A stretch of DNA of 64,000 nt from Hydractinia symbiolongicarpus. Taxonomy: Eukaryota > Cnidaria > Hydrozoa > Anthoathecata > Hydractiniidae. The notes under the pieces were generated by a model. It was not told the origin of the DNA and ran no database searches. It saw only the letters and a list, made by a program, of their open reading frames with translations. Below, piece by piece: positions 1 through 64,000 of this stretch (position 1 is its first letter; the number at the start of each line of letters is the position of its first letter). The stretch lies in the NCBI RefSeq assembly GCF_029227915.1, contig NC_079879.1:15004001-15068000 (forward strand), given 5' to 3'. The position numbers and the translations under genes are program-made.

Positions 1-1922
1 ACAACATTAGTTAATCAATGTGGTACTTCTGGCACTAATGAGGAGACTTCTTCCATTTCAAAAAAGCCAACCTTTAACTTTAAAAACTTTTTTGTCAAAG
101 GAAATGCTAAGTTAAAACCTATTACACCTGAAAAAGTTTTTTCTGCAAAACCTTTATTAAATTCTTTCCCCCCAGGTTATATTGATGGTATTGGAAAATT
201 TGATGTAGGCACTTATTACAAGCAAGCTCCACACCTTAGTGATCATGATATAGTCACATATGTTGATAACGTAACAAAACCTGATCAAGGATTCACTTTT
301 CCTAGGGACAAACTTAATAGGCGATTTCGATATGTTTGGTTTGCTCAATTTCTGTGGCTAGCATATTCTAATCACATGGATGCTGCGTTTTGTCTGCCTT
401 GCACATTATTGCATCAAAAAGTAAATTTAAAATCTGCATTAGCTACTAATCTTATTTCAAAGGGGCAGAACTACTGGAATGACAGTGTTTCGGTCTATAA
501 AAAACATGAAAAAAGTGCTCTTCATAAGGACACCTCTTCTATTTTGACTTCTTTAAGGACTAACCAGTCAGGTACAACCAAAAAAATTAATGAACTGGTA
601 TCTACTATGTATTCCAAAAAGGTAGAAGCCAACAGAATTTTTTTAGCAGCTATTATTGATACAGTTATTCTTTGTGGCCGCCTATGCATTTCCCTGAGAG
701 GACACAGAGACAACTTAAAAGATTTTCCTGAAGTTGGTGGCTATGCTCCTTATTCTGTAGGTAATTTTCTTGACCTTTTAAATTATAGAGTAAGAGGGGG
801 TGATATAGCTTTAGGTAATCATTTAAAAGCCTGTTCAAAAAATGCAACTTACTTATCACCACAAACACAGAATGAAATTATTTCATGTTGTGGTGATTAT
901 ATAACAGACAAAATAATATCTGCAGTTAAACAAGCTAAATTTTTTTCAATAATTTGTGACGAAGCTTGCGACACATCTACCAAGGAACAAATGTCAGTAG
1001 TACTTCGTTTTGTAGACCAACATTGTAACTTGCGAGAGGAATTCATAAGGTTTGTTCATTGTAGTGAAGGGCTCTCAGGTTTGTCTCTTTCAAAGGTCAT
1101 TTTAAAAACCTTGAATGAACTTTCTCTTGACATACAGAATTGTCGAGGTCAATGTTATGATGGTGCTGGGAATGTAGCTGGTAAAATTAATGGTTGTCAG
1201 GCTCATATTTTAAAGCAAAACAGATTAGATTTATACACACACTGTTCTTCTCATCGCCTAAATTTAGTTGTCTGTAATTCGTGCTCTGTACATTATGTCC
1301 GCAACATGATGGATCAAATCAAACAGATAACATATTTTTTCAAATTTTCTGAAAGTAGATTGAAACTTTTACGAAAGAATGTTGCTGACTTTACTAACAA
1401 TCCTAATTATGCTCATATTATTGATTTTTGTAACACTAGGTGGGTGGAACGTATTATTGGCATGAGTGTTTTTAATGATTTATTTGAAGGCATTTTAGCT
1501 ACTTTTGATGAGATGGCCCTTAACCCTAATGGGGTAATTAATGCTGATTTCCCAACCCTTTAACTATTTCAAATGAGCTAGAGGTGTGGGTAACCTTTTG
1601 GCAAAATATGGAAAAAGAAAATCCTGAATCCATTCCAAACTCCATTGAAGCTACTCTTAAAGCTTTCCCTCGTGCAGATGGAGTCTTTAGCAACATAGAG
1701 GTGGCCCTTAGAATTTTAGCCACTATTCCCATGACTTCATGCGAGTGTGAAAGATCCTTTTCTGCAATGAGGAGACTAAAAAACTATTGCAGATCAACAA
1801 TGACAGAAGAAAGGTTTAATGGTCTTGCTCTACTCCATGTTCATTTGGGTGTTCAAATAAATAAAGAAGATATAATTAATAGGTTTTCCGCCAAGGGACC
1901 ACGCAGGTTAGATTTTGTCTAA
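1..1922 (+). pseudogene. hAT-superfamily transposase, copy 1 (5' end outside the window, internally broken)
   Basis: The frame is open from base 1 to the stop at 1561-1563, so the N-terminus lies upstream of the window. Visible parts in order: a TTF/ZMYM-type zinc-binding region (RRFRYVWFAQFLWLAY, then FCLPC), the first catalytic aspartate in SIICDEACD, the second in CYDGAGNVAG, and the C..H motif HCSSHRLNLVV. A second open stretch at 1584-1922 carries the hAT C-terminal dimerisation region (CECERSFSAMRRLKNY). The stop at 1563, the frame change, and the absence of the usual long stretch between the RW motif and the dimerisation region point to an internal deletion. Known family: hAT transposases cut and paste DNA and leave 8-bp target duplications. 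Inference: this copy is inactive. Confidence 0.85.
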
Positions 1923-2744
1923 TCATTTTCTTTTTTCAACTTTTTTGATTAACTTCCATCTCAATCTTTATTAAGATGTATTATAAGTAAGGTATTTATA
2001 TATAAAAAATTTAAATAAATAAGCAACTTACCCCCACTTCTAGCCTAATATTAAGTAAATACCCCATTTCTAGCCTAATATTAAGTAAACACCCCTTTTT
2101 CCATTTTACTGTCATTTTGACCGGTAGATATACATGTATATTTATGTATCTGATTTGATTGATTCACTCATTCATGGTTTGGGTATGAAACTCTGATCCT
2201 TGCCATGTTTTTATTCATTCATTCATGTTAGATTTAATTTGTCCATGGTTCCATTTCATTATATTTTTGAAATTTTTGTTAATAGTTATGAAGAAAGAAG
2301 ATTTTGATTTGGTTATATTTTTAATAACCTCCAATCTGCAAAAAACATTATTTTGGTGCTGAATATGAAGAAAGAAGAATGAAGATTTTAGTTATTGCAT
2401 TAATAACTTTCAATCTATAAAAAACATTATTATGGTGTTATGCTGTCTTATTGCTGGTTTGATTACAACCTTGCTAATAAATATTGTAATGTATTTTATG
2501 TTGTCATTTATTCCCCCGTTTTGATCAATTGTTCAGAATACTTAACGTGTATCGTGTATCTTAGAGAGTCGGTTTTATGGCGTTTTAGTGCTTAAAGGGC
2601 GTAAAAGGGCGTTGGCTTTCAGGGCTCCGCCCTGTACCCGTTGGGGGGCTCACAACGCCCCCCAAACCCCCAGTTGTCTAATATCGCACCTTCGGTGCTA
2701 TGTTGACCCTGCGGGTCAATGCTTCGACTAAGGTTAATTTTTTT

Positions 2745-2759
2745 CTGTCTACGCCCCTG
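2745..2759 (+). repeat. hAT right terminal inverted repeat, copy 1
   Basis: Read on the minus strand this is CAGGGGCGTAGACAG, a typical hAT terminus, so the plus-strand hAT element ends at 2759. The next eight bases (2760-2767, CCAACATC) would be the target duplication; the partner copy lies left of the window. The subterminal 2585-2745 stretch is rich in hairpins (GGGCG/CGCCC and GGGGGG/CCCCCC pairs), as is common at hAT ends. Confidence 0.7.
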
Positions 2760-3224
2760 CCAACATCTACCCAACGAGAGCTTTGAAACACGTTGACTGA
2801 AGTCAACAAAATTTCTATATATGGTGGTTGGAGAAGGTGGTGGTGAAAAATCTTGTAAAATTTGGAAATCTTCACGTTTTTGTATCGAAGTGTTCGATCG
2901 AGGTGGAGAGGCTAAGGTCGAAATATTGCCAGATTTTTGTGGAAGATTCAGATGTGGTAGTTCTCCTTCTTTTAAACTTTTTCGAGTTGGGTAAACCCAT
3001 ATTTGATCCTCCGAGAAATGACGTTCACAAATAAACAATTTGAACGTGGAAATGCGACGTCTCAGCTCGTCATCTACCTCCCTATATTTCGTGATGATAT
3101 TGATGAGCTCCTTTCCCCATTTTTTGTTTACTTCATTATTTGGCAACGGAACTTTGAAAATACTGATGTCTTTATTTCTCCTCGATACAGAGCATCCATA
3201 TATAGCACAATTTTCACCAGGCAT
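2760..3224 (-). pseudogene. THAP-domain protein N-terminus, copy 1, interrupted by the hAT element
   Basis: The minus-strand frame starts at MPGENC (3224) and shows a THAP zinc finger: C-x4-C near the start (CAIYGC), the conserved Trp in KKWGKEL, CERH as the C-x2-H pair, and a LPHLNLP tail like the AVPTLNLP end of THAP domains. Coding sense runs to the hAT terminus at 2760; the frame beyond that is transposon end sequence translated by chance. THAP domains bind DNA and often form the N-terminus of transposases, so the parent gene may itself be a transposase or a host regulator. The rest of the gene would lie left of the window. Codon use does not separate these options. Confidence 0.65.
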
Positions 3225-3266
3225 AGTAAAATCTTGTACGAAAAACACCCAAAGTTGAAATAAAAA

Positions 3267-4840
3267 TTTCTGTGGCTAGCATATTCTAATCACATGGATG
3301 CTGCGTTTTGTCTGCCTTGCACATTATTGCATCAAAAATTAAATTTAAAATCTGCATTAGCTACTAATCTTATTTCAAAGGGGCAGAACTACTGGAATGA
3401 CAGTGTTTCGGTCTATAAAAAACATGAAAAAAGTGCTCTTCATAAGGACACCTCTTCTATTTTGACTTCTTTAAGGACTAACCAGTCAGGTACAACCAAA
3501 AAAATTAATGAACTGGTATCTACTATGTATTCCAAAAAGGTAGAAGCCAACAGAATTTTTTTAGCAGCTATTATTGATACAGTTATTCTTTGTGGCCGCC
3601 TATGCATTTCCCTGAGAGGACACAGAGACAACTTAAAAGATTTTCCTGAAGTTGGTGGCTATGCTCCTTATTCTGTAGGTAATTTTCTTGACCTTTTAAA
3701 TTATAGAGTAAGAGGGGGTGATATAGCTTTAGGTAATCATTTAAAAGCCTGTTCAAAAAATGCAACTTACTTATCACCACAAACACAGAATGAAATTATT
3801 TCATGTTGTGGTGATTATATAACAGACAAAATAATATCTGCAGTTAAACAAGCTAAATTTTTTTCAATAATTTGTGACGAAGCTTGCGACACATCTACCA
3901 AGGAACAAATGTCAGTAGTACTTCGTTTTGTAGACCAACATTGTAACTTGCGAGAGGAATTCATAAGGTTTGTTCATTGTAGTGAAGGGCTCTCAGGTTT
4001 GTCTCTTTCAAAGGTCATTTTAAAAACCTTGAATGAACTTTCTCTTGACATACAGAATTGTCGAGGTCAATGTTATGATGGTGCTGGGAATGTAGCTGGT
4101 AAAATTAATGGTTGTCAGGCTCATATTTTAAAGCAAAACAGATTAGATTTATACACACACTGTTCTTCTCATCGCCTAAATTTAGTTGTCTGTAATTCGT
4201 GCTCTGTACATTATGTCCGCAACATGATGGATCAAATCAAACAGATAACATATTTTTTCAAATTTTCTGAAAGTAGATTGAAACTTTTACGAAAGAATGT
4301 TGCTGACTTTACTAACAATCCTAATTATGCTCATATTATTGATTTTTGTAACACTAGGTGGGTGGAACGTATTATTGGCATGAGTGTTTTTAATGATTTA
4401 TTTGAAGGCATTTTAGCTACTTTTGATGAGATGGCCCTTAACCCTAATGGGGTAATTAATGCTGATTTCCCAACCCTTTAACTATTTCAAATGAGCTAGA
4501 GGTGTGGGTAACCTTTTGGCAAAATATGGAAAAAGAAAATCCTGAATCCATTCCAAACTCCATTGAAGCTACTCTTAAAGCTTTCCCTCGTGCAGATGGA
4601 GTCTTTAGCAACATAGAGGTGGCCCTTAGAATTTTAGCCACTATTCCCATGACTTCATGCGAGTGTGAAAGATCCTTTTCTGCAATGAGGAGACTAAAAA
4701 ACTATTGCAGATCAACAATGACAGAAGAAAGGTTTAATGGTCTTGCTCTACTCCATGTTCATTTGGGTGTTCAAATAAATAAAGAAGATATAATTAATAG
4801 GTTTTCCGCCAAGGGACCACGCAGGTTAGATTTTGTCTAA
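3267..4840 (+). pseudogene. hAT-superfamily transposase, copy 2 (N-terminus missing)
   Basis: This is the duplicate of the hAT coding region. It starts mid-domain at the duplication junction, so the zinc-binding N-terminus upstream of FLWLAY is absent. The first frame (ATG 3294 to stop at 4481) carries both aspartate motifs; the second (4502-4840) carries the dimerisation region. The stop and deletion seen in copy 1 are also here, so they predate the duplication. Without its N-terminus and middle part it cannot encode a working transposase. Confidence 0.85.
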
Positions 4841-5662
4841 TCATTTTCTTTTTTCAACTTTTTTGATTAACTTCCATCTCAATCTTTATTAAGATGTATT
4901 ATAAGTAAGGTATTTATATATAAAAAATTTAAATAAATAAGCAACTTACCCCCACTTCTAGCCTAATATTAAGTAAATACCCCATTTCTAGCCTAATATT
5001 AAGTAAACACCCCTTTTTCCATTTTACTGTCATTTTGACCGGTAGATATACATGTATATTTATGTATCTGATTTGATTGATTCACTCATTCATGGTTTGG
5101 GTATGAAACTCTGATCCTTGCCATGTTTTTATTCATTCATTCATGTTAGATTTAATTTGTCCATGGTTCCATTTCATTATATTTTTGAAATTTTTGTTAA
5201 TAGTTATGAAGAAAGAAGATTTTGATTTGGTTATATTTTTAATAACCTCCAATCTGCAAAAAACATTATTTTGGTGCTGAATATGAAGAAAGAAGAATGA
5301 AGATTTTAGTTATTGCATTAATAACTTTCAATCTATAAAAAACATTATTATGGTGTTATGCTGTCTTATTGCTGGTTTGATTACAACCTTGCTAATAAAT
5401 ATTGTAATGTATTTTATGTTGTCATTTATTCCCCCGTTTTGATCAATTGTTCAGAATACTTAACGTGTATCGTGTATCTTAGAGAGTCGGTTTTATGGCG
5501 TTTTAGTGCTTAAAGGGCGTAAAAGGGCGTTGGCTTTCAGGGCTCCGCCCTGTACCCGTTGGGGGGCTCACAACGCCCCCCAAACCCCCAGTTGTCTAAT
5601 ATCGCACCTTCGGTGCTATGTTGACCCTGCGGGTCAATGCTTCGACTAAGGTTAATTTTTTT

Positions 5663-5677
5663 CTGTCTACGCCCCTG
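5663..5677 (+). repeat. hAT right terminal inverted repeat, copy 2
   Basis: Same terminus as at 2745-2759, shifted by 2918 bases, followed by CCAACATC at 5678-5685. Confidence 0.7.
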
Positions 5678-6142
5678 CCAACATCTACCCAACGAGAGCT
5701 TTGAAACACGTTGACTGAAGTCAACAAAATTTCTATATATGGTGGTTGGAGAAGGTGGTGGTGAAAAATCTTGTAAAATTTGGAAATCTTCACGTTTTTG
5801 TATCGAAGTGTTCGATCGAGGTGGAGAGGCTAAGGTCGAAATATTGCCAGATTTTTGTGGAAGATTCAGATGTGGTAGTTCTCCTTCTTTTAAACTTTTT
5901 CGAGTTGGGTAAACCCATATTTGATCCTCCGAGAAATGACGTTCACAAATAAACAATTTGAACGTGGAAATGCGACGTCTCAGCTCGTCATCTACCTCCC
6001 TATATTTCGTGATGATATTGATGAGCTCCTTTCCCCATTTTTTGTTTACTTCATTATTTGGCAACGGAACTTTGAAAATACTGATGTCTTTATTTCTCCT
6101 CGATACAGAGCATCCATATATAGCACAATTTTCACCAGGCAT
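5678..6142 (-). pseudogene. THAP-domain protein N-terminus, copy 2
   Basis: The same THAP coding segment as at 2760-3224, here with its natural upstream sequence (beyond 6184). I start it at the ATG at 6142 (MPGENC), because a THAP domain normally begins within a few residues of its first Cys; the in-frame Met at 6262 would add a 40-residue extension with no domain similarity. The segment again ends at the hAT terminus. Confidence 0.65.
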
Positions 6143-6343
6143 AGTAAAATCTTGTACGAAAAACACCCAAAGTTGAAATAAAAACACCAAACTAAGTACA
6201 CACAACACCCAAAAAATGCGCCATTTTGAACTTCTGTGCAGGATTGGAGGTTTGGGAGCCACTATAGTTCAGCCGTAAAAACATAGAACAATGGCCTATT
6301 GTTTGTTGCTAGACTATCTTTTTTTCTTGTGACTATGGTGCGA

Positions 6344-6728
6344 CTTAAGTGAAGATGAATATTTAGCAGAGGCTGTTCCGAATTTTTCATGTCTGTACGA
6401 TAAAAGTTGCAAAGAGTATCGAGAAAAAGATCGAGTGGCAAATGGTTGGAAGAAAGTTGAGGAGAAATTAGGATGTGAAGAGGGTAAAGTTTATCCTTGT
6501 TTTCAGTTCAATGCGCAATATTTTTACGCTGTTAAACTTTGAGCGTATTCAGCTTGTTCTATTACTTAATTGTTAAGGTGAAGCTATTCGAAGATGGGCA
6601 ACTTGAAAAAAAGATGCAGCAAGAAAAAGAATAACCGAAAAAGGAAATATGCATCGGGATCAGGTTTGGCTGATGTTAAATCATGTGTCAAAAATTTAAA
6701 GGAATACTCTTTTTTCACACATTTGTAG
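6344..6728 (+). pseudogene. MADF (Adf-1-type Myb/SANT-like) domain gene, two exons, frameshifted
   Basis: The frame from 6344 reads LSEDEYLAEAVPNFSC, then CLYDKSCKEYREKDRVANGW and KKVEEKLG, the core of a MADF DNA-binding domain, up to a likely donor (G|GTAAAG) after 6483. A second exon from 6578 (after TTAAG) gives EAIRRWA; a one-base deletion near 6598 then shifts the frame, after which NLKKRCSKKKNN continues the domain to the TAG at 6726-6728. MADF proteins occur as host regulators and as the second protein of PIF/Harbinger transposons. A Harbinger transposase fragment lies 1.7 kb away on the opposite strand, so the transposon reading is favoured by inference. Confidence 0.6.
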
Positions 6729-7567
6729 AAATGTGTGATTTGATATGGGCTGCGTTCTGTCATGGTAGTAACGAAAAGTTAAGGGGCCCGAATAGTATCC
6801 AAATTAAGGCCACCACTAAAAGCGCGCTATATTGCCCAAAAGTGTTTGTTTATGTATTGTTTTTTTGCGTATAGCATCGTTTTTTTGTTGTTTTCTTATT
6901 ATCGTGTAGCTTTATATAGTATACCCAAAATAAAGAAACCAGTAGATATATATTCTATTCGAATTTCGAGAAATCTTGCATCAAATGAGGGTGTTCATTG
7001 TCTTGAAAGGATTGTTTTGATTTACTGCATGTTGACAATGTTATAATGTTTGAAATTGACTCGAGTTGGTGCTCTCCAGCCATATCTCAGTTATCTAAAA
7101 ATAGTCACAACTTGTAGTATGATTCAATTTATCATCATCTCTTTCTCTAAGTTTGTGCCTTGATATTTTATACCAAATTTTATCATTGCATATTTTATAT
7201 TTTAATAAATATATTTTAATTATTTATCATCATAGTGTTGTGTGAGTGTTCAAAGCGCTTCAGTTCTTGTTGTTTTTACATAAGACGGTTTTTTTTAATA
7301 ACTTCTTATTACTATGTTATATGGCTATGAAACTTACTGAGTTACAATCTTTATCTTTTAGACACCTGCATGCCAAATTTTTAGGTCCCATACCTTTCAG
7401 AGGCTGTGATATTGGCCATTACTCGAAACTACCCCTAAATATCTCTATGAAATCCTTATAATGGGGAAAATTTATTAACTCCTGTTAGGATTATCCTTAG
7501 AACTTGAAACTTGCAACACAACTTTGGTTTATTAAGAAGAATCATTTTCCATAATTAGGACACGTGA
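6729..7567. other. Non-coding AT-rich stretch
   Basis: I see no coding region or RNA gene. Short open frames here show no known motif and are interrupted by T- and A-runs. Confidence 0.5.
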
Positions 7568-7955
7568 TTAACCCGATTTCCCGATTTTGTCGGATTTTAC
7601 CCGAAAATCGGAAAAAACCGGATTTTCGGGCGATTTCTGGCAATTTTTGATGCGATCCACGTAAAAACCGAAAAATATGTTAAATAACTTTTATTTAGCT
7701 TTCAGAAACTTTAAACAGAATGCAAAAATTCGCTCTGGAACAAAAGTAATTAAATCTTAAGCAGATAGTGGCATTTTTAACAAATTTCAAGCTTCTGATG
7801 ACGTCACAAAAAATGTGCTGACGCAAGCAAAAATTTATTGCTGCCATTTTGTTCCTTTTATGACGTACTATAAGTGTGCCAAGTTTGATTCTATTTGAAC
7901 AACCCTATGAAAAGTTATTAGTATGTTCGAAAAACCCCGGACCGAATAGGGTTAA
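7568..7955. mobile_element. TTAA-flanked MITE, copy A
   Basis: TTAA lies at both ends (7568-7571, 7952-7955). The body from about 7670 to 7950 closely matches the copy at 21672-22074, including TATGTTAAATAACTTTTATT, a TGATGACGTCAC motif and the CCCCGG...AATAGGG right end. The left terminus has drifted (CCCGATTTCCCG). The TTAA target and CCC-starting ends fit a piggyBac- or Kolobok-driven non-autonomous element; there is no coding capacity. Confidence 0.75.
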
Positions 7956-8336
7956 AACAACATTTTACGACGTTTCGGGTGTCATACACCTATTTTCAAG
8001 TAAAATGAAAAATATACAACAGGTCTATATAAACAAGAACGTTGCCATAGATACAAGATATATAAACATAATCAATACAATATTTAAGTATAAAGTATGT
8101 GTACAATACGAATGTGTGATCAAACCGGACGGTTTTCTTGTTTATCTTGGCTTGATAAGCATTATCAAATAAGAGACGCAAAATTAAATATAGCGGCTCC
8201 GGAGGATGCGAAGGATATTGATTCTTATTCGGAGGCAGTGGTTAAAGATTGTTTAAATAACGAGAATGCTACAAAATCACCAAGTTTGGCCAAGATGACA
8301 ACTATTGATCAATCATCGTGCAATTTCATTTCTTGA

Positions 8337-8482
8337 AGCAGTTGATTATACACTCCTTTCAATTCTCTCTCTCTATAAATTTGACGAACCCAGAAAAATG
8401 GCGATTGTCTTCGTCTCTTCTTCCTTATACTTCTAATGACTATTAAGGCAGCTATAGCTTCTTCTTCTGAACTGTCTGCCAT
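8337..8482 (-). pseudogene. PIF/Harbinger transposase N-terminal fragment
   Basis: From the ATG at 8482 the minus strand reads MADSSEEEAIAALIVIRS, then FFWVRQIYRERELKGVYNQL and LLQEMKLHDD before a stop. The WVR.I..ER...G.Y..LL.E...D pattern is the conserved N-terminal segment of PIF/Harbinger transposases. The catalytic part should follow but is absent, so this is a relic. Together with the MADF gene on the other strand it suggests the remains of one Harbinger element in 6.3-8.5 kb. Confidence 0.55.
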
Positions 8483-8644
8483 CTTAAAATGTGGGTGTTC
8501 ACATAAGAAAATTTCGCACAAATAATAATTTGTATTGGCATGTTATCGCACTGAAACCTCATTTGCAGCGTAGAACTCCTGTCGCACTAAAATTTGGTGT
8601 AATTTTAAAGCGATAGGAAGATTCGCACTGGTGTAAATCCACCT

Positions 8645-11382
8645 TAAATGAATGCATGGATCCAGGACCATCGCTTACCACGCCCATGTTTGAAATTTTA
8701 TTGAGGTTTTGCGCCAATAATATTGCATTTATAGCGGATATAAAGAAAGCGTTTCTTCAAATTTCCTTGCATTTCCTTGCAGTGCCCGCGGAATTTTCAA
8801 AGTCTAATAACTTTTTAAATACTGGATGAAATTAAAATTACTTGAAATTTTGTGACTTTTCCTAACTTTTATTGGAATTTCGGAAAATAAAAAAAAATAT
8901 TTCTAAAAATTGTCCTGTCAATGTCACTTTGTCCTGTTTGACAGGTCGTCATATCAACTTTTTTACTGTAGTGCTAAAAATAAATGCTTTTTAAACTAAC
9001 CAGTTGTATGAATATGGGATTATGTATGTGACAGTGACAAAAAGTCATTATACAATGTTGACATGCATACTGTGTAACTTGCAGACCGGAATAATGGTAA
9101 TTTACAGACCAGAATATTCGTATTTTCCCATTTCTCTATTTCTATTGTCATATGATGACGTCATAGGTAATTTTCTCCCATGTCAATTCAAATTGTCTTT
9201 ATTGAGTAGCTACTGACATAAGTGCTAATAGATATACCAAGTTTTATTCCATGACAGCTACTTACACTAAGGTTCTTAAATATAGATTTTTCAATAAAAA
9301 TACTTGAAGATTTGAATTCTGTTCGATTTCCATTTTCTCCTTAGCTAAATCCTTTGTCTTTGTACCACCTGTTAATGTTCCTAATAATATCTTACATTCT
9401 TATATTACTTTTTTAATGACTAGTACTGTAAATAATTTTAAAAAGATACAAAAACGAGAATTTCCAAGAAAGACATATTTTCTTCAACCATTGTCTCATT
9501 ATGACGTCATCACTTCCTGTGATGACATGTCAACCTTAATATTTTGTCACTAATTAAGTCACAACATATTGATGCTTCTTTGTGCCAAGTTTCGTCACTT
9601 AAAACCAAACTGAACAAAAGTTACAGCCCGCGGGAACTTTATGCCCAGGGTCAAAAAAGCCCATACCAAATAGGTTTAACAATAAGAAAGTATTTCAACT
9701 TTTATACAAAACAGAGTGAAGGAAATAAGACTTAACTTAGAATTAAGTTCATGGAAACTTATACCATCAACAGAAAATCCTACTGATATCATATCTATAG
9801 GGATGTACCCCTTGCAACTTATTGGCAGCAATTTGTGGTTTTGTGGTCAGCGTTTCTTAGCTTAAAAGAAACAGAGTGGCCTCAGTTAAATGTTGGTGTT
9901 AATTTTGATAATCTAGACGAGAAGATTGATTCTGTGGAATTGATTTTCCCACATTTTAGTGATGATGATAACCCGTGTTTACAGAGGGTTGATACTGATA
10001 CTACTGTTAGTTTGTTAGCTTCCACGTGTTTACAGAGTGGAGTTGACACTGGTATTTGTGATCCAAATTTAAGCGTGATCATAGACCCAGTTAAATTTAT
10101 GAGTTTTAAAAAGTTAGTTCGTGTCATTTGTTGGTAAGTTTAAAAGAAGAATTGCTAAGAAGAAAGAAGAAAGCATACATAATGTACGTACTAATAAGAG
10201 GCAATAGGCCGAAGAATTGATCTTAGATGTAAATGAACTTACCTCTGCTAGGTTGTTATGGTTACAACATGCACAAAAATGTTTTGTAGGTGATCGCAAG
10301 CTGGAAAGACTTCGCAAGCAGAGGTCGTTTGGAATATGCACATTTGCCCCATTCTACGAAGTATCCCATTTTTTTAGGATTATATTATTACAAACTTGAT
10401 AATCGTTTATCAAGAAACCTTGCGTTTTCAAATGTTGGCATTGATTACGCTGAACCCATTGCTATCAAATATGTATATAGTGCTGTTAAAACTGCACATA
10501 AGGCTTAGCTTGTCCTTGTTACTTGTGCAAGTTCTCGCGCTATTTATTTGGACATCGCCACTGGTTATTTTGGTGATGCATGCGTTAATGTCCTACGAAG
10601 ATTTTTTTAACAGAAAAGGTGCACCTACTTTAATTAATTCGGACAATGGATCAAACTTTACTAGTACTCTAGAATTTGCTAGTGCACATGGCACCCAATG
10701 GACTTTTAACGTCGAAGCCGCCCACTGGCAGGATGGGTTTTTCGAGAGGCTGGTTCAGTCAGTAAAACGATGTTTACGAAAATGCTCGGGTAAATATTTT
10801 GTAAATTACGAAGAGCTTTTGACCTTTCTTGCGGAAATTGAAAGGATACTAAATAATCGCCCTTTAACATTTTTTAACGACGACGTGAATGAAAGAAATC
10901 TTAACGCCCAGTAGTTTAAATTGTTAACATTTAGTTTGTTGATCACAAGGGTGACCGAAACGACGATGCAATAAGACGACATAAGTATATTGTCGATTTA
11001 TAGAATCATTTCTGGAATAGGTGGTTAAACGAATATGTTGTGAATTTACGTGAAACACATAAACATTGTATACAGTCCTCTAAAAACGTTATTTCTGTGA
11101 ACGATATCGTATTGATTGATGACAATAGACACAAACGGTCATTTTGGAAACTTGGAAAAGTAATTGCATTAATAACCGGTAAAGACAATAATGTACGAGC
11201 TGCAAAAGTCGAGTATGTGACGAACAATTTTGTACGATCTCTAAACAGACCGGTAAACAAACTTTACCCCGTTGAACTGTCGTGAAAGTATACGAATACG
11301 TGAAGAAGAGAATTCTGAAGACATACAGATTGTATTTATAGATAACATGACATTATAGTAGTAAACCGCCCGTAGGGGGGAG
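8645..11382 (+). pseudogene. BEL/Pao retrotransposon pol relic (RT start, integrase, C-terminal domain)
   Basis: Pieces appear in the expected order. At 8645-8776 ADIKKAFLQISL marks the start of a Pao-type reverse transcriptase. At 10210-10400 SARLLWLQHAQKCF and GRLEYAHLPHSTKYPIF are the region before the integrase zinc-binding domain. At 10430-10914 comes an integrase core (GIDYAEPIAIKY in one frame; INSDNGSNFTS; NVEAAHWQDGFFERLVQSVK). At 10990-11285 is the C-terminal DUF5641-like domain (HFWNRWLNEYVVNLRETHKH, DIVLIDDNRHKRSFWKLGKV). Most of RT and RNase H is missing and several frameshifts occur. Sequence between 8776 and 9780 is not recognisable. The element is dead; a 3' LTR follows directly. 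Confidence 0.8.
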
Positions 11383-11512
11383 TGTGGTTTTGAGACATGA
11401 CATTTAGTTTGTATATAGATGTGTTCCGAATGTGTGTTCGGTTATTTGCGTATTTAAAATAAAGTATATATTGAGTTCGCACGTGTGGTTAGTTCGTACG
11501 TATTAAACTCTC
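11383..11512 (+). repeat. 3' LTR of the BEL/Pao element
   Basis: It begins TGTGG just after a purine-rich tract (GTAGGGGGGAG), contains AATAAA at about 11458, and ends CTCA at 11512. It directly follows the pol relic. I could not find a matching 5' LTR in the window, so the right end is placed only by the terminal CA. Confidence 0.5.
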
Positions 11513-11941
11513 ACTAGAAATTAAAAAAAAAGTTGCGAAGCATTACGCAAGTTGCAAGCAAAATTGAAACTAGCCAATAGTTGTCCCTAGTGTTTTTTGT
11601 TTCTCTTTGATATAATACGGCGAGGTGCTTACATCGTATTGCATCTGATATCTGGGAAATCACCAAAACTGAATATCATAGACGTAGAAAACCCTGGGGA
11701 CGAGGTTGTAAAATAAACTCACCGCAATACAACAACAACTCGTTGCGCAAAGTAGTGATTTTTTGGCAAAAATACATTATATATAGGCGGAATATTTCTT
11801 TTCAGAAGGTACGAAAAATTTAGATCGCGCGAAACTAAACAGAAACGATTACTGAGAAATTTCGTAAAACCTCTTTCCACAGAATTATAAATTAAATATT
11901 AATAATAATCACAATATTGTCAGTGTTGACCGACGTAAATC
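11513..11941. repeat. Dispersed repeat R1, copy 1 (about 430 bp)
   Basis: It matches 62488-62915 in the same orientation over its whole length with scattered changes. It starts ACTAGAAATTAAAAAAA and ends GTTGACCGACGTAAATCC. No open frame, tRNA head or inverted termini were seen. It begins directly at the LTR end and overlaps the last codons of the DUF4116-like frame. Family unknown; a SINE-like or MITE-like element is possible. Confidence 0.8.
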
Positions 11942-12765
11942 CCACCAATCCATGACTCCATCGGGATGCCAGGCTACTATAAGAAGCTCCTTCTTAATCC
12001 TATACTCCCAAGCTTTTCTCAAGCGATGGCCCTCGAGTAGCTCAGGTTCCTCCCCAGCCATGCTATTATACATTTCCCTGGTAACAAACCAGTCTGGAAC
12101 ATGCTTGAATCGCCATGGTCCTTGTTCAACAGCCTTGATACACAAGTCTTGGGTCTTGAAATGGTCCGGAACAAACTCGAGTTGCCCGGGATACTCCCCA
12201 ACCGCCATAGTGCACATGCCTCGCGTTTTGATATGATCTGGAACATACCCAATAGCCAGGGCTCCCGTTCAACCGCCATGGCACACATTTCCGGTGTCTT
12301 TATATGATCTGGAACAAATCCGAGAAGATGGGGTTCTTCTTCAACAGCCTCAAGGCACATTTCAAGTGTCTTGAAACGGTCCGGAACATTATCCAACAGC
12401 CAGAGGTTCTCACCAACCGCCATGTTGCACATGTCTTTGGTCTTGAAATGATCCGGGACAAACTTGAACATATGAGACATTTCTTCAGCCCTCCAATTAC
12501 ACATGTCTTGCGTCGTGATATGACTTGGTATATTCATAATTGTGGTGATATCTCCCTCAACGGCTATATTACACATTACATCCGTCTTTAATCGATCCGG
12601 CACATAATCGTACATATGAGGATATTTATCAACGGCTCTGTCACACATGTCCTGAGTCTTAAGCTGATCGGGGACATATTCAAGCATCTAGGGTATTTCT
12701 TCAACTATCCAATTGCACATTTCCTGAGTCTTGATATGATCGGGTATATTTCTGAACCAACTCAT
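11909..12765 (-). pseudogene. DUF4116-like repeat protein (stop and frameshift)
   Basis: From the ATG at 12765 the frame begins MSWFRNIPDHIKTQEMCNW and then repeats a unit of about 33 residues whose core is VPD.FKT.(D/E)MC..AVE..P, roughly eight times. An in-frame TAG (12688-12690) interrupts the first unit, and a frameshift near 12230 moves the rest to another frame, which ends EYRIKKELLIVAWHPDGVMD. This combination of VPDxxKTQxMC repeats followed by an AWHP tail is familiar from uncharacterised repeat-rich animal and giant-virus proteins of the DUF4116 type; the function is unknown. The last dozen residues come from repeat R1, so the native C-terminus has been replaced. High-identity repeats could cause slippage, but the stop argues for decay. 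Confidence 0.65.
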
Positions 12766-12962
12766 TTTTTCTTTAAGTAAAATCCTATCCGGGATCCTTT
12801 GGCATGGAGCTTCGAGTAAGGGACTTCCCCTACTCGATTGCGCATGCGCTAAATTTTGTTGATGTCAGCATTATTACTATCGGCGTGTGCGCATGCGTTG
12901 GATTTATCGGGTTTCGGTATTTATCGGATTTATTTTCGGATGCTGTCGGATTTACCGATTTT

Positions 12963-13024
12963 GGGTGGGGAGGGGCTGGGGTGGGGGTGGAAGCGGGGTT
13001 TTTGGGGGTAAAGGTATCGGGGGA
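12963..13024 (+). other. G-rich tract with G-quadruplex potential
   Basis: At least eight runs of three to five G separated by short loops occur on the plus strand, in otherwise AT-rich DNA. The neighbouring 12840-12960 has CGCATGCG and repeated TATCGGATTTA-like motifs. No gene is attached to it. Confidence 0.7.
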
Positions 13025-13591
13025 GCGAATTCCTGGGCATACGAACAAAGCGCTTGTAGGGACAAATTTTTAGCTTGTTTTTGTGTGACTCGATAGCCCA
13101 GTCAAGTTTCTCAGTCACTTTCTCACAAAGAATTATTTGTGTTGTACGTAGAAAGGCGGAGAAATGTGTAACCTTTTGTTGTTTCTTTCCAATTCTTTGC
13201 TTTTTATACTAACGTTTAACTTTTAAATAACGTGTTGAAATGGTGCTGCTAGTCCTCTCTATGGTATATTAACTAAAACAAGAACAACTTACAATTATTA
13301 ACTTTTACAAAGTTCAAAGCTGGATGATGGTAAGGGTATTCTTAGCTCTGTGTCTGCAGAAGCAATGAGCCTGGACTGAAGTATCTATAAGAAATTACAT
13401 GACGCACTGCTACATATTACACATCTTTTCCTTATAATCAACCTTCATCATGTGAATTAAATATATAGCTATAGCTAGATGGCTGAAAACCACCATATGT
13501 TTAACAATGTAATATGGTGGTTTTAAACGTAAACCATTTTTTAAATATAAACCACCATATGTACAACAGTTGGTAGAGCAGTGTTTTAAGA

Positions 13592-15222
13592 TGTTAAAAA
13601 ATAAGAACGACAAAATCTACGACATATCCAAATATATCTTTCAGCAAGCTTTCGCCAACGGCCAGGTTGGCATGTTCACACTGTTTCTAAATTTTATTTT
13701 ACAAGTTAGAGATAAAATACTAAACAAGATATAATAGGAAGAAAATAGAGCTATTATAGTAATTCTAAAGGCATAGATTTTACCGTGTTATTTAAAATGG
13801 GACAGTCACGCTCAATTAGTAAGCTCTCCATCAGAGTAAGTTTAAAATCTTTAGACTCTTCCGCAAGTACTGAGAAGTTGTGAAACGATGCTTGAGAGTA
13901 ATTACAAAACATTAAATGTTCAAGAACGGCACTGGCCTGGGGACCAGGTTTAACGCGTTTACCTGTAAGTGCAGAAATACCTAAATGCTCAGACATACGG
14001 ACTTTAAAATGGCGTTTTGTTTTGCCATAATAAGTGGCGTTGCAGCCACTACACTTAAAACAGTAAACGAGTCCGGAGCGTAACGATTCGGGTATTCTGT
14101 CCTTAAAGGCAAAGCAGCTACGTAGCCTCCTCTTAGAAAAAAATATAAGTTTAACATTACAATGTGCCAGTTTCTGCTTAAACAAACGGTGCAAACGTGT
14201 TCTAATTTGTAAGGTAATCTTTCCTAAAAAAGGTAAAGCAAGGACTAACTCTTTCTTAGGAGCAAGGGACACTTGTTCCTTCGGTTCGTAATTTCTGCTC
14301 TTGAAAATTCTGAGACAGAATTCAAAAACCTTTGAAGGGTATCCATTCCTTCCAAGAATAGTCTTCAACTGAGATATTTCTACATGAAATTTATTAAGGT
14401 CTAAACACAGATGGTAACAACGATAAAGTAAAGAAAAAATCAAGCCGTGTTTATATTCCATGGGTATGAAACTAGAAAAGTTAGTATAAACTCCACTAAA
14501 TGTTGGTTTCCTATATACGTTGGTGACAAAAGAATCACCTTCACGCATGACGCAAACGTCCAAGAATGGCAAAACCTTATCACATTCTTCTTCAAACGTG
14601 AATTTAATATTCTGGTGCCTAGAATTAATATATTCATAAAAATTTTGAATATGCTCACGTGATTCAAATAAAACAAAAATATCATCAACATATCGTCTAT
14701 AATAGATCGGCTTAAATTCAGACGGACAATTTTCAAGCCAAATGTTTTCATAATGACACATAAAAATATTGGCCAGTATAGGCCCTAACGGAGACCCCAT
14801 AGCCACACCGTCAATTTGCTTATAATATACGCCGTTGAAAACAAAAATAGACTCGGTAGTCGCTAGAGTAAGAAGATGTTTCAAATCTTTCTTAGGAATA
14901 CCATCTATAGAATTAGATTCTATCTCATTGATAATAATATCAATCGTTTCATGTAATGGAATATTCGGAAAAAGTGAATTAACATCAAAACTAGCCATAT
15001 AACAGTTAGGATTCTGCTGAACAATTTCAGACGCAAAACTGAAGGAGTCTTTCACGGTATAGTCATTGATAGTGAGACTTACAAGCTTAGGTACAAGAAA
15101 CTTTGCAAGCTTGTACGTGGGAGTACCAATAGCAGAAAGAATAGGACGAAACTTGGGTACGCCATTAACACAAGGTTTATGTACCTTGGCTAGACCATAC
15201 AAAACACCAGGATTGGACCCAC
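13592..15222. repeat. Left arm of a 1.63-kb inverted repeat formed by two Penelope-like copies
   Basis: This segment matches the reverse complement of 16267-17898 almost perfectly, including the non-coding 3' tails. The visible protein difference is Tyr to Phe in the GIY-YIG region (NATYYGKT versus NATYFGKT). The spacer is about 1.04 kb and holds the 5' part of the minus-strand copy. Confidence 0.9.
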
Positions 15223-15730
15223 TGGGACAAAGTTTCTTGTACGTAGTTTCATCGATATAATTATTGTTTAATAAAGATCTATAGGATTTCCTCAATCTAT
15301 TTTCTATATTAATTATATAATTAATGTCCTTACCAGGAGGAATGTTCAATTTAGCAAATTTTGTATCATCATCGAGAAGGGACTCAACAGCTAAAATATA
15401 ACTATCTTTGTTCAACAATACTACTGTGTTTCCTTTATCAGCTTTTTGTATTACGATATCATCACGATTCATGAGGTCTTGTAATGCTTTAAACTCATTG
15501 GCAGGAAGGCTGGGCTTCTCTGGATTACTGTTGTACGAGTAATAAGATGAAAAGGCAGTATCTTTCAGTCTTGTTTTTATGTAGTTTTTGTCTTCGTTAG
15601 ACAGGTCGTCTCTGTTGATATCTCTCATCAAAAGTTCGAAAGGTACGAGATAGCTTGCATATTCCAACTTCTTTGGGGGGATAGCGAAATTTAGTCCCTT
15701 ACAAAGCAACGATTTTTCTGAGTCAGACAA
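13754..15730 (-). CDS. Penelope-like element ORF: reverse transcriptase + GIY-YIG endonuclease
   Basis: The 658-aa frame shows, in order, an N-terminal region (MSDSEKSLLCKGLNFAIPPK), the DKGNTVVLLNK motif, RT fingers (YGLAKVHKP, PKFRPILSA), SFDVNSLFPNIPLHETIDII with the first Asp, DGVAMGSPLGPILANIFM, the catalytic RRYVDDIFVLF, LPFLDVCVMREGDSFVTNVY RKPTFSG, and a C-terminal GIY-YIG nuclease (CNATYYGKTKRHFKVRMSEH). This is the standard Penelope order; such elements move by target-primed reverse transcription. The main frame is uninterrupted, but the N-terminal extension at 15760-16131 is separated by stops. This copy is the longer of the inverted pair, and it may retain enzymatic coding capacity while lacking an intact full protein. 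Confidence 0.92.
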   Translation of the reverse strand: MSDSEKSLLCKGLNFAIPPKKLEYASYLVPFELLMRDINRDDLSNEDKNYIKTRLKDTAFSSYYSYNSNPEKPSLPANEFKALQDLMNRDDIVIQKADKGNTVVLLNKDSYILAVESLLDDDTKFAKLNIPPGKDINYIINIENRLRKSYRSLLNNNYIDETTYKKLCPSGSNPGVLYGLAKVHKPCVNGVPKFRPILSAIGTPTYKLAKFLVPKLVSLTINDYTVKDSFSFASEIVQQNPNCYMASFDVNSLFPNIPLHETIDIIINEIESNSIDGIPKKDLKHLLTLATTESIFVFNGVYYKQIDGVAMGSPLGPILANIFMCHYENIWLENCPSEFKPIYYRRYVDDIFVLFESREHIQNFYEYINSRHQNIKFTFEEECDKVLPFLDVCVMREGDSFVTNVYRKPTFSGVYTNFSSFIPMEYKHGLIFSLLYRCYHLCLDLNKFHVEISQLKTILGRNGYPSKVFEFCLRIFKSRNYEPKEQVSLAPKKELVLALPFLGKITLQIRTRLHRLFKQKLAHCNVKLIFFSKRRLRSCFAFKDRIPESLRSGLVYCFKCSGCNATYYGKTKRHFKVRMSEHLGISALTGKRVKPGPQASAVLEHLMFCNYSQASFHNFSVLAEESKDFKLTLMESLLIERDCPILNNTVKSMPLELL

Positions 15731-15759
15731 TTTATAAGATGAAAAGTTAAATATAACTT

Positions 15760-16131
15760 TTAAATATCTAAATAACGTTTAAATATCTCTAGATTATTTT
15801 CAAGCACGCGTAACCTACTTCTTTTGGTTTTGATTTCATCGTCAAGTAGCGCTAGTTGACATTTACGATACGCAGTAGAGTTACGAAGATTTCTATTGGC
15901 GACTCGAAAATTTAAGAAATTCGGTGTGACATTGTTTACTTTGCAAGACTCCAAGAATTCAAGATCCAGTTTACATTTTCTTAATTTATAATCACATTGT
16001 TCAAATTTCCTAATGTCCTTCAAAATTGAATTTCCATACCTTTGATTAATAACATTAGCGATAGATTTTGAACGTGGAAACCGAATACGGATAATGAAAA
16101 CAAAAACTAATCCAAGGGCTTTCATGAACAT
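15760..16131 (-). pseudogene. Penelope-like element, N-terminal extension
   Basis: This 123-aa Lys- and Arg-rich frame lies just upstream of the RT frame on the same strand (NVINQRYGNSILKDIRKFEQ, KTKRSRLRVLENNLEIFKRY). Its position and basic, helical character fit the poorly conserved N-terminus of Penelope-like proteins. Stops in 15731-15760 separate it from the RT frame. The assignment is by position; I see no signature motif. Confidence 0.5.
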
Positions 16132-16266
16132 CGTGGGTGAACAATGCTTTTGGAGCGAAGTACAACGTTAATGATTGATAAACGACTTACGGCGGAGATT
16201 GTGAGTTCGGCTTACTGCGTTATCCAAGATGTACTTAATAACTGCTTCGTCGATTAATAATAGTTG

Positions 16267-17898
16267 GTGGGTCCAATCCTGGTGTTTTGTATGGTCTAGC
16301 CAAGGTACATAAACCTTGCGTTAATGGCGTACCTAAGTTTCGTCCTATTCTTTCTGCTATTGGTACTCCCACGTACAAGCTTGCAAAGTTTCTTGTACCT
16401 AAGCTTGTAAGTCTCACTATCAATGACTATACCGTGAAAGACTCCTTCAGTTTTGCGTCTGAAATTGTTCAGCAGAATCCTAACTGTTATATGGCTAGTT
16501 TTGATGTTAATTCACTTTTTCCGAATATTCCATTACATGAAACGATTGATATTATTATCAATGAGATAGAATCTAATTCTATAGATGGTATTCCTAAGAA
16601 AGATTTGAAACATCTTCTTACTCTAGCGACTACCGAGTCTATTTTTGTTTTCAACGGCGTATATTATAAGCAAATTGACGGTGTGGCTATGGGGTCTCCG
16701 TTAGGGCCTATACTGGCCAATATTTTTATGTGTCATTATGAAAACATTTGGCTTGAAAATTGTCCGTCTGAATTTAAGCCGATCTATTATAGACGATATG
16801 TTGATGATATTTTTGTTTTATTTGAATCACGTGAGCATATTCAAAATTTTTATGAATATATTAATTCTAGGCACCAGAATATTAAATTCACGTTTGAAGA
16901 AGAATGTGATAAGGTTTTGCCATTCTTGGACGTTTGCGTCATGCGTGAAGGTGATTCTTTTGTCACCAACGTATATAGGAAACCAACATTTAGTGGAGTT
17001 TATACTAACTTTTCTAGTTTCATACCCATGGAATATAAACACGGCTTGATTTTTTCTTTACTTTATCGTTGTTACCATCTGTGTTTAGACCTTAATAAAT
17101 TTCATGTAGAAATATCTCAGTTGAAGACTATTCTTGGAAGGAATGGATACCCTTCAAAGGTTTTTGAATTCTGTCTCAGAATTTTCAAGAGCAGAAATTA
17201 CGAACCGAAGGAACAAGTGTCCCTTGCTCCTAAGAAAGAGTTAGTCCTTGCTTTACCTTTTTTAGGAAAGATTACCTTACAAATTAGAACACGTTTGCAC
17301 CGTTTGTTTAAGCAGAAACTGGCACATTGTAATGTTAAACTTATATTTTTTTCTAAGAGGAGGCTACGTAGCTGCTTTGCCTTTAAGGACAGAATACCCG
17401 AATCGTTACGCTCCGGACTCGTTTACTGTTTTAAGTGTAGTGGCTGCAACGCCACTTATTTTGGCAAAACAAAACGCCATTTTAAAGTCCGTATGTCTGA
17501 GCATTTAGGTATTTCTGCACTTACAGGTAAACGCGTTAAACCTGGTCCCCAGGCCAGTGCCGTTCTTGAACATTTAATGTTTTGTAATTACTCTCAAGCA
17601 TCGTTTCACAACTTCTCAGTACTTGCGGAAGAGTCTAAAGATTTTAAACTTACTCTGATGGAGAGCTTACTAATTGAGCGTGACTGTCCCATTTTAAATA
17701 ACACGGTAAAATCTATGCCTTTAGAATTACTATAATAGCTCTATTTTCTTCCTATTATATCTTGTTTAGTATTTTATCTCTAACTTGTAAAATAAAATTT
17801 AGAAACAGTGTGAACATGCCAACCTGGCCGTTGGCGAAAGCTTGCTGAAAGATATATTTGGATATGTCGTAGATTTTGTCGTTCTTATTTTTTAATAT
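16267..17898 (+). mobile_element. Penelope-like element, 5'-truncated inverted copy
   Basis: The plus-strand copy starts abruptly inside the RT region at GTGGGTCCAATCC. Its frame (16287-17735, 482 aa) carries RT motifs from YGLAKVHKP through RRYVDDIFVLF and the GIY-YIG domain, where the second Tyr is Phe (NATYFGKT). The 5' truncation is typical of Penelope insertions, as are head-to-head pairs. The domain up to RT motif 2 is missing, so the protein would not be functional. The tail after the stop at 17735 is shared with the other copy and contains a GCCAAC/GTTGGC stem-loop followed by GAAA. Confidence 0.9.
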
Positions 17899-19225
17899 GT
17901 ACAACAATAGCAATACAGAACAATACTTGTAGAAGAAATGGATAATCAAATATCAAGCTAAAAGAATCAAGATATGGATAATTATCAAAGAATATTTTTA
18001 AATTTGGACGAAAGGTTATTAAAAATGCCACAACTGCATATGTAGCTTATACTGTCCTTTATTACGTGATTATGTAAAGGCGAATATTTAACCTCGCCAA
18101 CTACATAACTTTCTGGTTTAGCATCTCTAAAAATAACTTTGAAAAAATTGTGATGGATTGGGAAGTCATCAGATGAAAAGCGAATTATTAAAAACATTCA
18201 AACATCCATTTAGCTATTATAATTTTGTTGTTTTGATGCAGACAAAGTCGTGGATGCCGACAAAGACGTAATCAAGACATATTTTCAGACAATGTATAAG
18301 GAACTGATATACATATTGGAATATAGATATATTGATAAATGCTAATGCCAAATTTCGCTAACAGATTCATTGTTAATCCTGTTGGGTTTAAAATTGAATT
18401 TTAAAAGTTTTTTTGATTTTTTAATTCAACGTTTTCTGAACTTTTTTTTTTGAGGAAAAGATTTTGAGGATGAAGGTAATCTTTATGAGATGGATTTTTA
18501 CAGAAAGAAGTTTTCAAGTTCACAAATTCACAACAGATTTTAAGAGTCAGTCATGTGTTTGCTGCAAATTAATTCTTGTCAATAAGTATAAAGAGAACAT
18601 TTTCTTACTTACATGTAATTTTGCTATGATATCATTTCAACATTTTCCTATCCTTGTCAGAAAAGTTTGACCCACCATTCCCCTTCTAACCAATTACATA
18701 TATACAATATTAAATTTTGGCTAATCTGGCAATTTTGGAGTTTTTTGTATTTAAATTATGAAAAAGTAATAGTAACATTTATATTTTAAGGGATTGCGCC
18801 AATGTTTCAAAATCTCATGCGAAAGAAGAATGGTTTTGCAAGAAATGTCAGCAAAGAACATGAAAAACTATACTTCTTACTTTATTTTATTTTACATATA
18901 TGCTTTAGGTAATATTTGGTTATGTTAGGTTTTTTTAGTATTTTTTTACCTGCTTGTAATTGATTAAAAGAAGAAGAAAATGTTTTACTGTGTTTTAATA
19001 CATTTTAAAGCAGTAGAATACTTACTATCAAAAAACATATTTGTATTCATATTGTTGTTTACAGCTTCATTTATTTTTCAAAAAATCCTTAGCGCTATAC
19101 TGGCGTTACGTTTCACATATCATATAGTAGCATATACTATATATACTGTATATGCTCAAATATATGCATTTTTGGTTAGAGCAGCTGTGGTATTTAACGG
19201 CATGTTTTCTTCTTGTTGCGCTACC
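17899..19225. other. Non-coding AT-rich stretch
   Basis: No coding motif was recognised on either strand. The longest frame (17985-18197, minus, 70 aa) resembles no family I know. Confidence 0.5.
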
Positions 19226-19232
19226 ATTATGA

Positions 19233-19330
19233 AAAATTTGTTCCTACAAGCGCTTTACTAGTGCCCGGACTGCGCTGTATGCTGGTACCCGAGGCTATTA
19301 AGAATGTCGATAGCTCAGTATTAAGTACTT
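19233..19330. repeat. Short repeat fragments: transposon end motif plus DIRS-like piece
   Basis: 19233-19270 matches the reverse complement of 13034-13073 (AATTTGTNCCTACAAGCGC core). 19288-19310 repeats CCCGAGGCTATTAAGAATGT, also found at 20008 inside the DIRS element (protein PEAIKNV). Confidence 0.6.
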
Positions 19331-19744
19331 TAAGGTTAGAAAGTTTCGCGGTTTTTGGGCGTTTTCGCGAAAGTTTTTTCCCGCGAAATTTTTCAATAAA
19401 AATAAATTTGTGATTTTTTTCAATCCTGTCGCTAGAAATAACGAAATGTCTCAAGAAACAACCGACAAGCAGAAATAAAAGATCCCTGAACTTGTAGAAA
19501 TTGATTAAAAAATGAAAAAAATGGATATATAAATCAAAAAGTTGTCTAGATTGTTCTCTTTCCGCGAAAGTTTTTTTGGTAGTTGCCGGGACTCTGTCAG
19601 TGGGGCTTTTTTCCCCGTGAATCCTAACACTATAACCTAACTCCTCTACTAAGTTTCAGCTTTATATCAATTTTTTGGGTCATGCTGCTTTTTTATATTA
19701 ATTTTTTGGGGGTATTTTCACTATTCTATCCTACTACCAACTAT

Positions 19745-21133
19745 GTTCCAACAGATATGTCGTTTGAAGTGTACTCCAGAGGTGGATCTATTCGCCTCTT
19801 GTCTATCTCATCAATTACCGTAGTACATGGCTTGGAGGGCTGACCCATTCAGCTATCGAACAGATGCTCTGCAGCAAACGTGGTCTCAACACTTCTTTAT
19901 GCATTTTCTCCATTTGCCCTGATAAACAGGGTACTAAGCAAGGTGCACCGGAAAATTTTAGAAATGCTGATAGTAACTCCAGCATGGCCATCTCAAGTCT
20001 GATACCCGAGGCTATTAAGAATGTTGGTAGCGAGACCACTTTCATTACCAATTTAAAACAAACTGTTGACATATGTGATGGGAAAACCCCGTCCTCTAGT
20101 GATTTACAAAACATTAAGATTAGCGGTTTGTACAGTTTCAGGGCTAGGTTGGAAGAGAAAGGCATTTCTGGAACAGCTCAACTCATTGCTATTTCCAGAA
20201 GGCCAGATTTAAACTCAAATTACAATTCGTCCTGGAAACAGTGGGCTAGCTGTTGTTGTAGACAACAAATTGATCCAGTTTATTGCCATGTAAACAAGGT
20301 TTTGCAATATTTAGGCAATATTTATTTGAAAAAGGATTAGGTTATAGAACAATAAACTGTCACAGATCAGCTTTTTCGGCCTATCATGAAACAGTGGATG
20401 GGATGCCAGTAGGGCAACATAAACAGGTATGTGCCCTTGTAAATGGTGTATTTAATTCAAGACCTTCTCAGCCTAGATATGTTTTTATTTGAGATGTACA
20501 ATTAGTGTTGAATTTAATGAAGACTCAGTGGCCAATTTGTCATCAATTATCAGATAAACATATTACTTATAAAGTAGTAATATTAATGGCATTAACATCT
20601 GCCTCAAGAGCATCTGCCATACACCATTTAGATATTAGATATATGACCAGGGGTACAGATACTCCTTTACATTCCATAAATTGCATAAGAGCTGGAAAAG
20701 AGGAAAAGCTCCTCCAAAATTAGAATTTCATGAATTTGCAGCAGACAAGGATCTTTGTGTGGTTAACGCTTTAGATGTGTATGAGTCAAGAACACAACAG
20801 TGGCGATCTAGTGGTCACCAGACACAATTGTTACTTAGTCCCATTAAACCAGTTGTTGAGGTAAAAAGCTGTACGGTGTCGAGATTGATCAAAGATGTCC
20901 TCAAAGAAGCCGGCGTTGATACAGAATTATTTAAAGGTCATTTTCCTCGGTCTGCGTCAACTTCTAAAGCGGGTGCTTCAGGTTTATCAACAGGGGACAT
21001 CTTAGAAAGGGGTTCATGGACAAATAAATCCACATGGCAACGGTTTTATAACAAGCCAGTGGTTTCAGTACAGAAAATATGCCAGAATAGGTTTAAAATA
21101 GGTTTAAGATCTAATACTGTCCACCCGCTCTAA
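19745..21133 (+). pseudogene. DIRS-type retrotransposon: RNase H end and tyrosine recombinase
   Basis: At 19767 the frame reads CTPEVDLFASCLSHQLP, a stop, then YMAWRADPFSYRTDALQQTW, the conserved end of the DIRS RNase H region. The tyrosine recombinase follows: a helical core-binding part (WKQWASCC, GYRTINCHRSAFSAYHETVD), then the catalytic part (LMALTSASRASAIHHLDI, SRLIKDVLKEAGVD, HFPRSASTSKAGASGLSTGD, RGSWTNKSTWQRFYNKPV). The catalytic Arg sits in ASRASA, a R-S-A motif in PRSAS, and the terminal Tyr in RFYNKP. At least two frame changes (near 20340 and 20700) and stops at 19820 and 20490 break it. DIRS elements integrate with this enzyme instead of a DDE integrase. Confidence 0.8.
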
Positions 21134-21539
21134 CCCGTCGCGTAAATAATGTATATCTTTTTTTTCGTCATTTCAATTATCGACAAGCTAGAAGAGGAAA
21201 TTTAAAGTAAACTTCGTTTTATAATACGAAAAGTATAAAAGTAATAGTTGTATTCTTTATTACATCTATTATATACAATGCCAAAATTAAGCATTTAAGT
21301 TATGAGTATTCCTTGGTTGTACTCCTTATTTTTCTTATATTTCTTAGAAAAAATACCTTCGCAAAAGCAAACGCGCGAAATTAGAGTATTTGTTTTAGTA
21401 AGGTTCGTCTGTGTCCCAGTCTGATTTGCGATTAGGTTCGAAGAACGCAGTATTAGATCTTCCTTCGATTTTATTCATAAAATTCGAATTACATTGCGGG
21501 GGCTTCGCGCCCTTACAATTTTTTAGCCGGTCTATTCGA

Positions 21540-22594
21540 GCAAGGTTTAGAGTGTAGCACTATAGGATCATATAGACCAGTCATTTCTGCCTTCCATGAT
21601 GTGGTTAATGGAAAGCCAGTTGGGGAACCCCCAAGGGTTGTGGCACGATGTGCAACAGGTCCTGAAGTATCTTAACCCTATTCGGTCCGGGGGTCGGATT
21701 CCGCACCCCCCCCCCTCTAACGGTTTTTTTTAATACCTTTTTCGGTAGTTTTTTTATGCGATATGTGTAAAAACCGGAAAATATGTTAAATAACTTTTAT
21801 TTAGCTTCCAGAAACTTCAAACAAAATGTAAAAATTCGCTTTAGAACTAAAGTAATTGAATTATAAGCAGATAGTGGCATTTTGGACAAATTTTAAGGTT
21901 TTGATGACGTCACAAAAAAAGGGCTGACGCGAGCAAAAATATATTGCTGCGATTTTGTTCCTTTAGTAACGTACTAAAGTGTGCCAAATTTGATTCAATT
22001 TGGACAAACCTATGAAAAGTTATTGAGGAGGCCTGTCATAATATGTTCGAAAACCCCGGAGCGAATAGGGTTAAAAACTTGCCAGAAAATAACCTTCTCA
22101 CAGACAAATAATTAACTTTAAAAGTAGCGATCTTACTTGCCCTAACAACTGCTAGCGGAGTTTCTGAAATTTCATATTTGAATACAGATTATTTTGTGAA
22201 ACATGAAAACTTTGTTTTTATTTTTAAAAATCTTACTAAGGTTTCTCGTCCAGGAAAGCAAAAGCCTCCTGTAAAATTTCACAAATTTGCTGAGGTTAGT
22301 TGTGCTTTGACAGCCTATTTGAGTAGAAGGGACATATTGAGAGTATCTGATTCTCAATTATTAGTTAGTTATATGAATCCACATAAGGCTGAATCTTCAT
22401 CAACAATATCACGGTGGATTAAGGATTTGCTTCGATTAGCCGGTATTGATATCACCAAGTTTATTTCTCATTCAACTAGATCGGCAACAACATCAAAAGC
22501 GAAGGTGATAGGTGTATGTATTGCACACATGAGTCAGGCATATTGGTCAGGAGAGTCTAGTTTTCAAAAGTTTTATCATAAGCAAAATCCATGA
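21540..22594 (+). pseudogene. Second DIRS-type tyrosine recombinase relic, split by a MITE
   Basis: Before the MITE, 21540-21671 encodes GLECSTIGSYRPVISAFHDV then VNGKPVGEPPRVVA, homologous to GYRTINCHRSAFSAYHE of the neighbouring copy. After it, 22075-22594 encodes KNLPENNLLTDK, a stop, then VAILLALTTASGVSEISYL, SRWIKDLLRLAGIDITKF, SHSTRSATTSKAKVIGV and SGESSFQKFYHKQNP. The R-S-A pair and the terminal Tyr of the recombinase remain, but the Arg expected in TTASG is replaced by Gly, so the site is probably dead. It diverges strongly from the first copy, so it is a separate element rather than a tandem duplicate. Confidence 0.75.
21672..22074. mobile_element. TTAA-flanked MITE, copy B, inside a DIRS recombinase
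   Basis: TTAA at 21672 and at 22071 flank inverted ends: CCCTATTCGGTCCGGGG on the left and the complement of CCCTATTCGCTCCGGGG on the right. The 403-bp body has no open frame and matches 7568-7955. Removing it with one TTAA restores continuity of the recombinase sequence, which shows the target duplication directly. Confidence 0.88.
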
Positions 22595-22660
22595 TCCAAG
22601 TCTTGAATTTTAAAAGTCCATTCTCTCTAGTGGGCTTTGAAGAGAGGTGGTTGAGACTAT

Positions 22661-23147
22661 GGCCTCTAGATTTATTGCGAGTTCGAGGCATCCAGTATTA
22701 GCTCGACGGAGATTTCATGAAATGAAAGAGGATTACGTAAGGGCGCGTAGCGCCTGCAAGGTAATCCCGATTTCATGAATGAAATCAAAGCACGAGCTAA
22801 TACTGCCCTTCCTCCCTTCCTGCACTTTGTATGTTTACTTATATTATCTATTAAGGCAACCGAGGTGGTTATGGCGCTGTTTTTTTCTTCTCATCTCCCC
22901 ATATCGACATGTTCCATGTGTATTTGGGTTTTTAAGAGACTTGGGCAATGCATCAGTATGACTATCCTGTCAGTTTTTTTTTCAAAATGATTTGGGAACG
23001 CTCTTAGAAGAATATGCTCACTGGGTGTTTCATCTTGGCCTCTAGATTTATTGCGAGATCGGGAGATCCAGTATTAGTTCGTGCTTCGATTTCATTAATG
23101 AAATAGGGATTACCTTGCCGCCGCAACGCGCCCTTACGTAATCCTCC
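22661..23147. repeat. Duplicated module with GGATTAC...GTAATCC hairpins
   Basis: 22661-22710 and 23036-23085 share GCCTCTAGATTTATTGCGAG and CCAGTATTAG. A 40-base module at 22729-22768 (GGATTACGTAAGGGCGCG ... GCAAGGTAATCC) recurs in inverted orientation at 23107-23146. A weaker relative lies at 21490-21522. These look like termini of small DNA elements; no gene is present. Confidence 0.6.
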
Positions 23148-23469
23148 AGTTTCAGCGGCAGCCAATACGATGGACAACGTCGAGGAACCCTGGGTAATTT
23201 TGAAAAAATGTGGTTCTGCCTTGTGATTTTCAGATTTTCGCTGCTGATATTAGCATTTTTTAGCCCTCAAGTGCCACCCTTCGTATATATAGGAAAAATT
23301 GTCTTTAATGTTAGTTATAGCTATTTACATATTTACAATTTGCAGAATTTTCCAATACCACTTTTATGTGACTTTGTAGACCGTCATCTCCAACTTTTAA
23401 GCCACTCTGCAAAGATCATCATCGCCCACTTTTGCAATTTGTCGGCATAAATACCACAGATTAGAGACT

Positions 23470-26400
23470 TTATTTCTTCATGGCTTTCTTGATTAACGCT
23501 AGACGCTGTAATGAAAAGTTACGTAATAACTAAATGTTTTTAAAAATGACGTGGGTAAATAAAATTTTAAAAAGTTACAACTACAAAATGTGCAAAATTT
23601 ATTAGAAGCAATTGTTGTTTCATTTTATTTCGTTATAAAATTAAAAGATATATGAAGGAAAATTAGAGCTTCGTGTGCAGAGACTTGTTAGAAGTCATTT
23701 TTTGATTGGAATCTATTCTTTGATTGATTTGAATACAAAAAACACTAGGTGTCATTTTTTTCCGTATTTGGGTGTGTTGCCCTGGCTGAAAAACATTTTT
23801 TGCGTTAGAGATGAGCTTTGTGTTGTTTGTCAGTAGCGGTAATTCAGAAAGAAAGTAAAAATGCCTATTTAAATTATTTGTTGTTTTTAAGTAATGTTGT
23901 ATACTCATTACTGAAGTTATTTCAACCCTTGTTGAGTAGAAAAATTTTTATCTTAGGCTTTTTTGTTTATTTAAGTCCAAAAAACACTTTTTATCTCAGT
24001 AAAATTTATAAATAATCGTCACTGATGTCAATATCTTTATCCGCTTCATTTTCTTCATCATCGTTGTTCCGACAAGAGATGGTAAGGTATCGCCAATGCC
24101 CAGCCTTGAAAATGCATCCAATGTGGCATTGTCAGCTGTTATGAAATGGTTCCACCCAGTTGTTTTTGATTTTCCACAAAACCTTCCAGTTTGGTCGCAC
24201 ACCCAGTAAACACGTCAAATGCCAAAAGTGATTTACAATGACTTGGACCAAGATTTTCAAAGAAAGCGTTGACATCGGCATCTCTGCAGTTTATCCCTTT
24301 TCCAGTCCGAAACGTTAGTGCCTAAATTGGAAAATGTATTTTCATCGCATCCTGGAAATATTTAATTTGGAGGAGTTGGTTTGTTGCATGTTGTTGATTG
24401 CATAAATATATCTCTTTGAAACTTCAAACTATCGAGTGTTCAATGTGCAATTGTTGTTGGTCAAGTTAAGTTAGTTGAGTTCTCTGAAACACAACTTGTT
24501 CAGTATCATGAAATTCATGTTTACCATCAGGAGTGTGATTGTTGAAGTCTGTGTTGTCTATTGCGAAATAAATTGGAGTGTTTTCCAAAATGATAGGTGG
24601 AGCATAAAAACCTCTGTTTGTTTCTAAGTAATTGGTGACACAGTTTGCAATATCTGTTTCCATTTGGATCACCTTTTGATATGGAATCGACAGATTCAAA
24701 TTGCTAAGGGTGTTGATTACTTTCTTGCTTTTCGTTTGTTGATGAATATAGAGACCTAAACCTATTGAAAATAGTGTTTCTGCAGTGCTACGAAAGGATG
24801 CGTTAGCAGAATTATAATCAGCTTGTCTCTTTGTTTTTACAGAATTGATGACAATTTCTGCAATTGAACACATTATTTCGGTTTGTCTGTTCAGTATTCA
24901 TATTACTGTGGATCATTTCTTGAAGGACAAAGATATCATAATCCTACCGGCAGAAAAGGGGATAACAACGGTTATCATGAATACACCTGATTACATCGAC
25001 AAGTGCAACGAACACATCAACAACGGGCCTTACAAACTTCTCAAAGAAGATCCTACAGAAGTAATCAAACGAGAAGCAAGAAACATCTTAATGGACTTGA
25101 AGAGAAAAGAATACATCGACTGAAACCTTGTGACGGACCACCACCGCGATTTTACGGACTACCAAAAATTCATAAACAGGGAAATCCAATTCGACCAATA
25201 GTCTCCTGCACTGGAACACCGTTATACAACCTGTCAAAATTTGTTGCTTCTATCCTCAGCAAAGTTACAGCAAGTGACCACAGCAGAAACTCAAAAGAAT
25301 TTTCGGAATACATCAGAGAAATAAAGATAGCAGACGACGAATGCATGGTATCATTTGATGTCACATCACTCTACACAAATGTTCCCATAAAAGACACCTT
25401 AAACATCATTAAAGATCTTATCGAAAACGATGCTGCATTCGGTGAAAAGACCAAGATTCCAGTACCGGATTTTCTGCATTTGGTCGAACTTGTTCTAACC
25501 AAAACATGGTATCTGTTTAATAAGAACTTCTACACTCAAACATACGGAGTTGCTATGGGAAGCCCTGCATCATCAGTAGTCGCAGAAATATACATGCAAG
25601 CACACGAGACAACAGCATTAGTCACATCAGACAGACGCCCAAAGGTTTGGAAAAGATTTGTTGACGACGTATTCGCCATAATAAAAAGATCTCATCTAGA
25701 AGAGTTCCATGAACACATCAACGGCCTACATCGACAAATCAAATTCACTGTTGAGCTTGAACACGATGGAAGTATCGCTTTCCTGGACACTTCGGTCAAA
25801 CGCAAGAATGGTTCCATTTCAGTTTCAGTGTATCGTAAGCCAACACACACTGACCAGTACCTTAACTTCGAATCAAACCATCAGAAATCTTACAAAGAAA
25901 GTGTCATATCTTCATTACTGAATCGTGCCAACAGCGTAGTCAGTGACAAACAGGAGAGAAAAGAAGAAATTCGACGTGTAAGAAATGCATTAATCGTAAA
26001 TGGATACAGTCATAAAGCCATGACGCAAGTAGAAAATAAAATAAAGAGAAAATGCAACGGAGACAACAAGGAAACATCAGAGGAATTTATCGCATCAGCA
26101 TTCCTACCCTTCGTACCAGGTACCAGCGAGATCCTTCGTCAAGTTTTAAGACAACACAAGATCAAATGCATTCTTAACTCTAAAGAGACCCTAAGAAGCA
26201 CCTTGTCTAAACCAAAAGACAAAATAAACCTGGAAGAACAAAGCAATGTTGTTTACGAAATCCCGTGTAAAGATTGTGATGCAGTGTATATAGGCGAAAT
26301 AAAAAGAAAGTTTAAGCAATGAGTACAAGAACATATGCGCGCAGTGAGAAACGGAGATGTGAAGAAAAACGAAATTGCGGACCACAGCTGGAGCAGAAGT

Positions 26401-29400
26401 CATCAGTTTAATTAGGATGAGAAAAAAATCATTGACAGAGGATCCAAAACAACGGCCAGGGAGATTAAAGAAACCATGAACAGTGTAGAACTTAACAAAC
26501 ACATAAACAGCATCCCGTATCAACTTCCTGAGATTTGTTTACCAGCCCTACAGAAGAAGTAGTTACCTAGAGCTCTTAGAGCTTGGTGCTCTTAGAGCTT
26601 GGTTTTCCAACTCTTTTTCCAACTTCAACCATCTTCTCTCTTTTTCAAACTCTAAGAGCTCTTAGAGCTCTTAGAGCTTGGTTTTCCAACTGCAACTGTT
26701 CTACCCTTTCGTTACTTTCCTTCTGTATCGCCTGAATTTTCTGACGAAACAATTTCTCCTTTTCCCATTGTTTAGCTTGAAATTCGTTAATCTTTTTGTC
26801 TTTTTCTAATATTACTTTTTCTTCTTGAGGCATGACTTTTTTAAGCATCGCAATCTGATCTCTCCAATGTTTCTGACATTTGTATCAATGGTCCCTTTTT
26901 TCTTTGGGCACATATCAACTATAAACTTTGGGCCTACAATGATCCACTGTGAAAGCGATCTAAGACTTTCTGGAAGATTGAAGCTAAATTCACCAGTTAA
27001 TTTCCAACTCTCTTGTCGTAAGATATCTTGACGCACCAGTAAAGCAGCATCAAACAATTGATTATAGTCAACAAGTGAATTTCTGTAACTTTTTAAATGC
27101 ATTGTTATGAGCAGCACGTGAACATTTTATTTGAGCTTCTCTGCTAAGATTTGGATCTGGAGAATACAATATTGGTTATTTTATTTGCCAATAATTGTTT
27201 CAGGTATCGTTTTGATTTTAATGGTGATGTATTTCATTCTCTAATAAATTGTTATATGTGGTATTTACACTGTTCATGTCAAGCATTTTTTTCGATTGTA
27301 CATTGTTTATGGCACATTTCACAATGTTTACTATCTCAATGTCTACTACAACCTTTGCGACATCGTTTATCTCTTGTATTCATAATTAATTTCATTCGTA
27401 GATGCGCTAGAAACTTGTCGTTGTATCATAACCCACAATTAAGATGATATTGGACACCATTTGCTACTGCGTCAGCTGCATTTGGAACAGAATTGAGCCT
27501 TTTAAACAAAGTTTGGTCTGGTAGTTGTTGTGCGACATGTAGCAGTTTGTGCCCAGTTGAAAGGACGGCAACCTTATGGAGTTTACCTCCTTCTTTTTAA
27601 CATATAACACAACACTCCTTGTCAAATAAAGTAATTTTAAAGCGTAAAGATTTCGGTTGAGATAATTGTGAATCAGTTATACTGTCATTTGTTGTATTAC
27701 TAGTCAACTTTGGTTCTAGTGATGGTCTTCCTCGTATGGGTGCTGAATCATGTAACTTTTCATACCGTGGTTTCAATCGAGAAATATTTGTTTTATTAAT
27801 TACACTTTCGTAACATTCTTGATGGTAAAAAGCGTTTTTATCAACTAGTGATTCAACTGACAAACTTTCCAAGGTGTCAAAGGATTTAATAAATGTTCGA
27901 TCTTCATAATTGGCTCTTTCAATAAGGCATTCAATTAACTTTTTCATGCTTTCAAATTTTGGAATAGCAATAATCTATGAAAAATGAGAATAACAATTTC
28001 CAAAATAAAATAGCTTTAAAAACCATAAAGCTAAGAATCATTGAAAAAATACAACATACCTTCTTGTTATTGTTCTCTTGACAAACAATGCACTTTTCAA
28101 GCTGAAATCACTACTTTTTTTTCTTTTTTTTGGAGTTTCTTCATTCATATTTTTTAATTAAACTGTGTCTATTCTAATAAAATAAAATTAACGTTACTTT
28201 TACTATTCATAGGAAATCTATCAAAAAAACCACATCATAAAAATATCATACTAAAAATAAGTCTTATGCATCCTTTTAACTTCAACCTGCTACCTCTTAC
28301 TTCAAATTACTAATATAATTTGACAATTTAAACTACTAACAGGTATAAGAAATATGGAACAAACACTGTACATTATAATAATGTCTTGAACGATATAAAA
28401 GAATTTTCAGGGGGTACACTATTACATTAATAACTTCAAAACTGCTATAAAACAAATTACTCTTTATAGAATGCACTTGTCTCATATAACTGTACAGTTG
28501 TAAACAACTATCATTGCAAAACAAAAACATTAGAAATTTAAAACTTAAAAATCTCTGTATCTCTTGAGTGCCTCATTTTAAAAATATAGTTTTTATATAT
28601 TTTTTGTTCATTTTTTATGTTCTGCTATCTTTATATCTGCTGGAAAAGAAAAAGAAATAAAAAATTACAACTTTGATATTTTATTGATCAGAAACTGGAT
28701 GACGTCACCCATGGCCACACCCAGATATGGAAAAAATGACACCTAGAATTTTTTGTATTTAAATCAACTAAAAACCAGATTTCAATCAAAAAATTTCTTC
28801 TAACAAGTCCCCGCACATGAAGAACATAGTGACCCCACTAATATACCAGTTGGATAGCTTAACTTTTTGTGCAGTGTCCAATTAAAATTTTTCCAACAAT
28901 CTTAAGCAACAAAAAAATAACTAACGCGCTGCTATTAGTTGATTCAGTGAAAGTACACTAGTTTCCTACCTGTCTATGCGCTTCTGTAGAGGGTAGTTTC
29001 TTATAAGGACGCAAATCTTCACTGCCATATCCTGGAATCCACATGTTCCAATTTCGATCTAAATAGACAATCAAATGAAACATCAAGAAACAATTTATAA
29101 GCAATTTATCTAGGATTCTGATTAAACTTATTTTGTTACAGTCACCTAAATGCAACTGGACATCTTTTACTTCTACTGTGTTCGACTTTCGGTGCTTAGC
29201 TATCTGACATGACGAGTTGATAACATTCTCAATAAAATCATCAGCAATCTGCAGAAGGACTTCCTCAACATCATCATCCATTGTTTCAGTAGGATCAATC
29301 TCATGCAATAGATCTTGAAGTTTCCGTTTCGTTAAAATTTGACTATGAGATGCAGCTGACGATGAATTGGTGTTTGAAGATTGTGATGTGGACTGTAGTG

Positions 29401-31521
29401 GTAACGATACTGGAAAGTACAACCAAAAAATGTATATCAACTTTATTACCAAACATCATACTTTCAAGGGGCTACGAAACGGCTGTTGGTTTTTGACTTT
29501 AGTGACTTACATGAAAGTCAAGCTAATGGCGGTGGAAAAGTTTATGATCACTAGTAAAAACAAAACCTTAAACCATCTTAAATATCATATTAGGCATCTA
29601 AATATAACTGAAAATGACAGAAAAGCTCCCTACATATATTGAATATCCATAATTTATTCAGTATAAGCACTTGACTTGCTTTTAACTCAAGTTTTTTAAT
29701 AAAAAATATTTTTAAACTAGCTAAGCTGGCCATATCCTTCGAATTTTTGCATAGAAACATACAGGTTTATTACACATAACCAAGTGGAAGCAACAACAAC
29801 AATGACTTTAAAATCTTTTTAGAGGTATTCTTAAAGCTATTAACATAGCATTTTTTAACAACTACAAATCCTCATCCTCATGTTGTCTCTGTTTCCTCGT
29901 CAAAACAAACTTTCGACTTCCTGATATTTAATATATTTTACAGACCATAGCTTATTTTAAAATACTGAAGTTTGCAAACTATCATAAAAAAAGGTAATTC
30001 ATAAACAGGTCTGTTTATTACACACCATTCTTTGGAATGTGCAGGGATTGAGTTTATTGAATTGTTTTGGAGCCCATTAGGGTAAATGAATAATACGAAG
30101 TCATATCAATAAATGGTCTTCAAAGAAGAATGAAACAATTTGCTTTAACATTCAGATCATGCAACTAAAGGTAGAACTTAACAAGAAGGGAATGAAAAAT
30201 TGAGGTCTCCAAAAAATTTTTAGGTACCATGATAAAAATACACTTCATTAAATATGACAAAATTGTTCTGAGCGCTTTATCCTGGAAAAAAAATGTTAAT
30301 TATCAGCAGAGAGAGACTAATTGCATAAATTGTTCGACTCCGTTGTATTGGGGATTGATTTGTGAGAAAAATACTTTGGATTCTAGTCAAACAGTTATAA
30401 TGCTAGACGTCTATAAATTGCCATTGTATTTAACTTGTTAAAGAAATGTAAAAAAACTTACAGTTCCCCTGCTGTACAGCCTTTCCACCTGTGTTCGGAG
30501 AATTCATAGTTGTAGTCGATGCACCTGATACAAAACACTTGGTATCAGAGGTGACGTAAAAAAAAAGGAGAACAAATAAACCAAATAAACAAATCATAAA
30601 GGTAAACATATTTACCATCTGGAAAACGGTTTGTTTTTCCAATATTTTGAAGACGTTGTTGCTGAATGTTTCCTCTAACTTGCTGCACAGCTACTTGATT
30701 TGTTTGCAGCTGATTGACAACCGTGGCTGCATTAGGCGCAATAGATCGGATTTGCATTTGGGCTGGAACACTGTTCTGTGATGGTACACCAACTTGAAGA
30801 TTAGAAGCAACTGCATAAGTTTGACCCCCTGTTGTAATGATATTGATAGGGAGATTCCCTATCCCATCTTGGTGGTGAGTAGCAGAACCTAATGAATAAA
30901 TAGGTGTAGGTGAAATTGTTGACAATTTAAATTGGGTGTAAGATTAGTCATACTATAGTAAATATAATACACTTCTTTTGTATGAGCATTAGGTAAATTT
31001 GAAGTAGGCAATAAGCATGTTACATACGCCTTTTTATCAATACCAATATGCATTTTTTTATTTACTCAGGATCTATTTCTTTTCCTGAATAAAACTAAAA
31101 TAAATTCTTGACACGTTTTTGTACAGAGGCTGTGTCAAATTTGATAAAATTTGTGTCCCAATTACCATTTGTATACCTTTAGCTTTGGAATAATAGCCTC
31201 ATTATGCGTATATAAGCATAAGTTTATAAGAAAAAATAATGCATTGAACGCACCCAACACTTGAACATTTTGCAGGGTGGTAACACCATGCTGATTTCCC
31301 AAAACAACTGGTTGGACCTGTTGAGCTGAAGCCCGTTGTTGAGCTTGTGCTTGCAAAGCAGCAATTTGATGCACATTAATTGGATTTTGCAAAATATTCA
31401 TATTTTGAACAATTTGTTGTCCTGTGTTTTGCACAAGACCCATGCTACCAACCAAAGATATGGGTTGTGATGTTACAGCTGGGCTTGATGAAGTAATATT
31501 TTGCCCGGAGGAAGATGCCAT
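23470..31521 (-). CDS. TAF12: TAF12, TFIID/SAGA histone-fold subunit (six coding exons)
   Basis: Exons, in order: 31521-31254, 30888-30616, 30524-30462, 29409-29146, 29058-28970, 23505-23470. All joins are GT-AG and phases agree (1,1,1,1,0), giving 993 nt, 330 aa. Residues 1-220 are Gln/Asn/Ser-rich low complexity (MASSSGQNITSSSPAV, QIAALQAQAQQRASAQQ, QTNQVAVQQVRGNIQQQ). The histone fold starts near residue 225 (QILTKRKLQDLLHEIDP) and runs through LLQIADDFIENVI and KSNTVEVKDVQLHL, followed by WNMWIPGYGSEDLRPYKK, HRQ and the final exon RLALIKKAMKK. TAF12 pairs with TAF4 in TFIID and with ADA1 in SAGA, in the nucleus. Human TAF12 is about half this length; the extension is upstream of the fold. 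The last intron is 5.46 kb because of a transposon. An AATAAA overlaps the stop codon. A 5' UTR exon may exist upstream of 31549, where an acceptor (TTTAG) precedes the ATG-bearing exon. Confidence 0.93.
24889..26562 (+). pseudogene. Penelope-like element of a different lineage, nested
   Basis: The first frame (24845-25123) has DKDIIILPAEKGITTVIM; after a frameshift near 25120 the RT continues (25003-26322 frame): FYGLPKIHKQGNPIRPIVS, SFDVTSLYTNVPIKDTLNII, YGVAMGSPASSVVAEIYMQ, WKRFVDDVFAIIK, FLDTSVKRKNGSISVSVYRK, then VVYEIPCKDCDAVYIGEIKR. A TGA at 26320-26322 truncates the GIY-YIG nuclease, although its continuation (QEHMRAVRNGD, LNKHINSIPYQLPEICLPAL) is still recognisable to 26562. It differs strongly from the pair at 13.6-17.9 kb and so belongs to another Penelope clade. 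It is inactive. Confidence 0.85.
26565..26695. repeat. GAGCTCTTA-rich short repeat
   Basis: AGAGCTCTTAG is repeated several times, and a longer string ending GCTTGGTTTTCCAACT occurs twice, about 80 bases apart. It sits at the 3' junction of the nested Penelope-like element and extends the transposon protein's coiled-coil frame as ALRALRALR. Confidence 0.7.
29465..29540 (+). repeat. Fragment of the AGGGGCT MITE family in TAF12 intron 3
   Basis: About 70 bases (AAGGGGCTACGAAACGGCTG ... GAAAGTCAAGCTAATGGCGG) match the left end of the 60199-60548 MITE with about six changes. No matching right end and no TTAA were found here, so it is a truncated copy. It lies in the intron between TAF12 exons 3 and 4. 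Confidence 0.7.
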
Positions 31522-31549
31522 TTGAAATTGTTCTGAATACTTCTTAACT

Positions 31550-32788
31550 CTAAATGCAAAGATAAACATTTTGTGCATTAGCCTAAATTGCAACATTATT
31601 AACACTGCACAAATTGCTGGAAACAACAAAAGCTATATCACATGGTTTGTCAGGCCACAAAATTGGTGGGTAACGATATTTACCCTGTCATCAACCTAAA
31701 TTTAAATTGGGTAAACAATTTTTCTTAACTTAAGAGTATTACTATTTTATACATTTTAGGGATTTACTTTTAACAGCCGTTTTTACAAAAATAATGGAAA
31801 GTTGGTTCCAAAGACATCACTTGAGTGCAAAGTTCATGCTATCATGTTTTTTAATAACAGTAATTAGTAAATAAATAAGCCTATGGAAAAATCCATTTGG
31901 GCAGAAGAACAATGGAAAAGATCCATGATTTGAATTTTCATGAGGTCACGACGTGACCCGCCGATGCAAATTATAGCATATTCACACAAAGTAACTGGTG
32001 GAAGCAGTGCTGGTTGTAGTAGCAGACTGCAAAAAGAGTATGTTTATTGTAGAAAATAGGGGTTAAGGTTAGTTAGTTATTTATTTTCCATCAGATAGTA
32101 TGAAAAATAATAAAAATAATAAAAATCAAAATTACCTGTGATGGCTACCTGGAAAAACATCATAAGCACAACCCCTATTTTCCCCACATTCTATTAACAC
32201 TACATTCTTATATTTTATGAAGAATTATAAAGTATATACTTATTTCTCAGTATGATAGATAGATAGATATATTTTTCGTGTATAATGAGCGTTTACATTT
32301 TTTAGTTAAAAATAATTTACTAAGAAATTCCACACAGACCTCATAAATAGTTATAACAGTTACTATAGCTATGTTTTAAATATAAATATAAATATACTCT
32401 TTCGTTTCTCAGGTAATATATAAAGTTAAAAAAAAAGTTGTTTACAGTTCAGGAATGTTAAGTGATCAAATAAACTTCACTGGAGGTTCACTAGTTAGGA
32501 TTGTGGAAGATGTTATAAGCTCGACACAGGGAAAACCATAGAATTAGCAGGGCTAGAAAGCCTATGGAAACCGATGGGATTTTCAAAAAATCAACAGGAA
32601 CCAACGATTCAGCAGGAGATTGACACAGCACAAGGAAGAGTTGTTGATAGCAATAGGAGTCATGGTATTGATAGTAATAGAGTGGTATTTCAAAGTTGGA
32701 TGAAAAAAAAAACAGAATTATACATAGTTACTAAGATAATGTTCAAAGAGATTTTAATTGGGCTTTAGACAAGGACCTAAAGTTTTTA
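31550..32788. other. Non-coding region upstream of TAF12
   Basis: No coding motif was recognised. A GATA-rich microsatellite (GATAGATAGATA) lies at about 32255. A TAF12 promoter or 5' UTR exon could be here, but I cannot place one from sequence alone. Confidence 0.4.
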
Positions 32789-33043
32789 TTGGTTTTTAAT
32801 TGCAGATTGTTCCAGTCATTTTTTTGTCATGATTTTGCACGACCCATCTTCAGTTTTCATTCCTATGGTACCAGATCTGCCCTCACAAATGTTTCTATTC
32901 CATATTCCAAAACCATTAATTATGGCTCAAACTCAAAATTGAGATCTGATCTCTTTAATGTTGATGACAAGAAGATGCTTTGTATCTCAAACAGGTGCTG
33001 GAAGCAAGCAATACACCATTCTCCGATTTCAGCGCGATCATAA
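32789..33043 (+). pseudogene. Possible LINE (CR1/L2-like) ORF2 C-terminal fragment
   Basis: The frame reads HSYGTRSALTNVSIPYSKT then INYGSNSK, like the C-terminal (Y)TR......P...T.YG..S signature found after the RT domain in CR1/L2-type LINEs. It is short and isolated, with no RT core next to it. Confidence is limited because the signature is loose. Confidence 0.35.
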
Positions 33044-33299
33044 TTTTAAAATGACGTAATCTAATAATGGCTGATTTCGTATGTAAACAAACCCTTAACG
33101 TGATCGAACACAGTAAGCGTTACTATTTCTTATGGTAAACAATTAATTAAATAGACCTTTAAATTATTTTAAAATAGTTTTTTAGTAACATATTAACTTT
33201 ATTTATATGAAAAGATGCAATATGTGTTTAACGAGTCAAGTTGATGTGCTAAATGCCATCAATTTCTCAGCGTCATTTTTGTAAAAATAGTTTTACTAC

Positions 33300-33500
33300 G
33301 CTTCTTAATATCAATATAGAAAGGGTTGCGGAGAGGTTGCCAAGGCAAAGGCATTAAGCACGACAATGAGACAGGAATGGGAATCAGCAAGGCAGGGGTA
33401 GGCAAGGCATGGGAGGCACAGGCAAGGGCATAGTAGTAGGCAGGCACGATAAAAGGCATAGGAAGGGTAGGCAGGGGCAGTAACCTCAACAGAAACTCTC
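33300..33500. repeat. Purine/GC-richer low-complexity tract
   Basis: Irregular repeats of GGCAAGGCA, GGCAGG and GGGAGGCACAGGCAAGGGCA stand out from the AT-rich surroundings. Open frames on the minus strand here are low-complexity artefacts. Confidence 0.6.
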
Positions 33501-33711
33501 CCCCTACAACTCAAAAATTACGTATAATAATGTACAATACAACAATATAGAAAGGATTGCAGAGTGTGGGACTGCCCCCCCCCCTAGGTTTTCAAGCAAA
33601 AATATTTAGTGGTCCTTATTTTGAAAAGATTCCTTGGCAGGACAAACATGTATAATTGCCTTTTCTAAACATGACATTTTTGTGATATGTAAATGAAAGT
33701 GGTTATTGTTG

Positions 33712-33777
33712 CCCTGTCCAGGATTTGAACCTGGATCTCTCATTTTCATGAGTGTCTTAGCCATTAGACCAACAGGG
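33712..33777 (-). ncRNA. tRNA-like sequence with a shortened anticodon arm
   Basis: On the minus strand a 6-bp acceptor stem (CCCTGT/ACAGGG) is followed by an A box (TGGTCTAATGG), a D arm and a perfect T arm (CCAGG TTCAAAT CCTGG) containing a B box. The anticodon arm folds as CTCAT-GAAA-ATGAG with a four-base loop, so no normal seven-base anticodon loop exists. It is 66 nt long. It could be a Pol III SINE head, a decayed tRNA or a tRNA-like RNA. Confidence 0.6.
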
Positions 33778-33956
33778 TATATATATGAAAAACTTTACTG
33801 GTGCATATGCTTATGGATTTACAGCACATATAGCCATTTAATTCTTCTTGTGGATAATAAAATTCAATTTTTTCTACTAAATAGATGGGGGGACCTGGTG
33901 TTGAAAAGTTTGGATAAGGAACTGTATTACCCAATATTAAACATCTGGTGGAGCGA

Positions 33957-34331
33957 TTAATAGGAAACTGTGCCATCATTCATGTGGAGCGCTTTAGTAG
34001 AAGCACGTCTATCGTCTATCTGAAAATTGAGGATATCGCCTATTGTTTCTATATCAACCAAATCCGTTAGTTTCAACTCGTCATCTTTGATAACCTCGTA
34101 ACAGAGTGCACCATACTTGTTCCTTTTGACATCAACAATATGCAGCACTAGGCGTTGAATATCATTCTCTAGATCCTCATCAATCTCGCGTCTCGCGAAT
34201 GTAGCCCATGCTTTTTCCCCTGACGCTACCCTATTTAAATGCTCTTCATCATCAGGGTATTCAAAGCCTTCGTAGAATTCTCCCACTCGAAACCTAAAAT
34301 TTTCCAAGCAGGTAGGACAATAACCAGTCAC
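33957..34331 (-). CDS. Uncharacterised acidic protein fragment beside the Bro-N-like gene
   Basis: The open frame gives MTGYCPTCLENFRFRVGEFY, an acidic stretch (EYPDDEEHLNRV), AWATFARREIDEDLENDIQR and LVLHIVDVKRNKYGALCYEV. It extends upstream as LRCCINAASV, giving two CxxC-like pairs (RCC, CPTC). I do not recognise the family. Composition is far from random AT-rich translation, and it lies downstream of the Bro-N-like gene on the same strand, so it may be another exon of that gene or a second gene of the same element. Confidence 0.45.
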   Translation of the reverse strand: MTGYCPTCLENFRFRVGEFYEGFEYPDDEEHLNRVASGEKAWATFARREIDEDLENDIQRLVLHIVDVKRNKYGALCYEVIKDDELKLTDLVDIETIGDILNFQIDDRRASTKALHMNDGTVSY

Positions 34332-34517
34332 TGACGCTGCGTTGATACAACATCGTAGTACAGGTACGTGGATATTGTAGATATTTTTAATTGTCTTTGT
34401 TGTACGTATACTTCCATAGTTGTTATTTCAAGGGGTTTCTAGTAGGAGGCAACACGGGTCTAAAATGTATACCTCTTTCCAAAGTGTAGTTCTACATTGT
34501 GTTTGGTTGGAGGCCGT

Positions 34518-35494
34518 CTATTCCGCGAGCTCTAGGAGACGTTTATGCGTGTAGTTTTCACCAAGCCTAAAATGTCTCACACGCTCGGGGTTAACAGAGA
34601 TACATCCACGTTCTCGAAGCCAGTTGTAGTGTACAATAGCGTTGGGTGTCTCTGCTAGTACGACAATCTCACGCTTGGGATAGTAAACAAGTTTGCGTTA
34701 CATACCCCTGTTGACCACAGATGGCCAGGTATGGAAAGGGATCGTTGTTGTTGTTCTGGATAATGACCATACCGTTATCTTTTCCAAAGTCTTCCAGGTA
34801 GGGCACGGTACGTTGCTGTAATGTTCCTACTTGGTCCTGGAGCACAGTAAGCTGCTGATACCTATCCTCAAGTTCATTCCCGAGCGCCACGAGCTACTTG
34901 TCCCTATCGTCTAGGTCGTCCTCTAGGATCGCCATGGCCATATCCCTTTCCTTGAGGGCTTGACGACGCTCCCTGACCTCACCTTGTAATTTTTCCACCC
35001 CCTTCCCAGCTAGCCAGTGGGTTAGCTCTACAGCCTTAGGTTTCCTGGAGCGGTGCACAATCTCCAGGGCTCCGTTCAATGTGACGAAGACGTCATGCGG
35101 ATTCGCTCTTCCAAAGGGGAGGGTGGCACCCTCCCCACTTTTTCTTATAATTTCTTGCCTTGTTGTAGTTTCTTCAGCCAAATATTGAAAATTGCTCTTT
35201 ATATCAACAATCCCTAAAAACCACCCCAGGTATGCACGTTTGAACAGAAGCTGAATTTGTTCATCGAACAGAGTTTCAATTCCAAGTCCTAGGATGTTCT
35301 AATCTCACATACAGGCATGCATGCTTGGACTTTTTTAACTCAGCCTTGATTTCTTCCCAATCAGGAATCATGTTAGTCTCTTCATCGATTAGCTTCATAT
35401 CCGATCTCTCGTGCGGAAACCAGACAAAGAGCTGCTTCTTCTGTCGTCTCAGATTTTTGGGCAAAGCTGTATTATTAGGGTTTATATGAAACAT
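34518..35494 (-). pseudogene. Bro-N-like (phage/virus antirepressor-type) protein with coiled coil, broken
   Basis: The first frame (35494-35276) ends in KSKHACLYVRLEHPR. After a one-base shift near 35290 the next reads IETLFDEQIQLLFKRAYLGW, then RANPHDVFVTLNGALEIVHR and KAVELTHWLAGKGVEKLQ, resembling the Bro-N domain; a charged helix follows (ERRQALKERDMAMAILEDD). A TAG (near 34892) interrupts it before LVALGNELEDRYQQLTVLQD and DPFPYLAICGQQGYVTQ, and another frameshift near 34690 leads to REIVVLAETPNAIVHYNWL and the stop at 34518. Bro-N proteins occur in phages, large DNA viruses and virus-like mobile elements; here it is probably an old element gene. The three breaks make it a pseudogene. 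Confidence 0.55.
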
Positions 35495-35770
35495 TATGCC
35501 ATATTACGTTGGTTATGCTTTATCTACTGGCAAAATATGCATTAAAAATATGTAAATAAAGAGTATTATTACAGTTGTGCAACATATTATGCTATATTAA
35601 GCTGATTATGGCCTATCTACTGGAAAATTTTGCATCTATATAGTAATTAAGAGTTTTATTACAGTTATGTTGAGTATTATGCGATATTGCGTTGGTTATG
35701 GATTATCTACAATAAAAATATGCATCTGTTATGTAACAATAGGGAGTATTCTCTAGGTTATGTGGAATAT
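35494..35770. repeat. Tandem repeat, about 92-bp unit, three copies
   Basis: Units start at 35494, 35587 and 35677 with TTATG(C)CATATTACGTTGGTTATG-like sequence, followed by TATCTACTGG and a TATGCAT motif. Copies differ by scattered bases. Confidence 0.75.
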
Positions 35771-36379
35771 CATGTATATTTTGTCGGTCCATTTGGTTGG
35801 GGTAATTCAGTCGACGGGTGTCGGAGTTTGTATGTCGGTAGAGATATTAAGCGGTATTACTTTATGTTGTACGTCGTGTGTCAGGTCCAATTAGCCCGAT
35901 GCTAAATAAAGTCATTGCCGGTTTGTCTACCTGTCCGCAAGAAAAGCGTCGTGCAACAGGCACACGAAATAGCGTGTAATTCAAAGACAAGCGACCCGTG
36001 GATTTTTCACGGGTTAACTTATATATACATGTATACATGAAATGTATATATATATAATAATTAGTGCAAATCTTTAACACAGTTAGAATGTGTGAAATTT
36101 ATTAGTGTGGTTTTGATGTTTTCATGGGATACATTTATTAATGTTTAACCCTTTACTGTCATAAAATTGTCATATTCTAAAATGTATATACCAAATTTAA
36201 GGACATAAACGTAAATATTTCTGGAAAAATGGATCTTTTCACTTGTATTGTTAAAATAAGAAACTTTTGTGCAGATAGGAAAATGACCTACTTTACACAC
36301 GTACACGTCATTTCTGATCCATTATGACTTCATCCAATTAATGTTTTACCTGGAATCTGTTTCAATAGCTCGACACCAA

Positions 36380-36880
36380 CAAAATCTCTCTAAATGTTAG
36401 TAAAACTGAATATATCCTGTTTAAGCACAAGCTTAAACAAAGGAATTATGATTTAAACTTAATCATCAATGACAAGAAACTCTTCCCCAGTAACTGCATT
36501 AAGTACCTTGGTATTCCCTTAGATTCTGATATTAACTGGAAATTTCAGATCAATGTTAAACTCAGAGAGCTAATGAAGCTATAGTCAAACTTCGACACCT
36601 TGTTCCAAAACCTGGTCAATACTTTATTGATTGTATTTATCTTTTACCACATTGTGCAGTTAGACTGATCTTGAAGGAAGAAATACAGAGGACTGATTTC
36701 CTTTAAACAACGCAGAACCACTCCTACCCCTTTTTCTCTAATCTTACTATTTTAAAATTTACTGATTTGGTTCATATGAAAAATGTAATTTATATCATGG
36801 AACAATTTTTCTCACTCTTACCATACTTGTGGATCTACTCTTGGTTTGATAAGCAATTGAGCAAGTTGTGAGTTGTAAGT
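36380..36880 (+). pseudogene. LINE reverse transcriptase C-terminal fragment
   Basis: The frame gives SLNVSKTEYILF, then NCIKYLGIPLDSDINWKFQI, and after a frameshift EAIVKLRHLVPKPGQYF, matching the thumb-side region of CR1/L2-type reverse transcriptases (K.L.I.LD..L.W..QI...). Further down PLFSNLTILKFTDLVHMKNV matches the C-terminal part of the same proteins. No catalytic core or endonuclease remains. It is a 5'-truncated, frameshifted relic. Confidence 0.6.
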
Positions 36881-36929
36881 TCCAAGGCTCCTTTTTTTAT
36901 GGTACCGAATTATGGAAGAGATGGGTTAA

Positions 36930-37380
36930 ATCGTTGTAGGTTTATATCATTGCTGTGAACATTCGAGATGATAAAAGAAAGAAAGCATTACTGTTACATT
37001 TCCTTGGGGAACAAAGACAAGAACTTTACGAAACATAAAAGGAACAGAACCTGATAATGAACAATTTGAATGTGCAATTGGGAAGTTCAACAAACATTTT
37101 CTACCAAAAAAAACTTTCCGTTCCGGAGACATCTGTTCAACTCTGCAACACAAAAGAAGGGTGAGAATGTTTCCACATATTGTATTCGTTTGCAAAAACT
37201 TGTGAATTTGCTGCTCTGGAAGATGATATGATTCGCGATCACATTGTGCAAACTTGCTTGTCTGCGCGTTTGCGGCGGAAGTTGCTCCAGGAGGCCAGTC
37301 TAACTCTAGTCACCATTATCGATAAACAAACATTTCGACAATTAGGTGTTAAAGCAGAAAAGTCTAATGCAAGTTGAAAG
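36930..37380 (+). pseudogene. Gypsy-type gag fragment
   Basis: The pieces DKRKKALLLHFLGEQRQELY, EQFECAIGKFNKHFLPKK, and CEFAALEDDMIRDHIVQ followed by RLRRKLLQEASLTL match the order of the retrotransposon gag-like region (ballooned capsid motif ...H..G......F....; F.P..N; CEF...E.DMIRD.IV.....RLRR.LL). Two frame shifts occur. There is no zinc knuckle, protease or RT, so only this piece survives. Confidence 0.6.
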
Positions 37381-37911
37381 ACATTTGGTTCAGACTCACC
37401 AATTGATTTGTATGTGGTATTGAAAACGAAAATTCGACTTGGAAAGAAAGAAATAGTATTGCCACTTGGAAACAAGTTAAGTTTCTTTCTTTTGTTCTTA
37501 TCTTGATCTTTTCTAGTTTTATTAAACATTCCCAGCTATTGAAATATTTGCATGTAAGCAGTATTACTTTATGATGTCTTATTTTATACTCTCATTGCTT
37601 AGTAATGCTTTTTATTAAACTATTTCCAGTCGGTATTAATTTCGTTTTGAAGAATAATTTCCTCTGCTTCCGTGTTCCAATATGTTTTCCTCCCCACGAG
37701 AAAATGAAGGCGAATCGATCGCGAAACGTTTTTAAATGAAATAAAATAAAATTAAAAAAGCACGAGTTATTAATTTTGTATAAATAGCAAATCTCACATT
37801 TTTCTACTAAATAGAAAAAGCACGTGCGCAGAATACACCAATCAACCCCGTAGCTCTCAACCGCGCATAAAGGAAACTGGGCTCTAGTTTAGAGGGGACA
37901 GACAAGAACAT

Positions 37912-38493
37912 TTGGAACATATGCCTGATATCTACAAGGAAAAGGGGTACGGAAATGTAAGGTGCATAATTGATTGTTCTGAGATATTCATTAAACGATC
38001 CAAGTCCTTAAATGTTCAAGCTGTCACATGGTCAGACTATAAACATCATAACACTGTAAAGTTTTTATTTGGTATTTCTCCTACTGGTTATATAACCTTT
38101 TTATCTGATTGCTATGGGGGAAGAGCTTCAGACAAATTTATTTGCAATGACAGTGGCTTTTTTGAATTACTAGAATATGGAGACAATATAATGGCAGACA
38201 GAGGATTCCAGATCACAGAGGAACTCCTTTTACGATACTGCCATCTAGTTGTACCTCCAGGAGCCAGGTTAAAATCACAAATGACATTTATGGAATGCAG
38301 CAAAACCAAATCCGTGGCAAACTTAAGAATACATGTGGAAAGGTCAATACGGCGTATGAAAACTTATCGTATCTTGCAGACACCTCTACCAATTACAATG
38401 CTGCATCACGTTGATGATATTGTCCGTACATGTGCTGCATTTTGTAACTTGAAATCCATGTTAATTCAAAAAGCTAAAAAAAAGGACAGTTAA
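37912..38493 (+). pseudogene. DDE (DDE_Tnp_4-like) transposase, N-terminally truncated
   Basis: The 193-aa frame contains VRCIIDCSEIFIKRSKSL (first Asp), YKHHNTVKFLFGISPTGYIT, LLEYGDNIMADRGFQI (second Asp in ADRGF) and LRIHVERSIRRMKTYRIL (Glu of HVER), the spacing of the Harbinger-like catalytic domain used by ISL2EU transposases. The usual 200 or so N-terminal residues, including a THAP finger, are not present upstream; the nearest ATG is 37921, with the frame open a little before it. It ends with a proper stop at 38493. Catalytic residues are intact but binding parts are lost. Confidence 0.85.
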
Positions 38494-38584
38494 TTTATTA
38501 TATTTGATTAGGTATATTTATGTATATAACTATAGCTGTTTTTTGTATAAATTTAATATTTTCACGCATTTGTAAAAAAAAAAG

Positions 38585-38646
38585 TCTTGATCGTCTAATG
38601 TAAGACACCTACATTGTAGGAAATCCAGGTTCAAGTCCTGGTTAGA
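38585..38646 (+). ncRNA. tRNA-like sequence, left member of an inverted pair
   Basis: GTCTAATGTAAGAC D-arm-like and CCAGG TTCAAGT CCTGG T-arm-like stems are present, with a CCTAC-ATT-GTAGG stem in the anticodon position. The acceptor stem is degraded (CTTGAT versus TTAGAA). It is the inverted partner of 38757-38819. Confidence 0.5.
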
Positions 38647-38756
38647 ATATAGCAGCAGAAACTGTATTTCAGACATAAAACATTTTAACAATGTTATGTA
38701 TTTTTACATATTTGCAAAATATTATACCATTTTATCTCTAAATTACATCCATAATA

Positions 38757-38819
38757 CCTTGACCAGGACTTGAACCTGGATTTCCTACAATGTAGGTGTC
38801 TTACATTAGACGATCAAGG
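38757..38819 (-). ncRNA. tRNA-like sequence, right member of an inverted pair
   Basis: On the minus strand: acceptor stem CCTTGA/TCAAGG, D arm, T arm with a perfect 5-bp stem, total 63 nt. The anticodon position folds into CCTAC-ATT-GTAGG with a three-base loop, so it cannot present a normal anticodon. The A box is imperfect; the B box (GGTTCAAGTCC) is good. It lies between the two convergent genes of the ISL2EU-type element. Confidence 0.55.
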
Positions 38820-39075
38820 CTTTACGCAAATTTTTTCTAAAATATATACACAAAAAATACAAATACATCAGTTAGTTTTAAACATTAAACTTAAAATCTA
38901 TAAATTTTTCATAAAATAGCTTTTACCATCTCAATTAAATTTTTACAAAAATCTTCATCATACAAAATGTCATCAATAACAAAGCCATGCGAAGTCCAAA
39001 CCATAAAAAAACATTTTTTCAAATTTGTTGCATACATTTGCAATTGACACTGCGTGTAATATTTGTGTGATTTTT

Positions 39076-40353
39076 TTAACACCTTCTTTCCATTCCTTTC
39101 AACCAGAAATCAAGTACCACATCTGTTGGGGACTTGTGGCTTATTGAAAAGGGGCACTTTATTTCCAGACAGCTAGACGAACAGCAGCAACAAGTCACCA
39201 ACCCATCAGGACTAGCACCAACAAACTTCACGTCACCGTCAATAAATAAGCCACAAGACGGCACTTCTACATTTTTATGCTCTTTCTTTATTTCTTCTTT
39301 AAATGCGGCTAACGCAACAGGCTCCATTTCTCTTCCATATTTCAGTGCAGGTATATTTGGGTTGATAAACACAGACCCAGACTTTCTGAAAAAGGGACCA
39401 GAGGTTAACATTAAGATTCTCTTTTTTAAACTTTTTCATTTTAGTTAATACCTCATGTGCTTTTGATGCAGTCACAATATCCTTCCGAAATAAATACCAT
39501 GCCTGAATTTCTGATTGCCCACAAGTTATCTCTTCTATTTTTTTTCTGGCTTCTGGTGTCATTTGGCTATCTAGTTTACTGAGAAACGTGATCTTGTTAT
39601 CACTAGATGAAATCATTTCATTAACAGATAATACATTTTTCTGTTCTGGAACAGTTTTAACAATCTCTAACAATCTATCTTTGGTGTTGGAACAGATGTA
39701 AACAATACACTACATGGCAGAGTGTCTTTCAGCGCAGTTACAATGTTTTGAAGCTCTAAAGGCTTTATTTTACATGTCTCGGACATCCCTGCCATGCAGG
39801 TGCAGTGTGCTGACATAATCCGATTACTTTCTCCTTTCAGAACGCATACCCATAGTTTATGAGGTGGATCATTTAATCGTTCTGAAGGCCTACAATCTCC
39901 TTTTAAAAAGCAGTACTTTGAATCTTCGTCAATCGGATGGTACATTATTGGTCCTAGCCAACCATTTGTAAAATAGCTATATGCTTTGCTTGTTTTGTAA
40001 TCGTTTAGGTCGTCACTCCCCAGTGTGCTAGGAGTAAAGGTTAAATAATTAAAAATATTTCCATATGTAATCATTGGCCAAAACGATACACCGTCTTCCT
40101 CCGCTAACCATCCAGAAGTAATGTCCATTGGGTCAGGTATAACACCATCTTCAACTAATAATTTGCTCACATACTCTTCGTTTAACTGCTCTTCTACCTG
40201 CGCTGCAGTTTTTACCAGCTTTACATTATTCTCACTAGCAGAAAATACCCTTGCCACTAACTCACATTTCCTTCCAGACACCTTTAAACCCCGCATTCTT
40301 AAATATTTTTTTAATTCTTCAACTTTCATCTTGCTTATCATATCAAACTCCAT
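39076..40353 (-). pseudogene. YqaJ-type exonuclease with SAP and SWIM motifs (ISL2EU second protein)
   Basis: From the ATG at 40353: a SAP motif (KVEELKKYLRMRGLKVSGRK), a middle region (DGVSFWPMITYGNIFNYLT), SWIM zinc-finger start (HCTCMAGMSETC) that joins directly to KIKPLELQNIVTAL, which suggests an internal deletion of the C-H half of SWIM. After a frame change at about 39670: LLEIVKTVPEQKN, IQAWYLFRKDIVTASKAHEV, an intron-like break (acceptor TTTTTCAG near 39396), then ALKYGREMEPVALAAF and FVGASPDGLV...CLEIKCPFS, the Glu, Asp and Glu-x-Lys of the YqaJ/lambda-exonuclease fold. It is truncated after SPTDVV. The nuclease may process ends during transposition; that role is not proven. Confidence 0.78.
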
Positions 40354-40409
40354 TGTAAATGAGCGTGTTTGTTCTGCCCAGATTGCGAAAACGGCCTGTT
40401 TACAACCGG

Positions 40410-41110
40410 GACAGCCGGATTATGTACACATGATCCGATTATGTTTTTTTTGCACTGGTTATGTAGTGGTGACCGGATTATGAACGCTGATATAATGGCT
40501 GGCCAGGCAGGCTGTGATTGGCATTTTCTTCGAACTTTTGTGAATTAAACATTCTCTGGAAGATAGAACACCCCTAAAAACTAGAGATGGCGGAAGAAAA
40601 AGTCTCGACGTAATTCTTAGTTTAAAACTAATCTTGTAGTAAATACATTTCAGCATAATATACTTTGAAGTAACAAAATTTCACGGAACCTAAATTATTC
40701 TTTTTGAGGGAATTAAGTTTGGTGAAAAGTTATTAAACTTGCGAATCCCAAAATTTAGTATTTGCCGCGAAATTTCGTTTCATTTGAGAGCAACAACAAC
40801 TTTGCCACCAGGGCTATTCGCTTGTCAGAAGTGATGACGAATGATATAAAAGCGGTCGGCCCCGATTATATTTGTTCTATAAGTCTGGAATAATATTTGA
40901 CTGTCATACATAAGCCGGCCTTCCCCGATTATGTTCGTTCTATAAAAAATGAGAAATAATATTACACTGTCGTATATAAACTGGCCTGCCCTGATTATAT
41001 GTCCCTTCTTTTATAAGTGCCAAATAATATTTTTTGAGTAATAAGCCGGCCTGTCCTGATTATGTTGCCCTGATTATGTATTTTCTGCCCTGTTCTTAAT
41101 CGGTGCAAGC
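40410..41110. promoter_or_regulatory. Clustered CC(G/T)GATTATG motifs, upstream of the YqaJ gene
   Basis: The motif occurs near 40413, 40432, 40472, 40861, 40924, 40987, 41050 and 41063. Four of them fall in a 63-bp tandem repeat starting GGCC at 40858, 40917, 40983 and 41046. Such subterminal arrays often bind transposase; here the array also lies upstream of the YqaJ gene. Confidence 0.55.
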
Positions 41111-41247
41111 TGCCGTACTTAATCAGGCCAATGTTCATTATCCGGGCAGAACATGTTTACTTCTTCCTGTCCCTCCTATACTAGTTACTAGTCTTTTCCT
41201 CCGACGCGGTTTCATAATGGTAGCCGGATGGGGTTGATTGGTGTATT

Positions 41248-42488
41248 TTATGTTGATGTTTTGCTTTGTGTTCGGTATTTTTCCTGTTTTCTTTATGTTC
41301 GACATGTCTCCAGTGCAAGTGCGACATGATAAAAAAAAATACGACCTACCAATCGACTCTTGTAACTAATGTTTTCCTTACCAATATCCCTGCTGTGCTA
41401 ACTTCTTCTCTAATCCAATTCATTTTCTAATTGCACAGCTATTTTGTCAACGTTTCTTTTCCTTTTTATGTGATATTTACACACCACACATACGTTTTGC
41501 ATGTTTTTTTTGTTTTGTCAGGTTTTGTTTTTTTGTTTGTGTGTTAAAGGTGGACAAAGGTAAGAAGGTGGCTAGCAGCATCTTGTCATAGCCGTAGGCT
41601 AATAATGTTGGCCTCCTCACAGTGGTAGCTTAATTTTGTAAAATAATATTTATTTGACTTCTACATTATTACTCTCATCGCACTATACCGTGACGTTTTA
41701 CAGGTATTCCAACTTTCGGGATTATATACTCACTACCCCTCCCCTCAGGCTACAGAGACCAAAAAAGACTGATGTAATAGGTCAATGGATTAAGCATTAG
41801 TAAATATTTGCCATTTTTGAGGCGTCTGTCTGGATTTCAATAGTTGATGCCCACCCAAATTTGCACAAATAAGTTGTCTTTTTTCTGCATACTTCTTTCT
41901 GTCACTTTTATAGACGACATGTACCTTTTTATTGCTTAAAAAATTGACATGTCATTAGGAGAACTTAGTAAATTAAGTTAACAAGAAGGATGTGTGGAAG
42001 AAAACTCACATGGCAATTTTTTTCTTAAAAAAAGTTCTCCAAGTTGTGTAATCTCGTAAATAATATAGCCTTAAAGGGAATATATATAGCATATTTTATA
42101 AATATTTGCATATAAAAACTTCATATAGCACGAAACAATAATTCAGCATTAATATATATATATCTTAAAAAGTAATTCCTACGCACAATATTGTTCTTTA
42201 AAGTTTAACCTTCGCCACGAGAGCGGCCTTCTTCGACCGCCATGATAGTTTCTGATGAAAACACGATCAAGTGCGATTAGCATAATCGATTTACTGTGAC
42301 GTAAGCAATTTTATAGAAAATACAGAAGCCTTCTTTTCACACACCACATGCGAAGTTTGTTCGTTTTGCTCTTAAACCTATTAATAATTTATAATAGAAG
42401 TTTAGATTTATTTTATACAATTTAACCCCCGTCGCTATATTTTTAAAAACATTTATGCTCAAGATTTTTTTTTTCTGTATTTCTTAAA
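41248..42488. other. Non-coding AT-rich stretch
   Basis: No coding motif was seen. Short frames are broken by homopolymers. It probably contains the 5' flank of the THAP transposase gene that follows. Confidence 0.4.
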
Positions 42489-44905
42489 ATGGCGTAGTGT
42501 GCTGCTGTAGGTTGTACTAATCATACGGATAATAATCCTGAGAAAGTTCATTTTTTTAAATTGCCGTCAAATGAAGATATGCGCAAAAAGTGGATACATG
42601 CTTCGCAGAGAAAAAATTTACCTAAAAAGGTCTTTGTTTGTTTAAAACATTTTGAAGAAAAATGCTTTGATCCATGTTGGGACATGCAACACCAGATATT
42701 CCAGCGAAAAATCCCGAGAATGCTGTTAAAAAATGCCTTCCAAACAATATTTTGTTTTCAAGAGCAACCAAAGGAAAGAAAGGCCTCAGTTCGAAGGGTC
42801 CAATGCAGAGAAAGAGAAGAGGTAATTTATAGATATTTGTTAATAGGAGTCACATGTCGAGCATATACTCCATGTTATCTGAAATTTTAGGTCATAGAAA
42901 CTGCCGTAGTGGAAGTGCATGAAGAAGAAGTGGAAGCTAGCAACACATGTGGAACACAAACTGATTCTCCTATTGTCGCTAGTAAACCAAAAGTTGTCTT
43001 TCGATCCATTGGTACCCAGACTTCTCCAATTAGTGTCAGAAATATGGGGTATCAAGTTAATATGCGACATTGACACAGAAGTCAATGTGTACAAGTAACG
43101 CCAGATACAACAAACATTCACTGTAAAACACGTCTCGACCATAATTTAAATTCATTCCTTATAATTTTGTTTAGAATCAATCATATCTTATTAAATTTTG
43201 TTTCTTTTTTCCTAGACCAAGCCGACTGGGACAAAGATGACAATGTTGATGACAATGAAAATGTTGATGATGATGAAACTGATGATAATAATTACGAGTT
43301 TGATGATGATTGTGATGACGATAACATTGTCCCCAAACTTAATAGTACCACCATTGAAAAAATGGGAGACCTGACTCCAGAATTCTTCGCCAACATGCTG
43401 GGATGCTGGGATTCAATAACAAACAGCAACAACAGTTGTATAGAGAACGTAGACGAAGATGATGAGGCAAATGAAGAAGAATTGCACAATGTATCATTCA
43501 ACGATTTGTGGTTGGAAAAGTCAGAAGAGCGGTAAGAATCAAAATCTCCCACAAAACATGAATCTGCTGCGTTATATATACTCTATGCTTGATATTGATT
43601 TTTACTTAACATAGCTGTGAGAAGACTGATTCTACGTACGAACCAGATGTTGAAGAAGATTACGAGAAGATTAATCTAGTAATTCCCGTGCAAGAGAAAG
43701 AGCAAACTTTCTTGGTGTTTCAACATTGTCCTTGTTCGCGAGGTCAGTCATTGCATTCCTTTGTAAGGTCATAATTTTTGTATTTTGTCATAATAAAATA
43801 AACACCACTCTTGCCGTAGGTCGAAAACTCATAATGGAAAAGTAAGGATTTATTTGTTGCCTTGAAAACATTCTGAAAAAACATAAACTTCAAATAGCAG
43901 TGGTTGCTATTGATAGACACAATCAAATTCGAAAATTGATGAGGACCGATCCTCGCTTTAATCACATCTTTCACCAATTCGATCCATGGCACATTGCTAA
44001 AGGATTTGTGAAAAAACTGACTAAAGCTTCAAAGAAAAAGGGGGAGTCATTGTTACATAAGTTGCTTATTGCTATCTATTGAGATATATTTATAGCACGT
44101 CTGTTTGTTTTCTTTAGGGTTCCATCTGCTGGGAGAATGGGCCTTTGCGACAGTAAATCATTTATACTGGTCTGTTTTAACGTGTAATGGTGATCCAAAT
44201 GACTTACAAGAGCATTTTTGTTCCATCATATATGCATCATGTTGTAAACCACCATTCCAATTTCGTTGGAAATAAAATGTGAACATGGCAAACTCAATGA
44301 CACTGACATTCGACGCAAGAAGTGGTTAAAGAAAGAAACGCAAGTTTATGAGAAGTTCAAATCTATTGTTCTTCAAAGACAAGTTGTCGCTGATCTTTCC
44401 CACATGACCCGATTGGTCTATATCACATTGTTGGAAGTATTTCATAGTGTCAAAATCGGCTATCTCCCCAAATCCATTTTTTTTCAATATGGAAAGATGA
44501 TTGCGGGTACTCAGTTAGCTATTTTGGATCATAACTTAAATGTGGATAGAGAACAGGTACGAATACGTCTTACTTTTTTGTTTTAATTAAGTGCAGCAAT
44601 TATATAATCTAAAAACTAATCGTTTAGGAGACATCTAAAAAAGCTGAAAAAGAGGGTAATGTGAAACCAATTTTTCGCATTGCCTATAGCAAACCAACAA
44701 AACGTTTTGTCGCCAAAAAGAAGAAAGTCGCAAAAGATTATAATTATCTTGTTGACATACTCAGTAATATAATCACACAAGTGGAAGAAAATAGAAAGAT
44801 AACCACGGAAAAGCGCAGCAAACGTAGGCTCAGTTTGACTGTAGCACCATCAGAGAGAGAAGACCGTGAAGTTATCATTGAGCAATCAACTAAGTATAGC
44901 AGATT
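42489..44905 (+). pseudogene. THAP transposase gene, Kolobok-like, several exons
   Basis: Starts at ATG 42489, but the third codon is TAG (42495). Beyond it lies a THAP finger: CAAVGC, HFFKLPSN, the Trp in KKWIHAS, CLKHFEEKCF as the C-x2-H pair, and RKIPRMLL. Later segments: 43217-43535 (an acidic Asp/Asn stretch, then LTPEFFANMLGCWDSI), 43900-44080 (VVAIDRHNQIRKLMRTDPRF, FDPWHIAKGFVKKLTKASKK), 44260-44570 (CEHGKLNDTDIRRKKWLKKE, LEVFHSVKIGYLPKSIF, IAGTQLAILDHNLNVDR) and 44628-44905 (IFRIAYSKPTKRFVAKKKK). The AIDRH, FDxWHxxK and LEVFHS motifs fit large THAP-bearing transposases of Kolobok type; superfamily is a judgement by eye. Stops between 44080 and 44260 add to the start-proximal nonsense codon, so the gene looks dead unless introns explain some gaps. 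Confidence 0.65.
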
Positions 44906-45982
44906 AAACTGTGGTGACTTTTTATTTTTTAGCTTATCTAATTATATATACATACTATTTCATACATATATTATTTACATGGATATTTTACATGTATTCT
45001 AATGAACGTTTTAGTCGCTTTCGTCTTTGTGAGCTGCAAATTGCCACACCATTTCAATCTCGGGAACATTCATTCCTCCCTCTCCCTTACACCAGTGTAA
45101 TTACCACTTTCAGAAGGGAAGGCTGTTCTTATCTTAGCAACGACACAAGCAGGAATGACTCTACGCACACCTCGTCCCAACCTAGTATGGATGAACCAAC
45201 TAAACTGTCTGTACGATGCGTAGCGATATGATCTAAAATAGGTTATATATTTCATTTATGGATAATATAATATATTACATGTTCTTATATAACTCTACTT
45301 ACTGGCTAGGTACGTTATCCCTATCACATGGTAACGATGTATTCACCCTGTCATATAACGATACCAAAGCAGTCCACAGAACACCCCTGTCCATCATCAC
45401 GTTTGAAAAGCTATTGTGCTCAGTGATACATCTGCAATCTAAAAAAGGTTTGGGTACTAGATTGTATGTGTAATCGTTTCACTGTTTATTTTGTAAATAG
45501 AAATAAACTAAAGCAAACCATCTTATTTGAAATATTTTATTTTGTCTATCTAGTGGCAGCATATGCACTCTCTTTCCGTATCCATTACGACGCAGTGCCC
45601 ACAAGTACACCAACCATCAACCCCAGCTTTCCTATCTCCCCCCGCTGTAATAACTCGCAAGTTCGAATCCTCCAAAGAAATACCAGAATATACCTTTCTT
45701 TTTTTAAATTATTCACATAACACATGTAAACAAACTTTTTTATCGTAGTTGTTAAAGCATTGCTTCGTCTTGTTGCTGCAAATGGCGCAAAACGGCCTGG
45801 GTTAAAAATTAATTATGCATGTGACGTAGAAGAGTGGTGAAAAGCAGACTATGTAGCGAAAGTGTGTAGCGTATACAGTACAAAATATGAAACCCCTTAG
45901 AAGTTAACTGTTTAGAAACTTATTTAAAAAAAAACATTTAATTTTAATCTCTCTCTACAAATTATGAAATACGATTATTAAT

Positions 45983-46610
45983 ATGTCTTTGTCGTACAAA
46001 ACATTTACGGTATTAGGTTTTCAGTATGAACCAGAAAGATCAGATTCCGAAATAGCTTCACAGCCTAGGCAGGTTTATAATGATGTTTGTGATGATCAGG
46101 TAGACTTTGATCCTCAGCAAAATTCTAGATTGTGTAAGCCTGTTACTGTTGGTGTCGTTGTGGTAAATGTGAGAGGATGCCGACAGAGAAAGAGTGTGTT
46201 TGCTGTGTTGAAATCGATGCGATAAAATACTTCAATGTTAATGGTAGCGATTTATTCTTATATATTTTCAAAAATAATGAGGGAAGTTTATTTTCCGAGA
46301 CTTTTTTGTAACTTCATGATAATTCTTTTAAGATCAGGAATGCATTACACAGCATCCACATTTTTCCACATTGTATTGTTGAAGGTGTGTTATGGACAGC
46401 CGCATGTACAACAGCTACTTGGGTTTGCGCTTGCGTTTGCATTTGCGCATCTGCTGCGGAACACGACGTTTGTGTACATGTACTTCGTACTGACGTATCT
46501 TTATATTGTTTTGGTACGGCCTGTATTCCAATTGATAATTTGGATTCAACATCAAATTCAACTTCAAATTGAACTTCATTATCGATTAAAGATAATTGTT
46601 TAGAATCTTG
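45983..46610 (+). pseudogene. P2X7-ballast-like (WCxCGxC) protein fragment, frameshifted
   Basis: The first frame, MSLSYKTFTVLGFQYEPERS, runs to about 46150. One base shift later the text reads WCRCGKCERMPTEKECVCCV then EIDAIKYFNV, matching the cysteine-rich CxCGxC..MPT..ECxCC.E pattern of the cytosolic ballast domain first seen in P2X7 receptors, which binds zinc. In animals with many transposons such modules occur in numerous uncharacterised proteins without the ion channel; no P2X channel segments are present here. The frame is broken once and ends without a clear tail. It sits 1.1 kb downstream of the THAP transposase gene, on the same strand, and may belong to that element. Confidence 0.6.
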
Positions 46611-46700
46611 AAACAAGGCTGACTTCACCAACTAATAACGATCGATTAAAGATAATGGTTCAGAATCTTCAACCAAGGCTGACTTCAACTAATAACAATC
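46583..46700. repeat. Tandem duplication, about 57-bp unit, two copies
   Basis: GATTAAAGATAAT(T/G)GTT(T/C)AGAATCTT and AAGGCTGACTTCA occur in both units, which begin near 46583 and 46642. Confidence 0.75.
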
Positions 46701-47443
<743 letters not shown>

Positions 47444-47471
47444 CCTGAATTTACTACTATAGAAATATAGA

Positions 47472-55355
<7,884 letters not shown>

Positions 55356-57340
55356 ACATGCGATCGTCTAAAAATATTATACGAAATTGCTTTTGTTTTG
55401 CTATCTCAACGTGTATGGTGTAACAGTTGGTAAATTTATGATATCATTTTTCATCGAGCATAAAGAGATAACAAACGTGTAAAAGTAATGGAATTTCAAT
55501 GGCACAAAGAAGAGTAAAATATTTTTTATTTTGTGTTTGATGTAAACCGTGACATCTTTTCAAATACTCTAATTTTTCTCACAAACAAAGTTTTCTTTAT
55601 TTGGTATGTGGCTAAAGATGTGTAAGAATTTGTGTTTGTAGAATTCTTATTTTTTGGGGAAAACTACAAAGGCACTGCTAATTTGAATGATAGTATTAAG
55701 CAGTTAAAAATTGAAATCGTTTGTAACAAAACAGGTTACAATGCTTAATGTTAAATTTTATTATTTTTTGTGAGAAGTATATAATTTCAATAATAAACAC
55801 AACTGCTGTAAGAACCCGTGTTCATATTTATTTTGGCTTTGAAAAACTCTGTTAATTACGGAAGTTGAACATTTTAAATGAATGGGTATAACGTACTCGA
55901 AAAGGTTTGGAAATACTTGAACTCTAATTAGATACTTATTATACTTAAATTTTGCGGACGAAGTGGTTCCAAAATGTTTCATTTTGCGGAAGAAATTTTT
56001 TTGGATGTTCGCATTTTCCCGAAATGTACGGAATAGATTTTTACGGGTACTGAAGAATTAGTAATTGTTGTGAACACGTATTTAGCTTTCCGGAATAAAG
56101 TTATTTTGAAATGCTCAAGTAAAAATTTAAATTGCATAGTTCCTACAGAAAATGGAAGCAGGAAAAAATTAAAAATTAAAAAACTTTGCGGAAGAAATTT
56201 ATTCGATTTTAAAAAATTTTCTGGAGCTTAATTTTGCAGAATTGAGGCCAAAATTATTTTCGTAAACTGAACATGCACAGCAACTCCTACAACTTACAGT
56301 TGACTCCCAGTAACTCGAACATCTTAGAAACCGGGGAAAATAGTTTGACTTAACGAATATTCGAATTAAACGAGCCTCCGTTTTCGACTTGGGGAACACT
56401 TACCAAAAAAACATGCAACATTGACAATGGAAAGGGCCCTTGTATATGGATTTTTTCTGGAAAGGCAACATTTATCCATTTATGTTCGTTAGGAAAACAT
56501 TAACAGTAAAAAGCCGTAAAATACATCAACGACACAGCACAAAATAACAAAAACAAGAAGCCCTGCGGCTTAAAGATTTCTACCTTTAGCAATTATCTAA
56601 AAAAGTACTGAACTTTGAAGAGGACTGACTAATATTGGGGAACAAAATCATTGAATATTCTAAAATTTTAAAATTCAATTTTTTATTATTATTGTAACTG
56701 TAAATCATAGCTAACTTAACTTACATAAAGTTCATTTCTCTATAAGAACAATTTTAAAAGAAAAATTGATGAACAATAAAAACAAAATAAAAACAACGGT
56801 AAGGCCGAAAATTTTTCTTTTTTCTCTTTTTCTCTGAAAAACAGATTGGAAAATATCTTAAAAGGTGGCAGCAAATTTTTTTTTACATAATCAGTTACGA
56901 AAGATTATTTTCAGACTACATGTTCTTATTTTTTCTTTTATAATACACTTGTCACGGTTTTATAGCTATAATGCATTATCTATCACCAAAAATATTCAGC
57001 CTGATGGCTTGGGAAGCTAATTTGAACATTTAGCCTGTTTCCAACCATTACAAGGCTGTGACTTACGTGTGTGCCTATTTTTTACATCGGAGGACGAAAC
57101 CTCGGAAGCAATGAAGCAAGAGAGGCCGAAGATTTTAAAAATAAAAAATTTAAACTTATGAAGAATATTGCTAGAGTGTATCATATAAACAAAGAATGGT
57201 TTGGTTGAGAAAAACATGTCCGGGTGTTACATTTGCTCATAGTAATTAATACCAAATTATTAGCTAATTACATGTTAAATTGAAGCCCAATGATGTACAA
57301 AATGATAATCAGGTTAAGATTTTAGTCGATAAAATAATGT
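55356..57340. other. TRAPPC3 3' region and non-coding DNA
   Basis: Further AATAAA signals lie near 55790. TTTGCGGA(A/C)GAA occurs at about 55955, 55984 and 56187. No gene was recognised. Confidence 0.5.
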
Positions 57341-57394
57341 AGGTGAATCATTCATCCTTTATGCTACCAAAAACTGTTCCACTTACGTCATCTG

Positions 57395-58330
57395 TGATGG
57401 AAACTTTGACATGCCGAAAAGTGAAAGTTGTTTTGAGCATGCATTGTCCAAAAATAGAAAAAAACATCCAGAAGGATTTGCATATTATCATTTATTCATG
57501 TATTATCCATTTAGAAGTGAATGTGAACTAAGGCGGAAAGAGTATGGTACTTACATTGAAAAACTGTTTGAACCTGGTGTCTTAGAAATAATCAACAGAA
57601 ACAAACAAGTTATACAGCCATATGGTAAGTTAGTAGAAACAGCTTTAAATAATCTTCGTAGTGATTTACTCCAAAACTATGGTGCTTTTACCAAACAGTA
57701 AAATAATGAGGTTGATGGTCGCCACAGAAATGTTGAGTGATGTTGATGATGATGTTTATTCAGATCAGATGAATGAGAATAGACATATGTCATTATCAGG
57801 ACATTCAAAGATTGATTTTGTACCAAGATTAAGTGATCAGAGAAAGTCTACGTTGAGAAATAAACTTTCACAACTTCAGATAATTATCATAGATGAAGTG
57901 TCACTGGTCTCAAACAAACTACTGCTTTATATACATCAACGTCTTGTAGAAATATTTGGTTGTTCAAAGACACCTGCACCTGTTTACTCATCATGTGGTA
58001 GCCATTATGCAATGGAAAATGTTGATCCATTATGAAGGAAGTTTCAATTGTCAGAACTGGAAGTGCTATGTGACAAAAGGGTGACAGCTCTATTATTGGT
58101 GTACTTAATAAAGTGAAAACAACCAATTTGATCTTAATTGTAAAAGTTTTCTCACATCCCAATTCACCACACCTTTTGACCCAAATTATCCAAGTTATGC
58201 TCTCTCTATATTTTTAGAGAATTCCCCCGCCCAAAACACAATGAAGATATGTTACAGAAAAATAGTAACACATTGTAATAACACAGCCTCAGCTGTCATG
58301 CAGTCTGGAACCACTTCAAACAAACTATAG
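57395..58330 (+). pseudogene. Helitron helicase fragments
   Basis: 57411-57701 encodes YYHLFMYYPFRSECEL, VLEIINRNKQVIQPYGKLVE and LNNLRSDLLQN, the linker region before the Helitron helicase. 57780-57960 encodes LRNKLSQLQIIIIDEVSLVS and NKLLLYIHQRLVEIFGC, with the Walker B motif (IIIDE). 58150-58330 continues as PFDPNYPSYALSIFLENSPA. The P-loop segment that should lie between the first two parts is missing, and stops and frame changes occur near 57701 and 58035. Helitrons move by a rolling-circle mechanism using Rep and PIF1-type helicase activities; no Rep domain was found upstream, so this is a dead fragment. Confidence 0.75.
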
Positions 58331-59340
58331 TATATATTGGTTAAAAATTGCAAAGTAATTTAATTTTAAAGATATATCCCTTTAAATAGAACTTATTTAT
58401 TTATTTAATTTACGGGTAAAAAGGTATAAGGGGGGGAGTTGTTAAAGTTTCTTCAGAGGTTTTGGTGGAGTTTATTCCCTAAATTATTTTTTTCTTTAAA
58501 AATCATTTTTTATTCCCATACAAAGCTTTTTAGAGTATTGAGTTGTGACAATTGTCACTACCTGTTCTGATATAATCTCAGAATCTATTGCATTGTTCAT
58601 TAACTGTGGAACACCCAGTTTCTAAAATAAGCGGCGTGCAAGATTCCATGTCTGCTTAGTTTTAACAACTTTCCTGATCTTTTCAGTATTCTGTACCTAT
58701 TACTATGTGCGTCATACACGCAGTTGGTACTGGTACGCTTGTAAAAGAATTTTTTTAAGTACCTTGCACGATAGTGAATTTTCTCATTCTTTGACCCATG
58801 ATTGGCTGATTATTCAGAGACTTTGTCGCGTCATCTTGTTCGCACGCTTTTCAAAAACTGTGCACAAATCTCGAGCCACCTTGAATTTTCTGACTTTCAC
58901 AGCATTGCTGCCAGGATCGTGTGTAAAGTGAGTTGATTATCAAACGTTTTATATATTCTACTGCCTGTTATTTGAAGTTCTGCTTGGCATTCATATGTCA
59001 CTGTTGCCGCGAACATGCCTTCTCTTTAATATCTTTTGTCATACTTTGCTAAAAATTCTACTGTTTGCTTCTGGCGACATAGAGTTAAATCCAGGTCCTT
59101 CATGCAATTATGAAATGTATTCAGGCATCATTTCACCAGGGTCACGAAAAGTTTGGAAATACTAGGGAATACAATGCTCTTGCAAATCTCTCTTCAGTAT
59201 ATGCTTTTCAGCTCTCCAGCAGTAAGTCGATAAACATGCAACGAATTGGAATATATATTGGCGCAAGGTGACACGTTGTATAAACAGCAAAATAGTCACT
59301 TATCAAAACCTTGAAGAACAAGAGAAAGTATTTTGATTTC
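58331..59340. other. Non-coding stretch inside the Helitron relic
   Basis: No motif was recognised between the helicase and RPA-like parts. Frames at 58707-58931 look fortuitous. Confidence 0.4.
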
Positions 59341-60640
59341 ACTTTTCACGCAGAAGAAGATCTTAGCCGGGCTGTATGTTTAAGTCCGGAAAAGCGTGAA
59401 CTGTTGAATTCATTCAAGAAAATTCATCTAAAGTTTGACAAAACAAGTCTATACCTTTAAATCCATTAGTGATATTCTTAACGAATCCGCTCTCTATGAA
59501 AGAGTTCATTTGAAAGGAGTGTTGCAAACATGTCCGAAATAGAAAGTGCTACTCATAATGATAAAAATTTGAAATATCGTAAACTGTGATGTGTGATAAC
59601 ACTGGATCTATCCATGTTACATTTTACGAAGATTTAACCAACAAAGTGGAGGAGGATATGTGCTATGAAATAACAAATGCAATGGTTCATAAGTTCAAAT
59701 CACGACGATTCTTAAAGACAACTGAACAGACAGAGATAACAGTTTGCAAAAACGAAGACATTGATATGAGTGTTAAGATTGTTGTCAATGATGTACAGAA
59801 AGAAATATTAGGAAAAGTGTCCTCTATCGATATGAAGTCGTTTAACACAACATTATTATGCACTAATTGTAACGGTGCAGTGTCTTCTACTGATACTGAA
59901 GACATAATTGAATGTACTAAGTGTGACCATGTCATATCGTCAGAGGAATGTGTGTCTACTCAGAAGTTGTCATTTTCATTTAAAGACAACGCAACAAAAG
60001 AGAATTTCCATGTAACACTAAATTTGAAATCGTTGAAAAGTTTTACAATGTGCCATCCTCAAAAAAATTGAAACTTGTGAAAGCGATGTTAAGCACTCTT
60101 GTGAAAATAAATATGATGTTGATGAAGAAAAAGTTGTTTCCATTCATCAACCCAATGAGAAGAACAAAATTGACGAAAAACTTCCGTCTGATATCGACTT
60201 AAAGGGGCTTCGGAACGGCTGTTGGTTTTTGACTTTAGTGACTTACACGAAAGTCGAGCTGATGGCGGTGAGAAACAAAAATGGCTATTTTTCTAGCATG
60301 TATGTAATTTACAGACTCGAACATATAGATATATCTAGATTTTTTACCTTCTCCGACCTTGGTCATGTTTTCATCAAGAATGAGTCTTGTTGAAATATTT
60401 CATTGTAATATACTTTTCGAAAAAAAATATTAAACCAGCGAGCAAAGTGCGCTGGTCTGTTTATTGCGCAAACGCGTTTGCCGGATTTTTAATATGTGCG
60501 CAGGATATACGCAATGTGAGCATTTTAACCGGTTCGTAGCCCCTTTAAACAACAAAAAGGATATTGATGTTAATATGGACAAAAATGATGAGTGGCCTAG
60601 ATCCAACCTAATAGGAATTCATATCTTGATTCTGTTAACA
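59341..60640 (+). pseudogene. RPA-like OB-fold protein (Helitron accessory), broken and interrupted by a MITE
   Basis: Beginning near 59341 with FHAEEDLSRAVCLSPEKREL, the coding sense passes a frame break, then MCDNTGSIHVTFYEDLTNKV, ITNAMVHKFKSRRFLKTTEQ, and a zinc ribbon (LLCTNCNGAV ... IECTKCDHV). OB folds plus C-x2-C pairs are the pattern of the large RPA subunit, and animal Helitrons often carry such genes to bind single-stranded DNA. The open frame at 59586-60071 is followed, in another frame, by acidic sequence to 60198, where a MITE is inserted, and resumes at 60545 (NNKKDIDVNMDKNDEWPR). It lies downstream of the helicase fragments on the same strand. Confidence 0.6.
60199..60548. mobile_element. 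TTAA-flanked MITE, AGGGGCT family
   Basis: TTAA at 60199-60202 and 60545-60548 flank inverted ends AGGGGCTTCGGAAC on the left and the complement of AGGGGCTACGAACC on the right. It is 350 bp, with no coding frame, and interrupts the RPA-like gene. A fragment occurs at 29465-29540. Confidence 0.85.
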
Positions 60641-60699
60641 TTTTTTAAATTTTTTTATATAGATATAATACAGGTTTCTACGTTGTTGTAACATGCTGT

Positions 60700-62480
60700 T
60701 GTAATTTATACCACAACGCATGATACTTTATGACTATATTTTATCGTTCTTGTACCACGCTGTGTTAGATACTTTGATAGTATCAAGAGTTTTGTTTTTA
60801 CTGTGTAGTGTTTTGATAATGACTACTTTTTTTGTTCACATTTTTTTGCTGAACGAAAACGGTATATCCGTCTCTGCATGACGCGTGTGTTAAACATTCA
60901 TAGATGCCATAATTTTGTAATGGCACCTTTCTATTTTGAAATTTGAAGCTGAGATTTTATATTAGGTTTTTATAGTTATATTTGAAGTGAATCTATTTTC
61001 CACGAAAAAAAACTGTTACTCACAGTGGTAATATGTGTATTTAAATACTTCACCTGTCAATTTTTCCTGTTAGTAATTTTTGCCCAAGAAAAATTTGCGA
61101 AGTAAATTATGGTTATTTTGCTATAATTTTACCAAGTTCGACTCTCTTTGCAGCCGCTCGCCGTTGGACCAATCAGATTGCTAGGAAATATAAACAACGT
61201 AATCCCTTCCCCCAATGACATTCCCACATGATATTTGTTGAATGATTGAACGCAGCCATATTTGTTTACACTCTGTTTTTCTTTTGTGCGCGCCAAGAGA
61301 CTGGGGTAGAATTGACAATGTACGCGCGCACGTAAAAAGTTTCTGCGCTTGCGTACGCGCGGGCAAGTGGAGGTCGACCTTTCTAGCATTTAAAGCGCTA
61401 TTCCTTGAATCGAATTTTGCGATAGGTTCCACAGTTCTTTAGCCGCCCGGATTTCTTGTTCTGTGTATAGCTAGGTTGTCTCAAGACTGGATGCATTATC
61501 CACTTTTTATAATTTTTCTAGGTTTAGTATTTATTTAGATTCTCATGTTTTCGCAACTTTTCTCAAGCTATGTATGTTCCTCAGATATCAATAATCCTTA
61601 TTTTCCTATTGTCAGAGGTTTTAAGTTTTCGTTATTTATTATAAATAGTGAATAGTGACCTTATTCAGTAACTGTATAAGCCTTTCCTTTTTTTTCAATT
61701 TTTGTGTATTTTTTACACTATATATTGCTATATAATCTTGGCTTATATCTAAAAATATATAATTTTATTCAAAATTCAATAACAATTTTGTATTTGGTAT
61801 TGTACTTAATCATGTGCTGCATGTTCCGTAGAGAAATGAAAAAATGATATTGAACACTTTCACAAACAATTTTAATATACAGTTGTTTTAAAGAATTTTC
61901 TATGCCTGATAACTGATTGATTAAAGTTAGATTTGCCCCAGTTTCAGTTGTATGAATGAAAGATTTGTATCATATACCTTCCAAAAAATGGAATTAAGAT
62001 ATGGAATGGACTCAAAACTGTATATTACACATCATATCGTAATTAACAACTTTATTTGGATTATATTTATGATTGTAGAGATATTACAACATTTTACAGA
62101 TAACTGATGGGAAACAAATCTTGATAGCTACAAAAATATATTAATAAATGTTCGGAAATCAACACAGAGCATGAAGTGAAAAGAGCATTATACTACCTTC
62201 TCGATGTGAATTTAAGTAATCATATAAAGATTTCAACTTGTAACTGTGGAAACAAGTATACTGAAACTGTGCGAAGTTCCATTTTGAAAACACCTCTCTG
62301 ACAGATATAAAAATTAAGTTCATAATGAACTTCAGGCAAGTAGTTGTGTTACAATTCGCGAAGATATGGAAGATAAGGTTATGGAATGAAAAAACATTAA
62401 ATGAATGAATTCACGTGAGCCTTGCTAAGTTGTAAGAGTGATACATAATGACAAACACTGTAGTAGTTTATGTTATACAA
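60700..62480. other. Non-coding DNA with a CpG-richer island at about 61140-61450
   Basis: The island holds a CCAAT box (GGACCAATCAG near 61168) and CGCGCGCACG / GTACGCGCGGGC clusters, unlike its AT-rich surroundings. It might be a promoter, but no gene was recognised on either side. The rest shows nothing. Confidence 0.4.
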
Positions 62481-62487
62481 ACTAGAA

Positions 62488-62915
62488 ATTAAAAAAAGGT
62501 TGCGAAGCATTACGCAAGTTGCAAGCAAAATCGAAACTAGCCAATAGTTGACCCTAGTGCTTTTGTTTCTCTTTGATATAAAACGACGAGGTGCTTACAT
62601 CTTACTGCAGCTGATATCTGGGAAATACACCAAAACTGAATATCATAGACGTAGAAAACCCTGGCGACGAAGTTGTAAAATAAACTCTCCGCGGAACAAC
62701 AACAACTCGTTGTGCAAAAGTAGTGATTTTTTGGCAAAAATACAATATATATATATGCGGAATATTTCTTTTAAGAAGGTACGAGAAATTTAGATCGCGC
62801 GAAACTAAACATAAACGATAACTAAGAAATTTCGTAAAACCTCTTTTTCACAGAATTATAAGATTAAATATTGACAATAATCACAATATTGTCAGTGGTG
62901 GCCGACGTAAATCCA
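62488..62915. repeat. Dispersed repeat R1, copy 2
   Basis: Same orientation and extent as 11513-11941, with scattered substitutions and small indels. Flanking sequences differ, so it is an independent insertion. Confidence 0.8.
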
Positions 62916-63479
62916 ACATTGATGAAGCTTTTAGCACTAAAAATCCATGCAAAGTTATACTTTTATAAAGTTAAAACCCTTATTTTGAAAGAAATGCAAT
63001 ACATCGAGTTGTACAATCCGTAGTGTGCGAAAATGTCACGAATTAAGGGGATGCGCATCGTAAGGTACTCTTTCAACCGGAAAATAATACTCGGAACACA
63101 GATAATAATAGAGACTTTCAGAGACAAGAAGGCGCACGAAGCAGCATGTGTTTTTTTTCACTTAAAAATAACGGCACTAGTTATGAAAACCGATTTCTTG
63201 AAGCCAATGAATCTGTTGCAATAAATTTTGTAAACTCACGAGAAACAATAAACAACAAGAAGCCCTGGGGGCTCTAAGAATTTCCGCGCGCTACCAAAAT
63301 ATTTGATGAAAACCTGCTAATTCGTTGTGTTATTGTGCCAAACATTCGAAGGGGTTTGGTGCATGAACCTCTGAAGATAAAGCACACCAGTGACATTATA
63401 TCTTACAACAAACGCAAACAAAACGATTCATGGTTGAAAGTCTTGCGATTGAAACGTTTATGGCCTTAAACGGCATTAG

Positions 63480-64000
63480 TTGACAAAAAATCAAAATTTT
63501 GATGTGACCATCATTTTCAGCATACTTTTTTTATTAACTGTGTCAATTTTTGTCGAAAATAAAGCATTTTTAATTTTTGGATAAATTTTGGCCTGAAATG
63601 ACATTTAGGTGACAAAAAATCAAACTTTTGTACCATAATCATTTTCAGCATACTTAATTTGTTAACTGTGCCAGATTTAGCCGAAAATAAAGTGGTTTTA
63701 ATTTTTGGACCAATTTTGGCCTATAATGGCATTTAGGTGACAAAAATCAAAATTTTGATGTCACCATTATGTTCAGCATACTTTTTTTGTTAACTTTGCC
63801 AATTTTTGTTGAAAATGAAGTAGTTTTAACTTTTGGACCAATTTTGGCCTAAAATGACATTTAAGGTGGCAAAAAACCAAAATTTTGATGTCACCATCAT
63901 GTTCAGCATACTTTATTTGTTAACTGTGCCAAATTTTGTTCAAAATAAAGTAGTTCTAATTTTTGGACCAATTTTCACCTAAAATGACATTTAGGTGACA
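63480..64000. repeat. Minisatellite, about 129-bp unit, four copies and continuing past the window
   Basis: Units begin GACAAAAAATCAAAATTTTG at 63482, 63611, 63739, 63868 and 63997. Each contains CAGCATACTT.TTTTGTTAACTG and ATTTTTGGACCAATTTTGGCC-like blocks with about 10% divergence. Confidence 0.92.

Follow-up and report, generated by a model that had tools for sequence, protein, structure and literature searches.

A DNA transposon in the last intron of TAF12

The window analysed here is a 64,000-nt stretch of the Hydractinia symbiolongicarpus genome (NCBI RefSeq assembly GCF_029227915.1, contig NC_079879.1, positions 15,004,001 to 15,068,000), and coordinates refer to it unless a genome position is given. 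On its minus strand lies TAF12, recognizable from an open frame across the exons upstream of the last intron (28970..29455, covering the histone fold as well as the exon preceding donor CAG/gtagg, which follows 28970; Pfam TFIID_20kDa, 2e-28) and from the last exon, ending in RLALIKKAMKK-stop, at 23470..23505. The intron between them holds a DNA transposon of 5190 bp (23651..28840), with its transposase on the same strand as TAF12; its outer limits were set by alignment with the termini of other copies, and its protein matches those of relatives. Once the element is subtracted along with a single copy of its target site duplication, 271 bp of intron remain. A first-pass annotation of this DNA had correctly seen TAF12 exons on both sides but put the intron at about 310 bp, and it had described a 5.15-kb element with ~110-bp inverted ends: the ends are real, but the limits are wider.

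Within these limits, 23669-23760 and 28731-28822 form an inverted pair of 92 nt (85% complementary); the same setting gave 44 inverted pairs in the 64-kb window, of which only one is longer. The aligned termini of other copies extend outward to TAGTG(A/G)(A/G)GG, also as TAGTG(A/G)(A/G)GGTCACTATGTT, which places the left terminal inverted repeat at 23651..23790 (plus strand; 12 bp shorter than that of copy L010) and the right one at 28701..28840 (minus strand), with both inner limits approximate. Across the 480.9-Mb genome, the left terminus had 32 matches and the right terminus 33, two sets that overlap, with both ends of a copy counted. Because the termini recur at so many places, the inverted ends are not a chance pairing; terminal inverted repeats common to dispersed copies are also what is expected of Academ and AcademX elements.

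Comparison of flanks, one of the checks proposed at first pass together with the genome search, revealed a 3-bp target site duplication, ATA in the window (23648..23650 and 28841..28843). Nine copies with both ends could be paired: the one in the window and those in 8 of the 20 regions fetched. Not counted were L013, whose second end is incomplete, and L020, whose second end matches weakly; the remaining regions had a single end only. Exact 3-bp agreement was found in four of the nine (window ATA, L010 ATA, L012 ACT, L014 TTC) and in 2 of 72 cross-pairings, with the terminus letters placed by eye in each copy, including the off-consensus ones at the left end of the window element and in L010, L009, L011, L015, and L028. 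Five paired copies (L009, L011, L015, L016, and L028) had no 3-bp match, and none of the nine had an exact flank match longer than 3 bp when checked to 11 bp, so that neither the 8-bp duplication of P elements nor the 9-10 bp of AcademH was seen among them.

Transposase remnants and their relatives in other animals

The transposase survives as minus-strand pieces with frameshifts and stops. An N-terminal part with YHQEC, CVIC, and YHLNC motifs (27429..27962) corresponds to residues 34-214 of P0048, a protein of 1586 aa; it is followed by a piece covering residues 228-277 and 334-404 (26857..27379), a piece with AIDNTDFN, carrying the first conserved D of a DDE-like fold (24436..24864, residues 401-546), and a remnant of a C-terminal FEN1/EXO1/XPG-like nuclease in which (GC)DQTGRF is split by a frameshift (24020..24345). 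The pieces are colinear with P0048 (residues 34-214, 228-277, 334-404, 401-546, and 1343-1414), while at 1e-4 nothing in the window matched residues 547-1342, and only the first-D region of the DDE/D triad is retained in this copy. Five of the six pieces matched 16 to 77 of 133 relatives; the sixth (pF), read in a frame with stops, matched none of the 133, nor did shuffled pieces. These results refine the earlier list of motifs, since CVIC, YHxxC (twice), and IDNTDFN are present but GCDQTGRF is frameshift-split. An account of all 5 kb as a single multi-part protein was rejected; the pieces are broken, the middle is absent, and ~2 kb (24865-26857) is foreign.

Successive protein searches returned 15 and then 204 relatives (the best 120 of the 204 being listed), of which 133 were compared. 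The family is ~1600 aa long and occurs in several animals; sources named among the listed relatives are two hydrozoans, a sea anemone, a beetle, and a sea urchin, including H. symbiolongicarpus itself (best match) and Clytia hemisphaerica. Relatives carry Cys motifs in their N-terminal part, an RNase-H/DDE-like fold in which D, D, and E are invariant, and a C-terminal nuclease; a CXC domain is present in some. Against PDB sequences, the only usable match of profile A1 was the CXC domain (lin-54, E 5.6e-4; three further matches exceeded 0.2), and profile A2 had no match. TTYRAA is the target of the LIN54 CXC domain, and 20 of the 30 ends have it close to position 59, whereas shuffled sequences gave 4.6 such ends on average and 11 at most; because the ends share descent, this enrichment is weak and no weight is placed on it.

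For the C-terminal domain of one relative, a FEN1/EXO1/XPG fold was predicted, and the conserved acidic residues of the P0008 nuclease (D5, D50, E144/E145/D147, D173/D175, and D231) were equated with those of FEN1/EXO1/XPG 5'-nucleases by motif order rather than by residue-level alignment. The likeness thus lies in the fold and these acidic residues, whereas here the predicted nuclease is fused to a transposase and shares about 10% identity with these enzymes. Among the DDE transposases listed for the predicted DDE fold of relatives, the P element transposase was the nearest solved fold. Membership in another known superfamily, for example on the P or hAT/MuDR side, is nevertheless very improbable: a common fold is not membership, P elements produce an 8-bp rather than a 3-bp duplication, and to our knowledge they have no nuclease of the FEN1/EXO1/XPG kind. 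P-element membership was rejected on the 3-bp duplication and the presence of the nuclease.

Named relatives carry labels of uncharacterized host proteins, as the first-pass annotation had anticipated, and this annotation might suggest that the pieces are conserved host-gene exons lying beside chance inverted repeats. That reading has hardly any probability left given that the ends occur at 32 and 33 places, several of which enclose the same protein, and are flanked by duplications; a host gene was rejected on the recurring termini, the linked protein, and the duplications. Minus-strand window pieces recur in 8 of the 20 fetched regions bearing such a terminus, which bears out the proposed tie between the protein family and a mobile element with terminal inverted repeats. 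The link between uncharacterized animal proteins and the element's ends in this genome is new here. It connects them with a mobile element whose transposase is fused to a nuclease; proteins of this kind are readily mistaken for host gene families.

A nested insertion combining a Penelope-like element and a FAM76 mRNA fragment

The foreign segment within the transposon is a later retro-insertion of 1993 bp (24865..26857), with an imperfect 11-bp duplication at its borders (ATTGGAGAGAT / ATTGCAGAAAT). Copies L009, L010, and L012 continue through the point at which the window copy is interrupted, and the 11-bp stretch found twice around the insert occurs once in L010, as ATTGGAGAAAT. The insert consists of a FAM76 fragment, then an element in the opposite sense, then the second 11-bp copy. 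This element, on the plus strand (24899..26560, ends approximate), carries a frameshifted reverse transcriptase with the motif YGLPKIHK that we take, from its motifs, to be Penelope-like; its match to Pfam RVT_1 (E 7e-7, 29.5 bits) falls just below the cut-off of 29.6. The minus-strand FAM76 fragment (26669..26856) joins three host exons of 69, 104, and 23 bp, with identities of 94, 98, and 100% to the host gene, which lies about 3.5 Mb away in two copies (L032 and L033); two GT-AG introns of that gene are cleanly missing from the fragment, as in a spliced mRNA.

This nested insertion is new here; among the best matches of a literature search, no title dealt with joint insertion of a Penelope-like element and a host mRNA. 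The two parts lie tail to tail within one imperfect 11-bp target duplication. It is conceivable, if somewhat doubtful, that in a single event the Penelope-like reverse transcriptase used both nicked strands as primers, reverse-transcribing its own RNA and a host mRNA. The fragment starts at an exon start, ends within a later exon, and has no visible poly-A, so that both mRNA ends are missing, which lowers the odds of such two-template copying; template switching and two separate events remain as alternatives.

Relation to the Academ superfamily

At first pass, the element had been proposed as a possible undescribed DNA transposon superfamily. Published descriptions give 3-4 bp duplications for AcademX and 9-10 bp for AcademH, related to the encoded nuclease versus helicase (PMC10045372), include Helicase_C and DEAD among AcademH domains (PMC10799480), and put the average length of curated bivalve Academ elements at 5565 bp (PMC10294476). 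The 3-bp duplication in four of nine copies lies within the 3 or 4 bp given for AcademX in the first of these (PMC10045372). Relatives have the DDE/D transposase, with invariant D, D, and E and the predicted fold, and the nuclease is represented by the FEN1/EXO1/XPG fold predicted in a relative and by the remnant in the window. The AcademX nuclease is likewise of the XPG kind. Since a DDE transposase, a nuclease, and a 3-bp duplication make up the published AcademX description, we file the element under Academ; terminal inverted repeats are a further likeness, whereas the window copy is deleted and invaded, and it was likened to AcademX by description. Literature searches on DUF6589, and on Academ with XPG, found nothing useful.

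A second line of comparison came from DUF6589, a Pfam family that matches some relatives, mostly below its cut-off (27 bits), and that was chosen for a genome search on this account. Profile searches of window ORFs had been less informative, with no transposase (Pfam) in the eight ORFs scanned; a helicase was found by Pfam neither in these ORFs, from a copy lacking part of the gene, nor in 15 relatives. DUF6589 had 101 matches in this genome and none across 14 control genomes. Among the best 20 of the 101, most were frames of ~600 aa next to a RecQ-like helicase, with the helicase motif in 17 of the 20, on the opposite strand to the DUF6589 frame in all 15 loci where both motifs were seen, and with Pfam Helicase_C in 4/4 loci tested. 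These elements have the termini CAACCTCG. Eight copies were tried for duplications, of which two lacked one end and one had an unparsed left end; the five with both ends read had 9 bp (four copies) or 10 bp (one), and 9 or 10 bp agreement was absent from 30 cross-pairings. One of them, L054 (G000:C1:30567500-30575000), combines an open frame for a DUF6589 transposase with frames for a RecQ-like helicase and has the 9-bp duplication AGCTAGCTA, in a repetitive flank that fits 5 bp as well as 9 bp. Such DUF6589 and helicase elements (L034-L054) fit AcademH. They resemble the window element in a transposase domain apparently linked through DUF6589 and in residing in the same genome, and they differ in that a RecQ-like helicase replaces the nuclease, in the 9-10 bp duplication, and in their termini.

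The two groups are bridged by L055 (G000:C2:27294500-27301500), a relative of the nuclease type whose two long open frames measure 514 and 1063 aa and which matches both DUF6589 (39.2 bits) and P0048 (3e-32); the 1063-aa frame with this match occurs at three further genome places, one with a stop. P0051 also exceeds the DUF6589 cut-off (27.3 bits), as does L038 of the helicase type. With L055 above this cut-off, the nuclease and helicase types appear to be joined by one transposase domain, and AcademH-like elements linked in this way within the same genome argue for Academ rather than a new superfamily. Against this, a direct comparison of the nuclease-branch profile A2 with four helicase-type transposases (A3) was insignificant, the large DDE model had no Foldseek match below 0.001, and several members fall below the DUF6589 cut-off. 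These observations leave a slim chance of an undescribed superfamily in which convergence brought together a DDE domain, a nuclease of the XPG type, and a duplication of 3 bp, a reading that sits poorly with DUF6589 joining both groups (L055, L038) and with the published AcademX description fitting the points tested. On the basis of that description and the DUF6589 comparison, the element is most likely not a new superfamily, and the tempting claim of one is corrected here. The window element is very probably a dead, internally deleted AcademX copy, from the nuclease branch of the Academ superfamily, an assignment we hold slightly less firmly because several members miss the DUF6589 cut-off. 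AcademX- and AcademH-type elements in one genome offer a natural comparison of accessory enzyme and duplication length.

Proposed mechanism and decay

From these features we infer the following reaction steps, nuclease role, and order of decay. In intact relatives, the N-terminal Cys motifs and a winged-helix-like stretch would bind the inverted ends, to which a CXC domain may contribute further binding in those relatives that have one. The RNase-H-fold DDE domain, with its helical insertion, would cut and join the ends with a 3-bp stagger, and the C-terminal FEN1/EXO1/XPG-type nuclease may trim 5' flaps or branched DNA left by excision or insertion. After inserting into the last TAF12 intron, the window copy would have lost the central part of its gene and acquired frameshifts, and presumably it was then struck by the Penelope-like element together with the FAM76 mRNA fragment.

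Other repeats in the window and among element copies

Elsewhere in the genome, L015 (G000:C8:10077200-10085500) has one left end followed by three right ends spaced exactly 2593 bp apart, a tandem amplification that includes the element terminus. Within the window, 13591-17898 holds two perfectly inverted arms of 1632 nt around a spacer of 1044 nt; both arms overlap Penelope-like reverse transcriptase ORFs, so the structure is either an inverted pair of very recent origin or a fold-back in the assembly. Two tandem arrays, at 2032-2437 and 4950-5355, represent the same pair occurring twice, 2918 bp apart, and point to a recent 2.9-kb tandem duplication. A 128-bp tandem array (63461-64000) runs to the window end.
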